Assembly: GCA_001898185.1 (NCBI GenBank) | Contig: MKTI01000013.1 | Coordinates: 434,001-498,000, forward strand | DNA length: 64,000 nt | Reading direction: 5' to 3' | From: Cellulomonas sp. 73-145 | GTDB lineage: Bacteria > Actinomycetota > Actinomycetes > Actinomycetales > Cellulomonadaceae | Part shown: positions 1 through 64,000 of the stretch, in pieces | How positions within the stretch are numbered: position 1 is the stretch's first letter | How the letters are laid out: every line of letters starts with the position of its first letter | The notes under the pieces: generated by a model | Seen by the model: only the letters and a program-made list of their open reading frames with translations | The model's database searches: none | What the model was told of the DNA's origin: nothing | Made by a program: the position numbers and the translations under genes

Positions 1-332
1 CGGCCGCGGACCGCGACGCCGGCGTCGCGTCCGGCGTGAACAACGCGGTGGCCCGCACGGGAGGACTGCTGGCCATCGCCGTGCTGCCGGCACTGGCCGG
101 CATCTCCGGTGCCGACTACCAGAACCCGGCGTCGTTCCACGAGGGCTTCCGGGTGGCGATGGCCATCTGCGCCGGCCTGCTCGTCGTCGGCGGCGCGATC
201 GCCGCGCTGACCATCCGGAACCCGCGCGCCGGCGCGGCGCCGCCCGCCCCGCACGAGCGGTACAGCTGCGACCTGGGCGGTCCGCCCATCCATGAGACCT
301 CCGGGCCGGCCGTCACCGCCGACGAGTCGTAA
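1..332 (+). CDS. MFS transporter, C-terminal fragment (DHA2-type drug exporter)
   Basis: Only the last ~110 codons are present; the gene begins before the window. The reading frame is open from base 3 and ends with TAA at 330-332. The visible part starts with a helix reading GVASGVNNAVARTGG, the conserved motif in the late transmembrane helices of 14-helix DHA2 exporters. A second hydrophobic segment follows (about AICAGLLVVGGAIAAL) and then a hydrophilic cytoplasmic tail. The family exports drugs or organic ions using the proton gradient across the cell membrane. The substrate cannot be told from this end. Confidence 0.75.
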   Translation, partial: AADRDAGVASGVNNAVARTGGLLAIAVLPALAGISGADYQNPASFHEGFRVAMAICAGLLVVGGAIAALTIRNPRAGAAPPAPHERYSCDLGGPPIHETSGPAVTADES

Positions 333-407
333 CCGCCGGCGAGGAGACCACCTGGTCACGACCGCGCGGGACTACCGCGGCGCGCCGCCGACGCGGACGA
401 TGGCGCG

Positions 408-1223
408 ATGACCGCCCACAGTTCCGCCGAGAAGGCCGCCGCGTTCCTCGACCTGCACACCGGCCCGGGCTTCGTGCTCCCCAACGCATGGGACGCCGGC
501 TCGGCCCGGATCCTCGCGCAGCTCGGCTTCCCGGCCATCGCGACGACGAGCGCGGGGATCGCCTGGTCGCTAGGGGTGCCCGACGGCGGCGGCATCGACC
601 GGGACACGATGCTGACCCACGTCGCGAGGATCGTCGCCGCGGTCGACGTCCCGGTGACCGCCGACCTGGAGTCCGGCTACGGCGCCACGCCCGACGACGT
701 CGCCGCCACGGTGGCCCGCGCCGTGGAGCTCGGGGCCGTGGGCGGCAACCTCGAGGACGCCGCGGACGGCCGGCTGTTCGACCTCGAACCCGCCGTCGAG
801 CGGGTCGCCGCCGCCCGAGCCGCCGCTCCCCGCGGCACCTTCGTGCTGAACGCCCGGACGGACACCTACTTCGTCGGCGCCACGGACGACCCGTTCGACC
901 GGACCGTCGAGCGCGCCCAGCGCTACATCGAGGCAGGTGCCGACTGCATCTTCGTGCCGGGCGTCGTCGAGGCGGAGACCATCCGCCGCCTTGCCGCTGC
1001 CATCCCGGCACCGCTCAACGTGGTGGCCGGGCTGGCCAGCACCATCGACGCGCCGACCCTCTTCTCACTCGGCGTGAAGCGGATCAGCCTCGGCGGCAGC
1101 CTGGCGCGCGCCGCCTACAGCGCGCTGGAGCGAGCCGGCCGCGAGCTGCTCGACACGGGCACCCTCGGCTTCCTCGACGGCGCCCTCAGCTACGCCGACC
1201 TCCAGCGCCGGTTCGCTGGCTAG
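408..1223 (+). CDS. Isocitrate lyase/PEP mutase superfamily protein
   Basis: The 271-residue protein has the TIM-barrel pattern of the PEP mutase/2-methylisocitrate lyase superfamily: an early PNAWDAGSAR stretch, a metal-binding region around TADLESGYG and a VGGNLED segment. The family cleaves or rearranges C-C or P-C bonds of 2-oxoacid-type substrates with Mg2+. The lyase-type active-site cysteine loop (KKCGH) is absent, so this is the short uncharacterised oxaloacetate-decarboxylase-like subgroup and not a true isocitrate lyase. It stands alone 75 bp after the MFS gene with a weak ribosome-binding site. The substrate is unknown. Confidence 0.8.
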   Translation: MTAHSSAEKAAAFLDLHTGPGFVLPNAWDAGSARILAQLGFPAIATTSAGIAWSLGVPDGGGIDRDTMLTHVARIVAAVDVPVTADLESGYGATPDDVAATVARAVELGAVGGNLEDAADGRLFDLEPAVERVAAARAAAPRGTFVLNARTDTYFVGATDDPFDRTVERAQRYIEAGADCIFVPGVVEAETIRRLAAAIPAPLNVVAGLASTIDAPTLFSLGVKRISLGGSLARAAYSALERAGRELLDTGTLGFLDGALSYADLQRRFAG

Positions 1224-1296
1224 CCCGCCGCAGGTCAACAGAACGAGACGTCCAGCGACCGCCACTGACGAGGGCCGTGCCGTCTAGCGTGACTGC

Positions 1297-1893
1297 GTGT
1301 TCGTCGTGCAGCCTGTCGAGAGGTGGGAGATCCCACAGCGCTCCGACGTACTCGTCTGCAGCGCCCTTGCGCACGGTCGACCGCAAGGTCTCGTGACCTC
1401 GCCCGCAAGCCGCGATGGCCTCGGTGACCCCGAGGTGTCGGAGCGCTACCGGGCCCTGCGAGACGAGGTCCGAGGCCGAGCGGACGACGACCAACGGACG
1501 CGTCTGGACGTTCTGGAAGTGTCAGGCCCTGGCACTTCGTGGACGCGGTGGCAGTCGACGGTGCAGCTGATGCGGCTGGATGACGATCCCCGCGTCGTGG
1601 AGCTGGCTCGAGCGGTCTGGGTCGCTCTGGGGGCAAACGAGTATGCGTTGGCTCTGCGGCTTCGACCGAGGACCTTCCGGGGCTTTCTGGAGGGCCGCCT
1701 CTGGCTCGGAGCGGGTTCGATGGGGGCAACCGGATTCGCGATCGCAGCGGCGTATCTCTTCCAGACGGGTCACCCGTGGTGGTGGACATGCCTGGTTCTC
1801 GCCCTGCTGTGGCCCGCCGCGGTCACGGCCGTGTTCCTGCGCTCCTATCGGGCGCGCAAGGCAATCGGAGGCCGGGAACTGCCGTTCGTCTAG
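1297..1893 (+). CDS. Hypothetical protein with two C-terminal membrane segments
   Basis: I do not recognise a family. The N-terminal ~125 residues are soluble and charged. Two hydrophobic helices follow, about residues 138-154 and 160-180, separated by a short HPWWW turn, and the protein ends in a basic tail, so it should be a membrane protein with a large cytoplasmic domain. A start at GTG 1297 keeps GC-rich third positions, but GTG 1393, preceded by AAGG, gives a more natural N terminus. Codon usage is less biased than that of its neighbours. Confidence 0.55.
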   Translation: MFVVQPVERWEIPQRSDVLVCSALAHGRPQGLVTSPASRDGLGDPEVSERYRALRDEVRGRADDDQRTRLDVLEVSGPGTSWTRWQSTVQLMRLDDDPRVVELARAVWVALGANEYALALRLRPRTFRGFLEGRLWLGAGSMGATGFAIAAAYLFQTGHPWWWTCLVLALLWPAAVTAVFLRSYRARKAIGGRELPFV

Positions 1894-1992
1894 CGGCCCC
1901 GCCGTATCTCAGGGTTGCCCTGGGCTCCCGTGAGCAGGTCTTGCACGTATAACGCCGCCTTCGGACCACCCCACGTGGCGGGAGACGCTCCG

Positions 1993-4251
1993 TCAGGCCA
2001 GCCCGTCCGCCTTCAGCGCGTCCGTCAGCAGGCTGACCAAGGCCTCCAGCTGCACGTCGGCCGACGCCGAGCCCTCCTGCTCCCCCGCCCCGTCCAGCGC
2101 CCGCGCCGCGAGGCCCGACTTCTGGTCGATCAACTCGGCGATCTTCGCGTCGATGGTCTGCGCGGCGATGATGCGCCAGGCGGTGACCGGCTCGGACTGG
2201 CCGATGCGGTGGATGCGGTCGATGGCCTGCGTCTGCTCGGCGTCGGTCCAGGACAGCTCGGCGAGCACCATGTTGGACGCCACCTGCAGGTTGATCCCCA
2301 CGCCGGCGGCGGTCAGCGAGCAGACCACCACCTGCACCTCGGGGTCCTCGGTGAACGCCTTGATGTTCCTGGCGCGCACCCGCGGCGTCTGCTCACCGCG
2401 GATGGACGCGTACTTGATCCCCCGGTCGGCAAACGTCTGCTCGGCCTGATCCATCACGTCGATGTGCTTGGCGAAGAAGACGACCTTGCCGACGTTGCGG
2501 GCCAGCTGTGCGGTGTAGTCGGCGGCGAGCCCGGCCTTCGCCTGGCCGATGCGCCGGACCATGGTGAACACGTTGTCGCCGGTGGACCTCTCGCTGGAGT
2601 CCTTGAGCTCGGCAGCAGCGACCCGGCGCACCAGCTCCAGGTCGATGCCGTCGACCGCACGGGCAGGATGGCCGACGGTGCGCGCCGCCACCGCTGACCG
2701 GTAGTGCGCCACCATCCGCTGGGCCAGCGCGGCCTCCGCCGCGCGGATGGACCGTCCGATGGCCCCGTCGAGCTCCACCGGCAGGTCGGCCACCCGGCGG
2801 GCGGGGATGTCCGCCACCACGTCGACCTTGCGGCGTCGGACGATGCCCTGCTCGATCACGGCGGTCCGCGCGGCAGACGAGAACCCGCGGTCGGCCGGCG
2901 TCAGCTCGGTCTCCTCGAGCGCGGCCATCAGCGAGCCGAGCGGCTTGGTGTCGTCGATCCAGCCGAGGAACTGCCAGATGGCCCGGAAGTCCTCGATGTC
3001 GTTGATCAGCGGGGTGCCCGTGAGGGCCATCAGCAGCGGCCGGGCGATGCGTTCACGGATGCGCTGCGACACCGCCAGCACGTTCTGGGAGCGCTGCGAG
3101 CCCTTGTTCTTGATGAAGTGGGCCTCGTCGACGATCATCCCGCGGAAGCCGAAGTCGCCCATCCAGCCGACGTGCCGGTCGAGGATCTCGTAGTTGACGA
3201 TCACCACGTCGGCGAAGGCGTCGACCGTGTCACCGTCGCCGTGCACCACGGTCGCGCGGCGCAGCGGGGTCCACATGCCCACCTCGTGGGCCCAGTTCGT
3301 CTTGACGACGTTGGGCACCACCACCAGCAGCGGGTACGAGTTGGTCACCTGTGCGGCGACCAGCGCCTGCGCCGTCTTGCCCAGGCCGGGCTCGTCGGCC
3401 AGCAGGAAGGTGCGGTGCCCGCCGGCGGCGGCCGCGACCACGCCGGCCTGGTGCGGCATCAGCTGCCGACCGGGGGGAAGCGGAACGAACCGCGGCTCGG
3501 GCAGCGGCATGCAGGCGGGGGCGCCGGCCGACGCCTCCTCGAACGAGCGGAACAGCGGCTCCAGCAGCTCCCAGCCGGCCAGCCGGCGCGGCTTGACCGC
3601 GATGCGCTGGGCGGCCGCCGAGTAGTCGGGCGCGAGGAACGGGTTGGACAGCTGGTGGGACAGCACCGACTGCGGGATCACCCGCTTCTCGACGGTCGGC
3701 GCCGGGGCGGGCGGCGGTGTCGGCTCGGGCTCGTCGGGCACCTCGAGGCCACCGGCCCGCATCAGCTGGGCCTTGTAGGCGCGGGCGCCGTCGGAGACGC
3801 GGGCGTCGTCGTCCAGCAGGTGCAGCAGGGAGGTGTCGCGAGCGGCGATGCGGGCCAGCATCGTCGCCACCCCGTCCAGACGCTTGAGCTGCTCGCCGCG
3901 TCGCGACGGGCCCAGGCTCGCGTCGGCCATGGTGCGAGCGCGCTCCTCGCGCACCAGCAGCGCCACCACCTGGAACTTGGTGCGGGTCGACGGGCGGATC
4001 GGCGGCCGCTGCACGGCACGCTCCACCTCACCCGCCACCTCCGCCAGCACCGGGATGATCCCCTGCTGGTCGGGGCGCGGGCTGCGGCGTCGTGGCGCCC
4101 CGGAGTCGGTCCGGGGACGACCGGAGTCGTTGCGGGTGCGTCCGGAGTCGCTCCGGGTGGCGCCCTGACCGCGCTGGCCTGCTCGGGCCACATCTCCTCC
4201 TTCGCGGAGCACCCACACGTGGGTCAACGGGCCGACCCGACGCGGACCCAC
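1993..4251 (-). CDS. SNF2-family DEAD/DEAH-box helicase
   Basis: The 752-residue protein is a Swi2/Snf2-type ATPase that would translocate on double-stranded DNA. Walker A reads DEPGLGKT near residue 290, the DEAH box lies in IVDEAH near 373, a TGTPL motif III follows, and the C-terminal RecA lobe ends with GVGINL and DRIHRIGQ near 680. The N-terminal ~230 residues are poorly conserved and proline-rich, and contain three copies of a seven-residue repeat centred on DSG. The start is uncertain because the first ~50 codons are low-complexity. The gene is monocistronic. Its role is unassigned; related actinobacterial proteins serve DNA repair or chromatin-like remodelling. Confidence 0.85.
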   Translation of the reverse strand: MGPRRVGPLTHVWVLREGGDVARAGQRGQGATRSDSGRTRNDSGRPRTDSGAPRRRSPRPDQQGIIPVLAEVAGEVERAVQRPPIRPSTRTKFQVVALLVREERARTMADASLGPSRRGEQLKRLDGVATMLARIAARDTSLLHLLDDDARVSDGARAYKAQLMRAGGLEVPDEPEPTPPPAPAPTVEKRVIPQSVLSHQLSNPFLAPDYSAAAQRIAVKPRRLAGWELLEPLFRSFEEASAGAPACMPLPEPRFVPLPPGRQLMPHQAGVVAAAAGGHRTFLLADEPGLGKTAQALVAAQVTNSYPLLVVVPNVVKTNWAHEVGMWTPLRRATVVHGDGDTVDAFADVVIVNYEILDRHVGWMGDFGFRGMIVDEAHFIKNKGSQRSQNVLAVSQRIRERIARPLLMALTGTPLINDIEDFRAIWQFLGWIDDTKPLGSLMAALEETELTPADRGFSSAARTAVIEQGIVRRRKVDVVADIPARRVADLPVELDGAIGRSIRAAEAALAQRMVAHYRSAVAARTVGHPARAVDGIDLELVRRVAAAELKDSSERSTGDNVFTMVRRIGQAKAGLAADYTAQLARNVGKVVFFAKHIDVMDQAEQTFADRGIKYASIRGEQTPRVRARNIKAFTEDPEVQVVVCSLTAAGVGINLQVASNMVLAELSWTDAEQTQAIDRIHRIGQSEPVTAWRIIAAQTIDAKIAELIDQKSGLAARALDGAGEQEGSASADVQLEALVSLLTDALKADGLA
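4100..4162 (-). repeat. Three 21-bp tandem units coding a DSG heptad
   Basis: On the plus strand three consecutive 21-bp units each begin with CCGGAGTCG (4100-4120, 4121-4141, 4142-4162). Read on the minus strand they encode seven-residue repeats with a DSG core in the helicase N terminus. The units differ at several third positions, so the repeat is not brand new. It may vary in copy number between strains. Confidence 0.7.
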
Positions 4252-4575
4252 GGCGCCCGACGATCGCCGCGCAGGTGTGCGCCGCTGCCACCGAGGGACT
4301 CGGTGACCGGCGCCGACAGCTCGGGCAGATCAGAACCGCGGGCACTGGCGCGGAGAGCGAGGCGCTGTCCGGTGATGCCAGGCGCGGACGGTGGGGCCGT
4401 ACGGGTCACGTTGGTCGGTGCTGACGCGCACCACGGTGGCGTGAACCTGGCGGGATCCTATCGGAGGGCGCCGCACCCGTGCAGATCCGGCTCGCGGCTC
4501 ATCCCCGGCAGGGCGTGGGGTCACCGGCCAGGGCGCCGGCCTTGGGGCCGCGCCCCACCGCTGTCGGCGACGAGG
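4252..4575. other. Intergenic gap with no recognised feature
   Basis: These 324 bp lie between the helicase start and the fucosidase stop. I see no tRNA, no strong hairpin terminator and no well-biased reading frame. Short overlapping ORFs are present but have no ribosome-binding site or recognisable protein pattern. The helicase promoter should be here but cannot be picked by eye. Confidence 0.5.
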
Positions 4576-6135
4576 TCAGCCGTGGACCACGTCGGTGCGC
4601 CGGCGCGTGGCTTCCGGGTCGAGCGAGACCTTGACCACCACGCCGACCTCGGTGAGGGTCCCACCGTCGGGGGCAGCGCCCAGCTCCACGGTCAGCGCCG
4701 CGTGGTCCTGCCGCCACTGCGGCGCATCCGCCTGACCCAGCACGCTCACCGCGCGGATCCCCCGGGTCAGCAGTCCCCGACCGGACCCGAACGACTCGAT
4801 CCGCGCCGTCCCGTCCGCGGGCCGCCGCAGCACGATGGCGTAGACGTGGTCACCCGTGACGTCCGTGCGCGACGTGAACCGCACGTCCGCCGAGGTGTAG
4901 GCCGTGGCCTCGTGGTCGACGAACGACCCGACGGCCACCGCCGTCGGCCCTTCGCCGGCCACCGCCCACGGCCGCGTGCCGTAGATCGCCTCCCCGTTGC
5001 GCGACAGCCAGGCGCCGATGCCTTCCAGGAGCTCCTGCTCGGCCGCGGGGATCGTTCCCTCGGGGGTGGGCCCCACGTTCAGCAGCAGGACCCCGTTCTT
5101 CGCCACGACGTCGACGAGCTCGCCCACCAGGTCGGCCACCGACTTGTAGTCGTGGCCCTCGACCCAGCCCCAGGAGCTGCGCGAGACCGACGTGTCGTTC
5201 TGCCACACCTGCGGACGGATCCCGGCGATCGACCCCCGCTCGACGTCGTACACCGCACTTCCGTCCGCGAAGGACGTCCACTTGTAGTTGATGACGACCT
5301 CGCGCCCCCACTGGGCCGCACGGTTGTAGTAGTACGCCGCCAGCTTGCGCACGTAGGGCTCGAACGCCGGCTGCTCGATCCACCAGTCGAACCACAGCAC
5401 TTGCGGCCGGTACCGGTCGACGATCTCCACCGTCCGCAGCAGCCAGTCCTCGAGGAACTGCTCGTTCGGCGCGGTCTCCTCCCGCTGCGCCGGTCCGTAG
5501 AAGTCCACGAAGGCCGGGTCCAGCACGTCGGAGTCGAACCGGGAGCCGCCGTTCATGAAGAACCAGTGCTCGGCACGGTGCGACGACGCCCCGGCCACCA
5601 GCCAGGCACGCCGCGTGGCATCGAGCAGGTCGCCGAGCACGTCCCTGCGCGGACCCATCGCGGTGGCCTTCCACCGGGACCGGTCCGTCTCGTACATCGC
5701 GAACCCGTCGTGGTGCTCCGCGACCGGCACCACGAACTGCGCGCCGGCACGGCGGAACAACGCCGCCCAGGCATCAGGGTCGAACTGCTCCATGGTGAAC
5801 GACGGGATGAAGTCCTTGTAACCGAACTCGTCCTGAGGCCCGTACGTCGCCACGTGGTGCTCGAACTCCGGCGTGCCGGCGCGGTACATCTCCCGCGAGT
5901 ACCACTCGTTGTGGAAGGCGGGGACCGAGAAGACGCCCCAGTGCAGGAAGACGCCGAACTTCGCGTCCAGGTACCACCGAGGCGGCTGATAGGCCGCCAG
6001 CGACTCCCAGCTGTCCCGGAACGGCCCGGCCGCGATCACCGCGTCCACCGCCGACAGCCCCGCCGAGTTGTCCGCCACGTCCACCGCCGGCGGCAACCCG
6101 GTCCACTCGGCACCGCGCCGAACGACCTCACTCAC
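4576..6135 (-). CDS. Alpha-L-fucosidase (GH29)
   Basis: The 519-residue protein is a family GH29 fucosidase that releases L-fucose by a retaining mechanism. The early FGVFLHWGVFSVP strand and the AEHHDGFAMY segment are typical of the family. The nucleophile Asp should be D250 in VLWFDWW. A C-terminal beta-sandwich follows from about residue 400. No signal peptide is visible, so the enzyme is probably cytoplasmic and acts on imported fucosylated oligosaccharides. It is the last gene of the iolE-iolG transcript, 44 bp after iolG, with a GGGAG site before ATG 6135. A fucosidase co-transcribed with inositol genes is unusual. Confidence 0.92.
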   Translation of the reverse strand: MSEVVRRGAEWTGLPPAVDVADNSAGLSAVDAVIAAGPFRDSWESLAAYQPPRWYLDAKFGVFLHWGVFSVPAFHNEWYSREMYRAGTPEFEHHVATYGPQDEFGYKDFIPSFTMEQFDPDAWAALFRRAGAQFVVPVAEHHDGFAMYETDRSRWKATAMGPRRDVLGDLLDATRRAWLVAGASSHRAEHWFFMNGGSRFDSDVLDPAFVDFYGPAQREETAPNEQFLEDWLLRTVEIVDRYRPQVLWFDWWIEQPAFEPYVRKLAAYYYNRAAQWGREVVINYKWTSFADGSAVYDVERGSIAGIRPQVWQNDTSVSRSSWGWVEGHDYKSVADLVGELVDVVAKNGVLLLNVGPTPEGTIPAAEQELLEGIGAWLSRNGEAIYGTRPWAVAGEGPTAVAVGSFVDHEATAYTSADVRFTSRTDVTGDHVYAIVLRRPADGTARIESFGSGRGLLTRGIRAVSVLGQADAPQWRQDHAALTVELGAAPDGGTLTEVGVVVKVSLDPEATRRRTDVVHG

Positions 6136-6179
6136 GTCGACTCCCTTCCAGCCGGGCGCCCGGCCGCAGCCGGGTGCGC

Positions 6180-7169
6180 TCAGTCGACCCTGACCGGCTG
6201 ACCCTTGGTGGCGCTCAACGTGGCTGCATCGGCGAGCACCAGCGCCTCGCGCCCGTCGTGCAGCGACGGAGAGGGGCTGGTGCCCTGCACGATGGACTTC
6301 ACGAAGTGGTCGAGCTCGGCCCGGTACGCCTGGGCGTACCGCTGCAGGAAGAAGTCCAGGTACGGGCCCGCGGCATCGGAGGTCCGGGAACCGAAGTACC
6401 GCACCTGGGTCGCCGTGTGGTTCTCGGCGCGCAGCGACCCGTACGGCCCGAATGCCTCCAGGCGCTGGTCGTACCCGGTGGCGCAGTGCCTGCTGTTGAT
6501 GATGGTGGCCAGGGCGCCGGACGCGGCGCGAAGCGTGAGGACCGCTCCGTCGAAGTCGCCCGCGGCCTGGATCTCGGGATCGATGTTCTGGCCCGCCGCG
6601 GAGACCTCGACGACGTCCCCGAGCATGAACCGTGCCATGTCGAGGTCGTGGATCGTCATGTCGCGGAAGATGCCGCCCGACTGCGCGACGTACGACGCCG
6701 GCGGGGCCTGCGGGTCGCGGCTGATGATCGTCAGCTGCTCGAGCGGCCCGATCTCCCCGCGCTCGATCCGCGCCTTGACCTCCGCGAAGCCGGGGTCGAA
6801 CCGCCGGTTGAAGCCCACCATGACGCGATCGGCGCGGTCACCGACCGCGGCCAGGCAGCGGTCGACGCGCTCGATGTCCAGGTCGACCGGCTTCTCGGCG
6901 AGCACCGCCTTGCCCGCCTCGACGCCCGCGATGATCTGCTCGACGTGGAAGGGGGTCGGGGACCCGACGATGAGGGCGTCGACGTCGTCGGCCGCGAAGA
7001 CGTCGTCGACGACGGTCGTGGAGCGCGCGCCGTGCGCGGAGGCGAGCCGAGCGGCCGCGTCGCCGAACGGGTCGGCGACCAGCACCAGCTCGGCGTCGGG
7101 GTGCGAGGCGATGGCCTCGGCGTGCACGACGCCGATCCGACCCGCGCCGATGATCGCGAACCTGAGCAT
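6180..7169 (-). CDS. iolG: Inositol 2-dehydrogenase-like oxidoreductase (Gfo/Idh/MocA)
   Basis: The 329-residue protein starts with a Rossmann GAGRIG motif (about residues 8-13) and carries the family EKP motif (K93) and an HDLDMARF segment around H174, the catalytic Lys/His set of inositol dehydrogenases. It would oxidise myo-inositol (or an isomer) to 2-keto-inositol with NAD+. Gfo/Idh/MocA enzymes vary widely in substrate; the assignment rests on the surrounding iolB, iolC, iolD, mmsA and iolE-like genes. It lies 30 bp after the iolE-like gene in the same transcript. Confidence 0.85.
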   Translation of the reverse strand: MLRFAIIGAGRIGVVHAEAIASHPDAELVLVADPFGDAAARLASAHGARSTTVVDDVFAADDVDALIVGSPTPFHVEQIIAGVEAGKAVLAEKPVDLDIERVDRCLAAVGDRADRVMVGFNRRFDPGFAEVKARIERGEIGPLEQLTIISRDPQAPPASYVAQSGGIFRDMTIHDLDMARFMLGDVVEVSAAGQNIDPEIQAAGDFDGAVLTLRAASGALATIINSRHCATGYDQRLEAFGPYGSLRAENHTATQVRYFGSRTSDAAGPYLDFFLQRYAQAYRAELDHFVKSIVQGTSPSPSLHDGREALVLADAATLSATKGQPVRVD

Positions 7170-7199
7170 GTTCGTCAGTCCTTCTCGGTGGTGGACGGC

Positions 7200-8126
7200 T
7201 CAGAGCAGACCGAGGCCGCAGGAGGCGAGGAACTGGCGCGTCATCACGGCGTTGGGCAGCGGGAGTCGCGGGTCGCAGGGGTACAGGTCCTGCTCGCAGA
7301 TGACGTACAACTCCTTGTCGAGGCCGGCGAGGGCGTCGACCAGGCTCTTCATGTCCGGGGCGCCGGCCGGCGGCCGGACCGAGAGCCCGCGTGCGACGGC
7401 CTCGCCGAAGGGCCAGTCCTTCTCGTGCGACTCGCGCGTGAGGTCCACGTCGAACGCCTTGATGTGCACGTAGGAGATGCGCTCGGGGTACTGCTTGATC
7501 ATCTCCAGCGGGTCGCCACCGCCGTACACGATGTGGCCGGTGTCCAGGCACAGGTTGACGTACGTCGGGTCCGTCGCCTCGAACACCCGGTGGATGTCGT
7601 CCGGCGTCTCGATGTGGCTGTCGCCGTGCGGGTGCAGCACCATCTTCAGGCCGTACTCGTCCTTGAGGATCTGGCCCAGCCTGTTGGCGTTCTCGACGTA
7701 CAGGCTCCACGCCTCGGGCGAGAGCACGCGGTCGTCGGTGAACTCCCACGTCTTCTCGTCCCGGAACATCGGGGGCAGGTGCACGATGTACTCCGCGCCG
7801 ACCGCGGCGTGGGTCTCGGCGATCGCGCGGAAGGTCTTCTCGGTCTCGGCCCAGGCGTCGGCCTTGTGCAGGATCCCCCAGCCGGTGCCCGCGACGACGG
7901 TGAAGCCGTTGTCGTCCATCACCTTCTGCAGGCGCCGGGCGTCCTTGGGGAAGTAGCCGTACGGCCCGGTCTCCATGTACTCGAAGCCGGCCTCGGCCAT
8001 CTCGGCCAGCGCCTTCTCCCACGGGATCTGCTTCTCGTCGTCCGGGAACCACACACCCCACTGGTCGGGGCAGACGCCGATCGTCAGCTTGCTGTACCGC
8101 GGATCGGTGTTGCGGGCCTTGCTCAT
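7200..8126 (-). CDS. iolE: IolE-like TIM-barrel dehydratase/isomerase
   Basis: The AP-endonuclease-2-like TIM barrel (308 residues) begins with a strand ending in GVCPDQWGVWFPDD, and the ETGPYGYFP segment resembles 2-keto-myo-inositol dehydratases. Metal ligands are expected in VLHPHGDSH, LDTGH and VHIKAFD. The product of inositol dehydrogenase would be dehydrated here. ATG 8126 is chosen because GGAG lies 6 bp upstream; longer starts would lie inside the promoter. An isomerase of the IolI/IolH type is the alternative. A dedicated promoter with a GntR-type operator lies just upstream. Confidence 0.78.
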   Translation of the reverse strand: MSKARNTDPRYSKLTIGVCPDQWGVWFPDDEKQIPWEKALAEMAEAGFEYMETGPYGYFPKDARRLQKVMDDNGFTVVAGTGWGILHKADAWAETEKTFRAIAETHAAVGAEYIVHLPPMFRDEKTWEFTDDRVLSPEAWSLYVENANRLGQILKDEYGLKMVLHPHGDSHIETPDDIHRVFEATDPTYVNLCLDTGHIVYGGGDPLEMIKQYPERISYVHIKAFDVDLTRESHEKDWPFGEAVARGLSVRPPAGAPDMKSLVDALAGLDKELYVICEQDLYPCDPRLPLPNAVMTRQFLASCGLGLL

Positions 8127-8189
8127 GACTGCTCCAAGACGTGCGTGGGGGTGGGTGCGGGTCGGCGCGACGCGTCCTGCACGGCGCCC

Positions 8190-8234
8190 ATCGTGGCGCC
8201 GGCGGACATGACCTGTCAAGCAATTGTCCTTACA
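8190..8234 (-). promoter_or_regulatory. iolE-iolG-fucosidase promoter with GntR-type operator
   Basis: On the minus strand an imperfect palindrome TGTAAGGACA (8234-8225) is followed by 5 bp and a perfect TTGACA -35 box (8219-8214). A weak -10, CACGAT, lies 18 bp further on. The same operator-5 bp-TTGAC layout occurs at 14646-14666 (minus) and 15618-15638 (plus). The shared spacing suggests one regulator, most likely the GntR protein encoded at 14772. Confidence 0.7.
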
Positions 8235-8252
8235 TTTAGGTCCGCACTCGCG

Positions 8253-9752
8253 CTACTTCTGCGCATCTCCCGAGAAGTGGAACGACACCGCGTCGGGCTG
8301 CGGCAGCCAGCGCTCGGTGACCACCTTGGCGCGGGTGAAGAACCGGACGCCCTCCGGCCCGTACATGTGGCTCTCGCCGATCAGCGAGTCCTTCCAGCCG
8401 CCGAACGAGTGCCAGGCGACGGGCACCGGGATCGGCACGTTGATCCCCACCATGCCCACCTGCACCGCGCGCTTGAAGGTCCTGGCCGCCTCGCCCGACG
8501 ACGTGAACAGCGCCGTGCCGTTGCCGTACGGGTTCGCGTTGATCAGCGCGATGCCCTCCTCCAGACCCGAGATCCGGATGACCTCCAGGACCGGCCCGAA
8601 GACCTCCTGCCGGTTGATCGTCATGTCCGGGTGGACGCCGTCGATCACCGTCGGGCCGAGGAACCAGCCGCCCTCGGACCCGGGGACGACCGTGTCCCGG
8701 CCGTCGACCAGGATCTTCGCCCCCTCGGCCTCGGCCGAGTCGATCAGCGACGTGATCCGGGCCCTGGACTGCGCGGAGATGATCGGCCCCATGTCGGAGT
8801 CGGGGTGGTCGCCCGGGAGCACCCGGACCGCCCGGGCACGGTCGGCCACCAGGGCGATCAGCTGGTCGGCGACCTCCTCCTGCACGAGCGCGACGGGCAG
8901 CGCCATGCACCGTTCACCGGCGGCGCCGAACGCGGCGGCGACGAGGCTGTTCGCCGCGTTCTCCAGGTCCGCGTCGGCGAGCACGATGCCGTGGTTCTTC
9001 GCCGCGCCGAGCGCCTGGCACCGCTTGCCGTGCTCGATCGCGGTCTTGTAGATGTGCTTCGCCGTCGGCGTCGAGCCGACGAACGACACCGCGGCCACGT
9101 CGGGGTGGGTGAGAAGGCGGCCGACCACGTCCGGGGTGCCGTGCACCACGCTGAAGACACCGTCCGGCAGGCCCGCCTCCTTCCACAGCTCGGCGATGAG
9201 CATGGCGGCGCTCGGGTCACGGTCCGGCGGCTTGAGGATGAACGTGTTGCCGGTCGCGATCGCGACGGGGCTCATCCACAGCGGGATCATCACCGGGAAG
9301 TTGAACGGCGTGATCCCCGCCACCACGCCGACGGGCTGGCGGAAGGAGTACACGTCGATCCCGGTCGCCGCCTGCTCGGAGAACTCGCCCTTGAGCAGCT
9401 GCGGGATGCCGCACGCGAACTCGACGACCTCCAGGCCGCGGGCGATCTCGCCCTTGGCGTCCGAGATCACCTTCCCGTGCTCCCGCGTGACGACCGCGGC
9501 GAGCTCGTCGGTGTGCTCGACGAGGAGCTCGCGGAAGCGGAACAGGATCGCGCTGCGCCTGCCGAGGGGCACCTGCGACCACGTCGTGAACGCGGCGGCG
9601 GCGCTCGCGACGACCCGGTCGACGTCCGCCGGGGTGGCGAGCGCCAGCTCGGCGACGACGTCACCGGTCGCGGGGTTGTAGACCGGCGACGCCGTCGCGT
9701 CGTCACCCACGAAGGGCGCTCCGTCGATCCAGTGCGGGATGGTGGTCGTCAT
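8253..9752 (-). CDS. mmsA: CoA-acylating methylmalonate-semialdehyde dehydrogenase
   Basis: The 499-residue aldehyde dehydrogenase has the MmsA/IolA signature: GITPFNFPVMIP, an AKNH segment in the cofactor domain, and the catalytic cysteine C282 in GERCMAL. It converts malonate semialdehyde (from inositol) or methylmalonate semialdehyde (from valine) to acetyl- or propionyl-CoA with NAD+ and CoA. It is the last gene of the iolC-iolB-iolD transcript, 34 bp after iolD, and catalyses the last step of the pathway. Confidence 0.93.
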   Translation of the reverse strand: MTTTIPHWIDGAPFVGDDATASPVYNPATGDVVAELALATPADVDRVVASAAAAFTTWSQVPLGRRSAILFRFRELLVEHTDELAAVVTREHGKVISDAKGEIARGLEVVEFACGIPQLLKGEFSEQAATGIDVYSFRQPVGVVAGITPFNFPVMIPLWMSPVAIATGNTFILKPPDRDPSAAMLIAELWKEAGLPDGVFSVVHGTPDVVGRLLTHPDVAAVSFVGSTPTAKHIYKTAIEHGKRCQALGAAKNHGIVLADADLENAANSLVAAAFGAAGERCMALPVALVQEEVADQLIALVADRARAVRVLPGDHPDSDMGPIISAQSRARITSLIDSAEAEGAKILVDGRDTVVPGSEGGWFLGPTVIDGVHPDMTINRQEVFGPVLEVIRISGLEEGIALINANPYGNGTALFTSSGEAARTFKRAVQVGMVGINVPIPVPVAWHSFGGWKDSLIGESHMYGPEGVRFFTRAKVVTERWLPQPDAVSFHFSGDAQK

Positions 9753-9786
9753 CAGGGCTCACTCCTCGGAACTGCCGTCGAGAGGG

Positions 9787-11742
9787 TCACAGGTAGCGGC
9801 GCTGCGGGACGCGCGCCTCGTCGTACTCGGCCCGCGCGCGCTGCGTGCTGGCCAGGGTGGAGACCGCCGCGACCGGCACGTCCCACCACGCCGTGCCGGG
9901 AGGGTTGGGACCCAGCAGGTCGGTCTCGATGTGGATCACCGTGGTGACGTCGCAGGCCACGGCCTCGGCGTAGGCGCGACGGAAGTCGTCGATGCCGTGC
10001 GCGACGAGCACCCGGGCGCCGAGGCTCTCGGCGTTCTTGACGAGGTCCACCGGCACCGGGTCACCGTCGAGCAGCCCGGTCTGCGGGTTCCGCATCCGGT
10101 ACCGGGTGCCGAACCGCTGCGAGCCGCGCGACTCCGACAGCGCGCCGATCGACGCGAACCCGTGGTTCTGCAGCAGGACGAGGATCACCTTGACCCGCTC
10201 GGACACCAACGTCGCGATCTCGGTGGGCATCATCTGGTAGCCCCCGTCGCCGACGATCGCCACGACCTCCGACTCGGGGCGTGCCAGCTTGGCGCCGAGC
10301 GCGGCCGGCACCTCGTAGCCCATGCACGAGTAGCCGTACTCCAGGTGGTACCCGACCGGTGTCCTGGCCCGCCACAGGCACTGCAGGTCACCGGGCATCG
10401 ACCCGGCTGCGTTGATCAGGATGTCGTCGTCGCCCATCAGCTCGTTGAGCGCGCCGAACACCTCGGTCTGGGCCGGCAGCGGCCCGTGGCCGAGGTGGTA
10501 GCACTCGTCGGTCACCCGCTGCCACGCCGCCACCTCGGCGGCGGCCCGGGCCTGGTAGGCGTCCGTCGTCCGGTAGCCGGCCAGGGCGGTGGTCAGCTCG
10601 ACCAGCGCCTCGCGGGCGTCGGCGACGACCATCGTCGCGGCGTGCTTGGCCGCGTCGAACGCCGCCACGTTGAGGTTCACGAACCGGACGCCCGGGTCGC
10701 CGAACACGGTGTGGCTGGCGGTCGTGAAGTCGGTGTACCGCGTGCCGATGCCGATCACCACGTCGGCGTCGAGGGCGAGCGCGTTGGCGGATGCCGCGCC
10801 GGTGGCGCCCACGCCGCCCACCGCCTGCGGGTGGTCCCAGCTGATCGCACCCTTGCCGGCCTGGGTGTCGGCGACCGGGATGCCGGTCGCGGTCGCGAAG
10901 GCCCGCAGCTGCTCCGAGGCGCCGGAGTAGACGACGCCGCCGCCCGCCACGACCAGGGGCCGCTCCGCCGACCTGATCACCTCGGCGGCGCGGGCGACCG
11001 CCGACGCGTCCGGGCGTTGCCGTGCGACGTGCCAGACCCGGTCGGCGAAGAACTCCTCCGGCCAGTCGAACGCCTCCGCCTGCACGTCCTGCGGCAGCGC
11101 GAGCGTGACGGCCCCGGTCTCGGCCGGGTCGGTGAGCACGCGCATCGCCTGGGGTGCCGAGGCGAGCAGCTGCTCTGGGCGCCAGATCCTGTCGAAGAAC
11201 CGCGAGACCGGGCGGAACGCGTCGTTGACCGTGACGTCGGGACCGAGCGGGTGCTCGAGCTGCTGGAGGACCGGGTCCGGGATCCGGTTGGCGAACACGT
11301 CCGAGGGCAGCAGCAGCACCGGGATGTGGTCCACGGTGGCGAGGGCGGCACCCGTGATCATGTTGGTCGAGCCGGGACCGATCGACGCGGTGACGGCGAA
11401 CGTCTGCAGGCGCTCCCTGGTGCGGGCGTAGGCGACCGCGGTGTGCACCATCGCCTGCTCGTTGCGGCCGAGCAGGTAGGGCAGCTCGTCGGGCCCGTGC
11501 TCGCCCAGCGCCGAACCGGGGCCGTAGCCGGCGTCGGCAGCCTCGGCGTGCGCCTGCAGCAGGCCCTGGCCCAGGCCGGCGACGTTGCCGTGACCGAAGA
11601 TGCCGAAGCACCCGGCGAACAGCTTCTGGCGGTGGCCGTCCCGCTCGCTCCACTGGTGCGCCAGGAAGCGGACGAGTGCCTGCCCGACGGTGAGCCGGAC
11701 CGTGCCAGGCCGCGGGCTCGGCGGGTCGGCGGTCGCGTTCAT
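9787..11742 (-). CDS. iolD: 3D-(3,5/4)-trihydroxycyclohexane-1,2-dione acylhydrolase
   Basis: The 651-residue thiamine-diphosphate enzyme opens the cyclohexanedione ring in inositol catabolism to give 5-deoxy-glucuronate. The N-terminal GCFGIFGHGNVAGLG segment, the GPGSTNM strand, and a C-terminal ThDP site with GDGGYQMMPTE are visible. The ATG at 11742 overlaps the iolB stop by 4 bp (ATGA), which fixes the start; the frame is open further upstream but only as an overlap with iolB. Translational coupling with iolB is likely. Confidence 0.94.
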   Translation of the reverse strand: MNATADPPSPRPGTVRLTVGQALVRFLAHQWSERDGHRQKLFAGCFGIFGHGNVAGLGQGLLQAHAEAADAGYGPGSALGEHGPDELPYLLGRNEQAMVHTAVAYARTRERLQTFAVTASIGPGSTNMITGAALATVDHIPVLLLPSDVFANRIPDPVLQQLEHPLGPDVTVNDAFRPVSRFFDRIWRPEQLLASAPQAMRVLTDPAETGAVTLALPQDVQAEAFDWPEEFFADRVWHVARQRPDASAVARAAEVIRSAERPLVVAGGGVVYSGASEQLRAFATATGIPVADTQAGKGAISWDHPQAVGGVGATGAASANALALDADVVIGIGTRYTDFTTASHTVFGDPGVRFVNLNVAAFDAAKHAATMVVADAREALVELTTALAGYRTTDAYQARAAAEVAAWQRVTDECYHLGHGPLPAQTEVFGALNELMGDDDILINAAGSMPGDLQCLWRARTPVGYHLEYGYSCMGYEVPAALGAKLARPESEVVAIVGDGGYQMMPTEIATLVSERVKVILVLLQNHGFASIGALSESRGSQRFGTRYRMRNPQTGLLDGDPVPVDLVKNAESLGARVLVAHGIDDFRRAYAEAVACDVTTVIHIETDLLGPNPPGTAWWDVPVAAVSTLASTQRARAEYDEARVPQRRYL

Positions 11743-12674
11743 CGGCGGTCCTCGTGGATCGGGGCGTCGGCGTGGACGCCGTGGAGGAGGCTGGGCGTAG
11801 GGCACGGCAGCCGGGGGTCGACGGCCTGGTCCACCCAGGTCCTGCGGACCCACGCGATCGCGGGGTCGTCGACGGCCATCCACCGACCGTCGGTGGACGG
11901 ACCGGCCATCACGTTGAGGTAGTACAGGTCGTAGCCGGGGGCGGCCATGCACGGACCGTGGAAGCCGTGCGGCACCAGGGCGGTGTCGCCGGTCCGCACC
12001 TCGGCGAGGACGTCGATCGGGCGGTCGGGCGTGCCGTAGGTGCGGTGGTAGCCCACCCCCGGCCCGTCGGGTCCGTCGGCGACCTCGAAGTAGTAGATCT
12101 CCTCGAGCACCCGCTCGGTGTCGGAGTGCACGTCGTGCTTGTGCGGCGGGTAGGACGACCAGTTCCCGCCGGGAGTGACCACCTCGCACACCAGCAGGTG
12201 GTCCACCTCCACGTCGGTCGCGATCGTGTAGTTGTTCACCTGACGGCTGCACGACCCGGCACCGCGCAGGTCGATCCGCACCTCGTCGCGCGGCACGACG
12301 CGCAACGGCCGCACGCGCTCGGCCCGCGACGAGGCCACGGCGACCCGTGCCCCGGCGGGACCGGCGGTGACGGTCACGCGCGAGCCGACCGGGACGTAGG
12401 CGAAGTCGGAGGGACCCGCGAAGACGCCGGCACGGCCGGCCAGGTCCACCTCGACGTGCTCCGGCCCGGTGACCAGCAGGTGCACACCGCCGCGCAGCGG
12501 CAGGACCACCGCCTCCTCGCCGGCGAGCTCACGGCTCCAGGCCGCACCGGCGCGCAGCTCGCGCACCTCGAGGCCGCTGTACCCCCAGCTGGCGGACTCC
12601 GGGGTGACGGCGGTGATCGGCGCACCGCCCGAGGGGTCTGCCGCGCGGCGCACGTAGCGGTCGGTGTCGGTCAT
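11739..12674 (-). CDS. iolB: 5-deoxy-glucuronate isomerase
   Basis: The 311-residue double-cupin protein has the IolB pattern: SSYPPHKHD as the metal-binding His cluster, followed by EEIYYFEV and a VPHGFHGPCMAAPGYDLYYLNVMAGP block. It isomerises 5-deoxy-D-glucuronate to 5-dehydro-2-deoxy-D-gluconate, the substrate of IolC. Start and stop overlap the neighbouring genes by 4 bp each (ATGA), so the genes are translated as a coupled set. Confidence 0.93.
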   Translation of the reverse strand: MTDTDRYVRRAADPSGGAPITAVTPESASWGYSGLEVRELRAGAAWSRELAGEEAVVLPLRGGVHLLVTGPEHVEVDLAGRAGVFAGPSDFAYVPVGSRVTVTAGPAGARVAVASSRAERVRPLRVVPRDEVRIDLRGAGSCSRQVNNYTIATDVEVDHLLVCEVVTPGGNWSSYPPHKHDVHSDTERVLEEIYYFEVADGPDGPGVGYHRTYGTPDRPIDVLAEVRTGDTALVPHGFHGPCMAAPGYDLYYLNVMAGPSTDGRWMAVDDPAIAWVRRTWVDQAVDPRLPCPTPSLLHGVHADAPIHEDRR

Positions 12675-13567
12675 CGGGTCGACGCCTCCTGGGACGGGGT
12701 GGCGAGCAGGGAGACGGCGGCGTCGACGGCGGCAGCGACGTCGCCCCCGGCGGGGTACAGCAGGGACCGACCGATCGCCAGGCCACGGACCGACGGCTGC
12801 TGCAGCGCCGCGGCCCAGCCGGCCACCGCGGCGTCGGCGTCCTCGGCGACCTCGCCGCCCAGCACGAGCGCGGGCAGGGTCGACGCCGCCGCCACCCGCG
12901 CCATGTCCGCCACCACCGGGAGCTTGAGCCAGGTGTACGCAGACGTCCTGCCGAGGCCCGAGGCGATGGTGATCGCACGGACCACGTGCTCGGGATCCAG
13001 CCGGTTGCGCACCTTCCCGTCGACGCGGGTCGACCAGAACGGCTCCACCAGCGCGATCAGCTGCCGTTCGGCAAGGCCGTCCACGGCGCGCGCGCACGCC
13101 TCGAGGGTGTCGACCGACGCCGGGTCGTCGGGGTCGATCCGGAGCAGCATCTTGCCGCCGTCGAGGCCCGCCTCGGCGATCCCGCGAGCGTCGTAGCCGG
13201 TGAACCGGTCGTCCAGCTCGAAAGCCGTCCCGGCCAGCCCGCCGCGGTTCATCGACCCGAGCACCAGCTTGCCCTCGAGAGCGCCGAGCACGGTGAGGTC
13301 CTCGACGAGGTCCGCGGTCCCCAGGAACCCGTGCACCCCCGGCCGGCCGAGCGCGACGACGATCCGCTGCAGGAGGTCCCAGCGGTCGGCCATCGCGGCC
13401 GGGTCCCGCCCCGCCGCGAGCGCGCCCCGGGCGGGGTGGTCGGCCGCGATGATCAGCAGCCGCTCCCCCGGCGCGAGCCCGGCGAACCTGGTCCTGCTCG
13501 CCAGACGTGCCGCGATCCGAGTCGGGTCGGACATGCGGACCGAGACGAGCTCGTCGAGGGACGTCAC
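12671..13567 (-). CDS. Cgl0159-type (beta/alpha)8 aldolase of the iol cluster
   Basis: This 298-residue protein resembles the Cgl0159/LacD-DeoC-like aldolase found in actinobacterial iol clusters. The probable Schiff-base lysine is in AYTWLKLPVV, and IIAADHPARGAL and RGLAIGRSLLYP are conserved blocks. It probably cleaves 6-phospho-5-dehydro-2-deoxygluconate to dihydroxyacetone phosphate and malonate semialdehyde, in the place of IolJ, since no IolJ-type gene lies in the iol cluster. GTG 13567 overlaps the iolC stop by 4 bp (GTGA). The assignment by position is inference. Confidence 0.8.
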   Translation of the reverse strand: MTSLDELVSVRMSDPTRIAARLASRTRFAGLAPGERLLIIAADHPARGALAAGRDPAAMADRWDLLQRIVVALGRPGVHGFLGTADLVEDLTVLGALEGKLVLGSMNRGGLAGTAFELDDRFTGYDARGIAEAGLDGGKMLLRIDPDDPASVDTLEACARAVDGLAERQLIALVEPFWSTRVDGKVRNRLDPEHVVRAITIASGLGRTSAYTWLKLPVVADMARVAAASTLPALVLGGEVAEDADAAVAGWAAALQQPSVRGLAIGRSLLYPAGGDVAAAVDAAVSLLATPSQEASTR

Positions 13568-14538
13568 CAGTCCGCCTCCGCCGCACGGGCCTGCGCCATC
13601 AGCGCGTCGACCTCCGCCTCGGTCGGCATCGCGCTCGAGCACTCCAGCCGGGACGCGACGATCGCCCCGGCGGCGGAGGCGAACTCGAGGGTGCGCCGCA
13701 GCGCCCACCCCTCGAGCAGCCCGTGGCACAGCGCTCCGCCGAAGCCGTCGCCCGCACCCAGCCCGTTCAGCACCCGGACCGGCGTCGGCGGGACGACCAC
13801 CCGTTCGCTTCGCGTCTTGCCGAGCACGCCGCCGGGACCCTGCTTGACCACGGCGAGCTCGACACCGGCCTCCAGCAGAGCGTCGGCGGCCCGGTCGGGG
13901 TCGGTCTCGCCGACCGCGACGCGGCACTCCTCGAGGTTGCCGACCGCCACCGTGACGCGTCCGAGCACCTCGCGGACCGCCTCGTGGGCGGACTGCTCGC
14001 CCGGCCAGAAGGACGGGCGGTAGTCCAGGTCGAGCGCGGTGAACCGGCGACCGGCCCTGGCGTCCAGCGCCGTCAGGTGCGCCGAGCGGCTCGGCTCCTC
14101 CGCCAGCCCGGTCGCCGTGATCCACAGCAGCGTGGCGTCGCGGACCGCGTCGAGCGGGATGTCCTCCGGGCGCAGCTGCAGGTCCGGCGCGGTGGGCGCG
14201 CGGTAGAACCACAGGGGGAAGTGGTCGGGCGGGAAGATCTCGCAGAAGGTCACCGGGGTGTGCAGGTCGGGCACCACCACGACGTGGCTGTCGTCGATCC
14301 CGAAGTCGCGCATCGCACGCCGGACGAAGCGGCCGAACGGGTCGTCCCCGACGCCCGTCAGCACGGCCACGCGATGGCCCAGGCGGGCGGCCGCGACCGC
14401 GACGTTGGTGGGGCTGCCCCCGAGGAACTTGCCGAAGGTGGTGACGTCCTCCAGACCGACGCCGGTCTGGAGCGGGTAGAGGTCGACACCGCTCCGCCCG
14501 ATCGTGAGGACGTCCAGCGGGGGCTCGCTGTGCGTCAC
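13564..14538 (-). CDS. iolC: 5-dehydro-2-deoxygluconokinase
   Basis: The 324-residue PfkB-family kinase starts with TIGRSGVDLYPLQ and GKFLGGSPTNVAVAAARLG, the IolC hallmark, and ends with the GAGDGFGGAL catalytic motif (GxGD). It phosphorylates 5-dehydro-2-deoxy-D-gluconate with ATP. GTG 14538 is preceded by GGAGGA at good spacing. It is the first gene of the five-gene transcript iolC-aldolase-iolB-iolD-mmsA, driven by the operator-bearing promoter at 14646-14666. Confidence 0.93.
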   Translation of the reverse strand: MTHSEPPLDVLTIGRSGVDLYPLQTGVGLEDVTTFGKFLGGSPTNVAVAAARLGHRVAVLTGVGDDPFGRFVRRAMRDFGIDDSHVVVVPDLHTPVTFCEIFPPDHFPLWFYRAPTAPDLQLRPEDIPLDAVRDATLLWITATGLAEEPSRSAHLTALDARAGRRFTALDLDYRPSFWPGEQSAHEAVREVLGRVTVAVGNLEECRVAVGETDPDRAADALLEAGVELAVVKQGPGGVLGKTRSERVVVPPTPVRVLNGLGAGDGFGGALCHGLLEGWALRRTLEFASAAGAIVASRLECSSAMPTEAEVDALMAQARAAEADW

Positions 14539-14622
14539 CCCGTCCTCCTCGCGCTCACCGGACCGTCGGGTTCCGTCCCACCCCCGTGCGACCGCCCACG
14601 CCGTGCGGACCGGTCGCCACGA

Positions 14623-14666
14623 CGATGCACCTGTGCCCGACGCATCGTCAAGTCTTTGTCCGGACA
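14623..14666 (-). promoter_or_regulatory. iolC promoter with palindromic GntR-type operator
   Basis: A perfect palindrome TGTCCGGACA lies at 14657-14666. On the minus strand it is followed after 5 bp by TTGACG (14651-14646), the -35 box of the iolC transcript. A -10 box at suitable spacing is weak (GCATCG). The site also sits upstream of the divergent GntR gene, so it could control both directions. Confidence 0.72.
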
Positions 14667-14771
14667 TATCGTCGTCTGAACGTTCGATCATCGAGCCGCT
14701 ATCCTGACCCAGAGCCGCCGACCTCGCGTCGGTGCGAGCTCTCCCTGGGCCCGGGCGAGGAGGAGCACACC

Positions 14772-15509
14772 GTGCCGCAGCCGCTGCGCATCGACCTCGA
14801 CCGGAGCAGCCCGGTCCCGCTGTACCACCAGGTCGCGCAGACGCTCCAGGCCGCGATCGACGACGGCCGGCTGGTTCCCGGGGAGCTCCTCGAGAACGAG
14901 ATCTCCCTGGCCAACCGGCTCGGGATCTCACGTCCGACCGCTCGGCAGGCGCTGCGCGAGCTGGTCGACAAGGGCCAGCTGGTCCGCAGGCGAGGGGCCG
15001 GGACCCACGTCGCACCCGCGACGATCCGCCGGCCGGTCGACCTGACCAGCCTGTACGACGACCTCTCCAAGAGCGGAAAGTCGCCGACCACCGAGGTGCT
15101 GGAGCACGAGGTGGTGCCCGCGTCACCGGAGGTGGCGGCGGCGCTGGGCCTCGCCGAGGGGACCGACGTGCTGCGCGTGCGTCGGCTCCGCCGCGCCGAC
15201 GACGAGCCGCTCGCCCTGCTGACGAACTTCCTGCCGATGGCCATCGCGCCGACCCGTGCCGAGCTCGAGGCCGAGGGGCTCTACGACTGCCTGCGCGCCC
15301 GCGGGGTCAAGCCGCAGGTCGCCCGCCAGCGCATCGGCGCGCGGGCCGCCACCGCCGCCGAGGCCCGGGCGCTGGACGAGACGCCCCGGGCCGCGCTGCT
15401 CACCATGGAACGGACCGCGTTCGACGAGTCCGGTGCCGCGGTCGAGTTCGGTCAGCACATCTACCGCGCGTCGCGGTACTCGTTCGAGACCACGCTCTTC
15501 GCCCGCTGA
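14772..15509 (+). CDS. GntR-family regulator (HutC/UTRA type), probable iol repressor
   Basis: The 245-residue protein has an N-terminal winged helix (YHQVAQTLQAAIDDG through RPTARQALRELVDKG, about residues 15-65) and a C-terminal UTRA ligand domain (about 95-240) ending in HIYRASRYSFETTLFAR. GTG 14772 is chosen for the GGAGGAG 9 bp upstream. It is divergent from iolC with the TGTCCGGACA operator in between, and precedes the transaldolase operon whose promoter has the same operator. It most likely represses all three until an inositol-derived metabolite binds; the ligand is unknown. Confidence 0.88.
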   Translation: MPQPLRIDLDRSSPVPLYHQVAQTLQAAIDDGRLVPGELLENEISLANRLGISRPTARQALRELVDKGQLVRRRGAGTHVAPATIRRPVDLTSLYDDLSKSGKSPTTEVLEHEVVPASPEVAAALGLAEGTDVLRVRRLRRADDEPLALLTNFLPMAIAPTRAELEAEGLYDCLRARGVKPQVARQRIGARAATAAEARALDETPRAALLTMERTAFDESGAAVEFGQHIYRASRYSFETTLFAR

Positions 15510-15617
15510 GCGTCTCGGCACCCTCCCCCGGTCGGGCCTGATCCCGGCCCGGCCCGGCCCCGCGCCCGTCGCCGTCCGGTCCGGCGCACCTACGTCCGCT
15601 GGACCTAGTTGTCTGTT

Positions 15618-15662
15618 TGTCCGGACATATGCTTGACAGGCCTTGCGGAGATGGCATGAGAT
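15618..15662 (+). promoter_or_regulatory. Transaldolase-operon promoter with GntR-type operator
   Basis: A perfect TGTCCGGACA palindrome at 15618-15627 is followed by 5 bp and a perfect TTGACA -35 box (15633-15638). A weak -10, TGAGAT, lies at 15657-15662 with an 18-bp spacer. Eleven bases around the -35 box (GCTTGACAGG and neighbours) are nearly identical to the iolE promoter at 8214-8219, so the two promoters appear co-regulated. Confidence 0.75.
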
Positions 15663-15741
15663 GAGGCCGCGCGCGAGGCCCGCAGCCGGGATGCCGCGAG
15701 ACGCCCGCGCCGACCAGCAGACAAGCGCACCGGAGGACTCG

Positions 15742-16878
15742 ATGGCCCAGCTCGGCCCTGACTGGACCGACCCCGACCGGACCGTCCCTGACCGGATCGC
15801 GGTCGACCCCAGCACGCCCCTGGGTCGCATGACGCAGACGTTCCCGCAGACGGCGCTGTGGAACGACTCGGCCGACCCGGAGCAGCTGCGCCGCTCGATG
15901 GCCTTCGGTGCGGTGGGGGCGACGTGCAACCCGGTGATCGCCCTGGCCGCGATCAAAGCAGACCTCCCGCGGTGGACCGCCCGCATCGGCGAGCTCGCCG
16001 ACGAGCGCCCGACCGCCGGCGAGTCGGAGCTCGGCTGGCGCGTCGTCGAGGAGCTCTCCATCGACGCCGCGCGGCTGCTCGAGCCCGTCTTCGAGGAGCA
16101 CGGGGGTCGCAACGGCCGGCTCTCGATCCAGACCGACCCGCGGCTGCACCGTGACGCCGTGGCGCTCGCCGACCAGGCCGACCACTTCTCCGCCCTGGCG
16201 CCCAACGTCATCGTCAAGCTGCCCGCCACCGCGGCCGGCATCGAGGCGATGGAAGAGGTCACCTTCCGAGGGGTCAGCATCAACGCGACGCTGTCCTTCA
16301 CCGCGCCGCAGGTGGTCGCGGTGGCGGAGGCCGTGGAGCGGGGCCTGGCGCGGCGCGAGGCCGCAGGCCTGCCGACCGAGCAGATGGGACCGGTCGCCAC
16401 CATCATGGTCGGGCGGCTGGACGACTGGCTGAAGCACACGGCGAGCAGGGCAGGCACGCTCGTGAGCCCCGGAGCGCTGGACTGGGCGGGAGTGGCTGCG
16501 TTCAAGCGGGCCCACGCGATCTTCACCGAACGCGGCTACCGCACCCGGCTGCTCTCCGCCGCGTTCCGGAACCACCTGCACCTCTCCGAGCTGGTCGGTG
16601 GGGACGTCGTGATCTCCCCGCCCTTCGACTGGCAGACGCGCATCAACGCGAACGGTCTCGACCTGCCCTCGCGGATCGACGCGCCCGTGGACCCCGCGAT
16701 CGTCGACGAGCTGCGACGGCTCCTCCCGGACTTCCGCCGCGCCTACGAGCCGGACGGGATGACCGTCGAGGAGTTCGCCGAGTACGGGGCCACCCGACGC
16801 ACGCTGCGGCAGTTCCTGGCGGCGGACGCCGGGCTGGCGGCGCTGGTCCGCGACGTCCTGGTCGCGGACCCCGACTGA
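15742..16878 (+). CDS. Transaldolase family protein
   Basis: The 378-residue TIM-barrel protein has the transaldolase pattern: GATCNPVIAL early on, the Schiff-base lysine K159 in NVIVKLPAT, the SINATLSFT strand, and RLLSAAFRN. Transaldolases move a dihydroxyacetone unit between sugar phosphates. It is not the usual pentose-phosphate enzyme by context: it shares an operator with the iol genes and is followed 48 bp later by a sugar isomerase-like gene. ATG 15742 follows GGAGGA at 5 bp. It could process a C6 or C7 sugar phosphate made from an inositol or sulfo-sugar; the true substrate is unknown. Confidence 0.83.
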   Translation: MAQLGPDWTDPDRTVPDRIAVDPSTPLGRMTQTFPQTALWNDSADPEQLRRSMAFGAVGATCNPVIALAAIKADLPRWTARIGELADERPTAGESELGWRVVEELSIDAARLLEPVFEEHGGRNGRLSIQTDPRLHRDAVALADQADHFSALAPNVIVKLPATAAGIEAMEEVTFRGVSINATLSFTAPQVVAVAEAVERGLARREAAGLPTEQMGPVATIMVGRLDDWLKHTASRAGTLVSPGALDWAGVAAFKRAHAIFTERGYRTRLLSAAFRNHLHLSELVGGDVVISPPFDWQTRINANGLDLPSRIDAPVDPAIVDELRRLLPDFRRAYEPDGMTVEEFAEYGATRRTLRQFLAADAGLAALVRDVLVADPD

Positions 16879-16926
16879 CGACCCCTGCGACCCCGCCCAC
16901 GACGACCACCGAAGCGAGCCCGCCCC

Positions 16927-18024
16927 ATGGACCGCACGCCCTCAGCATCATCAGGCACCGCCGACCCGGCGCCGGCCGGCGGACCGGGCGCGCTCATGCG
17001 TAGCGAGATCGCCGAGCAGCCGGGACGGTGGTCGGACCTTCTGACCACCGGGCACGACGCCCTCGAGCAGGCGAGCGCGCTGCTGCGCGACGCTCGACCC
17101 GAGCTGATCGTGCTGGCGGCGCGCGGGTCCAGCGACCACGCGGCCCAGTACGCGCAGTACCTGGTGCACCACCGCCTCGGCATCCCCGCGATGCTGGCGA
17201 CCCCGTCGTCCATCAGCCAGGACGCCGGGCACCTCACCTACCCACGGGCCGTGATGGTGGCGGTGTCGCAGAGCGGTCAGTCGCCGGATCTGCTGGCGAC
17301 GGTGGAGGACGCGCGCGCCGGTGGCGTCCCGGTGATCGCGGTGAGCAACGACGCGTCGTCGGCGCTCGCGGGCCTGGCGGACGTGCACGTCGACGTCGGC
17401 GCCGGACCGGAGCGGTCGGTCGCGGCGACGAAGACCTACACCGGCGAGGTGCTCGCGCTGCGCCAGCTGGTGATGGGAGCCAGCGGGGGGCCGGAGCTCG
17501 ACGTCGACGGGCTCCTCGCCTCCGCCCGCGCCGTCCTGGCGGCCATGGACGAGCAGGCGGTCGCGGCCGCGGCGGCGCTCGACCGGGCCGACCGCGTGCT
17601 GGTCGTCGGTCGCGGCCTGTCGATGGGCTCGGCCAAGGAGGGCGCGCTCAAGCTCATGGAGACCTGCGCCCTCGCGGCGTCCGGTTGGAGCGCCGCGGAC
17701 GCGACCCACGGCCCCCTCGGTCAGGTGGTCGAGGGGACCACCGTGCTGGCGCTGACCGCCGGCGCGCGGTCCCGGGACTCGGTCCTCGAGCTCGCCCGGG
17801 CCGCCGCGGCCCAGGGCGGCCGGGTGGTCACCGTCCTCGACGACGCCCGCCTCGACGGTGTGGACGACGGCTGGGCCCGTGGCGTCCTGCCCCGCCCTGC
17901 CGACGATCTCGCGCCTCTGCTCGAGATCCTGCCGATCCAGCGGGTCGCGCTCGAGCTGGCCCTGCGGCGCGGGCTGGACCCGGACCACCCGCGCGGGCTG
18001 CGGAAGGTGACGCTCACCAGGTGA
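16927..18024 (+). CDS. SIS-domain sugar isomerase/deaminase
   Basis: The 365-residue protein has two SIS domains (about residues 45-170 and 205-345), as in the isomerase half of glucosamine-6-phosphate synthase but with no glutaminase domain. Conserved pieces are VLAARGSSDHAAQYAQYL, VSQSGQSPD, ERSVAATKTYTGE and GRGLSMGSAKEGALKLMET. It would isomerise or deaminate a phosphorylated sugar. It is the second gene of the transaldolase operon, which suggests that the isomerase prepares a ketose phosphate for the transaldolase. Confidence 0.82.
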   Translation: MDRTPSASSGTADPAPAGGPGALMRSEIAEQPGRWSDLLTTGHDALEQASALLRDARPELIVLAARGSSDHAAQYAQYLVHHRLGIPAMLATPSSISQDAGHLTYPRAVMVAVSQSGQSPDLLATVEDARAGGVPVIAVSNDASSALAGLADVHVDVGAGPERSVAATKTYTGEVLALRQLVMGASGGPELDVDGLLASARAVLAAMDEQAVAAAAALDRADRVLVVGRGLSMGSAKEGALKLMETCALAASGWSAADATHGPLGQVVEGTTVLALTAGARSRDSVLELARAAAAQGGRVVTVLDDARLDGVDDGWARGVLPRPADDLAPLLEILPIQRVALELALRRGLDPDHPRGLRKVTLTR

Positions 18025-18038
18025 GTGCGGTGCGGGGC

Positions 18039-18068
18039 GGGTGGGTCGACGAGCTAGTCGACCCACCC
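18039..18068. terminator. Bidirectional stem-loop terminator between convergent genes
   Basis: A perfect 12-bp inverted repeat, GGGTGGGTCGAC (18039-18050) and GTCGACCCACCC (18057-18068), has a 6-nt loop. It lies between the SIS gene and the convergent kduI stop. There is no T-run, as is common for actinobacterial terminators. Confidence 0.75.
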
Positions 18069-18091
18069 GTCACCGCTGACCGCAGCAGGGC

Positions 18092-18919
18092 TCAGCGCAG
18101 GGCGGTCGGCGGCACCGCGTCCATGTCGTCGAAGGACTTGTTCTCCCCCGCCATGGCCCAGACGAACGAGTAGGCCGCCGTGCCCACGCCCGAGTGCAGC
18201 GACCACGACGGGGAGATGACGGCCTGGCGATCGGCCACCACCAGGTGACGCGTCTCGGTCGGCTCCCCCATCAGGTGGATCACGCGCGCGTCGGCGGGCA
18301 CGTCGAAGTACAGGTAGCACTCGGTGCGCCGGTCGTGGGTGTGCGCCGGCATGGTGTTCCACATCGAGCCCGGGTGCAGGCGGGTGACACCCATCACCAC
18401 CTGGCAGGACTGGATGCCGTTCTCGTGGATGTACTGGGTGAGCGTGCGCCGGTTGCTGGTGACCTGGTCGCCCAGCTCCCGCACCGTCCCGTCCTCGGGC
18501 AGGGCCAGGCGGTTGGGGTAGGTGGTGTGCGCGGGCGCGCTGAACAGGTAGAGCTGCGCTCCCCCCTCGCCGGCGTCCTCGAACACGACGTCGCGGGTGC
18601 CTCGGCCCAGGTAGAGGCAGGCACCCGTCGTCAGCTCGTAGACCTCGCCGTCGGCCGTCACCCGGCCGGGGCCGCCGACGTTGACGATGCCCAGCTCCCG
18701 GTTGGCCAGGAAGTACTCGGCGCGAAGCTCGGGGAAGGTGGGCAGCGGCAGCCGCTGGCCGGCCGGGACGGCTCCGCCGAGGACGATCCGGTCGTGGTGG
18801 GTGTAGACGGCGGTGACCTGCCCGGGGACGAAGACCTGCTCGATCAGGAACCGCTCGCGCAGGTCGTCGGTGGTGAGCCCGGGGAGCTGGTCGGGGCTCG
18901 TCGCGTAGCGCTGTTCCAT
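18092..18919 (-). CDS. kduI: 5-dehydro-4-deoxy-D-glucuronate isomerase
   Basis: The 275-residue cupin protein has the KduI pattern: MEQRYATSPDQLPGL at the N terminus, and the metal site in MWNTMPAHTHDRRTECYLYF. It isomerises 5-keto-4-deoxyuronate, made from unsaturated uronic-acid disaccharides, to 3-deoxy-D-glycero-2,5-hexodiulosonate, the KduD substrate. It follows kduD by 38 bp, with a GGAGG site before ATG 18919. It is the last gene of the GH105-FAH-kduD-kduI transcript. Confidence 0.95.
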   Translation of the reverse strand: MEQRYATSPDQLPGLTTDDLRERFLIEQVFVPGQVTAVYTHHDRIVLGGAVPAGQRLPLPTFPELRAEYFLANRELGIVNVGGPGRVTADGEVYELTTGACLYLGRGTRDVVFEDAGEGGAQLYLFSAPAHTTYPNRLALPEDGTVRELGDQVTSNRRTLTQYIHENGIQSCQVVMGVTRLHPGSMWNTMPAHTHDRRTECYLYFDVPADARVIHLMGEPTETRHLVVADRQAVISPSWSLHSGVGTAAYSFVWAMAGENKSFDDMDAVPPTALR

Positions 18920-18957
18920 GTCTGCGTCCTCCGGTTGCTGGTGCGGGGTCGACGGGG

Positions 18958-19722
18958 TCAACGGACGAGCCAGCCGCCGTCGACCGGGATGATGGCGCCG
19001 TTCAGGTAGTCCGACGCGGGCGAGGCGAGAAACACGAACGCCCCCTGCAGGTCGGCCGGGGTGCCCCACCGGCCGGCGGGGATCCGGTCGGCGATCGAGC
19101 GCTCGCGCGCCTCGTCGGCCCGCAGCTGCGCGGTGTTGTCGGTGGCCATGTAGCCCGGGGCGATGGCGTTGACGTTCACGCCGCGCGCCGCGAGCTCGTT
19201 GGCGAACGCCTTGGTGAGGCCGGCCACCGCGTGCTTGCTGGCGGTGTAGCCGGGCACCAGGATCCCGCCCTGGAACGACAGCATCGAGGCGACGTTGATG
19301 ATCTTCCCGCCGCCCTGCTCGACGAACCGGCGGCTGGCCGCCCGTGACAGGTGGAACACCGCGTCGAGGTTGACCGTCAGGACGTCGTCCCAGTCGGAGG
19401 CCGGGTGCTCCAGCAGCGGCGCCCGCCGGATGATGCCCGCGTTGTTCACCAGGATGTCGATGCGGCCAAGGGCGTCGACCACGGACTGGACCGCCGCGTC
19501 GAGCTCCTCGGGCTTCGCGGCAAGGAAGTCGAGATGGACCCGGTGCACGCGCCGGCCGAGAGCCGTGATCTTCTCCGCGGTCTCCTGCGCGAGGCTGCGA
19601 TCCAGGAGCGCGACATCCGCTCCCGCCTCCGCGAGCGCCACGGCGGCAGCCTGACCCAGTCCGCGTGACGTGCCGGTCACCAGCGCGACCTTGCCGTCCA
19701 GGCGGAACGTGTCGAGGATCAT
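18958..19722 (-). CDS. kduD: 2-dehydro-3-deoxy-D-gluconate 5-dehydrogenase (SDR)
   Basis: The 254-residue classical short-chain dehydrogenase has TGTSRGLGQ for the cofactor, NNAGI, and a YTASKHAV catalytic YxxxK motif. The end (ASDYLNGAIIPVDGGWLVR) is the KduD form. It reduces 3-deoxy-D-glycero-2,5-hexodiulosonate to 2-keto-3-deoxygluconate with NADH. Start and upstream stop overlap by 1 bp (TGATG), so it is coupled to the FAH-family gene. Confidence 0.9.
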   Translation of the reverse strand: MILDTFRLDGKVALVTGTSRGLGQAAAVALAEAGADVALLDRSLAQETAEKITALGRRVHRVHLDFLAAKPEELDAAVQSVVDALGRIDILVNNAGIIRRAPLLEHPASDWDDVLTVNLDAVFHLSRAASRRFVEQGGGKIINVASMLSFQGGILVPGYTASKHAVAGLTKAFANELAARGVNVNAIAPGYMATDNTAQLRADEARERSIADRIPAGRWGTPADLQGAFVFLASPASDYLNGAIIPVDGGWLVR

Positions 19723-20612
19723 CAGCTCTCCTTCGCCGTGACGAACGTGGTCGTGAGCTCACCGAGACCGGTGACCCGGACGGTCACCGTGTCCCCGTCG
19801 GTCAGGGGGGTGTGGGCGGCCTGGGCCTCGTCCGACCGGGCCGGCGTGCCGGTCGAGATGACGTCGCCGGGCTCGAGGGTCATCACCTGGGACAGGTGGT
19901 GCACCAGGAACGCCACCGGGAACACCATCGCGTCGGTGCTGGCCCGCACGGTCACCACACCGTTGCGCTCGACCACCACGTCGCGGCCGCCCAGGTCCGG
20001 CACCTCGTCGGTGGTGACGACCCAGGGGCCGAGGGGGCCGAACCCGTCGATGCTCTTGCCGAGGGTCCACTGGGAGGACCGACGCTGCCAGTCGCGGTCG
20101 GACACGTCGTCGAACAGCGTGTACCCGGCCACGTGCCCCATCGCGTCCGCCTCGGCGACCTGGTACGCCCGCCGGCCGATCACGACGGCGATCTCGCCCT
20201 CGTAGTCCGGCTCGGTCGCCGCGCGGGGCAGCACGACGGCCTCCGCCGGGCCGCGCAGCACGTTCGGTGTCTTGACGAAGACGTTCGGGTGCGCCGGCCG
20301 CTCTCCCACGCCTGCCTCGGCGTGCCCGGCGTAGTTGTAGCCCAGGCACAGGATCTTCGAGGGGCGCACGGGCGGTGCCAGGTGCTCACGGTCCAGCACG
20401 GGCAGCGTCGCGGGGTCCGCGGCCGCGACAGCGGAGCGGACGGCGGCGAGGGCGTCGTCGTCGGCGAGCACCTGCGCGAGCGTCGCGCCGGCGGTCGCCT
20501 CTGCGAGGTCGAGGAGCCGGTCGGTTCCGTCCGGCGCGACGACGACGGCGCCGGGGTGCTCCGCGGTTCCCGCGCCGTGCCGGGCGTCGAAGAAGAAGGT
20601 CACGAGTCTCAT
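19722..20612 (-). CDS. Fumarylacetoacetate hydrolase family protein
   Basis: The 296-residue protein has the FAH fold core: ILCLGYNYAGHA, a metal-binding DYEGEIAVVIG (Glu-x-Glu) and a TGTP segment near the C terminus. Members hydrolyse or decarboxylate 2-keto acids and diketo acids; relatives next to sugar-acid genes act on 2,4-diketo-3-deoxy acids. Here it lies between GH105 and kduD, so a role in handling a deoxy-keto acid of uronate metabolism is likely but not shown. ATG 20612 was chosen at the natural N terminus MRLVTFFF. Confidence 0.85.
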   Translation of the reverse strand: MRLVTFFFDARHGAGTAEHPGAVVVAPDGTDRLLDLAEATAGATLAQVLADDDALAAVRSAVAAADPATLPVLDREHLAPPVRPSKILCLGYNYAGHAEAGVGERPAHPNVFVKTPNVLRGPAEAVVLPRAATEPDYEGEIAVVIGRRAYQVAEADAMGHVAGYTLFDDVSDRDWQRRSSQWTLGKSIDGFGPLGPWVVTTDEVPDLGGRDVVVERNGVVTVRASTDAMVFPVAFLVHHLSQVMTLEPGDVISTGTPARSDEAQAAHTPLTDGDTVTVRVTGLGELTTTFVTAKES

Positions 20613-20625
20613 CGGGTGCGGCCGC

Positions 20626-21768
20626 TCAGTAGTAGGTGCGCAGGTACTCGGCCAGGCACAAGATCGCCATGGCCTGCCCGTAGGGCATCGAGGTACGCGG
20701 GATGGTGCGGTAGAAGTCCAGGTCCGGACCCATACCGGTACCGAAGGACACCTGCTGGAGCTCGCCGTCCGCGGAGACGTTCCCGATGACCGCCCGGACG
20801 GCCCGCTCGGCCACCGCGCGGTGCTCACGGGGCAGGTAGCCCTTGCGGACCGCCTTGAGGATCCCGTAGGCGAACCCGGCGCTCGCGGACGCCTCCAGGT
20901 ACGAGCCGGGGTCGTCGAGGAGGGTGTGCCACAGGCCCGACTCGTCCTGCAGCTCGGCGAGGGCGGCCACCTGGGCCGCCAGCACCTCGACCAGGAAGCG
21001 GCGTACCGGATCGCCGGCGGGCAGGTCGACCAGGTCGAGGAAGTCCGGGATCGCCATCGTCAGCCAGGAGTTGCCGCGCGCCCAGCGGGCCCGGGCGAAG
21101 TTGTGCCGGCCCTCGAAGGTCCAGCCGTGGAACCAGAGCCCGGTCTCCCGGTCGAAGAGGTGGGCGACGTGGGTGAGGAACTGGAACGTGGCCTCGTCGA
21201 CGTAGTCACGACGACCCAGCAGCAGGCCGATCTTCGTCAGCGGCAGGACGGTCATCATCAGGGTGTCGTCCCACAGCTGCCAGTGGTTCTCCACGGACAG
21301 CGTGACGTGCTGCATCCCGCCGTGCGGGGTCCGCGGCATCTCCCGCATCGCCCACTCGGCCCAGGACTCCAGCCACGGCAGCAGCGTGCGGTCGCCGGTC
21401 TCCTCGTACCGGTAGGCCAGGGTGAGGAACGGCGCCATCGTGTTGACGTTCTTGGTGGTGCCCTCCGCGAGCCGCGCCGTGAACCAGTCGTCGATGACGT
21501 CCCGCATCGCCGGGTCGCCCGTCTGGTCGTAGTACTGCCACATGCCGTAGAGCCCGATGCCGTGGGTCCAGTCCCAGCCGGCCCAGCCCTTGGTGTCGAT
21601 CGCACGGCCGTCGTCGAGGCGGAGCAGGAACTCGCCGGTCTCGTCCGTGATGCTCACCAGGTTCGCGGTGAGCCGTCGCACCAGCTCATGGAGCTCGTCC
21701 CGGGACACCAGCCGCTCGGGGGCGCGCAGCAGGGGGCTGTGCCGGACCGGCCAGATCTCCTGGTCCAT
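20626..21768 (-). CDS. GH105/GH88-type unsaturated uronyl hydrolase
   Basis: The 380-residue (alpha/alpha)6-barrel protein shows KGWAGWDWTHGIGLYGMWQYY, the LWDDTLMM segment that carries a catalytic Asp, and RARWARGNSWL, all typical of GH105 (YteR). The enzyme removes the 4,5-unsaturated uronic acid left by polysaccharide lyases; the product goes to KduI and KduD, encoded downstream. There is no signal peptide, so it is cytoplasmic. ATG 21768, with GGAG 6 bp upstream, is preferred to ATG 21804, which lies in the operator region. Rhamnogalacturonan or glycosaminoglycan oligomers are possible substrates. Confidence 0.88.
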   Translation of the reverse strand: MDQEIWPVRHSPLLRAPERLVSRDELHELVRRLTANLVSITDETGEFLLRLDDGRAIDTKGWAGWDWTHGIGLYGMWQYYDQTGDPAMRDVIDDWFTARLAEGTTKNVNTMAPFLTLAYRYEETGDRTLLPWLESWAEWAMREMPRTPHGGMQHVTLSVENHWQLWDDTLMMTVLPLTKIGLLLGRRDYVDEATFQFLTHVAHLFDRETGLWFHGWTFEGRHNFARARWARGNSWLTMAIPDFLDLVDLPAGDPVRRFLVEVLAAQVAALAELQDESGLWHTLLDDPGSYLEASASAGFAYGILKAVRKGYLPREHRAVAERAVRAVIGNVSADGELQQVSFGTGMGPDLDFYRTIPRTSMPYGQAMAILCLAEYLRTYY

Positions 21769-21797
21769 CGGGGTCTCCAGACGTCTCGCAGCATCGC

Positions 21798-21827
21798 GTT
21801 TCACTGAGAAAAACGTTATGTTTCACT
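21798..21827. promoter_or_regulatory. Direct-repeat operator, GTTTCACT x2, between GH105 and iclR-type gene
   Basis: GTTTCACT occurs at 21798-21805 and 21820-21827, a 22-bp spacing (two helical turns) on the same DNA face. A short palindrome AACGTT (21813-21818) lies between them. The site is in the divergent region of GH105 and the IclR-family gene. Direct repeats are unusual for IclR proteins, but the place fits a regulatory site. Confidence 0.5.
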
Positions 21828-21934
21828 CTGCCCCATTAGTCTGGTGGGGTGGTGCTCGACTTGGCAAGCCGGCGCAGGCCGGCCTCGAGCCACGTCCCAC
21901 CGGGGAGCAGCGAGCCGACGAGCGGGAGACGACC

Positions 21935-22720
21935 ATGGCGCAGAAGCCGGTGATCGAGGCGGTCGACCGGGCACTGGCCCTGCTCGACGCGCTGGCCGGC
22001 GTCGGTCCCGCCGGTGCGTCCCTGGCCGACCTGGCGGAGCAGGCCGACGTCAACAAGTCCACGGCGTACCGGGCGCTCTCGACACTGCGCCTGCGCGGGT
22101 TCGCCGACCAGGACGACGCCACCGGGTTCTACCGGCTGGGTACCGCCGCCTACGAGCTGGGCGATCGCAGCTACTCCCCGCAGAACCTCGCGCAGGCGCT
22201 GCACCCGGCGCTGGTGACCCTGTCCCGTGCCGCGCAGGAGCTGGTGCACCTCGGCGTGGTCTCCGGTGACCAGGTGCTCTACGTCGACAAGGTCGAGCCG
22301 GAGCGGTCCATCCGGGTGTCGTCGTCCGTCGGTCAGCTGGTGCCCGTCGCGTCCACCGCGATGGGACGGGCGCTGCTCGCGGCGCGGAACGTTCCCGACG
22401 AGCTCCTCGGCGGCTACCTGAACGAGCTACCGGCGAGCCGCCCCGTGAGCCTCGAGCGACTGCGCACGGCGGTGCACCAGGCGCGCGGACGCGGCTACGC
22501 GGTCGAGCTGGGCGAGAACGAGCCCGACGTGGCGTGCATCGGCACCGCGATCATGCGGGGCACGGTCGCCGTGGCGGCACTGTCGGTCACCGCGTTGGAG
22601 GCCCGCATGACGGACGCCAGGCAGCAGGAGCTCGCGGGGCTGGTCGTGCGTGAGGTCGGGCCCCTGCTGCCGCAGGGGCTCTCACTGCTGTCGTCGCTCC
22701 ACGGCTCCGCCGGAGGCTGA
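21935..22720 (+). CDS. IclR-family regulator
   Basis: The 261-residue protein has an N-terminal winged helix (about residues 8-65, with LADLAEQADVNKSTAYRALSTL) and a C-terminal IclR effector domain (about 85-255) containing STAMGRALLA and the ACIGTAI segment. ATG 21935 follows GGGAG. It is divergent from the GH105-FAH-kduD-kduI operon and probably controls it in response to an uronate intermediate such as 2-keto-3-deoxygluconate, as KdgR does. The ligand is inferred from context only. Confidence 0.87.
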   Translation: MAQKPVIEAVDRALALLDALAGVGPAGASLADLAEQADVNKSTAYRALSTLRLRGFADQDDATGFYRLGTAAYELGDRSYSPQNLAQALHPALVTLSRAAQELVHLGVVSGDQVLYVDKVEPERSIRVSSSVGQLVPVASTAMGRALLAARNVPDELLGGYLNELPASRPVSLERLRTAVHQARGRGYAVELGENEPDVACIGTAIMRGTVAVAALSVTALEARMTDARQQELAGLVVREVGPLLPQGLSLLSSLHGSAGG

Positions 22721-22839
22721 GACCCGAGCCCCAGCCTCCCTCCCCCGGCCCGGACGTGGACCAGACGTCGCTGCGGGCCCCACGCTCCTCGGCAGCTCGA
22801 CGAACCCGCCGGCCCCGCCCGACCACGACTGGAGACCCG

Positions 22840-25800
22840 ATGCACCCGACCACCGAGTCCACCTTGGCGCGGGTCGACCGCCTGCTGCGCGACTGGGTCG
22901 CACCTGCGGTGCACCGGGCGCGGCACCCGCTCTCCGCCGAGAGCTGGACGGCACCCGGCGAGCCGGTCCCCTTCGCCCAGGCCCGCGCCGAGGAGTACGT
23001 GCCGCACCCCGTCGGGGCCCCGTGGGGCCGCGCGTGGAGCACCGTCTGGTTCCACGTGACGGGACGCGTCCCGGCGGACTGGCCGGAGCCCGGTACCCGC
23101 CTCGAGCTCGTCGTGGACCTGGGCTTCAACGACCAGATGCCCGGTTTCCAGGCCGAGGGCGCCGTCTGGTCGCCGGACGGCCGGTTGCTCAAGGGCATCT
23201 CGCCGCGCAACGCCTGGCTCCCGCTGCCGCAGGAGGGCGGGTCCGAGGTGGACCTCTACCTGGAGGCCGCGGCGAACCCCGATGCGTACCGCGGCAGCTG
23301 GACCGCCCCGACCGCGATGGGCGACCTGGCGACCGTCCCTGGCACCGAGCTCTACCGGCTGCTCGCGCTCGACGTGGCGCTGGTCGACACCGAGGTCGAG
23401 GAGCTGGTGGCCGACCTCAAGGCGCTCCGCGGGCTGGCGGAGGTGCTGCCCTCCGAGTCGCCGCGGCGCGCCCAGCTGGTGGAGGCGCTGGCCCGGGCGT
23501 GCGACGCCCTCGATCCTCAGGACGTGTCCGGGTCGGCAGGCCGGGCACGAGAGGCGCTCGCCCCGGCGCTCGCCGCTCCCGCACCGGCCAGCGCGCACCG
23601 GGTCCACGCCGTCGGGCACGCGCACATCGACTCGGCGTGGCTGTGGCCCACCAGGGAGACCGCCCGCAAGGTGGCCCGGACGGTCGCGAACGTGCTGGCG
23701 CTGATGGACACCGACCCCGACGTCAGGTTCGCCTTCTCCTCCGCCCAGCACTACGCCTGGCTGCAGGAGTCGGCTCCGGAGCTGTTCGACCGGATGGCCC
23801 AGCGCGTGCGCGAGGGCCGCATCGTGCCGGTGGGCGGGATGTGGGTCGAGTCGGACACCAACCTGGTGGGCGGCGAGGCGCTGGTGCGCCAGTTCGTCGA
23901 GGGCATGCGCTACTTCCGCGAGCAGCTCGGGGTGGTCCCCACCACCGCCTGGCTGCCGGACTCGTTCGGGTACACCGCCGCGCTGCCGCAGATCGCCCGC
24001 CTCGCGGGGTTCAGCGACCTGTTCGCGCAGAAGATGTGCTGGAACGACACCAACCCGTTCCCGCACCACACCTTCTGGTGGGAGGGGTTGGACGGGTCCC
24101 GCCTGTTCACGCACTTCACGCCGATGGACACCTACAACGCGCGCCTGGTGGCCGGTCAGCTCGACCGCGCCTCCCGCCAGTTCGCCGACAAGCAGGGTTC
24201 CAGCACCTCGCTCGCCGCGTTCGGCTTCGGTGACGGCGGGGGCGGCCCCACCCGCGAGATGGTTGCCCAGGCCCGGCGCACGGCCGACCTCGACGGGTCG
24301 CCGCGCGTCGTGCTGAGCACCCCGGAGAGCTTCTTCGCCACGGCCCGCGCCGAGTACGCCGACCGGGCGCCGACCTGGGTCGGGGAGATGTACCTGGAGT
24401 TCCACCGCGGCACCTACACCTCCCAGGCCCGCACCAAGCAGGGCAACCGCCGCAGCGAGCACCTGCTCCGCGAGGCCGAGCTGTGGGCCACCACCGCGAC
24501 GGTGCTGACCGGTGCGCCCTACCCGCACCAGGCGCTGCGGCGGATCTGGCGGCAGGTGCTGCTGCAGCAGTTCCACGACATCCTGCCGGGCTCGTCCATC
24601 GCCTGGGTGCACCGCGAGGCCGAGGCGGCCTACGCCGCGATCGCCGCCGAGCTCGAGCAGCTGATCGCCGTCGCGACGACGGCCCTGGCCGGGCCTGCCG
24701 GAGAGGCCGCAGAGCCGGCGCCCGGCGTCGGGCGCCGTCGGGTCGCCAACGCGTCGCCGTACCCCGTCCTCGGGGTGCCCGCCGGCGGCATCGGGGTGCC
24801 GGCCGAGCCGTCCCCCGCGGTCCTGGAGCCCGACGGGCCCGGCTGGCTGCTGAGCAACGAGGCCCTGCAGGTCCGGGTCGACGCCCGCGGTCTGGTGACG
24901 TCAGCCGTGCACCTGGCGTCCGGCCGCGAGGCGGTGCCGCCGGGCGAGGCCGGCAACCTGCTGCAGACGTTCCGGGACATCCCCAACGACTTCGAGGCGT
25001 GGAACCTCGACGAGCACTACCAGCGGGTGGGTCGCGACCTGGTCGACGTGGTGGCGCTGGAGGTCGACCACGACGGCCCGGTGCCGGAGCTGCGGATCGA
25101 GCGGAGCTTCGGGACCAGCCGGGTGGTCCAGCGCCTGCACCTGGCCGCCGGTGACGACCCGACCCTGCACGTCGAGACCCGGGTGGACTGGCACGAGCGG
25201 CACACCCTGCTCAAGCTCGGCTTCGCGCTCGACGTGCAGACCACGGACGCCGCCGCCGAGACCCAGTTCGGCTACGTCCGTCGCCCGACCCACGCCAACA
25301 CCTCCTGGGACGCGGCGAAGTTCGAGGTCCCGGCGCACCGGTGGGTCCACGTGGGCGAGCCCGACTTCGGCGTCGCGCTGACCAACGACGCCACCTACGG
25401 CCACGACATCGCCCGCGTGCGGCACGCCGGTGGGGTCGGCACCCGCGTCCGGCTCTCGCTGCTGCGGGCGCCGATGTACCCCGATCCCGACGCGGACCTC
25501 GGCCACCACACCTTCCGCGTGGCCGTGACGTTCGGCGCGGACGTCCTGCGCGCCGGCGCCCAGGGCTGGGCGCTCAACCTGCCGCTGCGCGAGGTCGGCG
25601 CCGCATCGGCCGCGGGTGCGGACGACGTGGCGCCGCTGGTGACCTGCGACAACCCGTGCGTCGTCGTCTCCGCCGTGAAGCTGGCGGACGACGGCGGGCC
25701 GGACGTGGTCGTGCGCGTCCACGAGGCCCTCGGCACGCGGGCGCGGGCGCGCCTGCAGGTCCGCTTCCCCTTCCGCGCGGCGACCGTGACCGACCTCCTC

Positions 25801-25920
25801 GAGGAGCCGATGCCGGACCACCCCGAGGCCGCGGCGCTGGCCGCGCTGGAGGCGGGAGCCGGCGAGGTCCCGCTCAGCCTGCGTCCGTTCGAGATCCTGA
25901 CCCTGCGGTTCAGGCGATGA
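22840..25920 (+). CDS. Alpha-mannosidase (GH38)
   Basis: The 1026-residue protein is a bacterial GH38 alpha-mannosidase. The zinc ligands are in GHAHIDSAWLW (H260, H262, D264), and the nucleophile should be D374 in WLPDSFG. The N-terminal ~250 residues are a beta-sandwich ahead of the catalytic (beta/alpha)7 barrel, then a three-helix bundle and C-terminal beta-sandwiches. No signal peptide is visible, so it trims imported mannosides, such as N-glycan pieces. It follows the IclR gene and ends 7 bp before the ROK regulator's first possible ATG. Confidence 0.93.
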   Translation: MHPTTESTLARVDRLLRDWVAPAVHRARHPLSAESWTAPGEPVPFAQARAEEYVPHPVGAPWGRAWSTVWFHVTGRVPADWPEPGTRLELVVDLGFNDQMPGFQAEGAVWSPDGRLLKGISPRNAWLPLPQEGGSEVDLYLEAAANPDAYRGSWTAPTAMGDLATVPGTELYRLLALDVALVDTEVEELVADLKALRGLAEVLPSESPRRAQLVEALARACDALDPQDVSGSAGRAREALAPALAAPAPASAHRVHAVGHAHIDSAWLWPTRETARKVARTVANVLALMDTDPDVRFAFSSAQHYAWLQESAPELFDRMAQRVREGRIVPVGGMWVESDTNLVGGEALVRQFVEGMRYFREQLGVVPTTAWLPDSFGYTAALPQIARLAGFSDLFAQKMCWNDTNPFPHHTFWWEGLDGSRLFTHFTPMDTYNARLVAGQLDRASRQFADKQGSSTSLAAFGFGDGGGGPTREMVAQARRTADLDGSPRVVLSTPESFFATARAEYADRAPTWVGEMYLEFHRGTYTSQARTKQGNRRSEHLLREAELWATTATVLTGAPYPHQALRRIWRQVLLQQFHDILPGSSIAWVHREAEAAYAAIAAELEQLIAVATTALAGPAGEAAEPAPGVGRRRVANASPYPVLGVPAGGIGVPAEPSPAVLEPDGPGWLLSNEALQVRVDARGLVTSAVHLASGREAVPPGEAGNLLQTFRDIPNDFEAWNLDEHYQRVGRDLVDVVALEVDHDGPVPELRIERSFGTSRVVQRLHLAAGDDPTLHVETRVDWHERHTLLKLGFALDVQTTDAAAETQFGYVRRPTHANTSWDAAKFEVPAHRWVHVGEPDFGVALTNDATYGHDIARVRHAGGVGTRVRLSLLRAPMYPDPDADLGHHTFRVAVTFGADVLRAGAQGWALNLPLREVGAASAAGADDVAPLVTCDNPCVVVSAVKLADDGGPDVVVRVHEALGTRARARLQVRFPFRAATVTDLLEEPMPDHPEAAALAALEAGAGEVPLSLRPFEILTLRFRR

Positions 25921-25927
25921 GGCATCG

Positions 25928-27121
25928 ATGCCCCTTTCCCCTCATGCCGTAGGGTTTTCGGTCGTGGCGCCGAATCGCAACGGGGCAGCGCCTGGAGCTC
26001 CGAAGACCGCCACGACCCGGGTCGTGACCAAGATCAACCGGACCGCGGTGCTCGACGCCATCCGCGCCTCGGGCCCCATGACGCGCCGCGACATCCAGGA
26101 GCACACCGGGCTCAGCTCGGCCACCGTGGAGCGGCTCTGCTCGTCGCTCGTCGCCGAGGGCCTGATCGTGGCGGACGGGAGCGAGCGCTCCGCGCGCGGA
26201 CGTCCCGCCGTGCTCTACCGGCACGCGGGTGAGGGTCGCGTGGTCGCCGCGGTCGAGGTCTCCGCCTCCGGCGTGCGTGGCCGGCTCGTCGACCTGGACG
26301 GCCGCGTGGTCTACGTGGCGCCGGAGCTGCCGTGCGGCGACGGCGAGGCCCCCCGTGGCGTGCAGGCGACCCTGCGGGTGACCGAGGACCTGCTCGAGGC
26401 GGCACGGACGCTGAACAAGCCGTGCCTCGCGGTCGGGGTCTCGGTGCCAGGCGCGGTGTCGACCCCGGAGGGCCGGGTGCGCAACGCGGTCGAGCTGGGC
26501 TGGTACGACCTTCCGCTCGGCGACATCCTGCGCGCGCGGCACGAGCTGCCGATCGTGATCGAGAACGACGCGAACGCCGTCGGCTACGGCGAGTGGTCCC
26601 GCGGCGCCGGGGTCGGGTCGGAGCACCTCGTCGCCTTCGTGCTCGGCAACGGCGCCGGCGCCGGCATCGTCTCCGGCGGCAAGATCCTGCGCGGCAACCG
26701 TTCCGCCGCCGGTGAGATCGGGTTCCTGCTGGCCGACCGGTCGGCCTTCGACGCTCTGTACACCCTGCAGGGCGACCTGGAGACGCGGATCGCCACGGCC
26801 AGCGGCCCCTCGGTCGGCGCGCTGCTCGACGCCGCGGTGGCGGGAGAGGCCGACGCGGTCCGTGCGGCGGCCGAGGTCTTCGACTACGTCGGCATCGCGT
26901 GCGCTGCCCTGAGCGCGGTCCTCGATCCCGAGGTGATCGTGCTGGCCGGTCAGCTGGCACGGCAGCCGCAGTACTCGGTGAAGCAGGTCCGGCAGCGCCT
27001 GGTCGGCCGGATCACGTTCCTGCCGAACCTGATCGCGTCCCAGCTCGGCGACGAGGCGGCGCTGACCGGGGTCGCGCAGATCGCGATCGACCGCGCTCGC
27101 GAGTCGATCTACCTCACCTGA
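25928..27121 (+). CDS. ROK-family transcriptional regulator
   Basis: The 397-residue protein has an N-terminal winged helix (about residues 35-85, with MTRRDIQEHTGLSSATVERL) and a ROK sugar-kinase-like domain (about 95-390). The ENDANAVGYGE stretch and GAGAGIV keep the sugar-binding fold, but the CxCGxxGC zinc motif of ROK kinases is missing. NagC/Mlc relatives are released from DNA by sugar phosphates. The start may be ATG 25928 or GTG 25964. The C-terminal end overlaps the convergent kinase gene by 8 bp. It probably controls the mannosidase, kinase and importer genes nearby. Confidence 0.85.
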   Translation: MPLSPHAVGFSVVAPNRNGAAPGAPKTATTRVVTKINRTAVLDAIRASGPMTRRDIQEHTGLSSATVERLCSSLVAEGLIVADGSERSARGRPAVLYRHAGEGRVVAAVEVSASGVRGRLVDLDGRVVYVAPELPCGDGEAPRGVQATLRVTEDLLEAARTLNKPCLAVGVSVPGAVSTPEGRVRNAVELGWYDLPLGDILRARHELPIVIENDANAVGYGEWSRGAGVGSEHLVAFVLGNGAGAGIVSGGKILRGNRSAAGEIGFLLADRSAFDALYTLQGDLETRIATASGPSVGALLDAAVAGEADAVRAAAEVFDYVGIACAALSAVLDPEVIVLAGQLARQPQYSVKQVRQRLVGRITFLPNLIASQLGDEAALTGVAQIAIDRARESIYLT

Positions 27122-28058
27122 CGGCGCGGACCCCGACCTGCGGGTCCTGACCGGCGAGCTCTCGGGCGAGGGCGAGCGCCCCGGCGGCCGGAGGCGTCCG
27201 GGCCACCACCACGTCGATCGTCGGCTCGAGCTCGGCGAGGTGCGCGCGCAGCGCGGCCTCGTAGCCGGGCTGGCCGACCATGACGCCGCCGCCGACGACC
27301 ACCGTGGTCCCCGTCGCGCCGCGGCCCCGCAGCCCCACCACCTCCTCGGCCAGCGTCTGCGCGGCCTCGTCGACGATCGCTCGCGCGGTCGCCGACCCCT
27401 CCTCCAGCGCCGCGAACACCTCGCGCGCGTGGCGGCCCCAGACCGCCGGGCTGAGGTCGGCACGGGCCTGGGCGGCGAGCTCGGCGGCACCCGCGACCCC
27501 GAAGGCCTCCCGGACCCGCCGGTAGAGGACGTCGCCGTCGTCCTCACCGCGATCGGCGGCCTCCAGCGTCGCGCGAACCGCGCTGTGCACCAGGTCCGGC
27601 GCACTGCCGCGGTCGCCGACGGGCCAGCCGTGCCCGTCCGCGGTGATGCGGCGCCCGTCCGCGGTCGTGCCGCTGACGATGGCGCCCGTCCCGACGATCA
27701 TCTCGATCGTCGCGCGGTGGTGCGTGGCGTAGCGCAGCAGGTAGGCGTCGTTCACCACGGTCACCCGGCACCCGAGGCCGGTGCGGAGCACCTCGGAGAC
27801 GTGGCGCATCTGCTCGTCGGTGTCGCAGTCGTGGATGCCGGCCACGAGCACCGAGTGGGGCGTCACCTGGCCGCAGCCCTGGACCAGCTCGACCAGGCGG
27901 TGCAGGTTGTCCGGGTCGGAGAACAGGGCGCCGGACCGCCAGCGCGCGGACGGGACGACGAGGTCGGCGGACGTTCCGGCGGAGTCCTCGGTGATCACCT
28001 GGGTCTTCGTCCCGCCGACGTCGACGCCGATGGCGACCAGGGGGTGCGAATCGCCCAT
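27114..28058 (-). CDS. N-acetylglucosamine kinase-like protein (BadF/BadG ATPase family)
   Basis: The 314-residue protein begins with the ASKHA phosphate-binding IGVDVGGTKTQ and has a VGTGAIVSG strand and GDRGSAPDL, a layout seen in the BadF/BadG/BcrA/BcrD family, which contains eukaryotic-type GlcNAc kinases. Start ATG 28058 gives the natural N terminus. It faces away from the ABC importer, from which it is divergent. Phosphorylation of GlcNAc or a related amino sugar released from glycans is the likely job, but glucosamine or another sugar is possible. Confidence 0.75.
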   Translation of the reverse strand: MGDSHPLVAIGVDVGGTKTQVITEDSAGTSADLVVPSARWRSGALFSDPDNLHRLVELVQGCGQVTPHSVLVAGIHDCDTDEQMRHVSEVLRTGLGCRVTVVNDAYLLRYATHHRATIEMIVGTGAIVSGTTADGRRITADGHGWPVGDRGSAPDLVHSAVRATLEAADRGEDDGDVLYRRVREAFGVAGAAELAAQARADLSPAVWGRHAREVFAALEEGSATARAIVDEAAQTLAEEVVGLRGRGATGTTVVVGGGVMVGQPGYEAALRAHLAELEPTIDVVVARTPPAAGALALARELAGQDPQVGVRAVR

Positions 28059-28247
28059 GGACCTGCTCTCTCGCCTCGTGGGGTGCCGTGATGACGCTGC
28101 CATCGCTGCACATAACTACCAGACTGAGGCTAATCGCGCCAGCACCGGTCAGAGGCCCAAACGGGCCCGATTCACCCATGTATCGGCGCTCTGAGCGCCC
28201 TGGAGCTCGCCGGCGCCGGCGTTACCGATTCGTTGCGTCCCGGATGC

Positions 28248-28277
28248 TTGACCACTTTTTCGTGGTAGTGATACAAA
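28248..28277 (+). promoter_or_regulatory. ABC-importer promoter with ACCAC-N6-GTGGT operator
   Basis: TTGACC (28248-28253) and TACAAA (28272-28277) form a good -35/-10 pair with an 18-bp spacer. A palindrome ACCAC (28251-28255)/GTGGT (28262-28266) lies in the spacer and overlaps the -35 box, so a bound repressor would block RNA polymerase. A GGTAGT-AT sequence recurs upstream of the divergent kinase gene (28108-28126, minus strand). The nearby ROK protein is a plausible binder. Confidence 0.55.
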
Positions 28278-28344
28278 AGGCGTCACCCGCTCGGCGCCGA
28301 CGGATGTGCGACGCCGCTCCACTCCGTGAAAGAGGGGTCCGCAC

Positions 28345-29625
28345 ATGAAGCAACACGCCCGCACCGCGACCGCCGTCGTCGCCGGTGCCCTGCTCATCTC
28401 CCTGTCGGCCTGCTCGAGCGGCAGCGGGAGCTCCGCCAGCTCGGCGACGTCCGCGGCGAAGAACGTCACGCTCAAGCTGGTCCAGTCCGGCGACGCCAAC
28501 CAGGGCGGCGCCTTCCAGAAGCTCGCCGACGAGTACAAGGCGGAGACCGGCACCACCGTCCAGATCGTCGAGGTGCCCAGCGACAACCTGGCCACCCAGC
28601 TCCGGACCAGCGCGCAGGCCAACGACCTGCCCGACCTGGCGGCCGCCCCCAACGTGGACCCCGTCTGGAAGGACCGGATCCTCGACCTCAGCGACATCGC
28701 CAAGGCGGCGAAGGTGAAGCCGACGCTGCTGGTGCAGGACCCCGGGGACAAGAAGGTCAAGGCGCTGCCGACGACGCTGACCGCGGTCGGCATGTTCATC
28801 AACAAGACCCTCTGGGACAAGGCCGGCGTCACGTACCCGAAGGACATCTCCGGCTCCTGGACCTGGGACGACTTCCAGGCCAAGGCGGACCAGGTGCGCA
28901 CCGCGACGGGCGCCAAGTACGGTGCCGTGATGGACGCCTCGGCGCACCGCATGCGCGCGTTCCTGTACCAGTTCGGCAGCGAGGGCGTCGTCGAGAGCAG
29001 CCCGGGCAACTTCACCACCAACGACAAGACGGCCCCCGCGCTGGAGTACTTCAAGAAGATGAACGACTCCGGCTTCATGCCGAAGTCGGTGTGGACGTCG
29101 GGTGACGACGCCAGCGCGGCCTTCAAGAGCGGCCAGGTGACGGCCTACATGTCCGGCGTCTGGCAGATCGCGGACTTCCAGGCCAACATCACCAACTTCG
29201 AGTGGGCCTCGGTGCCGATGCCGCAGCAGCCCGTCCGGGCCACGAACTACGGCTCGGCGTCCTGGATGGTGGCCTTCAAGGGCACCGGCCACGAGCAGCA
29301 GACGCTCGACTTCATCAAGTGGCTGTACTCGCCCGCGCACTACACCGAGTACTGCAACATCCAGGGCTGCCTGCCGGCGCTGGACGGCATCACGCCGACG
29401 TACAAGGCGAACGCCGACGCGTTCAAGCTGTACAACGACGAGATCTCCGCCTCCCCCGCCGTCTCGGCCAACCAGACCACGGACCAGCTCCGCAACGCCT
29501 ACCTCGGCCGCGCGCTGACCTCCGAGCCGCTGAAGGACGAGACCATCAAGTACCTCAACGGTCAGCAGACCCTCGACCAGACGATCAAGGCGATCCTCGA
29601 CTCGACCAAGAAGCAGCTGAGCTGA
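28345..29625 (+). CDS. ABC sugar-importer substrate-binding lipoprotein
   Basis: The 426-residue protein has a lipoprotein signal peptide with LSAC (lipid-modified C23) followed by a Ser/Gly-rich linker. The rest is a family-1 solute-binding domain (SBP_bac_8 type) with repeated aromatic residues expected in a sugar site. It should be anchored outside the cell membrane and pass an oligosaccharide to the permeases encoded next. A strong stem-loop (29634-29667) follows, which may protect this mRNA so that the binding protein is made in excess. Confidence 0.92.
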   Translation: MKQHARTATAVVAGALLISLSACSSGSGSSASSATSAAKNVTLKLVQSGDANQGGAFQKLADEYKAETGTTVQIVEVPSDNLATQLRTSAQANDLPDLAAAPNVDPVWKDRILDLSDIAKAAKVKPTLLVQDPGDKKVKALPTTLTAVGMFINKTLWDKAGVTYPKDISGSWTWDDFQAKADQVRTATGAKYGAVMDASAHRMRAFLYQFGSEGVVESSPGNFTTNDKTAPALEYFKKMNDSGFMPKSVWTSGDDASAAFKSGQVTAYMSGVWQIADFQANITNFEWASVPMPQQPVRATNYGSASWMVAFKGTGHEQQTLDFIKWLYSPAHYTEYCNIQGCLPALDGITPTYKANADAFKLYNDEISASPAVSANQTTDQLRNAYLGRALTSEPLKDETIKYLNGQQTLDQTIKAILDSTKKQLS

Positions 29626-29633
29626 CCCGGGTC

Positions 29634-29667
29634 GCGGTCGGGCGTCCCAGCCGGGACGCCCGACCGC
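29634..29667 (+). terminator. 15-bp stem-loop after the binding-protein gene
   Basis: GCGGTCGGGCGTCCC (29634-29648) and its perfect complement (29653-29667) flank a 4-nt AGCC loop. There is no T-run. In ABC operons such a stem usually stabilises the upstream mRNA or causes partial termination, giving more binding protein than permease. Confidence 0.7.
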
Positions 29668-29714
29668 ACTCCGGCTCCGCCCGCCGTACGCGCAGTCCGA
29701 GCAGAGGAGGAACG

Positions 29715-30647
29715 ATGGACCGACCAGCGGCCACCCTGATCCGTCCGCGCGCCGGCGCGCCGGTCCGGGTCAAGCCACGCGCGACCCCCCGGTACACCGG
29801 CCCCGCGCTCGTCCTGACGGGCGGCGTCATCGCGCTGTACGCCCTGTTCTTCCTCTGGCCCGGTGTGCTGGGTCTCCTCTACAGCTTCACCAGCTACCAC
29901 GGCTACGGACCGCTGCATTTCATCGGCCTGGAGAACTACACGTCGCTGGCGACCGACCCCACGTTCTACGCCGCCCTCGGCCGCACGTTCATCTACACCG
30001 TGTTCTCGGTCCCGCTGGGGTACGTGCTCTCCCTGACCATGGCCGTCGCCCTGACCAACGCGACCGCCAAGGGGAAGTCGGCAGCGCGGGTCATCTTCTT
30101 CCTGCCCTGGCTGGTCTCGCCGATCGTCACCGGCGTGATCTGGCGCTGGCTGTTCGGCGAGAACTTCGGCTTCGTCAACTTCATCATCGGTCAGCTCGGC
30201 GGCCACCCGGCGCCGTGGGCCACCAACGCGAACCTCTCCCTGCTGGTGGTGATCTTCGCCTCGGCGTGGGCAGGCGCCGCGTTCAACATGCTCCTGTTCA
30301 TCTCGGCGCTGAGGAACGTGCCGGTCTCGCTCTACGAGGCCGCCCAGCTCGACGGCGCGAACGCCTGGCAGCGGTTCGCCCGGATCACCATCCCGGCGAT
30401 CAGGCCCACCTCGCTGCTGGTGATCCTGCTGCTGACGATGGGGCAGATGAAGGAGTTCGCCCTGATCCAGGCGCTGAACAACGGTGGCCCGGGCACCCAG
30501 AACCAGCTGATCGTCCAGTACATCTACACGACGGGCTTCGCGAAGTCCCAGGTCGGGTACGCCAGCGCCGCCTCGATGGTGCTGCTGGTGATCCTGATGG
30601 CGATCGCCCTGGTCCAGATCGCCATCAGCAGGAGGAGCGAGTCATGA
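29715..30647 (+). CDS. ABC sugar permease 1 (MalF-like)
   Basis: The 310-residue inner-membrane protein has six predicted helices and the EAA loop motif near EAAQLDGANAWQRFARITIPAIRP, which docks with the ATPase. It belongs to the carbohydrate uptake transporter-1 family. ATG 29715 has GAGGAGG 6 bp upstream. The stop overlaps the start of the second permease by 4 bp (ATGA). Confidence 0.92.
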   Translation: MDRPAATLIRPRAGAPVRVKPRATPRYTGPALVLTGGVIALYALFFLWPGVLGLLYSFTSYHGYGPLHFIGLENYTSLATDPTFYAALGRTFIYTVFSVPLGYVLSLTMAVALTNATAKGKSAARVIFFLPWLVSPIVTGVIWRWLFGENFGFVNFIIGQLGGHPAPWATNANLSLLVVIFASAWAGAAFNMLLFISALRNVPVSLYEAAQLDGANAWQRFARITIPAIRPTSLLVILLLTMGQMKEFALIQALNNGGPGTQNQLIVQYIYTTGFAKSQVGYASAASMVLLVILMAIALVQIAISRRSES

Positions 30648-31534
30648 CGACGGCGACGCAGCTCTCCCGGACCGGCGAGCAGTCCGCGACCCGCGCCACC
30701 CTCTCCCGCCGCCGGAGCTCGGCGACGCGCGCCATCCCGGCCACCACGATGCTGTGGGTCCTCGCGATCCTGATGGCGTTCCCGCTGCTGTGGTTCCTGC
30801 TGTCCTCGTTCAAGGGCGGCGGTGAGCTGTTCAGCTACCCGCTCAGCTTCCTGCCCAGGAAGTGGACGGTGGACGGGTACGTCCGGGCCTGGGCGCGCGT
30901 CGACTTCCTCCGCTACTTCTCCAACACCCTCGTCGTCGCCACCATCACCACGGCGCTCACGGTGTTCTTCTGCGCGACGGCCGGGTACGCGCTCGCCAAG
31001 TACCGGGCGAGATGGCTGTCGGTGCTGTCGCTCTTCGTGCTGTCGATGACCATGCTGCCCGGCGAGGTCATCCTGAACCCGACCTTCAGCGTGGTGCTGC
31101 ACCTGCACCTGTACAACAACCTGTTCGGCGTGATCCTGCCGTCGATCCTCACGCCGACCGGCGTGTTCATGTTCCGGCAGTTCTTCGTCTCGGTGCCGGA
31201 CGAGCTGCTCGACGCGGCGCGCATCGACGGCTCCAGCGAGCTGTCGACCTTCTTCCGGATCATGGTCCCGCTGGCGCGGCCGATCATGCTGACGCTCGCG
31301 ATCATCTCGTTCCAGTGGCGCTGGAACGACTACATCTTCCCGTTGATCATCCTGAACGACCCGCAGAAGTTCACGCTGCAGATCGCCCTGCGCTCCCTCA
31401 TCGGGGCCCAGAACATCGACTGGGCGATCCTGCTCGCGGCGTCGGTGATCTCGATGGTGCCGCTGATGGTGCTGTACCTGGTGTTCCAGCGCTACATCAC
31501 CAGCTCGGACATCGGCACCGGGCTGCGGGACTGA
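30644..31534 (+). CDS. ABC sugar permease 2 (MalG-like)
   Basis: The 296-residue partner permease has six helices and an EAA-type loop, DAARIDGSSELSTFFRIMVPLA. It forms the heterodimeric channel with permease 1. The operon lacks an ATP-binding subunit, so the importer must use an ATPase encoded elsewhere, as MsiK does for many actinobacterial sugar importers. The next gene starts 12 bp later. Confidence 0.92.
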   Translation: MTTATQLSRTGEQSATRATLSRRRSSATRAIPATTMLWVLAILMAFPLLWFLLSSFKGGGELFSYPLSFLPRKWTVDGYVRAWARVDFLRYFSNTLVVATITTALTVFFCATAGYALAKYRARWLSVLSLFVLSMTMLPGEVILNPTFSVVLHLHLYNNLFGVILPSILTPTGVFMFRQFFVSVPDELLDAARIDGSSELSTFFRIMVPLARPIMLTLAIISFQWRWNDYIFPLIILNDPQKFTLQIALRSLIGAQNIDWAILLAASVISMVPLMVLYLVFQRYITSSDIGTGLRD

Positions 31535-31545
31535 GCGGCAACCGC

Positions 31546-33291
31546 GTGGCCCCGACGTCCGCTGCACCGTGCTCGCCGACCCTGGTCCGAGCGGCACGGG
31601 CCGCCCTCGACGCCCACCTGCTGGCCGACGGTCCGGTGGCGGCCGACGCCCCGCTCGCCGGCCATCGCGCCTGGATGTGTGCGGTCAAGGCGGCCGTCGT
31701 CGTCGGCCTTGCCGGCCAGGCGGGCGAGGGCGACGCTGCCGCCGCGTCCCGTTGGCTGTCCCGGCTCGAGGCGCTGCAGGTCGCCGACGGGCTGTTCGCG
31801 ACGGGTGACAACCTCGCCTCACCACCGGACTCGGCCTTCACCATCACCGATGTCGCGGCGACCGCGGCCGCGTTGCGACGGCCGTCCGCGACGGCGGCCG
31901 CGTGGGTGGCCGGCGCCGCCGGCACCGCACTCGGCGCCCGGCTCGAGGAGGTGCTGCGCCGCGCCGTCCCCGCACTCGTCGTCGGCGGCGTCCACACCCC
32001 CAACCACCGTTGGGAGGTCGCGGGCGCCCTGGTCGGAGCCGCAGCGCTGCTGGAGGGACCGGCAGCGGTAGCCGCCGTCGAACGGGCGCAGCAGTGGCTG
32101 GCCGAGGGCATCGACATCGACGCCGACGGGCTGTACTCCGAGCGCAGCCCCAACTACGCCGCCCACGTCAGCGGTCCGGCCCTGCTGCTGCTCGCAGAAC
32201 GACTGGGACGGCCCGCCCTGCGCGAGTCGGTGCACACCAACCTCCACACCGTGCTCGACCTCACCACCCCCGGCGGCACCACGGAGACCGTGCACTCCCG
32301 GCGGCAGGACCAGCACGACGCCCGCTTCCCGATCGGTCCGTTCCTCACCCTGTTCGCCCGCTTCGCGCCGACGTGCGACCGGTGCCGCGACGCGGCCGCC
32401 TGGGCGCTGCTGCTGCCCGGCGTCGACCCGGTCGACGCAGTCCTGCACTGCCTGGCCGACGACGACACCGCGGCAGGCCTGGCGCTGGCGGACGAGCGGG
32501 CGGCCGCGGCGACCGACAAGCAGCTGGCCGCCGCGGCGCTGGGCAGCGGCGAGCGCACCTGGGGCGCAGCGCACCTGTGGCGCCGGTGGGGCGGAGCCGA
32601 CTGGACGCTGGTCTACGGCGGTTCGGACGTTCCGGCCGCCGGCCGGGTGGCGTCCGGGCTGGCGTGCAACCCCACCTTCCTGCGGCTGGCGCGCGGCGAC
32701 GTGGAGGTGGCGTCGGTGCGGCTGTCCCGCGACTTCTTCGGTCTCGGGCCGTTCCGCGCGACCGGGTTCAGCGTCGAGGGCGATCGCATCGTCCTGTCCG
32801 AGCAGCTCGCGGCGAGCTACTACCAGCCGCTGCCGGTCGACGCCCACCGGCCCGACGGTGACTACACGCTCGAGTTCGAGGGCCGCTTCGCCTCCGCGAT
32901 GGCCTTCTCGCAGCGGCCGCGCGACGAGCTGCGGCTGGAGACCCAGGTGGTGGTCGACGTCAGCGCCGACGGCGTGGACCTTGAGGTGCGCACCGAGGGG
33001 CCAGCCACCGGTCACGCCCTGGAGATCGCATTCGCCAACGATGTGCGGGTCGAGGGGGCGGAGCCGGTGGGACCGCAGGTGGACCGGCTCGCCGCAGGTC
33101 CCGTCGTCGTGCGCGCCGGCGATTCCGCCCTCACGGTCACGGCGCTGCCAGGCGGCGACTCCTCGCCGGCGGTGTACTCCCCCGGGGAGGCCTACGAGTT
33201 CCTCGAAGGGACCGACGCGGTGGGCGGCCGGCGCCTCTACGTCACGTGGAGCTCGCCGGGGACCCAACGGGTCACGCTGCGCCTGCGCTGA
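31546..33291 (+). CDS. Heparinase II/III-like protein of unknown substrate
   Basis: The 581-residue protein has an N-terminal alpha-helical toroid (about residues 1-330) with SPNYAAHVSG and a TETVHSRRQDQH block, and a C-terminal beta-rich domain (about 370-580). This resembles heparinase II/III-type polysaccharide lyases and hydrolases. The NYAAH, YSER and HSRRQDQH residues may include catalytic residues. No signal peptide is visible, so it would act on imported oligosaccharides. GTG 31546 is 12 bp after permease 2, with a weak ribosome-binding site, and the gene is probably part of the same transcript. Family placement is by memory of the pattern. Confidence 0.65.
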   Translation: MAPTSAAPCSPTLVRAARAALDAHLLADGPVAADAPLAGHRAWMCAVKAAVVVGLAGQAGEGDAAAASRWLSRLEALQVADGLFATGDNLASPPDSAFTITDVAATAAALRRPSATAAAWVAGAAGTALGARLEEVLRRAVPALVVGGVHTPNHRWEVAGALVGAAALLEGPAAVAAVERAQQWLAEGIDIDADGLYSERSPNYAAHVSGPALLLLAERLGRPALRESVHTNLHTVLDLTTPGGTTETVHSRRQDQHDARFPIGPFLTLFARFAPTCDRCRDAAAWALLLPGVDPVDAVLHCLADDDTAAGLALADERAAAATDKQLAAAALGSGERTWGAAHLWRRWGGADWTLVYGGSDVPAAGRVASGLACNPTFLRLARGDVEVASVRLSRDFFGLGPFRATGFSVEGDRIVLSEQLAASYYQPLPVDAHRPDGDYTLEFEGRFASAMAFSQRPRDELRLETQVVVDVSADGVDLEVRTEGPATGHALEIAFANDVRVEGAEPVGPQVDRLAAGPVVVRAGDSALTVTALPGGDSSPAVYSPGEAYEFLEGTDAVGGRRLYVTWSSPGTQRVTLRLR

Positions 33292-33372
33292 GCCCTCGAC
33301 CACGCCGGTGCCGGGTCGGGTCCGATCGGCCGGATCTGGGTGAGGATGGGAGCCCGCGACCCAGGAGGAGCC

Positions 33373-34032
33373 ATGCCCCGTCTGCGACTGCACAGCTTTT
33401 CGATCTCGCTCGACGGGTTCGGCACCGGTGAGGGCCTGAGCCAGGACGCGCCCTTCGGCCACGCCGGCCAGCGCCTGCCCCAGTGGATGTTCGCCACCGC
33501 GATGGGCGCCCGGATGTTCGGCCTTGAGGGCGGCACCACCGGCGTGGACAACGAGCTGGCCGAGACCGCCTGGCAGGGCATCGGTGCCGAGATCATGGGC
33601 CGCCGCAAGTTCCACACCGGCACCGGCCCCATCCCGGAGGACTGGCACGGCTGGTGGGGACCCAACCCGCCCTTCCACACCCCGGTGATCGTGCTGACCA
33701 GCCACCCGCGGGAGCCGCTGACGATGGAGGGCGGCACCACGTTCCACTTCCGCGACACCACGCCGGCCGAGGCGCTGCGCGAGGCGTTCGAGCTGGCCGA
33801 CGGTCAGGACGTGCGCCTGGGCGGCGGCGTTACCACCGTGCGGGAGTTCCTCGACGCCGACCTGGTCGACGAGTTCCACATCGTGGTGGTGCCGATCGTG
33901 CTGGGCCGCGGGCAGCGGCTGTGGGACGGGCAGGAGGGGCTGGAGTCCCGGTTCGACATCCGGGTGGTTCCGGGTGACGACGGGGTGACGCACCTGGTCG
34001 GCACGCGGCGCGACTCGTCTTCCGTCCTCTGA
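33373..34032 (+). CDS. Dihydrofolate reductase/RibD C-terminal family protein
   Basis: The 219-residue protein has the RibD_C/DHFR-like fold: an N-terminal LHSFSISLDGF strand, a GAEIMGRRKFHTGTGP substrate loop, DVRLGGGVTTVREFL and the VVPIVLGRGQRLW C-terminal strand. These are NADPH-binding reductases of unknown substrate, common in actinobacteria. ATG 33373 follows AGGAGG. A second, truncated copy of the last two-thirds of the gene lies at 38011-38403. Confidence 0.85.
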   Translation: MPRLRLHSFSISLDGFGTGEGLSQDAPFGHAGQRLPQWMFATAMGARMFGLEGGTTGVDNELAETAWQGIGAEIMGRRKFHTGTGPIPEDWHGWWGPNPPFHTPVIVLTSHPREPLTMEGGTTFHFRDTTPAEALREAFELADGQDVRLGGGVTTVREFLDADLVDEFHIVVVPIVLGRGQRLWDGQEGLESRFDIRVVPGDDGVTHLVGTRRDSSSVL

Positions 34033-34206
34033 GGCGGCGGCCGGCGGCCCCCGTGGACGGCGGTGCCGTACCTACGTGCGCACCGTCCGCGTGACGCCGA
34101 TCGGGTGGTACTGCCCGATTCGTGCCTGCTCCGCCTTCGGACTATGGGAATGTGCGCCGCAGACGGATTTGGCTTCACCGCGCGACGGCGCGATCAGGGG
34201 GCGGAG

Positions 34207-34626
34207 ATGCGAGTGCGTCGGTGGATCGCGCTCGGCGTCGTGCTCGGCGTCGCGGTCCTCGTCGCCGGAGCGATCCTGCTGCTGGCTCCGTGGCCGTCGG
34301 GAACACTCCGTGAGGTCGGCGACCGATTCACTCCAGTCGGAGGCAGCTCGGACGGCCCGGGCACCTACGAACCGCGCCGTCTGCTCTGTCTCGGCGACAA
34401 CGCCTGCCCCTCGGTGCACCGCTCGTGGACGGTGCCTTCGCCGCTGACGAATGAGCAGCTGCAGCGCAGCATCGACGCCGCCGGCTACGACGCAACGATC
34501 AGGGGCGACTGCAGTACCGGGAACTGTGTGGCGCGCGGGACCGCACAGGGCTGGAACGTCACCATCGTTGCCCTGAGCAACCCCGGCGACCGGACTGCCG
34601 GGGTCTCGCTGTCGGTCCAGCGCTAG
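34207..34626 (+). CDS. Small membrane-anchored hypothetical protein
   Basis: The 139-residue protein has one N-terminal membrane helix (about residues 6-29) and an extracytoplasmic domain with four cysteines that may form two disulfides (in LLCLGDNACPS and DCSTGNCVA). The cleavage site is unclear, so it could be anchored or secreted. ATG 34207 follows a GGGGCGGAG stretch. The end overlaps the convergent GGDEF gene by 4 bp. I do not recognise the family. Confidence 0.65.
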   Translation: MRVRRWIALGVVLGVAVLVAGAILLLAPWPSGTLREVGDRFTPVGGSSDGPGTYEPRRLLCLGDNACPSVHRSWTVPSPLTNEQLQRSIDAAGYDATIRGDCSTGNCVARGTAQGWNVTIVALSNPGDRTAGVSLSVQR

Positions 34627-35426
34627 GCGTCCTCGGAGGCCAGGAGCCGCTGAGCGTGGCGGTCCTTGCTGTACAGGACGCACTTCCCGTGGCCGCGCCG
34701 CTTCGCGTCGTACATCGCCGCGTCGGCCGCCGCGACTATCGCGTCCGGGTCGGTGAGGCCGTCCGGAACCATGGCGACACCGATGCTGCTCGTCGCGGTG
34801 TGCCGGTTCCCGCGCAGCTCGTACGGCTCTTGGAGCCTGCGGGTGATGCGACGGGCCACGGCCAGCGCCGCCGCACCCGTCGGGACCTCGTCGAGCAGCA
34901 CCAGGAACTCGTCCCCGCCCACGCGCGCGACGGTGTCGGCCGTCCTCAGCTCACCCCCGATGCGTCGAGCCACCTCGACCAGCAGCTGGTCACCGGCGGC
35001 ATGACCGAGGGTGTCGTTCACAGCCTTGAAGTCGTCGAGGTCGAAGAACAGGACGGCGAAACCGGTCGGCCGCGTGGCCGCCAGGTCCAGGCGGCGGCCC
35101 AGCAGGTCCCAAAAGGCCGCACGGTTCGCCAGCCCGGTCAGGTCGTCGTGCAGCGCGCGACGCCTGAGCTCCTGCGTGAGGATCGCCAGCTCGGCCGTCC
35201 GGTCCGCGACGCGCTGCTCGATCTCCTGGTACGACGCCTCGAGCTCCTCGCCGAGCGCGTTCACGCCCGCCGCGACCGCGTCGAGGATGTCACCGGCGGG
35301 ACCGACCGTCGCACGGGCGTCGAACCGCAGGGCGGAGAACGCCTGGATCACGTTCACCACCTCGTCGAGCCGGCGTTCCACCTCCGAGGCGCCGTCCGAG
35401 TCCGGTGGCACCACGGTGGTGGTCAC
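34623..35426 (-). CDS. Diguanylate cyclase (GGDEF)
   Basis: The 267-residue protein has an N-terminal region with a coiled-coil linker (about residues 50-85) followed by a GGDEF domain. The active-site motif is intact, RVGGDEF at residues 170-174, so it should make c-di-GMP from two GTP. The region before it lacks a transmembrane helix and a known sensor domain. GTG 35426 overlaps the stop of the upstream STAS-like gene by 4 bp (GTGA) with AAGGAG 8 bp before it, so the two proteins are translationally coupled. A c-di-GMP riboswitch lies upstream of the pair. Confidence 0.9.
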   Translation of the reverse strand: MTTTVVPPDSDGASEVERRLDEVVNVIQAFSALRFDARATVGPAGDILDAVAAGVNALGEELEASYQEIEQRVADRTAELAILTQELRRRALHDDLTGLANRAAFWDLLGRRLDLAATRPTGFAVLFFDLDDFKAVNDTLGHAAGDQLLVEVARRIGGELRTADTVARVGGDEFLVLLDEVPTGAAALAVARRITRRLQEPYELRGNRHTATSSIGVAMVPDGLTDPDAIVAAADAAMYDAKRRGHGKCVLYSKDRHAQRLLASEDA

Positions 35427-35809
35427 ACCAGATACTCCTTGAGCCACGCGACGGCGGCGTCCTGGTCCTCGAAGAGTCTGGTGGGTGCCTTCGGCTTGCT
35501 CACGTTGACGAAGAAGGTCGCCATCATCCGGCTGAGCGGGTTGCCCACCACCAATGCGACGGCGGACACCACCTCGTGCCGCCGGATGAACTCCATCCGC
35601 GCCGCACGGTCCTGCGGGCCCGCGTCCGTGGTGTGCACCAGGAGCGGGGCAGGACGACCACCCGTGAGCTCGCCCATCGCCGCGATGGTCGCCTGCGCGT
35701 CCGCGAGGCCAGACGGGACGTGGGGCGCCCAGGTGAGTTCGACGACGCCGTCCGGCCGCACCCAGATGCGGAACTTCTCGTGCGTGATCTGCGGGACGTC
35801 GCTGCTCAT
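35423..35809 (-). CDS. STAS/SpoIIAA-like small protein coupled to a diguanylate cyclase
   Basis: The 128-residue protein looks like a STAS/SpoIIAA-fold protein (the DUF7793-like group): a beta-strand start, PAPLLVHTTDAGPQDR and a C-terminal LFEDQDAAVAWLKEYL helix. It could bind and control the cyclase, as SiaC does with the GGDEF protein SiaD in Pseudomonas; this is an analogy, and I see no phosphorylated Ser motif. It is the first full gene of the riboswitch transcript. ATG 35809 overlaps the stop of a short leader frame (ATGA). Confidence 0.65.
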   Translation of the reverse strand: MSSDVPQITHEKFRIWVRPDGVVELTWAPHVPSGLADAQATIAAMGELTGGRPAPLLVHTTDAGPQDRAARMEFIRRHEVVSAVALVVGNPLSRMMATFFVNVSKPKAPTRLFEDQDAAVAWLKEYLV

Positions 35810-35868
35810 CGGGTCACCGTCAGTCGCGGTGCGCCGGTCGGGGCGACATCGCCCGGGTTCTCAGACAT
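35806..35868 (-). CDS. Possible 20-residue leader peptide
   Basis: A frame of 20 codons starts at ATG 35868 (MSENPGDVAPTG...) and ends in TGA overlapping the start of the STAS-like gene by 4 bp. The next gene lacks its own strong Shine-Dalgarno site, so coupling to this frame would be useful. A convincing ribosome-binding site for the frame itself is not seen. It lies just after the riboswitch. It may be a chance open frame. Confidence 0.35.
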   Translation of the reverse strand: MSENPGDVAPTGAPRLTVTR

Positions 35869-35884
35869 GGTGACCACAGGTGTC

Positions 35885-35972
35885 CCCTAGCTCGGCGGCC
35901 CGGCTGACCGCGAGGGCCCCGTGGCTTTGCGTCCCCGCCTCGCGACGGGTTTGCCGTTTCGTCTCTTGGACG
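35885..35972 (-). promoter_or_regulatory. Cyclic di-GMP-I (GEMM) riboswitch
   Basis: On the minus strand, a leader contains GGCAAACC, then a stem CCCGUC/GGCGGG closed by a GCGA (GNRA) tetraloop, then GGGACGCAAAGCCACGGG. These three elements, in this order, are the core of the c-di-GMP-I aptamer. A second hairpin, CUCG...CGAG, follows (about 35889-35912). The aptamer lies 76 bp upstream of the STAS-like ATG and so heads the STAS/GGDEF operon. Boundaries are approximate. On/off sense cannot be told. Confidence 0.85.
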
Positions 35973-36011
35973 TCACATCGGCAGGCGGCGTCACTTTGTG
36001 AGGAGTCCACG

Positions 36012-36052
36012 CGTGGCGGCGCCGGCCGCGGACCCGGGCCGGCGCCGCCACG
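36012..36052 (-). terminator. 16-bp stem-loop terminator downstream of the SDR gene
   Basis: CGTGGCGGCGCCGGCC (36012-36027) and its perfect complement (36037-36052) enclose a 9-nt loop. It lies 40 bp after the stop of the minus-strand SDR gene and should end its transcript before the riboswitch-controlled operon. Confidence 0.75.
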
Positions 36053-36091
36053 GCTGAGCCGGCGGCGCAGGCGCGGTCGCGGCCCGGACCC

Positions 36092-36946
36092 TCACCCCTC
36101 CCGGTCGGTGGCCTGCGCCAGCTCCCGGCCGGCCTCGACCTCGGCCGCCAGCGCCGCCGCCCGGTCGCCCGCCATGCCCGAGGAGTCAGAGCCGAGCTGC
36201 TGGCGCAGGGGCCCGTCCGCACGGGTCGCGACGGCGACGATCGCTTCAGCTGCCTTCGCGGGGTCGCCGAGCTGGGTGCCGGGCATCGCCTGGTGCGCCG
36301 CGATCATCGTGTGGACTCCCGGGTAGGCCGCGAGCTCGGTGCCGGCGAGGGCGAGCGACCCCTCCCGGAGGAAGTCGGTGTCGAAGTACCCGGGCTCGAG
36401 GATGCTGACGCGGATCCCGTGCTCGGCCACCTCGCCCGCGAGGGACTCGGTCAGGCCCTCGACGGCGTGCTTGGCCGCGCAGTACAGGCCCCACCCCGGG
36501 AAGGAGAGGAGACCCAGGATCGACGACACGGTCATGACGTGGCCGGACCGGGCCGCACGCATGACGGGCAGCACGGAGCGCAGCACGTTCCAGGTGCCGT
36601 TGACCTGGACGTCGAACATGCGCCGGACGTCCGCGTCGCTGGTCTCCTCGACGGCGCCGAGGTAGCCGTACCCGGCGTTGTTGACGACGACGTCGATGCT
36701 CCCGAACCGCGCGACGCTCGCCTCCACGGCGGCCCGGACGGAGTCCTCGTCCGTCAGCGCCACCTCGAGGGGGAGCAACCCGCCCGTCGGTGCGCCGTCG
36801 AGTGCGGCGAGCAGGCGCGACGTCGACCGGGTGGTCGCTGCGACGTGGTCGCCGCGCTGCAGGAGGTGGCGGACCAGGGCGAGGCCGAGGCCGCGCGAGG
36901 TGCCTGTGACGAGCCAGGTGGCGGGACGGTCGGTGGGGTACGTCAT
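36092..36946 (-). CDS. Short-chain dehydrogenase/reductase
   Basis: The 284-residue classical SDR has TGTSRGLGLAL for NADP binding, NNAGYGYLG, and YCAAKHAVEG as the catalytic YxxxK. The substrate is unknown. ATG 36946 follows GAGAGGAA; longer frames upstream have no such site. It is divergent from an XRE-type regulator at 37094 with 147 bp between, an arrangement common for reductases controlled by their neighbour. Confidence 0.87.
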   Translation of the reverse strand: MTYPTDRPATWLVTGTSRGLGLALVRHLLQRGDHVAATTRSTSRLLAALDGAPTGGLLPLEVALTDEDSVRAAVEASVARFGSIDVVVNNAGYGYLGAVEETSDADVRRMFDVQVNGTWNVLRSVLPVMRAARSGHVMTVSSILGLLSFPGWGLYCAAKHAVEGLTESLAGEVAEHGIRVSILEPGYFDTDFLREGSLALAGTELAAYPGVHTMIAAHQAMPGTQLGDPAKAAEAIVAVATRADGPLRQQLGSDSSGMAGDRAAALAAEVEAGRELAQATDREG

Positions 36947-37093
36947 GGTGATTCCTCTCCGTGGTGGGGCTTCCAGCCTGGGCGGGCCGGGACGCCGATG
37001 GGGCCGCACAGCAGGCCCTGCGAGCACCGGGCGTCAGCTGCCTAGGACGCGCAGGGCCAGGCACGGCTAGGCCCGACGGGAGACGATCAGCGC

Positions 37094-37999
37094 GTGGACG
37101 TGAACCGGGAGCTGTCCGACTTCTTGCGTCGCGCCCGCAGCCAGGTCGACCCCGAGCGCGCCGGTCTTCCTGCCGACGGACGCGTCCGCCGGGTGCCCGG
37201 GCTGCGGCGCGAGGAGGTCGCCCTCCTCGCACGCGTGTCCACCGACTACTACACGCGGCTCGAGCAGGGCCGCCGGATCGTCCCGTCGCCCGGCGTCGTC
37301 GACGCGATCGCCACCGCGCTCCGCCTCGACGAGGCCGGCCGCCGACACCTGTCCCACCTCATCGGGACAGGTCCCCGGCCCGCGCGACGCCGACCGGCCC
37401 GTGCCCAGAGCGCCCGGCGAGGGCTGCACCAGCTCCTGGAGTCGCTCGACGGGGTGCCCGCGATGCTGCTCGGCCGCCGCACCGACGTCCTCGCCACCAA
37501 CCGCCTCGCCCGCGCCCTGCTGGCCGACTTCGACGCGATGCCCGCGACGGCACGGAACTACGCGCGATGGATGTTCCTCGACCCGCTGGCCCACGAGCGC
37601 CTGGTGGACTGGGACACGCAGGCCCGCACCGTCGTCGAGAACCTGCGACTCGAGGCCGGCCGGGACCCCGACGACCCCGCCACCCAGGCGCTGGTGGGCG
37701 CTCTGACGATCGCGAGCCCGGAGTTCGCCCGCTGGTGGGAGGAGCACCGCGTCCACCAGCGGACCTTCGGCGACAAGCACTTCCGGCACCCGGTGGTCGG
37801 CGAGCTGACGCTGCAGTACGAGACGCTGACGATGCCCGGCGACCCCGACCAGGCGCTGTTCCTGTTCACAGCCGAGGCCGGATCGCCCTCCCGGCAGGCC
37901 CTGGACCTGCTCGCCAGCTGGACGCTTGACGGCCCGGCTAGGGCGCGTGACGAGCGACCCACACAGACGCGATCCGGCCCAAGCGGCGCGAAGGCATAG
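37094..37999 (+). CDS. XRE-type regulator with MmyB-like C-terminal domain
   Basis: The 301-residue protein has an N-terminal helix-turn-helix (about residues 5-80, with GLRREEVALLARVSTDYYTRLEQGR) and a C-terminal MmyB-like ligand domain (about 105-270). The sequence VPGLRREEVALLA is typical of this actinobacterial group, which often controls a divergent dehydrogenase. GTG 37094 is the first start with the full HTH. Its likely target is the SDR at 36092; the effector is unknown. Confidence 0.87.
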   Translation: MDVNRELSDFLRRARSQVDPERAGLPADGRVRRVPGLRREEVALLARVSTDYYTRLEQGRRIVPSPGVVDAIATALRLDEAGRRHLSHLIGTGPRPARRRPARAQSARRGLHQLLESLDGVPAMLLGRRTDVLATNRLARALLADFDAMPATARNYARWMFLDPLAHERLVDWDTQARTVVENLRLEAGRDPDDPATQALVGALTIASPEFARWWEEHRVHQRTFGDKHFRHPVVGELTLQYETLTMPGDPDQALFLFTAEAGSPSRQALDLLASWTLDGPARARDERPTQTRSGPSGAKA

Positions 38000-38010
38000 C
38001 CGTACGTCAG

Positions 38011-38403
38011 CACTGGGATCACCGATGGGGAGCCGACCCGCCGTTCCACACCCCGGTCATCGTGCTGACCACCCACGTGCGGCAGCCCTTGACGATGGAG
38101 GGCGGCACCACCTTCCACTTCCGCGACACCACGCCGGCCGAGGCGCTGCGCGAGGCGTTCGAGCTGGCCGACGGTCAGGACGTGCGCCTGGGCGGCGGCG
38201 TCAGCACCGTGCGGGAGTTCCTCGACGCAGATCTGGTCGACGAGTTCCACATCGTGGTGGTGCCGATCGTGCTGGGTCGCGGGCAGCGACTGTGGGACGC
38301 GCAGGAGGGGCTGGAGTCCCGGTTCGACATCCGGGTGGTGCCGGGTGACGACGGGGTCACGCACCTGATCGGCACAAGGCGCGGCTCGTCGTCCGCTCTC
38401 TGA
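38011..38403 (+). pseudogene. Truncated second copy of the RibD/DHFR-like gene
   Basis: This frame matches the last ~130 residues of the protein at 33373-34032, from WGxxPPFHTPVIVLT to the stop, with very few changes at the protein level and clearly high DNA identity (most of 33712-34020 against 38083-38391). The first third is missing and no start or ribosome-binding site precedes it; the frame joins sequence just after the XRE stop at 37999. It is a degraded partial duplicate. A downstream GTG at 38062 could make a 113-residue product but would lack the substrate loop. Confidence 0.85.
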
Positions 38404-38439
38404 GGCGGCCGGCACGACCTACGCCGCAGGTTGCGACGT

Positions 38440-41400
38440 TCATTCGGCGGCGGCGTGTGATGTGTCACCCGGCCCCAACACCAACTCCCGAACAACGTCC
38501 CGGTCAAGAGCGTCTAGGCGGCCACCGAGCAGTATCCTGGCCGCCTCCGCTGGACCCGCCGCGATGGTGAGCGCCTCGTACAGAGCGTTAACGGCCGCGG
38601 GTACCGGCGTATGGATTCCTCGCGAGGTAGCGACTTCCCGAACCCGTGCGAGGCATGCGCCGATGGCGTCGCTGTCGAATCTCGCCGCTGCCGCCCCTTT
38701 GCTGGCGAGGGCAGCAAGCACCTCGGTTGCCCGATCTCGAGGCAACGCGCGGACGAGCCCCTCTGAGGCTGCATGAACCCATCCCGCAACGCGGATCGGA
38801 TCTTGTAGCCCAGCCGCCTGGACCAACTCTGACCAGATTGCATATGTCTTTTGGGCATCGCGCCACGATCGAGCACGGCTAAAGAAGAACGCGCTTGGCC
38901 CAGGCATCCAATGTTCCTTGGCCGCGGAGTGCCGCAACCACTCAAGATCCAAGGGGAGATCCACAACATATTGCTGTCGCAACTCACGCAGTGCCGCAAC
39001 GGCTCTATCGGGCTCGAACGCACCTGACGATGCGAGAGCCGTGAGTAAGGCGTAGGTACCAAATGCCGGAACCCCTTCTTGCGCGGCGAGTGACCGGAGC
39101 CCGAGATCATCTACCCAGAGGGGCAAGTTCTTTGCCTTGGCGAGATCCACTACGGAGAGCCACGTCAGACCATCTTCGGCACCCTCTCCAATCAGCTCCA
39201 GCTTGGGCCTGTCGATCCGGTCGAGTTCAGCCAGCGCGTCGACTAGCCATTCAGCGCGTCGGCGCAATGAAGCCTGGACTTCAGAGTCAGCTTCGCGCGC
39301 GACCACCTCGCCCATACGGACGTCGAAGAATAGCGATCCCGCGATCGGTATTTTGAACGACTCAGCACATTCCACCGCATCCCTGTATTGCTGAGTCGTG
39401 GCAATGCAGGCGCTGAAGTTGCCACGAAGCGTTGGCCATACGTCCTGGACCAGGCCTCCAATCGCTACCGTGCTTGCGTCGACAACCACCGTTGAAGCCA
39501 GGCTGCGTATGGCAATCGCGAGCTCAGCCTCCAGAGCCGCCTCATCTGGCGTCGCAATTGGCAGGCAGCCTGCCGCCCGCTGGAGGAGCGCTTGCACATA
39601 GGGAGAGCCAACCCCGGTGGAAAGCGCGCCGTACGGCCATCCGTCCTGGACACGTTCGGCGAACGTGTCCACTGCGCGCGCACGAGCTTCCAGTTCGGGG
39701 CGTAGCGCGTCTCGGATCGACTGCGCGTCACCGTGCACTACCGCTAGACCTGCCGCGTCGCCATCTGAGTACTCCGTCGATCGCGTCCGGAGCAGATCCT
39801 GAAACCCCTCGATGACATCGACGGGGAGGTCGCCCCAATGCGACTCGCCACGACCGAAGAAGACCGCCACCGCCAAATCGCCCAGGGCCGATTCGTCCGG
39901 GTATGCACGAACCAAGGAGAGGATCGCGCGCGCCGTCTCGGGGCCGTGGTTAGCGCGCGCTGCCGCCGCAACCCAGACGCGCGCTTCGATGGCATCCCCG
40001 GGCAGAAGTGGCTCTGGCTCCTGAATCGCGCGCCACGCCTGATCCGGCTCGCCTCCTTGCTGTCGGGCCAACGCCAACATCCAGCGCTGCTGTCCTCGCG
40101 GTCCCAAGTCGTCGACCCACGCCTGCGCCGCCTCCGCCATCGCGCGCCACTCCTGCAACGCCCAGGCGGCGTCCGTGCGTACAGCATGCATGCGGCGCCG
40201 GCTGTCAGCGGAAGAGCTAGGCAGACGCTGGAGCGCGCGCTCCGCCGTAGCGGCCGCACGCGCCCACAACGACGCTCCCGCCAGAACCTCCGATGCCCGA
40301 ACAAGGTATGTAGCATCGCTAAACCTATCGGCCGAGGATTCCAGGACACCGGCGGCAGCGGATGCGTCACCATCTGCAAGCAGCGCCGAAACTAGGGCGC
40401 GCGCAGTCCTCTCCGTCCGTGGTGCCGACCGAAGCAAGGCGATCGCCCCGGGAGCATCTCCGTTGGCGATCTTCAACTGTACATCGACAATCAAAGGTAC
40501 GTCGTCTGTGCGGTCGTTCAGCGCGGGCATGCCGTGTGGAAGAATTCCGGCACTTGAAGCGGAAAGCCAGTAAAGAACCCGCTGCTCTTCTTCGCTCGCG
40601 AGCGCCCAAACATCGTCGTAGGCGCTCCGCAATACTACTTCATCGGCATTCGAGTTCGAGAGAGTCTCGGCATAGATCACGGCGCGATGGAAGCCTTCGG
40701 GAAGCCCCTGGCTGATGTCTTCGAGCATCCCGATCCGACCAACTAGCACTGCCGCCTGCGCAACCGCCAATCGCACGTCAGGGTCGGCAGCCTCTATGGG
40801 CAGGGCCTCTCCGCTTGGTGGAGCCGTCCCAAGCTGGATGGCCATGGTTGGATCGCCAGCGAGGAGCGCACTCTGGATCGCCAGAAATGCCGCATCAGCA
40901 GAAGGCAGGCGCATCGATCTCTTCAATTCACGAGCCTCGAGAGCAAGCTCATGAGCGCGTTGCCGATCTCGAGAGCGGGCCGTCGATCCAGGATCAAAAC
41001 TCCGCCCGAGGAGCTGTCGGCCAAGCTCCAGCCGCATTCCGGCTGAATCAGGATAGCATTCCAGCGCCTTCTCAAGATATTGGATGACTTCCGAAGTCGG
41101 TGCTGTGCGGCGCAGTCCGTAAAGGCGAACCATCGTCAAGTACGGGTCTTTGAGCGCGTCGGGCTCGGACAGGCTTTCCAATACTTTGTCAGGTTCGTCT
41201 CGAAGGCCCGCAGCGAGTGCCACGACGCGGCCCGAAGCATCCAGGGACTCAGCACGCTTCATTTGGTCGCTCGCTCGCGAGTCGTCGCCTGCGGCAGAAT
41301 ACTCGAGCGCCGCCCGAGCCAGCAGGTAAGCCCGCTCCGGGGAGACATCGGACGCCCTCTCAAAGAGGAGAGCGGCGCCGAGATGGACGCCGTGTGCTCG

Positions 41401-42054
41401 ACAGAGCTCCGCGGTGCCGCAGAGGACTGCAGGCTGGGCTTCCAGGAGCCAGACGGGCGGCTCGGTGGTGAGTTCCACGAGCCCCTGACGAGGATTTGGG
41501 TGTTCCGCAATTTCAAGCAAGGCTGTGGTTCCCGCACCCGGCCCGGCGGTGGCAAAATATGTGCGCGCGCCGAGCGGGAGTGCGGCCACACGGCGGCCAA
41601 ACTCCGGTCTCTGCAGAATTGCATCCTCGACTGAGTCAAATCGTCGATCGAGGTGCTCCTGCAATTGCTGCGAGCGAGTCGATGCTCGGAAGTCGGCCAC
41701 GTTCACTGCGTCCGCCGGGGGGAGTACTCCAAGGAAGCTGGCGACCGCGGCCTGGACGATTGATTCGGCCTGCACGGTCCCGAGGGGACGAGCGAAGGGG
41801 ACACCCCGCGATACTTCCTGAAGCCTCGTCACCAGCTCGGCATAGGCCTGCGCGCCGCCCTCCACCAACCCGTCCCAGGTCCGCTCGTCCTTAAGCCAGC
41901 GGCGGAGCATTCGCCGCGAGACCTTTGGGTGACTCGATCGAACACTTGCGACCATGGGTGCCTCGTATGAGCCCGCTCGAAATGCAGCGATCACACGCTG
42001 GTACGCATCCGGCAGCACAACGCTACCCAGAAGCCATGCTCCAAACGGTTCCAC
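38440..42054 (-). CDS. Large TPR protein with C-terminal PIN-like domain (PIN-TPR-GreABC-like)
   Basis: The 1204-residue protein has no close recognised name. About residues 1-75 contain a helical region, and about 220-760 have helix-pair repeats of the TPR type. The segment before the last third has G..P.g.l....gs.Y...L..RAAG, and TVVVDASTVA near residue 860 and LWVDDLGLRSLAAQEGVPAFGTYALL near 983 give the first and last acidic positions expected of a PIN nuclease. This matches my memory of the PIN-TPR-GreABC family, proposed as conflict/defence effectors. GTG 42054 has GGAGG 5 bp upstream. GC content is visibly lower than in flanking genes. Confidence 0.6.
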   Translation of the reverse strand: MEPFGAWLLGSVVLPDAYQRVIAAFRAGSYEAPMVASVRSSHPKVSRRMLRRWLKDERTWDGLVEGGAQAYAELVTRLQEVSRGVPFARPLGTVQAESIVQAAVASFLGVLPPADAVNVADFRASTRSQQLQEHLDRRFDSVEDAILQRPEFGRRVAALPLGARTYFATAGPGAGTTALLEIAEHPNPRQGLVELTTEPPVWLLEAQPAVLCGTAELCRAHGVHLGAALLFERASDVSPERAYLLARAALEYSAAGDDSRASDQMKRAESLDASGRVVALAAGLRDEPDKVLESLSEPDALKDPYLTMVRLYGLRRTAPTSEVIQYLEKALECYPDSAGMRLELGRQLLGRSFDPGSTARSRDRQRAHELALEARELKRSMRLPSADAAFLAIQSALLAGDPTMAIQLGTAPPSGEALPIEAADPDVRLAVAQAAVLVGRIGMLEDISQGLPEGFHRAVIYAETLSNSNADEVVLRSAYDDVWALASEEEQRVLYWLSASSAGILPHGMPALNDRTDDVPLIVDVQLKIANGDAPGAIALLRSAPRTERTARALVSALLADGDASAAAGVLESSADRFSDATYLVRASEVLAGASLWARAAATAERALQRLPSSSADSRRRMHAVRTDAAWALQEWRAMAEAAQAWVDDLGPRGQQRWMLALARQQGGEPDQAWRAIQEPEPLLPGDAIEARVWVAAAARANHGPETARAILSLVRAYPDESALGDLAVAVFFGRGESHWGDLPVDVIEGFQDLLRTRSTEYSDGDAAGLAVVHGDAQSIRDALRPELEARARAVDTFAERVQDGWPYGALSTGVGSPYVQALLQRAAGCLPIATPDEAALEAELAIAIRSLASTVVVDASTVAIGGLVQDVWPTLRGNFSACIATTQQYRDAVECAESFKIPIAGSLFFDVRMGEVVAREADSEVQASLRRRAEWLVDALAELDRIDRPKLELIGEGAEDGLTWLSVVDLAKAKNLPLWVDDLGLRSLAAQEGVPAFGTYALLTALASSGAFEPDRAVAALRELRQQYVVDLPLDLEWLRHSAAKEHWMPGPSAFFFSRARSWRDAQKTYAIWSELVQAAGLQDPIRVAGWVHAASEGLVRALPRDRATEVLAALASKGAAAARFDSDAIGACLARVREVATSRGIHTPVPAAVNALYEALTIAAGPAEAARILLGGRLDALDRDVVRELVLGPGDTSHAAAE

Positions 42055-42628
42055 TTATGCCTCCGAAGCGCACCAGCGAGAGGAGATCGGCTCCCGGCCT
42101 CACCTGAGCCGATGAGCAAGCCATCCCCTGGAGGCTACGCCGTTACGGAATTCGCTTTGACAGTCTCTTCACCCGCCGGCGTACCGCCGGTGAGGCTTCC
42201 GCTCGTGGCGGCCGCCCTCGTCCAAGCTGTGGCACTGGCTCGGCGCATGGTGGGTTGCGACCCTTGTCGGCATGGTGCCCAACCCCACGTCTGCGCGCGG
42301 CCAGGTACATGGCCCCCGCTCACGCCCCCCCTCCTCGACCGGCTGGCTTAGTTGCGCGGCGGCCCGTGCCTAGGGCGACGCCGAGGCCACAAAGGTCAGG
42401 GTCATCCGCGCATGTTTCGATGACGCGCGGGCCTGGTCGTTCCTCGCGCGACGACTTGGTACTCCGACGTTGAACCAGGGCTGCCCGGAGCGGGTATGTC
42501 ACAGCGATGACCTGCTGCGACGCGCCGCATTGGGCGCCTCATACGCCACCGCTCCGAGCGCCGCACTGACCGCACGTGACCATGCCACGCGTCGCGCGGC
42601 CCCCTAGCCGAAGCGGCGCCCCGGCTGT
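42055..42628. other. Gap of 574 bp in the accessory block
   Basis: No convincing gene. An imperfect inverted repeat (CCGCCGGCGTACCGCCGG, 42173-42190) and a lone TTGACA (42157-42162, plus strand) are present, but no matched -10 or gene follows. Short frames such as 42112-42351 have no ribosome-binding site and odd composition. It could be decayed sequence from an earlier insertion. Confidence 0.5.
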
Positions 42629-43135
42629 TCAACGAGGGTCGAAGCGCCGGAGAATCCAGTTCGCGACATCGTCGGCCGTCGCCGACCACTGCAGCGCTTT
42701 CCTTGTTGTTACCTGCTCGCCGTCGCCGTGCGCGATCTTCTTGCGTGCCGCGGCGAGCGCGCCCAGATCGTTGGATCTCGCCCCATCATTCTCCAAGAGG
42801 AACGATTGCAGTTCATCCGACCACGCGACATCAAATGAGCCCACGAAGTCCAGCAACTGCTTCGGGGTCACTCCTAGTCCATTTCGGAGTCCCTGACTGA
42901 TCCTCCGATGTATCCGCACGTGACCAACAGTCTTGCTATAGAAATCCGCCGCGTCGTCGCGGACGGCTTCCACAAGGCCGCACGACCGAACAACGAGGTA
43001 GCGGCACAACGCCTCATCCGTACCCTCGGGAACACCGTTCGGCAACGTCCTTACCAGGCCCTCGAGGGCGCGATGTTCGAGTTGCCGCTGCCTCACTGAC
43101 GGAGGCGGCCAGGCGACAGCCCCACTGCTAGGCAT
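42629..43135 (-). CDS. HEPN-domain RNase (MAE_28990-like), partner of DUF262
   Basis: The 168-residue protein is helical and ends with a RKKIAHGDG motif, the Rx4-6H catalytic signature of HEPN RNases (R131 and H136). The pattern of the RiboL-PSP/MAE_28990 subgroup is visible: a central FYSKTVGHVRIHRRISQGLRN region and a VANWILRRFDP end. ATG 43135 lies inside the last codons of the DUF262 gene (8-bp overlap), so the two are co-translated. HEPN proteins next to DUF262 proteins are a recurrent pair in bacterial defence islands, where the RNase is thought to be the toxic effector. Confidence 0.75.
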   Translation of the reverse strand: MPSSGAVAWPPPSVRQRQLEHRALEGLVRTLPNGVPEGTDEALCRYLVVRSCGLVEAVRDDAADFYSKTVGHVRIHRRISQGLRNGLGVTPKQLLDFVGSFDVAWSDELQSFLLENDGARSNDLGALAAARKKIAHGDGEQVTTRKALQWSATADDVANWILRRFDPR

Positions 43136-44255
43136 CGGGCGCAAACAACTCTCGTGCACGCCTGAGCCTCTGTTCGACACGCTCGTTGTCCGCCGTGGCG
43201 CGCGCGGTGGCTCTGAGGAATTCGTCATCTGCCTGCAGAAGGCCGATGCGACGAGCCAGGTCGTCCGGGACAGACCCCTGCGCGACCCTTCCCATCGCCG
43301 CCACAACGACAGCCTCAGCCTGTGCGGCGTTTACCTGTCCGATCGCACCGCGGCGGAAAGCAGTCGGGCCGGCCTGGCGAGCCAGCGCGGCCACGGCCTC
43401 AGCGAAGCGGAGGCCTACGGGCTCTGCTTCGATGTCGACCGCGCGGCGATCTCGTGCGTAGTTGTTGAGGAACTGCTTCAACGGCCGGCGATACTCATCG
43501 GCACGCTCCGAGAGCGCCAGGATTCGCAAGATCAGTTCGTGGTCCCGAATGCGGCGTGATTGCGCCCCATACAGCTTGCGCCAGTCCGGGTTTTCGTTGA
43601 GGCGTTCGACCGACGTCATCAACTCACCGGCGTAGAGGGCGACCCGAATCTCATGTGGCGTCAACTGGGTGCCACCAGCGTTGAGTCGTTCAAATATCTG
43701 GTAGATTGCGTCGTTCACCGCAGGCGACCCGTCAGCCGTCACGATCGTTGCCTGCATGAATGAATCGTCAAGCCCGATGCGTTGACTCTCCTCGAGGCTC
43801 CTATACGTGAGGCCCCTGAACTGATCCCCAACGTTCGAGAGCGAGAAGGTCCTGTCGTCGTGCATCCCGTCGTAGAAGCGCCGGAGTGTCTCGAGCCGCT
43901 GCTGACCGTCGAGCACGAGAAGGCGGTTGTCACCGGGCTGCTTCACGAGGAAGATCCCCGGGATCGGGTAACCGAGCAGTAGGGATTCAATGAACCGGTC
44001 CATCTGACCCTTGGTCCAGACGAAGCCGCGCTGGAATCCCGCAGTCCTAACTCGTGCGTCAGCACCCCGGAACTGCGGGATCAGCATGGTCTTCTCGTTC
44101 AACCGCTTCACAAGCCCGTCGACCGGGTAGTCCTGCGTGGCGAACGTCACCGACACGGGGGCATCGTCGCTCGCCTCTAGGTCGTCGCGCTCTTCTGGCA
44201 GGAGCGTCAGGTCGAGCTCGACTTCATCGGTTCGCACGACGTCTGCGTCAGTCAC
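43128..44255 (-). CDS. DUF262 (GmrSD N-domain/ParB-like) protein
   Basis: The 375-residue protein has QRGFVWTKGQMDRFIESLLLGYPIPGIFLV and DGQQRLETL (D116 region), the signature of DUF262, the NTP-using ParB/sulfiredoxin-like domain of GmrSD-type restriction systems. A FERLNAGGTQLTPHEIR motif follows. No C-terminal HNH DUF1524 nuclease is present, so the effector is likely the coupled HEPN protein. Start is uncertain: GTG 44255 or GTG 44306, neither with a strong ribosome-binding site. It lies 215 bp from the tRNA-Arg 3' end. Confidence 0.82.
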   Translation of the reverse strand: MTDADVVRTDEVELDLTLLPEERDDLEASDDAPVSVTFATQDYPVDGLVKRLNEKTMLIPQFRGADARVRTAGFQRGFVWTKGQMDRFIESLLLGYPIPGIFLVKQPGDNRLLVLDGQQRLETLRRFYDGMHDDRTFSLSNVGDQFRGLTYRSLEESQRIGLDDSFMQATIVTADGSPAVNDAIYQIFERLNAGGTQLTPHEIRVALYAGELMTSVERLNENPDWRKLYGAQSRRIRDHELILRILALSERADEYRRPLKQFLNNYARDRRAVDIEAEPVGLRFAEAVAALARQAGPTAFRRGAIGQVNAAQAEAVVVAAMGRVAQGSVPDDLARRIGLLQADDEFLRATARATADNERVEQRLRRARELFAPDA

Positions 44256-44469
44256 ATGGCAACCGTAAGGCAAGCCTCTGACGCGCACTCGGATACTCCC
44301 GCCCACGAACCCACGGCATCCTCGTTGGTCCTTGGTGCCAGAAGCGTCGCGGCCTCTCTGAGCGCCTCGGCCTATCGCCCCGCCGTGTCGTCAGCCGGCC
44401 TGTCGGCCAGGGCCTGAGGAGTCATTTCGTCGAGCGCGCTACGGCGCTCCACCGAGCACCAACGTTCGG

Positions 44470-44542
44470 TGCGCCTGGGCGGATTCGAACCGCCGACACC
44501 CGCTTTAGGAGAGCGGTGCTCTATCCCCTGAGCTACAGGCGC
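44470..44542 (-). tRNA. tRNA-Arg (anticodon CCU)
   Basis: The minus strand folds as a full cloverleaf: acceptor GCGCCTG/CAGGCGC, D-arm GCTC...GAGC, anticodon stem CCGCT/AGCGG with loop CTCCTAA (anticodon CCU), T-arm GGCGG-TTCGAAT-CCGCC, and discriminator A. The CCA is not encoded. It reads AGG codons. Its 3' end faces the DUF262/HEPN block, the usual side for tRNA-targeted integration. Confidence 0.96.
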
Positions 44543-44750
44543 TCGGGTCCGCGTCGGCCGTTGTGACGGGCGCAGATCCGCCTCAAGGGTACTGGGCGGC
44601 ACTCTCCGACCGCGCCAGCACCCCGGTCAGCCACACAGACGCCCTGGCCACGACGACGTCAGTGCCACCAGCTGCTGCGTCACCCCGGTCATCGTGACGT
44701 GCGAGGCCTGCTCCCTGACCCTCTCCAGGTCACTGGGTAGGCTCCGCGAG

Positions 44751-45542
44751 GTGCTGATCCTGCTGTCCCCGGCCAAGTCGCTGGACTTCGAGTCCCGGCC
44801 GCCACGGGTGGCGGCGTCCCAACCTCGGCTGCTGGGCCAGGCCGAGCAGCTGGCGGCGGTGATGCGCACCAAGTCGGTGGCCGACCTGGCCGCACTCGCG
44901 CACATCTCCGACGACCTTGCCGTTCTCAACGCCGAACGGTGGGCGTCCTTCGCCACCCCGTTCACCACGCGCAACGCCCGTCCTGCCGTGCTGGCGTTCA
45001 ACGGGGAGGTCTACCAGGGCCTGAACGTGCGTGAGCGCTTCACCACGCGTGACTACACCGAGGCCCAGAAGACGGTGCGGATCCTGTCCGGGCTGTACGG
45101 CGTCCTACGGCCCCTGGACCTGATGCAGCCCTACCGGCTGGAGATGGGCACGCGCCTGACCACCGAGCGGGGGCGCTCTCTGTACGAGTGGTGGGCCGGC
45201 ACCATCACCGACGTGCTGCGCGACGACCTGGCCGCGGCTCCGGGGGCGGACGCGGTGGTGAACCTGGCCTCTGCCGAGTACTTCGGCGCCGTCCGGACCG
45301 ATGACCTCGGAGCCGCGGTGGTCTCGCCTCGGTTCGAGGACACCGACGCCCGCGGCCGGCGGAGCGTGGTGTCGTTCTACGCCAAGCGAGCGCGTGGAGA
45401 GCTGGCCGCCTGGCTCGTGCTCAACCGCGTCCGCACGCCCGGAGCGCTGAAGGACTTCGACGGCGCGGGCTATCGGTACGACGAGGCCGCCTCCACGCGG
45501 TCCGTACCCGTGTTCGTCCGCGGCTTCGCCGACCGTCCCTGA
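44751..45542 (+). CDS. yaaA: Peroxide stress protein YaaA
   Basis: The 263-residue protein has the YaaA family start ILLSPAKSLD and the YGVLRPLDLMQPYRLEMGT and VSFYAKRARGELA segments. YaaA lowers free intracellular iron under hydrogen-peroxide stress in E. coli and has a DNA-binding-like fold. GTG 44751 is preferred: it gives the canonical N terminus. It is monocistronic. Confidence 0.93.
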   Translation: MLILLSPAKSLDFESRPPRVAASQPRLLGQAEQLAAVMRTKSVADLAALAHISDDLAVLNAERWASFATPFTTRNARPAVLAFNGEVYQGLNVRERFTTRDYTEAQKTVRILSGLYGVLRPLDLMQPYRLEMGTRLTTERGRSLYEWWAGTITDVLRDDLAAAPGADAVVNLASAEYFGAVRTDDLGAAVVSPRFEDTDARGRRSVVSFYAKRARGELAAWLVLNRVRTPGALKDFDGAGYRYDEAASTRSVPVFVRGFADRP

Positions 45543-45586
45543 CCCGGACCACCTCGACCAGCGCCCCGGGACGGCGGCCTTGGTCG

Positions 45587-46465
45587 TCAGCGGTGGCCAG
45601 GAGCGGGGGGCGTGGGCTGGTCGAGCACCGCGTGCGACTCGTCGACGAGTCCGGTCAGGCGCGCGACCTCGGTGTCGGTCAGGTGTTCGGCCACGTCGGA
45701 CGCGGCGATGTTGGACCGCAGGTGGTCGGTACTGCTCGTGCCGGGGATGACGACCACAGAGGGCGATCGGCGCAGCAGCCACGCCAAGGCGACCTGGGCC
45801 GGTGTGACACCGAGGCGCTCTGCCGGGCCGCTCAGCTCGTGGTGGCCGCTGAGCCGTCCGGCGGCCAGCGGGAAGTAGGGGATGAAGAGGATGCCCTGCC
45901 TCTCGCAGTCGGCGAGGACCTGGACGCCGCTGCGGTCGAGCAGGTTGAAGCGGTTCTGGACCGCCGCGATCGGGGTCAGATGCTGGGCGCGGGTCAGCAT
46001 CTGCGGCGACGCACCGGACAGGCCGATGCGGCGGATCAGACCCTGGTCTCGCAGCTCGACGAGTGCACCGAGCGACTCCTCCAGCGGTACGTCCTGGTGT
46101 GCGCCGGGGGTGTCGCCGACGAGGCGGAGGTAGGTCAGCTCGCTCGCGTCCGTTCCCAGGTCGGTGAGGGCCTCGTGAACCTGCCGCCGGATCGTCTCCG
46201 GGCGGCCTTCGACCACCCAGGACTTGTCCGGGCCGCGCTCTGCGCCGACCTTGTTGCCCACGATCACGCCCTCGGGGATCGGTCCCAGCGCCTGCCCGAT
46301 CAGCTGGTTCACCGTTCGTGGCCCGTAGGCGTTCGCGGTGTCGAAGAAGGTCACTCCCAGCTCGACAGCCAGGCGCAACACTCGCCGCGCTGCCTCCGGG
46401 TCGTCCGGGAATCCCCAGACCCCAGGGCCCGCAAGCCGCATCGCGCCGTATCCCACACGATTCAT
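45587..46465 (-). CDS. Aldo/keto reductase
   Basis: The 292-residue protein is an aldo/keto reductase TIM barrel: FFDTANAYGP early on holds the catalytic Asp and Tyr, with NKVGAER and IPGTSSTDHL later in the NADPH-binding part. The usual Lys of the tetrad is expected in VGNKVG. It reduces aldehydes or ketones. ATG 46465 follows GGAG 6 bp upstream. It is divergent from a TetR regulator that shares an 86-bp region with two nested palindromes. Confidence 0.88.
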   Translation of the reverse strand: MNRVGYGAMRLAGPGVWGFPDDPEAARRVLRLAVELGVTFFDTANAYGPRTVNQLIGQALGPIPEGVIVGNKVGAERGPDKSWVVEGRPETIRRQVHEALTDLGTDASELTYLRLVGDTPGAHQDVPLEESLGALVELRDQGLIRRIGLSGASPQMLTRAQHLTPIAAVQNRFNLLDRSGVQVLADCERQGILFIPYFPLAAGRLSGHHELSGPAERLGVTPAQVALAWLLRRSPSVVVIPGTSSTDHLRSNIAASDVAEHLTDTEVARLTGLVDESHAVLDQPTPPAPGHR

Positions 46466-46479
46466 CGACGTCTCCTGCC

Positions 46480-46527
46480 GTATCACTGCCACGGGTATAC
46501 CCGTATCGTTGTTCGTAGCAGTGATAC
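46480..46527. promoter_or_regulatory. Nested palindromic operator between AKR and TetR-type genes
   Basis: Perfect arms GTATCACTGC (46480-46489) and GCAGTGATAC (46518-46527) flank a perfect 14-bp palindrome ACGGGTATACCCGT (46491-46504). The set fills the 86-bp divergent region, so it should be the operator of the TetR-family protein encoded at 46552 and control both genes. Confidence 0.75.
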
Positions 46528-46551
46528 ACCCTCTGCCGTAGCATTGCAACC

Positions 46552-47256
46552 GTGGAGGATGAGAAGACCGCCCGGACTCGCCGGCAGATCCTGGAAGTCG
46601 CAGCCGAGCTGCTGGAACGGGAGGGCGCCCAGGCGCTGTCCACCCGCGCCGTCGCAGCGGCGGCCGGCATCCGAGCCGCCTCCTTGTACCAGCTCTTCGG
46701 CGACAAGGAGGGGCTCCTGTCGGCGCTGGCCAGCCACGCTTTCGACCTCTACCTGGCGCAGAAGCACACCGTGTCGTCGAGCGGCGACCCGGTCGACGAC
46801 ATGCGCCGCGGATGGGACATGCATGTCGACTTCGGCCTGGAGCACCCCGCCTTCTACCTGCTGATGTACGGCACCGACCGCCCCGGCCGGCAGCCACCTG
46901 CCGCGCGGGAGGCGCACGAGCTCGTCCTGACGTTCCTCGGCCGCGCGGCCTCCGACGGCCGCCTACGGGTGCCGCCCGTCCTTGCCGCCCACCTCACGCT
47001 GGCAGCGGTGACCGGTGTCACGCTCTCCCTGATCGGCGTCCCCGAGAGCGAACGCGACCCTGAGGTCTCGCCGCGCATGCGGGACGCACTCATCGGCGCC
47101 CTGACCACCGACACGAGCCCAGCCCCGGACCCCACCCTCGCCACTCGCGCGCTCGCGCTCGATGCCGCCCTCGGCGGGGCAGATCCCGCTCTCGTCCCGC
47201 TCCGCCCCGCCGAGACCGCACTCCTGCAGGACTGGCTCCAGCGTCTCGCCCGCTAG
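46552..47256 (+). CDS. TetR/AcrR-family regulator
   Basis: The 234-residue protein has a classical TetR HTH (about residues 8-55, with STRAVAAAAGIRAASLYQLFGDKEGLL) and a C-terminal ligand-binding domain. GTG 46552 is the chosen start. It is divergent from the aldo/keto reductase gene, with a nested palindrome between, and most likely represses both. The ligand is unknown; an aldehyde or quinone acted on by the reductase is a guess. Confidence 0.9.
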   Translation: MEDEKTARTRRQILEVAAELLEREGAQALSTRAVAAAAGIRAASLYQLFGDKEGLLSALASHAFDLYLAQKHTVSSSGDPVDDMRRGWDMHVDFGLEHPAFYLLMYGTDRPGRQPPAAREAHELVLTFLGRAASDGRLRVPPVLAAHLTLAAVTGVTLSLIGVPESERDPEVSPRMRDALIGALTTDTSPAPDPTLATRALALDAALGGADPALVPLRPAETALLQDWLQRLAR

Positions 47257-47278
47257 GACGAGCCGCCGGGCTCCCACC

Positions 47279-49447
47279 TCACGACGACGTCAGCACCACC
47301 AGCTCCTGCGTCGCCCGCGTCATCGCGACGTACCGGTCCACGGCACCTGAGACACCGTCGCCGAACCGGTCCGGGTCCACCAGCACCACCAGGTCGAACT
47401 CCAGCCCCTTGGCCAGCACCGGGGTCAGCCACCGCACCCGCGGACCGGCGTCGAACGACGGCGAGCCGGCGCCGATCACGCACACCACACCCTCGTCGTG
47501 CGCGCCCAGCCACTCCTCCACCAGCGACCGCAGCCCGGACACCGGTCCCCGCGCCACGGGCACCCCGGAGGACCGCACCGAGGTCGGCACGTTCGCGTCC
47601 GGGATCGCCGCGCGGATCACCGGCTCCGCCTCGGCCATCACCTCCTGCGGCGTGCGGTAGTTGATGGTCAGCGTCGACTCGCGCACCGACCCCAGCCCCA
47701 CGCGGGTCAGCCGCTCGGCCCACGACTCGGTGAACCCGTGCCGCGCCTGTGCCCGGTCGCCGACGATCGTCAGGCTCCGCGACGGGCAGCGGGCCAGCAG
47801 CATCTGCCACTGCGCGTCGGTCAGCTCCTGTGCCTCGTCCACCACGATGTGCGCGAACGGGCCCGCGAGCGCGTCGGCGTCGGCGTCCGGCAGCGCGGCG
47901 TCGTCGTCCAGGGCGTTCTGCAGGTCGGCGCCCTTGAGCATCGACATCACCATCATCTCGGAGTCGTCGGCCGCGATCAGGTGCTCGGTGACGCGGGCGC
48001 GCTCCTCACGCTCGGCGGCGCGCAGGGCGTCGCGTTCATGACGACGCCGTGGCGCCTGCGGGTCACCGAGCCGGCGCCGCGCCGCGTCCAGCAGGGGCAG
48101 GTCGGCGACGGTCCACGCCTGGGCATCGGGCCGCTGCAGCGTCCGGATCTCGTCGGGCGACAGCCACGGCGCGCACAGCCGCAGGTAGGCGGGCACGGTC
48201 CACAGGTCGCCCACCACGTCGGTGGGCTCCAGCAGCGGCCACGAGCGGCGGAAGGTGGCGACGAGGTCCCGGTCCTGGCGCATCGCCCGGGCGACGTCGT
48301 CGGGCGGCACCTCGTCCAGCCGGTCGGCGACGATCGCCACCAGTTGCTCCCAGATCTCGTCGCGCGCCTCGTTGTGCGGGGTGCCGGGGTCGGCGGCGTC
48401 GAACGCCTCGGCCCAGTCCTCCGGCCCCAGGCGCACGTCCGCCCACGGCGTCTCCACCGTGAACGTGCCCGTCGGCGGGCGCTCGTAGAAGGCGACGGCG
48501 GGCTCGACTGCCCGCACCATCGCGGCCGACGGCTTCAGGCGTGCCACCTGCGGATCCGTCTCCTCGGCGGCGAGCGCACCCTCGGGCAGCAGGTCGCGCA
48601 GCGTGCAGGTGCGCACGCCCTCCTCGCCGAGGCTGGGCAGCACGTCCTCGACGTAGGCGAGGTACGGCTGGTGCGGTCCGACGAACAGCACGCCACCGTG
48701 GTGCCGGCCCACGCGGCTGTCCGAGTAGAGCAGGTAGGCGGTGCGGTGCAGCGCCACCACCGTCTTGCCCGTGCCGGGACCGCCGTCGACCACCAGCGCA
48801 CCGGCCGAGCCCGCACGGATGATCGCGTCCTGGTCGGCGGCGATGGTGGCCAGCACGTCCCGCATCCGCGCCGACCGGCTCGCGCCGAGGCTGGCGATGA
48901 AGGCCGACTCGTCGTCGGGCGCCTCCTGCGCGGCGTGCCCGTCGTCCGCCGCCGTCCCGTCCGGGCCGAACACCTCGTCCCAGTAGTCGCTGATCCGCCC
49001 GCCGGTCCACCGGTACCGACGACGGCTGACCAGGCCCATCGGGTCCGCCCGCGTCGCGCCGAAGTACGGCTCGGCGGCCGGCGACCGCCAGTCGACCAGC
49101 AGCTGCCGCCCCTGCTGGTCGGTCAGCCCCAGGCGTCCGACGAAGACGGCCTCGCCGCCGCCCGCCGGCACCATGCGGCCCAGGCAGAGGTCGATGCCGT
49201 ACGAGCGCAGCACGCACAGGCGTGCCGAGAGGTGGTGGATCAGCTGGTCCCGCTCGACGGCCTCCTGGCCCAGGGTCGCCGGGAGACGACGCTGCTGGTC
49301 GAGGCGGTCCTCAAGGTCGGTGCGCTGACGGTCGAGCTCGGCGTCGATGGCGGCGAAGTGTCGCTCGTCGTCGGCCGTGCGGGCCGGGGAGGCCTTGGCG
49401 GCGAGGCGGTCGGGCAGGGCGAAGGCAGAGGTCAGGGACTGGGTCAC
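47279..49447 (-). CDS. helR: RNA polymerase recycling ATPase HelR (HelD-type)
   Basis: The 722-residue protein is a UvrD/HelD-like superfamily-1 ATPase: the N-terminal coiled coil (about 1-80, DERHFAAIDAELDRQR), Walker A GGPGTGKT near residue 226, VVDEAQ, and C-terminal VALTRATQ-type motif (YVAMTRATQELVVL). The long N-terminal arm and overall length match actinobacterial HelR, which removes rifamycins and stalled RNA polymerase. GTG 49447 is chosen with GGGAG upstream; a longer frame exists but would start in the RAE. The rifamycin-associated element just upstream agrees with this job. Confidence 0.87.
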   Translation of the reverse strand: MTQSLTSAFALPDRLAAKASPARTADDERHFAAIDAELDRQRTDLEDRLDQQRRLPATLGQEAVERDQLIHHLSARLCVLRSYGIDLCLGRMVPAGGGEAVFVGRLGLTDQQGRQLLVDWRSPAAEPYFGATRADPMGLVSRRRYRWTGGRISDYWDEVFGPDGTAADDGHAAQEAPDDESAFIASLGASRSARMRDVLATIAADQDAIIRAGSAGALVVDGGPGTGKTVVALHRTAYLLYSDSRVGRHHGGVLFVGPHQPYLAYVEDVLPSLGEEGVRTCTLRDLLPEGALAAEETDPQVARLKPSAAMVRAVEPAVAFYERPPTGTFTVETPWADVRLGPEDWAEAFDAADPGTPHNEARDEIWEQLVAIVADRLDEVPPDDVARAMRQDRDLVATFRRSWPLLEPTDVVGDLWTVPAYLRLCAPWLSPDEIRTLQRPDAQAWTVADLPLLDAARRRLGDPQAPRRRHERDALRAAEREERARVTEHLIAADDSEMMVMSMLKGADLQNALDDDAALPDADADALAGPFAHIVVDEAQELTDAQWQMLLARCPSRSLTIVGDRAQARHGFTESWAERLTRVGLGSVRESTLTINYRTPQEVMAEAEPVIRAAIPDANVPTSVRSSGVPVARGPVSGLRSLVEEWLGAHDEGVVCVIGAGSPSFDAGPRVRWLTPVLAKGLEFDLVVLVDPDRFGDGVSGAVDRYVAMTRATQELVVLTSS

Positions 49448-49521
49448 GGCATGGGCTCCCGGGGCGACGGGGTGGGTGCGCGGGCCGTCGGGCGGCGCGG
49501 CCGCACATCGTCCGCCCTGAT

Positions 49522-49557
49522 GGGGGCCTTGCCGCAAGACCCCCTGTGCTCTATATG
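49522..49557 (-). promoter_or_regulatory. Rifamycin-associated element (RAE) and helR promoter
   Basis: The core GGCCTTGCCGCAAGACC (within 49522-49544, with G5 and C5 ends) matches the RAE inverted-repeat consensus found before rifamycin resistance genes in actinobacteria, to my memory with one mismatch. On the minus strand a TATAGA-like -10 box lies just upstream (about 49551-49557). The helR start is ~75 bp downstream. Rifamycin-induced expression of helR is expected. Confidence 0.72.
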
Positions 49558-49677
49558 TTGAAAGTGGCGGGATGGCGACGGTCGAGGTCGCGTCGCCCCG
49601 ATCCCCCGCCGGTGGTTGTCGCAACGGCCCCGCGCGACAGCTCGACGGCTAACTCGCCGCCGCCCCGAGTCATCGGG

Positions 49678-50067
49678 ATGATGCAGGGCGCCGCCACTTT
49701 CATCGACCACGAGGGCGCGAACGTGGCGGACGGCATGGCCTACCTGATGGCCGACGAGCTCGGCGTGCACGTGAACGTGAAGCCGCCCTGGCTCAACAAG
49801 GTGGTCCGAGGTTCAGTCGCGCTGTCGAAGCCGTTCCCACCTATCGACCTCTGGTACTCGCCCTGGGGTCAGATCATCAGCGTGCGGGCGGCCGGTCAGT
49901 CGATCGTGCTGGAGAACTCGCAGCGCGACCGGTGCTGGTTCGGTGCGACTGACCCTGCCGAGATGCGGGGCTTCCTGGCGGAGCTCGCCGCCCGCGGCAT
50001 CCCCGTGCAGAACGTTCGCTCCGTGTACTGGGACCAGTTCCGCCGTCGCCGTCGGCGCGACCGATGA
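49678..50067 (+). CDS. Hypothetical protein, coupled to a membrane protein gene
   Basis: The 129-residue protein has no recognised motif: a soluble alpha/beta protein with LWYSPWGQIISVR near the centre and a highly basic tail (RRRRRR). The start is uncertain: two adjacent ATG codons (49678, 49681) with a weak site. The stop overlaps the next gene by 4 bp (ATGA), so both are one operon. Confidence 0.5.
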   Translation: MMQGAATFIDHEGANVADGMAYLMADELGVHVNVKPPWLNKVVRGSVALSKPFPPIDLWYSPWGQIISVRAAGQSIVLENSQRDRCWFGATDPAEMRGFLAELAARGIPVQNVRSVYWDQFRRRRRRDR

Positions 50068-50840
50068 ACCCGTCTTCCAGCGGACCGGCGCGAGTCCGCA
50101 CAGTGCCTCGCCCTGATGCGGCGCTGCGACGCCTGCGACGGCAGAGTGCGCGGTCGGTGCTCTCCCACACTGGCGCGGTCCTGTGCGCCTTGCTGCTGGT
50201 CGTGGCCCTCGTGGGAGGCTCCCAGGCCGCGACCGCGGACCAGCGCCTGATCGACACGCAGGTTCGGCATCCCGGCACCGTGGTGGCTGTGACCCGTGTC
50301 CAGTCCGTCCGCAGCGAGAGCTACGACGTGGACGTCATGGTCGAAGGGCGTCGAGCTCGGCTCTCCTTACCACCCGCGCACGCGTCAACCGCTCAACCGG
50401 GAGACGTGCTCGACGTGGTCATCGACCCCGCGGACCCGTCCTACGTGCTCCCCACAACGGCGCTCGACGACTGGGCCTACACCCCGACCGGCACGCTCGT
50501 GGTAGAGGTCGGCATGGCGGTCCTGTTCCTGGTGTTCATCCGCTCCCTGACGGCCCGGGCCATGCCGCTCAGCCTCTTCCGTGCCGCACGCCGCGCCCGC
50601 ACGGCGTCATGGGGCCATGTCGTGGCCGTGCACGACGCGATGCTGACGATCGAGACGGAGGGGACGTCATGGCTCTGGTCCCGCCGACGATCGCGCGGCT
50701 GGCTGCCCGAGGTCGGTGATCCGATCGTGCTTCTGGGGACAGTGAGACCGGGTGCGCTCGTCTTCCTGGACGACGGTCGCACCCGCCGGCCCGGCGCACC
50801 GCTGGCCGCAGCACCCGACGACGGGGCGGATAAGAGCTAG
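50064..50840 (+). CDS. Hypothetical membrane protein (DUF3592-like)
   Basis: The 258-residue protein has an N-terminal membrane helix (about residues 34-54), a beta-rich extracytoplasmic part with a DVMVEGRRARLSLP strand like DUF3592 proteins, a second helix (about 140-165) and a cytoplasmic C-terminal domain. ATG 50064 overlaps the preceding stop (ATGA). Convergent with the MFS gene. Function unknown. Confidence 0.6.
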   Translation: MNPSSSGPARVRTVPRPDAALRRLRRQSARSVLSHTGAVLCALLLVVALVGGSQAATADQRLIDTQVRHPGTVVAVTRVQSVRSESYDVDVMVEGRRARLSLPPAHASTAQPGDVLDVVIDPADPSYVLPTTALDDWAYTPTGTLVVEVGMAVLFLVFIRSLTARAMPLSLFRAARRARTASWGHVVAVHDAMLTIETEGTSWLWSRRRSRGWLPEVGDPIVLLGTVRPGALVFLDDGRTRRPGAPLAAAPDDGADKS

Positions 50841-50891
50841 GTCCCCGGGGCGTCGCAGGGCGATCCGCTCGCCTGAGCTTCGGCATTGTCT

Positions 50892-52148
50892 TCAGGCCCG
50901 CGCGCGGGGCAGTCCGTCCGACTGGGTCTGCACAGCCCTGACGCCGCGCGGGGTCGAGTGCAGGACCAAGGCCACCACCACGATCAGGAGCACCGCAGCG
51001 CTCCCCGCGGCCAGGCCCGTCGGCAGGGTGTGTGCCGTCGAGATCGCACCGACGGCAAGCGCGCTGGCGGCCTGCATCCCGTAGGCGAGCAGGTACGCGG
51101 TCGACGTGGCAGCCGCCCGGTGAGGAGGCGGCCCCGCGGCGATGACCGCCGAGATCCCGGCGGAGAACAGCAGCCCGTACCCCGCTCCCCCGACGGCCGA
51201 GGCGCCGACCAGCATCCACAGCTGGCGCACGTCGCCGGACGCGATCATCAGCGTCTGCCCGCACACCACCGCGACGGCTCCGCCGATCAGCGCCGACCTC
51301 GGGTTCACGTCGCGCGCGACGATGGCGACCGCGCCGATGGCCACCGCCGACGCCGCCAGCACGAGCCCGGTGACGGTCGCGTCCGTCGAGCCCACCACGT
51401 CCCGCGCGTACTGCGCACCGACCCCGAGGTACACCGCGCCCACGCAGTAGGCGGCGGAGATGGCGAGGGCCCCGGCGAGAAAGCTCCGACGGGGTCGAGG
51501 GACCACCACCGGCTGGAATCGCCAGCGCGGCGCGGCTGCCGGGCGGTCGTCGGGCAGCCGCCCGACCAGCACGAGGACGGCGACGATCGCCGCCACCAGC
51601 ACCTCGAAGGGCAGCCGACGCGGATGCGGCCAGTCCTGGACGGCCGCGCCGCCCAGCACCAGCGCGGTGACCAGGCCCACCGACGAGGCGACGGTGACCA
51701 CCGAGCCGCCGTGCCCGTCTTGCCCGGGCCGGCCGTCGTGCCCCGGCCCGGCGAGCCCGCCCTCCCGGTCCGGGGACCGACCCGCCTCCACCGTCGCGGC
51801 CCCGAGCGACGCCCCGACACCCAGGCCCATCAACGCCCGCCCCGCCACGAGCGCGCCCAGACCGGTTGCGACCACGAGCGCCAGGGCGCCGAGCCCGAGC
51901 AGCACGAGGCCGACGAGCATCGCGCGGCGCCCGCCCGTGATGTCGGAGAGGTTCCCCAGCACCAGCAGCGCCAGGATCATCGCCGCCGGGTAGGTCGCGA
52001 ACACCACCGTGGTCTGCAGCGTGCTCAGGTGCCAGGCCGAGACGTAGAGCGGGTAGATGAGGGTGGGGGCGGCCGACGCCCACAGCGCCAGCACCACCAC
52101 GGCGGCGCCGGCGATCCGCGCCCGGCCCCACGCTCCGCGCGTCCTCAT
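50892..52148 (-). CDS. MFS transporter with Gly/Asp-rich central loop
   Basis: The 418-residue protein has twelve predicted helices, motif A-like GNLSDITGGRRAML, and a glycine/aspartate-rich loop (about residues 125-150, PDREGGLAGPGHDGRPGQDG) after helix 5 that is longer than usual. Substrate unknown; the sequence resembles drug/metabolite exporters of the Bcr/CmlA or NarK-like group. ATG 52148 overlaps the SDR stop by 4 bp, so both are one transcript under the HxlR-type regulator's divergent site. Confidence 0.85.
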   Translation of the reverse strand: MRTRGAWGRARIAGAAVVVLALWASAAPTLIYPLYVSAWHLSTLQTTVVFATYPAAMILALLVLGNLSDITGGRRAMLVGLVLLGLGALALVVATGLGALVAGRALMGLGVGASLGAATVEAGRSPDREGGLAGPGHDGRPGQDGHGGSVVTVASSVGLVTALVLGGAAVQDWPHPRRLPFEVLVAAIVAVLVLVGRLPDDRPAAAPRWRFQPVVVPRPRRSFLAGALAISAAYCVGAVYLGVGAQYARDVVGSTDATVTGLVLAASAVAIGAVAIVARDVNPRSALIGGAVAVVCGQTLMIASGDVRQLWMLVGASAVGGAGYGLLFSAGISAVIAAGPPPHRAAATSTAYLLAYGMQAASALAVGAISTAHTLPTGLAAGSAAVLLIVVVALVLHSTPRGVRAVQTQSDGLPRARA

Positions 52149-52864
52149 CCGCGGCTCGCCGCGACCGCCCCGAGCTGCGGGTACAGCGCCTCGACGGGGG
52201 CCGAGAGCGCCGCCCGCACGTCGCGGCTGACGGCATCGGTCAGCGCCTCGTGCGCACCGGCCTCGACCGCGTCCCAGATCGCCGCCACCACGTCTGCCGG
52301 GTCGTTCTTCTCCACGTCGAGCCCGGCGATCATGGGGGTGTCCGTGTAGCCGAGGTGGGCACCCACCACCTGGGTGCCCTGCGGAGCCAGCTCCAGCCGC
52401 AACGAGTTGGTCAGCGACCACAGCGCCGCCTTCGACGCGGAGTAGCCGCCGGCGATCGCCAGCCAGCTCAGCACCGACGCCACGTCGACCAGCGCGCCGC
52501 CACCGTTGCGGCCGAGCACCGGCGCGAAGCCCTTGGCCACCCGCAGCGCCCCGAACACGTTGGTGGCGAACACCCGCTCCACCTCGGACACCGGCGAGGT
52601 GAGCAGCGCCCCGGCACCGTGGATGCCGGCATTGTTCACGACGACCGTCACGTCGCCAGCCGCCTGCACCGCCGCGACGACGCTCTCGTCGTCCGTGACG
52701 TCGAGGCGCAGCGGCACGATCCGCGAGTCGTCCCATTGCTGCGGGGACCGCGCGCTCGCGTAGACCTTGGCGGCGCCACGGGCCAGGGCCTGCGCGACGA
52801 ACTCCCGTCCGAGGCCGCCCTGTGCACCCGTCACCAGAACGACCGCGTCATTGAGCTGTGCCAT
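52145..52864 (-). CDS. Short-chain dehydrogenase/reductase, MFS partner
   Basis: The 239-residue SDR has TGAQGGLGREF for NAD(P), NNAGIHGAG and YSASKAALW (catalytic YxxxK). ATG 52864 follows AAGGAGG at good spacing. It is the first gene of the SDR-MFS operon, divergent from the HxlR regulator, a pattern typical of quinone/aldehyde detoxification. The substrate is unknown. Confidence 0.87.
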   Translation of the reverse strand: MAQLNDAVVLVTGAQGGLGREFVAQALARGAAKVYASARSPQQWDDSRIVPLRLDVTDDESVVAAVQAAGDVTVVVNNAGIHGAGALLTSPVSEVERVFATNVFGALRVAKGFAPVLGRNGGGALVDVASVLSWLAIAGGYSASKAALWSLTNSLRLELAPQGTQVVGAHLGYTDTPMIAGLDVEKNDPADVVAAIWDAVEAGAHEALTDAVSRDVRAALSAPVEALYPQLGAVAASRG

Positions 52865-52881
52865 GGTTCCTCCTTGCTGGG

Positions 52882-52920
52882 TTGGAATCGTGAACCTAGC
52901 ATGCTGAGTCCGGATTCCAA
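52882..52920. promoter_or_regulatory. HxlR-type operator, TTGGAATC inverted repeat
   Basis: TTGGAATC (52882-52889) and GATTCCAA (52913-52920) are perfect 8-bp arms spaced by 23 bp (31 bp centre to centre, three helical turns). They fill the 75-bp divergent region between the SDR and HxlR-family genes. A self-regulated operator for both directions is likely. Confidence 0.7.
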
Positions 52921-52939
52921 ACCGAGATAGGCTGGCCGC

Positions 52940-53383
52940 ATGCTCGGGATCCTGGGAGGCGACGCGCGGTGTCCCATCGCGCGCTCGCTCGACGTGCTCG
53001 GCGAGAAGTGGACGCTGATGGTGGTGCGCGACGCGCTCGCGGGCGCGACCCGCTTCTCGGAGTTCCAGACGTCGTTGGGGCTCCCCCGGGACGTCCTGGC
53101 CGACCGCCTGGACACCCTCGTCCAGGCCGGTGTGCTGATCCGCCGGCCCTACAAGCCCGAGTCCGGGCGGACGCGCGACGAGTACGTCCTCACCCCGGCC
53201 GGGCACGAGCTCTCGCTGGTGCTCATGGCACTGGGCGACTGGGCGAACCGCAACAGGCCGTCGGCCGAGCTGTCGAACCTGGAGTTCGTCGAGGCCGCGA
53301 CCGGCGAGCGCGTCAGGCCGACGGCGATGGCCGGCGACCGCCCGGTCGCGACGAAGGACGTCGTGGCGCGCCGCCGCGCCTGA
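52940..53383 (+). CDS. HxlR-family regulator
   Basis: The 147-residue winged-helix protein has CPIARSLDVLGEKWTLMVVRDAL, with the N-terminal Cys (C11) that is redox-active in some HxlR/HypR/QorR members, and RDVLADRLDTLVQAG as the recognition region. It lies divergent from the SDR-MFS operon. Control by oxidants or quinones is inferred from the family and the single Cys. Confidence 0.88.
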   Translation: MLGILGGDARCPIARSLDVLGEKWTLMVVRDALAGATRFSEFQTSLGLPRDVLADRLDTLVQAGVLIRRPYKPESGRTRDEYVLTPAGHELSLVLMALGDWANRNRPSAELSNLEFVEAATGERVRPTAMAGDRPVATKDVVARRRA

Positions 53384-53550
53384 ACCCGCCTCCGCGGGGC
53401 CACGAGACCCTCGAGACGGAGAGCCCCGACGGGGCCGCAACTCGTCCGCCCAGACGGCGGTGTTTGCGGGTGGATCGGTGAATCGCTGTACGGATGCCCC
53501 GGTCACCAGGGAGGATGTGCGCTCGACGACGAGTCGGCCCGGCGGCCGCT

Positions 53551-53570
53551 CGTCGTTCGTCGTTCGTCGT
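53551..53570 (+). repeat. Short tandem repeat CGTCGTT
   Basis: Three near-perfect copies of CGTCGTT run from 53551 to 53570, ~30 bp upstream of the antiporter start. The copies may vary in number by slippage and would change the 5' leader length only. No other use is seen. Confidence 0.6.
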
Positions 53571-53601
53571 CCCCCCGTCGTCGACCCCCGGGAGGCCCCG
53601 C

Positions 53602-55197
53602 ATGATCGCCCTCGAGCTGCTCGTGGTGCTCGGCGCCGTCATCGTGATCGGCACGGCCGTCGGTCGCCGCACGCGCATCGCGCCACCCATCGTGCTGCTG
53701 CTGATCGGCGTCGCCCTCGGGTCCGTCCCCGCGCTGCGCGCCGTGCACCTGCCGCCGCAGCTGATGCTGCTCGTGTTCCTGCCGGCGCTCCTGTATTGGG
53801 AGTCGCTGACCGTGTCCGTGCGGGAGATCCGGGCCAACCTGCGCGGCATCGTGCTGTCCTCGACGCTGCTGGTGGTGCTGACGGCGTGGGCCGTCGCGGC
53901 CGTCGCGCACGCGCTCGGGGTGCCGTGGGGGCCGGCGTGGGTGCTCGGCGCGGCGGTGGCCCCGACGGACGCGACCGCCGTCGGGGCGATGGCGCGGACG
54001 CTGCCGCGACGCACCGTCACCGTGCTGCGTGCCGAGAGCCTGGTGAACGACGGCACCGCGCTGGTGCTCTACGCGGTGGCTGTCGGCGTGACGGTCGGGT
54101 CCGACCACCTCGCGGCGCGGCACGTCGCGGGGCTGTTCGCGCTGGCGTACCTGGGCGGGATCGCCGTCGGCGCGCTGGTGGCGTGGCTCGGTGTGCAGGG
54201 GCTGCGGCGGGTGGGCGACCCGCTGCTGGGCAACACCGTGACGGTGCTGATCCCGTTCAGCGCGTACCTGCTGGCCGAGGTGGTGCACGCGTCCGGCGTG
54301 CTGGCGGTGGTGGTGTGCGGGCTGGTGATCAGCCAGGTGGGGCCGCGGCTGGACGGTGCCCTGAGCCGGTCGCAGAGCAACGCGTTCTGGACGCTGACGA
54401 CGTTCCTGGTCAACGGCGCGCTGTTCGTGCTGATCGGCATCGAGGCGCACTCCGCGGTGCGCAGCCTCGTGTCCACCGACCTGGTGACGGCCCTGGTGGT
54501 CGGGGCCGGCGTGTACGCGGTGATCCTGGTGTCGCGGTTCGTCTTCCTCGTCGCCTCGGCCTACGCAATCCGCGCGATCGACCGGCGCCCCTCGCAGCGG
54601 CTGCGTCGCGTGACCAACCGGTCGCGGCTGGTCAGCACGGTGGCCGGGTTCCGCGGTGCGGTGTCGTTGGCCGCGGTGCTGGCGGTCCCGACGACGACGG
54701 CCTCCGGGGCGCCGTTCCCCGACCGAGACCTGCTGGTCTTCGTCACCGCCGGTGTCGTCGCCACCACGCTCGTCGTCCAGGGCCTGGCCCTGCCCCTCGC
54801 CGCCCGCTGGGCCCGGCTGCGCCCCGACGACGACGCCCAGGCCGCCGAGCGCCTGCTCGCCGACCGCACCGCCACCGAGGAGGCGCTGTCCGCGATCGCG
54901 CAGGTGGCCACCGAGCTGGGCATCGACCGCGAGGTCGCCGACCGGGTGCGCACCGAGTACTTCGACCACCTGCTGCTGCTGATGGCGCGTGGCGCACCGG
55001 GGCCCGAGGCCGAGCCGGCCGAGCGGCGCGAGTCGCAGGACGCCGCGCTGCGGCGGGCGCTGCTGGCCCGCAAGCGGGCGACCGTGGTGCGGCTGCGCGA
55101 CGAGCGGGCGATCGACGACACGGTCCTGCGCCAGGTGCAGGCGCGCCTGGACATCGAGGAGCTGCGGCTGGAGCGGGAGCAGCTCGCCCTGGACTGA
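53602..55197 (+). CDS. Sodium/proton antiporter (CPA1 family)
   Basis: The 531-residue protein has ~12 helices in the first 400 residues, with PTDATAVGAM and ESLVNDGTALVLYAV, the two ion-binding Asp motifs of CPA1 antiporters. A ~110-residue charged C-terminal tail follows and could be a cytoplasmic regulatory domain. ATG 53602 has GGAGG 7 bp upstream. It exchanges Na+ (or K+) for protons at the cell membrane. It is monocistronic. Confidence 0.92.
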   Translation: MIALELLVVLGAVIVIGTAVGRRTRIAPPIVLLLIGVALGSVPALRAVHLPPQLMLLVFLPALLYWESLTVSVREIRANLRGIVLSSTLLVVLTAWAVAAVAHALGVPWGPAWVLGAAVAPTDATAVGAMARTLPRRTVTVLRAESLVNDGTALVLYAVAVGVTVGSDHLAARHVAGLFALAYLGGIAVGALVAWLGVQGLRRVGDPLLGNTVTVLIPFSAYLLAEVVHASGVLAVVVCGLVISQVGPRLDGALSRSQSNAFWTLTTFLVNGALFVLIGIEAHSAVRSLVSTDLVTALVVGAGVYAVILVSRFVFLVASAYAIRAIDRRPSQRLRRVTNRSRLVSTVAGFRGAVSLAAVLAVPTTTASGAPFPDRDLLVFVTAGVVATTLVVQGLALPLAARWARLRPDDDAQAAERLLADRTATEEALSAIAQVATELGIDREVADRVRTEYFDHLLLLMARGAPGPEAEPAERRESQDAALRRALLARKRATVVRLRDERAIDDTVLRQVQARLDIEELRLEREQLALD

Positions 55198-55301
55198 GGC
55201 GGCGCCGGACGAACGGCTACGGGCAGACACCCGGCTGCCGATGGTCTTGGGCGAAGGCTCGCCAACGGAGACGAGCCGCTCCTCGTGAGGAGGACCTCCA
55301 C

Positions 55302-55523
55302 ATGCCAGTGCCAGCGCGCCAGGACCCGAGGTGGCAAGCGCTCGTCGAGCACCCCGAAGCCCACACGTACAGCTTTCTCGCCCTGCGCATCCTGATGCAG
55401 CGCATCGCGCGCAACTCGCCCCTCGCCCCGGCCGCCCGCGCCGCGGCGATCGAGGAGGTGCAGGCGCTCTTCACCAAGAACGAGCGGCTGGTCGCAGCCG
55501 ACATCCAGTCCATCTTCGGCTGA
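55302..55523 (+). CDS. 73-residue hypothetical protein before DUF6976-like gene
   Basis: A compact helical protein (MPVPARQDPRWQALVEHP...) with no cysteine and no recognised motif. GAGGAGG lies 8 bp before ATG 55302. It is 31 bp upstream of the FIST-like gene and is probably co-transcribed. Its small size and place suggest a partner or stabiliser of the next protein; I do not know its family. Confidence 0.65.
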   Translation: MPVPARQDPRWQALVEHPEAHTYSFLALRILMQRIARNSPLAPAARAAAIEEVQALFTKNERLVAADIQSIFG

Positions 55524-55554
55524 CCCGCCAGCCCCTCATCCGCAAGGAGAGACC

Positions 55555-56538
55555 ATGCCAGGAAAGCTGCTCACCGTCGCCGAGGCCTCCGACGCGATCA
55601 CCGCAGGCGCGGCCGTGCTCGTCGCCGGCGACGAGTCGCTGCTGCGTCAGCTGCCGCAGGGCCGCTGGATCGGTGGGACCATCCCCTACTTCATGACCGA
55701 CGCCGGCGGCCAGGTCAACCGCGAGCTGGTCTACGTCGACACGCTGCCCGAGCAGGTCACGGACGTCCGCGTGCGCCGCTGCTCCGCCGCCGAGCTCGAC
55801 GGCCTCACGTCCGACGCGTTCGACAACGGGTTCAGCGTGATCATCGTCCCGGCCGGCAGCCCCGCCCACAGCCGGTATGCCGCCGAGGCGCCGGAGCTGC
55901 CCGGGCTGTTCGACCGCCCGGTGGTCGGCTGGGTCTCCGGCGTGCACCTCGACGACCTGGGCACCGCGAGCGCCAAGGTGTTCGCCGGCTCTGGCACGGA
56001 CGTCAGCGGCGACGACGCCGTGGTGCTGCACGCAGCCCTGCCGGACGGCGTGCTGGCCAGCGCCGAGATCGTCAACCTGTTCCGGCAGGGCGACGGCGCC
56101 ACGCTGACCTTCGACTCGACCGGCTTCTCGCAGGACAAGGTGCTGGTGGACGGCGTGCCGCGGGTGTTCTCGGAGTACCTGCAGGAGATCGGCCACGACG
56201 TGCGGCTGCCGCTGGTGGCGGACTACTTCGGCGCGATGATCAACGTCTCGTTCCAGTCCGTGCCCGACGACGGCGGCACGGTGGACCTGTACGCGCCGGT
56301 GTTCTCCGGCATCGAGTACAAGCTCGCGGCGCCGATCGGTGACTACGTCAGCGACTTCGTCTCGCACCTGCCGGCGAGCTCGGTGACGCCCACCTTCTCC
56401 TGCAACTGCATCCTGAACTTCCTGTACTCGGAGCTGGAGGGGAAGCGCACGGGGGACATCGTCGGGCCCATCACCTTCGGCGAGATCGCCTACCAGCTGC
56501 TCAACCAGACGCTGGTGTACCTGGAGCTGCACGACTGA
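55555..56538 (+). CDS. DUF6976/FIST-like protein
   Basis: The 327-residue protein starts GKLLTVAEASDAITAGAAVLVAG and ends GPITFGEIAYQLLNQTLVYLEL, the C-terminal FIST_C pattern (GEI...NQT). FIST domains bind small ligands, often amino acids, in signalling proteins. No kinase, GGDEF or chemotaxis domain is fused to it. ATG 55555 follows AAGGAGAG. It may be a stand-alone sensor or an enzyme; the role is unknown. Confidence 0.65.
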   Translation: MPGKLLTVAEASDAITAGAAVLVAGDESLLRQLPQGRWIGGTIPYFMTDAGGQVNRELVYVDTLPEQVTDVRVRRCSAAELDGLTSDAFDNGFSVIIVPAGSPAHSRYAAEAPELPGLFDRPVVGWVSGVHLDDLGTASAKVFAGSGTDVSGDDAVVLHAALPDGVLASAEIVNLFRQGDGATLTFDSTGFSQDKVLVDGVPRVFSEYLQEIGHDVRLPLVADYFGAMINVSFQSVPDDGGTVDLYAPVFSGIEYKLAAPIGDYVSDFVSHLPASSVTPTFSCNCILNFLYSELEGKRTGDIVGPITFGEIAYQLLNQTLVYLELHD

Positions 56539-56546
56539 CGTCAGCG

Positions 56547-56591
56547 CTGCACAGGATCTATGCATACATGTTGTGCATAGATCCTGTGCAG
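56547..56591. promoter_or_regulatory. Perfect 18-bp-arm inverted repeat upstream of an ArsR-like regulator
   Basis: CTGCACAGGATCTATGCA (56547-56564) and its exact complement (56574-56591) flank a 9-bp TACATGTTG spacer. The whole lies 9 bp after the FIST-like stop and 16 bp before the ArsR-like ATG. Arms of this length and perfection fit an operator for a dimer or tetramer that covers the promoter, and as RNA it could also work as a terminator for the upstream gene. No T-run is seen. Confidence 0.75.
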
Positions 56592-56606
56592 ACGTACCGT
56601 GCAGGC

Positions 56607-57212
56607 ATGGCCCCCGCCGAGCAGACCCCGCAGACCCCGCAGACCCCGTTCCACCTGGACGCCGCGGCCCTGAAGGTGCTCGCCCACCCCCTGCGCTCCC
56701 GCCTGCTTTCCGCCCTGCGCCGCGGCGGTCCGGCCACCGCGACAGACCTGGCCACGGCGCTCGCGACCAACACGGGCGCCACCTCGTACCACTTGCGCAA
56801 GCTCGAGTCGGTGGGGCTCGTGGCGGACACCGGCGAGGGTGAGGGCAAGCGGCGGCTGTGGCGCGCGGCAACCGACGCGCACGAGTGGAACGCCAGCGAC
56901 TTCGCCGGTGACGAGGACGCGCAGACGGCCCTCGGCTGGCTGGTGCGCGACTACAGCCGGCACCTGGGGCAGCAGTTCGAGCAGTGGCTCGACGTCGAGG
57001 CGGACTGGCCACTGGCGTGGCGGGATGCCGCCGGGCTCGGCGACCAGCTGATCGTGGCGACGGCGGAGCAGGCGCAGGCGCTCAAGACGGAGCTCGAGCA
57101 GCTGCTGGCCCGGTACCGGCAGATCGGTGCGGGCCACCCGGACGCCCGGCGCCTGGCCGTGTACTCGGTGCTGTTCCCGGTGGACCTCGACGAGCGTCCG
57201 GAGGACGCCTGA
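56607..57212 (+). CDS. ArsR-like winged-helix regulator
   Basis: The 201-residue protein has a winged helix at about residues 15-85 (LKVLAHPLRSRLLSAL, then LATNTGATSYHLRKLESVGLV) and a helical C-terminal part. No metal-binding Cys cluster is present, so it is not a metal sensor of the usual kind. ATG 56607 is chosen just after the inverted repeat. It is coupled with the MFS gene by a 1-bp overlap (TGATG) and probably controls it. Confidence 0.82.
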   Translation: MAPAEQTPQTPQTPFHLDAAALKVLAHPLRSRLLSALRRGGPATATDLATALATNTGATSYHLRKLESVGLVADTGEGEGKRRLWRAATDAHEWNASDFAGDEDAQTALGWLVRDYSRHLGQQFEQWLDVEADWPLAWRDAAGLGDQLIVATAEQAQALKTELEQLLARYRQIGAGHPDARRLAVYSVLFPVDLDERPEDA

Positions 57213-58537
57213 TGGGGGCCGGTGCCACCCGCCAGCACCCCGGGGTGACCGCCGCCACCGCCCGCCGCACCGTGCTGCTGCTGACGGCCACCCGCTGGTT
57301 CCCCGTCGGGCTGACCATCGGCGTCACCACGCTGCTCACCCTGCAGCGCGGCATGAGCGTCGCCCAGCTGGGCGTGATCCTGTCGATGCAGGGGTTCGTG
57401 GTGCTGGGCCTCGAGCTGCCGACGGGCGGGCTGGCGGACGCCGTCGGCCGGCGTCCGGTGCTGCTGGCGGCCTCGCTGGTGGGGGTCGCCTCGGGGCTCG
57501 TCTTCATCAACGCCCGCACGTTCGGCGCCTTCGTCGTCGCGCTGGCGCTGCAGGGCGTGTTCCGCGCCCTCGACTCCGGCCCGCTGGAGGCCTGGTACGT
57601 CGACACGGCCCGCGCCGACGACCCCGACGTGCGGGTGGAACCGACGCTGGCGCACGCCGGAACCGTGCTGGGGGTCGCCATCGCCGCCGGCGCCCTGCTG
57701 TCCGGTGGGCTGGTCGCCTGGCACCCTGTCACCTCGATGCCGGCGCTGGCGCTGCCGTACTGGCTGGCCCTCGGGTTCCAGGTGGTCAACGTGGTGGCGA
57801 TCGCGGTGCGGATGCACGAGCACCGGCCGCACGGGGCCGCCGCGGGCCGCCGGTCGCCAATCCGAACCGCGCTGCGGTCCGCAGCCGGCGCCCCGCGCAC
57901 CGTGCTGAACGGCGTCCGCGTGATGGCCGCCTCCCCGGTGCTGCGCGCCCTGGTGCTGGTCGAGGTCTTCTGGGCGACGGCGATGATCGGCTTCGAGACG
58001 CTGTTCCCCGTCCGGTTGGCGGAGCTGGCGGGCGGTCAGACGAGGGCCGGCGCGCTGATGGGTCCCGTGTCCGCCGCCGCGTGGGGGCTGTTCGCGGTCG
58101 GCTCGGCGCTCGCGGCCCGGGCCAGTCGGCGGATCGGCGTCGCCTGGACGGCGCTGCTGGCGCGGGTGCTGAACGGCGCACTCGTGGTGGTGATGGGGCT
58201 CATGGCAGGGCCGGTCGGCCTGGTCACGGCGTTCCTGCTGACCTACACCGTGCACGGTGCCGCCGGGCCGATGCACTCCACGCTGCTGCACCGGGAGGCC
58301 GGTGCCGGTACCCGCACCACCGTGCTGTCGATGAACTCGATGGTGTCCGGCGGCGCGTACACGCTGGGGCTGCTGGTGCTCGGTCCGCTGGCGGAGCACG
58401 CCGGCACGCCCGTGGCCATCGTCGTCGCCGGGGCCTTCAGCATCCTGGGCGCCGCCCTGTACTGGCCGGCCCTGCGGCACGAGCGGGCGACCCACGCGTC
58501 GGCGCAGGTCACCACTGCGGCCCCGGCGGAGGTGTAA
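57212..58537 (+). CDS. MFS transporter in the ArsR-like regulator operon
   Basis: The 441-residue protein has twelve predicted helices and motif A (GGLADAVGRRPVLL), with an ATRWFPVGL start like drug-resistance exporters. The substrate is unknown. The ATG overlaps the regulator's stop (TGATG). It should be made only when the regulator releases the 18-bp inverted repeat. Confidence 0.87.
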   Translation: MGAGATRQHPGVTAATARRTVLLLTATRWFPVGLTIGVTTLLTLQRGMSVAQLGVILSMQGFVVLGLELPTGGLADAVGRRPVLLAASLVGVASGLVFINARTFGAFVVALALQGVFRALDSGPLEAWYVDTARADDPDVRVEPTLAHAGTVLGVAIAAGALLSGGLVAWHPVTSMPALALPYWLALGFQVVNVVAIAVRMHEHRPHGAAAGRRSPIRTALRSAAGAPRTVLNGVRVMAASPVLRALVLVEVFWATAMIGFETLFPVRLAELAGGQTRAGALMGPVSAAAWGLFAVGSALAARASRRIGVAWTALLARVLNGALVVVMGLMAGPVGLVTAFLLTYTVHGAAGPMHSTLLHREAGAGTRTTVLSMNSMVSGGAYTLGLLVLGPLAEHAGTPVAIVVAGAFSILGAALYWPALRHERATHASAQVTTAAPAEV

Positions 58538-58568
58538 TCGAGCCGCTCCCGGCCCGTCACGCCAGGGC

Positions 58569-58583
58569 TTGACAGCGCTCCCA
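58569..58583 (+). promoter_or_regulatory. CebR/CelR-type box overlapping a -35 box
   Basis: TGACAGCGCTCCCA (58570-58583) matches the actinobacterial cellulose operator TGGGAGCGCTCCCA with two mismatches. It overlaps TTGACA (58569-58574), a good -35 box. The -10 is weak. A LacI-family protein binding here would block the promoter until cellobiose or a related sugar is present. No LacI gene is in the window. Confidence 0.65.
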
Positions 58584-58690
58584 CAGCGCACGACCGTTGC
58601 ACGCACAGCCGGTCCGAGCACTGCATCCACCACGCCGGCTGCGACAACGGAGTCCACCGCCGACGCAGCGACGCGCCGGCCTGAGCAGTG

Positions 58691-58704
58691 TGGGAGCGCT
58701 CTCA
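58691..58704 (+). promoter_or_regulatory. Second CebR/CelR-type box at the GH6 start codon
   Basis: TGGGAGCGCTCTCA (58691-58704) matches the TGGGAGCGCTCCCA operator with one mismatch and overlaps the Shine-Dalgarno (GGGAG) and the first base of the GH6 ATG. It could act as a roadblock to RNA polymerase. It is ~121 bp from the other box. Confidence 0.7.
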
Positions 58705-60014
58705 TGGCCCGACCAGCACGGAAGCTCGTCTCTCTGGCGGCAGCCGCCGCCCTCGTCCTGCTCACCGCCGGGGCCGCCGACGCCCACGGCATGCCCGGAG
58801 CACCGGGCAACCCGCTGCAGCCCGGCGCCCGGCTGTTCGTCAACCCCCACAGCACCACCCTCGACGCGATGCACCACCTCACCGGCACGGCCCGTGCCGA
58901 TGCGCGCACGCTCGCCGGCTACCCCAGCGCCACCTGGTTCACCGGCGGTACGCCGCGCGCGGTGCAGAACGACGTCGCCAAGGTGGTCCGCGAGGCCGGG
59001 CAGCAGCGCAGCGTCCCCGTGCTCGTCGCCTACTACCTGCCCAACCGCGACTGCGGCCAGTACTCCGCGGGCGGCGCCCAGAGCACCGCGCAGTACGAGG
59101 CGTGGATCGACGGGCTGGCCCGCGGCATCGGCAACGCCCCCGCCGCCGTGATCCTCGAGCCCGACGGCCTGGGCCTGATCCCCAACTACGTCAGCCGGCT
59201 CGACGGCTCGACCAACTGCTCCATCGCCGGCGCCAACGCGGCCGACCGGTTCACGCAGCTGAACTACGCCGTCGACGCGCTGAAGGCGCACTCCCGCACG
59301 GCCGTCTACCTCGACGCGACGCACACCGCCTGGCAGAACGTCGGCGAGTCCGCCCAGCGGCTGCTCATGGCCGGCGTGCAGCGGGCCGACGGGTTCTTCG
59401 TCAACGCGTCCAACTACCAGCTCTCACCGAACCTCGCCGCGTACGGGCGCTGGGTGTCCTCCTGCATCGCGCTGGCCGAGCGGGACAGTGCCGCCGACCC
59501 GACCGCCTACGCCTTCAACGACAACTGCGGCAACCAGTACTGGAACGGCGGACCGGCCACCAGCTGGGCCGGCACCGGCATGGACAACGCACAGGTCTGG
59601 CGCAACGAGCCGTACAGCGGCAACGCCGCGGACCTGAAGTGGAACACCGTCGGCATCGACTCCCGCTACGCGGCCGCGCTGCGCAGCACGCAGCCGACGA
59701 CGCACTTCGTCATCGACACCAGCCGCAACGGGCAGGGGCCGTGGACCGGTGGCACGCAGTACTCGGACAAGCAGGACTGGTGCAACCCTCCGGGCCGCGG
59801 CCTGGGCATGGTCCCGACGACGACCACCGGCACCCCGCTGCTCGACGCGTACCTGTGGATCAAGGTGCCCGGTGAGTCCGACGGTCAGTGCAGCCGCGGC
59901 ACCGGCGGCACCACCGACCCGGAGTGGGGCGGCATCGTCGACCCCGCCGCCGGCGCGTGGTTCGCGGCGCAGGCGCACCAGCTGATCGCACTGGCCAACC
60001 CGCCGCTGGCGTAG
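58704..60014 (+). CDS. Secreted GH6 cellulase (1,4-beta-cellobiohydrolase/endoglucanase)
   Basis: The 436-residue protein has a Sec signal peptide (MARPARK..., cleavage after ADA at ~27) and a single GH6 catalytic domain. LEPDGLGL holds the acid Asp (D154), and VYLDATHTAWQN, NGQGPW and the WIKVPGESDGQC end are typical. GH6 enzymes invert the beta-1,4 bond from the non-reducing end. There is no carbohydrate-binding module or linker, so it is a minimal form that could act on soluble or loose cellulose. Two CebR/CelR-type boxes flank its promoter and start, so control by cellobiose is expected. Confidence 0.93.
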   Translation: MARPARKLVSLAAAAALVLLTAGAADAHGMPGAPGNPLQPGARLFVNPHSTTLDAMHHLTGTARADARTLAGYPSATWFTGGTPRAVQNDVAKVVREAGQQRSVPVLVAYYLPNRDCGQYSAGGAQSTAQYEAWIDGLARGIGNAPAAVILEPDGLGLIPNYVSRLDGSTNCSIAGANAADRFTQLNYAVDALKAHSRTAVYLDATHTAWQNVGESAQRLLMAGVQRADGFFVNASNYQLSPNLAAYGRWVSSCIALAERDSAADPTAYAFNDNCGNQYWNGGPATSWAGTGMDNAQVWRNEPYSGNAADLKWNTVGIDSRYAAALRSTQPTTHFVIDTSRNGQGPWTGGTQYSDKQDWCNPPGRGLGMVPTTTTGTPLLDAYLWIKVPGESDGQCSRGTGGTTDPEWGGIVDPAAGAWFAAQAHQLIALANPPLA

Positions 60015-60059
60015 GCGCCGGTGGCGCCGAGGCCGCTGGCCTCGCAGCGCAGGACGGCC

Positions 60060-60102
60060 GACGGCCGCCGCTCCCCGCCCTCCGCGGGAGGCGGCGGCCG
60101 TC
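60060..60102. terminator. Stem-loop terminator between convergent GH6 and manA-like genes
   Basis: GACGGCCGCCGC (60060-60071) pairs with GCGGCGGCCGTC (60091-60102) around a loop of about 19 nt that itself contains a GGGAGG/TCCC match. It lies between the convergent stops and would serve both transcripts. No T-run is seen. Confidence 0.65.
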
Positions 60103-60108
60103 GAGGCG

Positions 60109-61125
60109 TCAGCGTGCGGTGACGCCTCCCACTGTTGCCGCCGGGGGTCGGCAGCGCAGCAGCTCCAGGTCGGCGGCACCCGACACCTCGACGGCGCCTG
60201 CCGAGTGCGGGACCAGCAGCGTCTGCCCTGGTCGCAGGGGCACGACGGAGCCGTCGTCCGCCCGCAGCGTGCCCTGACCGCCGACGACCACGACCACCGC
60301 GAACCCGGGCTCCCACGTGACCGGCCCACGGGACCGCTCGGCGCGGAAGAACTCCGCGGCAGCGGGCAGCAGCGGGCCCACGGTGGAGGTGTCGGCACCG
60401 CGCAGCGCCTCGACCTCATCCGCCGACCAGGCGCGCCGGTCGACGGCCGCGAGCGCCGTGCCGAACCCGAGCCCGAGGTGGCCGAGCGCGGCACCGTCGA
60501 TGCGGAAGCCGGCCCACTCCATGAGGATCGACAGGTCGGTCGGCTCCTGGAGCTCCACCACGAAGGCGCCCTCGCCGATCGCGTGCGGCAGGCCGGCCGG
60601 CACCAGCACGGCGTCACCGGCTCGCAGCCGCAGCGTGTGCATCGCACCGAGCATCGCGGCGGTGTCCTGGTGCTGCACCCAGCCGGCGAGCTCGTCCTCG
60701 GACACGTCCCGGGCGAACGCCAGGTGCACGTCGGCCGGCTCGAGGGCGATCCACGCCTCCGTCTTGCCGTGCGCGAGGCCCAGGTGCGCCGCGGCGAACT
60801 CCCGGTCGGGGTGCGCGTGCACCGGCAGCCGCTCCCCCGCGTCGAGCAGCTTGACGAGCAGGGCGGTGTCCGCGCCGAACCGCCGGACGTGGTCCTCGCC
60901 CAGCCACGCCACGGGGTCGGCGGCAACGACATCGCGCAGCAGCCACCCGTCGGGCAGACGGCTCAGCCCCAGGTCACGCTCGCCGAACAGCGGGGTGACC
61001 GAGCCGACCCAGTCCTCCGGCACGTGGTCGCCGTCGGCCGCGGCGCCCCGGAAGGCGCGGATACGGGCGCCCCCGGCGTAGAAGCGGTCCGCCGGCTGGT
61101 TCCCGGCGAGCTCCACCACGGTCAT
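60109..61125 (-). CDS. manA: Mannose-6-phosphate isomerase-like protein (class I)
   Basis: The 338-residue cupin protein has the metal-binding HAHPDREFAAAHLG, GKTEAWIALEP, and HAIGEGAFVVELQEPTDLS, typical of ManA (fructose-6-P/mannose-6-P). ATG 61125 has GGAGGAG 8 bp upstream and overlaps the DUF4432 stop by 4 bp (ATGA). It is the last gene of the operon. Its true substrate may differ, as the operon lacks other mannose genes. Confidence 0.85.
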   Translation of the reverse strand: MTVVELAGNQPADRFYAGGARIRAFRGAAADGDHVPEDWVGSVTPLFGERDLGLSRLPDGWLLRDVVAADPVAWLGEDHVRRFGADTALLVKLLDAGERLPVHAHPDREFAAAHLGLAHGKTEAWIALEPADVHLAFARDVSEDELAGWVQHQDTAAMLGAMHTLRLRAGDAVLVPAGLPHAIGEGAFVVELQEPTDLSILMEWAGFRIDGAALGHLGLGFGTALAAVDRRAWSADEVEALRGADTSTVGPLLPAAAEFFRAERSRGPVTWEPGFAVVVVVGGQGTLRADDGSVVPLRPGQTLLVPHSAGAVEVSGAADLELLRCRPPAATVGGVTAR

Positions 61126-62144
61126 CTGCCCTGCTCCTCCTGTCGAGGCTCGTCTCCCGGCGCCGGGCGCAGGCCCACGCTGACGCCCGTCTGCCACTCG
61201 GCGCCCGGTTCCAGCACGGGTGCGCCCGCCGCCCAGCCGTCCCGCTCCGGTCCGAACAGGGGTGCGTTGGACGGTTCGACGCCCAGCACCCACGCCCGTT
61301 CCGCCGGCCAGGCCCAGGTGTTCAGCCGGGGCAGCGTGGCGACGGGCCACTCGACCACCACCTCGACCCCGGCGCCCGTGCCGGTCAGCACCGCGCTGGC
61401 CCGCTCGCCGGTGGTGGTGGGCCCACGGTGCTCCGCGACCACCGGCTCCAGGCCCACGGCCGGGCTCGGCAGCTCGAGCGGGTGGCGGCCCGCCGGCAGC
61501 GGCTCGCGCGTGACGTGGTCGCGGTACGGCACGCGCAGGCGCGCACCCGGCCGTAGCAGCGGTGCGCCGAGGTTGACGTGGTACAGCAGCGGGACGCCGA
61601 CGGGCCGGTCGCCGACGTTGCGGACCACGTCGCGCACGTGCACCCACGGTGTCCCGGTCGGCACCACGACGTGGCGCTCGACGATGATGCGCGCACCGCC
61701 CAACGACGTGTGCGCCACGCTGCCGCTGACGTGCACCTCCAACGCCGAGGCCGTGCGCTCGCGCCACCACCGCACCTCGTAGGCGGACGTCAGGTGGTGG
61801 GTGCCGTGCTGACCGGACGCGCCCCGCGGCTCACCGATGTTGTCCGGCCCGCAGGTGGCCAGCAGCCCGCCGCGGAACCGCTCCTCCCAGCCCCACCCCG
61901 GGCCGGGGTCCACCGGGTTCGGCGACCGCCAGGCGACCGGCACGCCGCCCCACCACACGGGGCCGAGGTCCAGCCCTCGGTCCGGCAGCACGTCCACGGC
62001 CAGCCCACCGGCTGCCCGCACCACGAGCACCCGCTCACCACCGGCCCGCGTCACCTCGTCGACCGAGGCGACCGCGTCCGGCAGCGACACCATCCCGCTG
62101 TCGAGCAGCGCCGCCGCGTCAACCGGATCGGTCGGCCCGCTCAT
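61122..62144 (-). CDS. DUF4432/aldose-1-epimerase-like protein
   Basis: The 340-residue protein has the beta-sandwich pattern of the aldose-1-epimerase superfamily: VLPDRGLDLGPVWWGGVPVAW, HLTSAYEV, LYHVNLGAPLL, and RLNTWAWP. DUF4432 is the closest label. It would interconvert anomers of a sugar or sugar acid. ATG 62144 overlaps the upstream stop by 4 bp; its own stop overlaps the manA start by 4 bp. Confidence 0.75.
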   Translation of the reverse strand: MSGPTDPVDAAALLDSGMVSLPDAVASVDEVTRAGGERVLVVRAAGGLAVDVLPDRGLDLGPVWWGGVPVAWRSPNPVDPGPGWGWEERFRGGLLATCGPDNIGEPRGASGQHGTHHLTSAYEVRWWRERTASALEVHVSGSVAHTSLGGARIIVERHVVVPTGTPWVHVRDVVRNVGDRPVGVPLLYHVNLGAPLLRPGARLRVPYRDHVTREPLPAGRHPLELPSPAVGLEPVVAEHRGPTTTGERASAVLTGTGAGVEVVVEWPVATLPRLNTWAWPAERAWVLGVEPSNAPLFGPERDGWAAGAPVLEPGAEWQTGVSVGLRPAPGDEPRQEEQGR

Positions 62145-63325
62145 CCCCGCACCACCGCGGCGATCAGGCCGCCGACGAAGGTGTCGCCCAGCCCGATCGT
62201 CGTCGGCCGCGGCACGTCCAGGTCGAGCGCCGGGACGACGCAGACCTCGTCGCCCAGCAGCGCCTCGAGCTCCGCCGCGAACCGCGCGCCGGCGGCGTTG
62301 ACCGGCCCGGCGCCCACCACGTCGTAGTCGACGGCGGTGAAGTCGTCGCCCAGCGCGTACCGGGCGCCCGCCATCGTGACGCCGCCGCGCAACGCGTTCC
62401 GCCACTCGCGGCTGCGAGGCCCGTACGTCAGCGCCCAGCACCCGCTGTGCACCAGCAGCGTGCGGGCCGGCACCAGCTGGTGCAGCGCCCGCAGGTGACC
62501 CACCATCGCCGGTGCGTCGAGCAGGTCCACCTGCTGCCCGACGTACGCCTGCATCTCGTCCTCGTTCATCCCGTACAGGTCCACGGCGTCCAGCAGCCGC
62601 TCGCGGACCAGCGCGCTGAGCGCCGGCACGTGGAAGCCGGCGTCCTCGTAGACCACCAGCGCGCCGGCCGGCAGCCGCCGCATGTGGCGGCGCAGGTCGT
62701 CCAGCCGCTCGGCGAGCATGTCCGCGTCGCGGATGGTGTTGAACCCCGAGACGAGGAACACGTCGGCCTCGGCCAGCACGGCGCCCAGCTGCTCGCTGAG
62801 CAGCAGCTCAGCGTTCGGCGGGTCGTTGGTGTAGATCAGCCGGTTGGGCCGCGGCGCCCGCAGCAGGTCCGGTCCCAGCTTCACGGTGGCACCGGCGGGG
62901 TACTGCACGATCAGGTGCGGGTCCGTCGAGTCCCGCTCGGCGCTGCACACGTAGGCCACGTCCGCCGGCAGCAGCCGCCGCACGTGGTCGTCGATGCTGA
63001 CCAGGTGCACCGTGCTCGGCAGGTCGAGCTTCGCCATCGCGATCGCCGCCCGCACGCACGTGCCGCCCAGGGTGATCCGGGTGTCGAACCGGGCGGCGAA
63101 CCGCTCGACGACGGCGGAGGAGGCGACGTACCGCTCTCCCCCACCGCCGTCGCGCAGGAACGCGAGGACCGTCCGCACCAGGTCGCGCTCCGAGTCGATC
63201 GGCAGCAGCCGGTCGAGCTCGTCAGCCGCGATCCCGTACGCCTCGGCGAGCGCCTGCACGGTCGGGTCGTCCCACGTGACCTCGTAGTCGACCGTGCCGC
63301 CGAGGCCCAGAACCGCGTTCTTCAT
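62141..63325 (-). CDS. ADP-dependent glucokinase/phosphofructokinase-like protein
   Basis: The 394-residue protein has a ribokinase-like fold with a C-terminal GLGDTFVGGL (GxGD) motif with the catalytic Asp, and an early LGGTCVRAAIAMAKL segment. The layout is that of the ADP-dependent phosphofructokinase/glucokinase family, more usual in archaea, although the ADP or ATP use cannot be read from sequence by eye. It would phosphorylate a sugar or sugar phosphate for the downstream aldolase. ATG 63325 is the chosen start. The gene is coupled with the DUF4432 gene by a 4-bp overlap. Confidence 0.72.
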   Translation of the reverse strand: MKNAVLGLGGTVDYEVTWDDPTVQALAEAYGIAADELDRLLPIDSERDLVRTVLAFLRDGGGGERYVASSAVVERFAARFDTRITLGGTCVRAAIAMAKLDLPSTVHLVSIDDHVRRLLPADVAYVCSAERDSTDPHLIVQYPAGATVKLGPDLLRAPRPNRLIYTNDPPNAELLLSEQLGAVLAEADVFLVSGFNTIRDADMLAERLDDLRRHMRRLPAGALVVYEDAGFHVPALSALVRERLLDAVDLYGMNEDEMQAYVGQQVDLLDAPAMVGHLRALHQLVPARTLLVHSGCWALTYGPRSREWRNALRGGVTMAGARYALGDDFTAVDYDVVGAGPVNAAGARFAAELEALLGDEVCVVPALDLDVPRPTTIGLGDTFVGGLIAAVVRG

Positions 63326-63339
63326 GGCTCAGTACAACC

Positions 63340-64000
63340 TCAGAACAGCAGAGCCTTGCCGGCGGCGTCGAACAGGTCGATCTTCTCCGCCGCGGTGACC
63401 TTCATCGCCGCGATGCTCGGCGGCTGGATCGTGTTGGGCTCGCGCACCGTCGGGTCGGCCAGCACCTCGCGCATCCTGCGGTGGTAGCTCGCCTTGATGT
63501 CGCTGGAGATGTTGATCTTGTTGATGCCGAGCTTCACGGCCTGCGCGATCTCGTCGTCGGGGTTGTTCGACCCGCCGTGCAGCACCAGCGGGACGCCCAC
63601 CTTGGCCTTGATCGCCTGCAGCAGGTCGAGCTTGAGCGCGGGCTTCATCCAGTCCGGGTACAGGCCGTGGCACGTGCCGATCGCGATGGCCAGGCTGTCC
63701 ACGCCGGTCGCCTCGACGAACGCGACCGCGTCGTCCGGGTCGGTGTAGATGATCGTGTCCGAGCCGTCCTCGGCCTCGGCGTCCATCTTGCCGATGGTGC
63801 CCAGCTCGCCCTCGACGGACAGCCCGACGGCGTGCGCCGCCTCGACCACCTTGCGGGTGATCGCGACGTTCTCGTCGAACGGCAGGGCGGAGGCGTCGAT
63901 CATCGTCGAGGTGAAGCCCGCCTGGATGCCGGTGAGCACCTGCTCGTAGGTGGCGCCGTGGTCGAGGTGGATCGCGACCGGGATGTGCGTGCGGTGCGCC
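63340..64000 (-). CDS. Class II aldolase, C-terminal part (fructose-bisphosphate/tagatose type)
   Basis: The gene starts outside the window; the frame is open from the right edge to the stop at 63340. HLDHGAT (zinc ligands), FTSTMIDASALPFDENV, SLAIAIGTCHG, VLHGGSNN and NKINISSD are the family motifs. Zn-dependent class II aldolases of the GatY/KbaY/Fba group cleave ketose 1-phosphates or bisphosphates into dihydroxyacetone phosphate and an aldehyde. It is the first visible gene of a minus-strand operon with a kinase-like, an epimerase-like and an isomerase-like gene. A 14-bp gap separates it from the kinase. Confidence 0.85.
   Translation of the reverse strand, partial: AHRTHIPVAIHLDHGATYEQVLTGIQAGFTSTMIDASALPFDENVAITRKVVEAAHAVGLSVEGELGTIGKMDAEAEDGSDTIIYTDPDDAVAFVEATGVDSLAIAIGTCHGLYPDWMKPALKLDLLQAIKAKVGVPLVLHGGSNNPDDEIAQAVKLGINKINISSDIKASYHRRMREVLADPTVREPNTIQPPSIAAMKVTAAEKIDLFDAAGKALLF

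Follow-up and report, generated by a model that had tools for sequence, protein, structure and literature searches.

The operon described here lies on the minus strand of a 64,000-nucleotide stretch of DNA from Cellulomonas sp. 73-145, which was analyzed at its full length and is referred to below as the window. By ascending coordinate, the operon and the region upstream of it comprise:

34623..35426, minus strand, gene for a GGDEF protein of 267 aa (predicted diguanylate cyclase)
35423..35809, minus strand, gene for a DUF7793 protein of 128 aa (predicted SpoIIAA/STAS-like fold)
35806..35877, minus strand, leader ORF of 23 codons with a GTG start, its stop TGA overlapping the DUF7793 ATG (ATGA)
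35884..35888, minus strand, Shine-Dalgarno-like AGGGG directly after the aptamer
35891..35965, minus strand, c-di-GMP-I riboswitch aptamer
35977..36002, minus strand, CTCA-N16-GCCGAT, read as a sigma-28 (FliA/WhiG)-type promoter motif
36014..36050, minus strand, perfect 14-bp GC-rich inverted repeat (arms 36050-36037 and 36027-36014), read from the sequence

The product of the first gene matches DUF7793 (PF25056, 90.4 bits, cutoff 26) and, just above the cutoff of 25, the SpoIIAA-like family (PF11964, 26.9 bits). An AlphaFold2 model built from 29 sequences (mean pLDDT 91.2) had as its best PDB match 2q3l, titled as having a SpoIIAA-like fold (E 2.4e-5, TM 0.66), with STAS anti-sigma antagonists next among the matches, and the description of this gene as STAS-like in a first-pass annotation of the sequence therefore appears to hold. 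The nearest PDB sequence, 3bl4 (E 1e-10), superposes poorly on the model, with a TM of 0.30-0.34. The second gene overlaps the first by GTGA at 35426-35423, as had also been annotated, and we place its likely start at 35426 in preference to the first available start of that ORF at 35447. Its product is predicted to be a diguanylate cyclase: the GGDEF domain (PF00990, 151.7 bits) has the intact active-site motif reported earlier (34905-34919), and an intact RxxD I-site (RTAD, 34935-34946) is located five residues before it. As there are ten GGDEF matches in the genome, together with ten EAL matches, the operon provides one cyclase gene among several. Elsewhere in the window are two closely similar ORFs a few kb apart, as judged by eye (33340-34032, which matches RibD_C, and the shorter 38062-38403), and a tRNA gene on the minus strand at 44470-44542 (Rfam, 68.2 bits).

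An Rfam cmscan of the whole window identified a sole c-di-GMP-I aptamer, at 35965-35891 on the minus strand, with an RF01051 score of 52.5 bits (E 2.1e-7) against a gathering score of 35. The covariance-model search proposed in the first-pass annotation thus returned a significant match, and the GEMM aptamer that it had recognized on this strand was found, within narrower limits than the leader of 35885-35972 given at that time. The GNRA-capped stem of that account is likewise present, the P2 loop being GCGA.

Eleven bases upstream of the aptamer match is the sequence CTCA-N16-GCCGAT, which does not appear in the first-pass account and which we read as a flagellar sigma-28-type promoter motif. 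It matches once in the window, where shuffled sequences gave a mean of 0.15 matches and at least one match in 15 of 100 shuffles. Genome-wide, there are 18, 24, and 28 copies in the own genome, C. wangsupingiae (G118), and C. endophytica (G058), respectively, vs. 5, 7, and 2 copies of the reversed pattern. Six of the 18 own-genome copies fall at 1-36 kb of contig 4, a stretch that also contains both Flagellin_N matches of the genome and a sigma gene resembling FliA (165 bits with TIGR02479, short of its cutoff of 189.6). The many copies in the three genomes were examined in part, with the genes after 7 of the 18 own-genome copies being scanned: on contig 4, five motifs stand ahead of FliM, FlbD, a rod protein of the flagellum, a protein resembling a chemoreceptor, and an HDOD protein that also matches EAL below the cutoff; a second chemoreceptor follows the motif scanned on contig 6, and a GGDEF gene follows that on contig 1. 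The motif is therefore common to flagellar genes of the same genome. It is not exclusive to cyclase operons, as CTCA-N14-18-GCCGAT also occurs ahead of a non-cyclase aptamer locus (L149), and GCCGAT is found within 70 nt upstream of the aptamer in 22 of 187 aptamer loci (one duplicated). The inverted repeat is situated between the promoter motif and an upstream SDR gene, with no T-run after it.

A protein search detected DUF7793 in three genomes from the genus (n = 81), nine from the family (n = 221), and four from the order (n = 396), with the own genome being counted each time, as well as in 4 of 44 genomes of the genus of G641, which the names of homologues suggest to be Demequina. For comparison we used 12 DUF7793-GGDEF operons, those of the window and 11 relatives; nine of the 12 come from the window's family and the other three from the genus of G641. 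The operons of G518 (L260) and Actinotalea subterranea (L096) do not differ in their upstream sequence and were counted once. A distant locus of 35% identity (L098), at which no aptamer was found in the scan, was left out, as was G933, whose five tandem DUF7793 copies (G933:C1:1608820-1611123, L267-L271) are more distant. The identity of these copies is 48-56%, a repeated stretch was seen before them, and an Rfam scan of two of the five loci (L267 and L271) gave no aptamer at E 0.1.

All 12 operons retain an intact GGDEF motif, preceded at five residues by an intact RxxD I-site. A strong aptamer (55.4-65.7 bits) is present in eight, and a weak aptamer (28.5-29.1 bits) in two, A. subterranea/G518 and G501. 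In the remaining two, G504 and G507, the Rfam scan found no aptamer at E 0.1; by eye, a relic can be made out clearly in G504 and faintly in G507. For aptamer state on a tree of the 12 operons, the point estimate is three changes, of which the well-supported branches force one. Since the operon persists in four relatives that have no strong aptamer, the switch is dispensable in them. The promoter motif, in the form CTCA-N16/17-G[CT]CGAT, occurs in eight of the nine family operons, including the four without a strong aptamer (G504 has GTCGAT), and was not found in G572 or in any of the three operons of the genus of G641. That the motif is present without a strong aptamer and vice versa indicates that the two are separable layers.

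Six bases separate the AGGGG from the GTG of the leader ORF, and a purine-rich site is found at the same place in relatives. As the AGGGG is too distant from the DUF7793 start and suitably near the leader GTG, it would serve the leader ORF. The order of aptamer and STAS-like gene is as first annotated, but the two do not adjoin directly, because the leader ORF intervenes, and the first regulated start codon is probably other than that of the STAS-like gene. Seven of the eight operons with a strong aptamer have such a coupled leader ORF, which starts at the aptamer-side Shine-Dalgarno and ends on the next start codon, with ATGA or GTGA as the overlap with DUF7793. These leader ORFs are 19, 20, 21, 21, 23, 34, and 34 codons long, and in all of them the frame is kept and the last residue is Arg. 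In the eighth operon, that of G572, the aptamer-side frame runs on into DUF7793. The leader ORF is absent from all four operons without a strong aptamer, in which the relic site leads directly to the start of DUF7793 (with a longer spacing in G501). By composition alone, each of six leaders tested had a chance of 0.57-0.83 of being open, so that openness by itself is no evidence, and the argument is instead that the frame is kept across different lengths. The keeping of the frame over five lengths, with fusion or a direct start elsewhere, points to translation being initiated at the aptamer-side site and handed on to DUF7793.

Considering these features together, we think it fairly likely that a class-I c-di-GMP riboswitch controls the translation of this small c-di-GMP-making operon via the leader ORF. 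The mRNA would start just before the aptamer, from the promoter that the sigma-28-type motif suggests, and the aptamer would bind c-di-GMP, as its intact pocket bases lead one to expect. Binding would alter access to the Shine-Dalgarno directly after the aptamer, from which the short leader ORF would be started. Ribosomes that finish the leader ORF would re-initiate on DUF7793 via the observed 4-nt overlap and then on the cyclase via the second observed overlap, translational coupling being presumed at both. Control at the level of translation is likely, since no intrinsic-terminator-like site was called in 34400-36200. The DUF7793 protein would probably gate the cyclase as a SpoIIAA/STAS-fold partner, by analogy with SiaC and SiaD. 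The first-pass annotation had proposed a feedback loop, and with aptamer and cyclase gene together in 8 of the 12 operons this is still the best reading; what has changed is the layout, from which the leader ORF and the promoter motif had been missing. The feedback is probably negative, with the sign somewhat more plausibly OFF: high c-di-GMP would most likely close the site, which would act atop product inhibition at the I-site.

The identity of the ligand requires consideration, because a permissive scan of the window favors RF03167 (c-di-GMP-I-GGC) over RF01051, at 56.8 bits, slightly below the RF03167 gathering score of 59, and the RF03167 score was the higher wherever the E-value scan let both models compete. 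The cutoff of 59 is passed by four of the other seven strong aptamers, C. wangsupingiae (60.5), C. endophytica (63.2), G572 (65.5), and G641 (65.7), with G502 (56.7) and G844 (57.1) falling below it; for G941 (55.4) the gathering scan gave RF01051 only. These scores argue for an aptamer that senses another ligand, either that of the c-di-GMP-I-GGC class or 3',3'-cGAMP, and we nevertheless regard this as very improbable. In the alignments the GGC-diagnostic position is A, not G, in all eight strong aptamers (the window reads GCAAAGC, the GGC consensus GCGAAGC), and with its sub-cutoff score the window aptamer was not assigned to the GGC class. An A in place of G20 is a mark of cGAMP binders (GEMM-Ib), and a G20A mutant is mentioned in those parts of the literature available to us. 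The equivalent base is G in the window and in the seven other strong aptamers, leading us to reject GEMM-Ib membership also. The GGC-diagnostic base of the window aptamer we take to be the equivalent of A47 of V. cholerae Vc2, and the G20 and C92 equivalents were assigned on the same assumed numbering. The Vc2 contact list, in the part of PMC7288161 that was accessible, fits this numbering and so partly supports it. As the window aptamer has the bases of c-di-GMP binders at all three of these pocket positions in the alignments, its expected ligand is c-di-GMP.

With c-di-GMP as the ligand, the same parts could also act with the opposite sign, such that c-di-GMP frees the Shine-Dalgarno, giving a positive feedback that could produce a bistable motile-to-sessile switch. 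When the C. endophytica leader is folded freely, its Shine-Dalgarno (CGAGGG) is paired with a P3-region CCCUCG, making masking in the apo state conceivable. This complement is perfect in C. endophytica but merely partial in other leaders by eye, the I-site opposes runaway synthesis, and a pooled swap test of the aptamers of the genus favors pairing of the Shine-Dalgarno arm with the 5' arm: for each of the three ways of defining the arms, not one permutation in 2000 paired as well as observed, a signal that came from arms cut closer to the likely transcript and that sequence relatedness inflates in the pooled form. Within classes, the permutations of 2000 that reached the observed pairing numbered 189, 760, and 681 for the bldC class, 2, 47, and 114 for the small-ORF class, and 12, 107, and 1 for the others; with wider, 26-nt arms the test was null in both large classes (1845 and 875 of 2000 reached the own-pair mean). 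The P1 stem did not form in the free fold of the window leader (z-score -0.11 over 221 nt), and Shine-Dalgarno accessibility in the free folds of nine leaders (seven cyclase, two others) was 0.30-0.70, with no pattern that gives the sign. On this evidence we consider positive feedback unlikely, and less so than a further alternative, which we judge improbable, that the aptamer regulates the leader peptide or the transcript only, with DUF7793 and the cyclase being translated independently. A GGGG seven bases before the DUF7793 ATG of C. endophytica, possibly a weak ribosome site, is consistent with independent translation. However, no clear Shine-Dalgarno was seen by eye before DUF7793 in the window or in C. 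wangsupingiae, in operons that lack the leader it is DUF7793 whose start follows the relic site, and the DUF7793 of G572 is in frame with the aptamer-side start.

Riboswitch control of translation through the leader ORF, our preferred reading for this operon, can be placed against the aptamers found elsewhere. At least one c-di-GMP-I match was found in 58 of 60 genomes of the genus vs. 4 of 38 relatives outside it, and in 43 of 394 genomes of a class sample, for which fewer candidates were scored per genome. Among 185 aptamers from the genus/relatives search and the class sample, at least three are followed within 2.6 kb by a same-strand GGDEF gene (those of the window, C. endophytica, and L130), a lower bound since some contigs end early. 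At L130, the gene is a PAS-GGDEF-EAL frame that carries a GGDKF motif and begins about 0.4 kb downstream of the aptamer; re-examination of L116, L120, and L121 revealed no following GGDEF gene.

Several other gene types recur after these aptamers. Directly ahead of a BldC-like gene, c-di-GMP-I aptamers occur at 57 or more of 126 genus loci, e.g., L002 1501-1576 (own genome C9:401663-401738), and one representative of the BldC-like proteins matches the BldC family NF033787 (101 bits, cutoff 77). By a strict pattern, at least 49 of the 126 loci have an aptamer ahead of a short ORF of the type MDQRG...AWAGLAAR...PAQR, e.g., L001 1501-1738 (own genome C6:335842); a looser pattern gave 59 loci, two of them sigma-linked, at which 52 distinct sequences of 38-58 aa occur, and one representative product had no Pfam or NCBIfam match. 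Sigma-factor genes follow aptamers at three loci (L055 538-1416, L056 1521-2399, and L060 1611-2552). G006 and G011 each have a FliA/WhiG-like sigma gene that shares a GTGA overlap with the short ORF (at L055 it scores 169 bits with TIGR02479, short of the cutoff of 189.6), and in C. endophytica a WhiG-type sigma factor (252 bits) has a stretch similar to the short ORF as its N-terminus. That the short ORF overlaps or is fused to a sigma gene suggests that the small protein is linked to sigma factor control. At L033, L034, L044, and L051 the aptamers precede exported-looking proteins, that of L034 having PKD and glycosyl hydrolase 26 matches; three of these four aptamers have an altered core, GGCACACC, in common with the C. 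endophytica cyclase aptamer. In the class sample, type IV pilin-like genes with an FTLIELLVV stretch follow the aptamers at 14 of 27 loci viewed by eye (L103, L106-L110, L112, L113, L117-L119, and L122-L124).

We tentatively propose that in Cellulomonas and its kin c-di-GMP may run an RNA-based network, with aptamers ahead of BldC-family regulators, a conserved small protein or FliA/WhiG-type sigma factor, and a sigma-28-driven cyclase, and with short ORFs as a recurring translational relay.

According to the portion consulted of one review (PMC6366702), feedback on the ligand's own pathway is typical of riboswitches but rare among those for c-di-GMP, and a 2025 review (PMC12564702), as far as excerpted, places GEMM RNA upstream of certain cyclase and phosphodiesterase ORFs. 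An aptamer ahead of a cyclase for its own signal is therefore uncommon, though not unheard of. Among the literature on c-di-GMP riboswitches in Actinobacteria or Cellulomonas, DUF7793, FliA with c-di-GMP-I, and BldC with riboswitches, seen in part and mostly outside subscription content, we recognized no paper describing this arrangement. The finding goes beyond the first-pass account: the cyclase operon with a riboswitch at its head is conserved and linked to sigma-28, and its leader ORF is probably a translational relay. The coupled leader ORF makes such a relay testable, the promoter motif connects the flagellar sigma factor of actinobacteria with a gene for c-di-GMP synthesis, and relatives with intact and decayed aptamers, in which the enzyme gene and promoter motif are kept, offer a ready comparison on feedback to a second-messenger enzyme.

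Compared with known systems, the window aptamer shares with c-di-GMP-I aptamers (GEMM-I, RF01051, e.g., Vc2) its structure, GNRA loop, and pocket bases, with a score above the cutoff, and unlike those examples it heads an operon in which a coupled leader ORF is followed by a cyclase gene. To c-di-GMP-I-GGC (RF03167) it is similar overall, yet without the consensus G and below the gathering score. In the SiaC-SiaD system of Pseudomonas aeruginosa a STAS-like partner acts with a diguanylate cyclase, and here too a SpoIIAA-type partner is encoded next to a GGDEF protein. Among the PDB matches of the DUF7793 model is a weak one (E 0.13) to a chain of 6kko, the SiaB-SiaC complex. The window cyclase matches NF038266 (diguan_SiaD) at 133.2 bits, below the equivalog cutoff of 290, and was not assigned to the SiaD type; the window operon also has no kinase or phosphatase gene, in contrast to SiaC-SiaD. 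In Streptomyces, development is under c-di-GMP control through BldD and RsiG-WhiG. BldC- and WhiG-type actinobacterial regulators are tied to c-di-GMP in both cases, but in Cellulomonas it is RNA aptamers that stand ahead of the bldC-family and sigma-factor genes, and the network proposed above, if true, would parallel at the RNA level the control that Streptomyces exerts through proteins.
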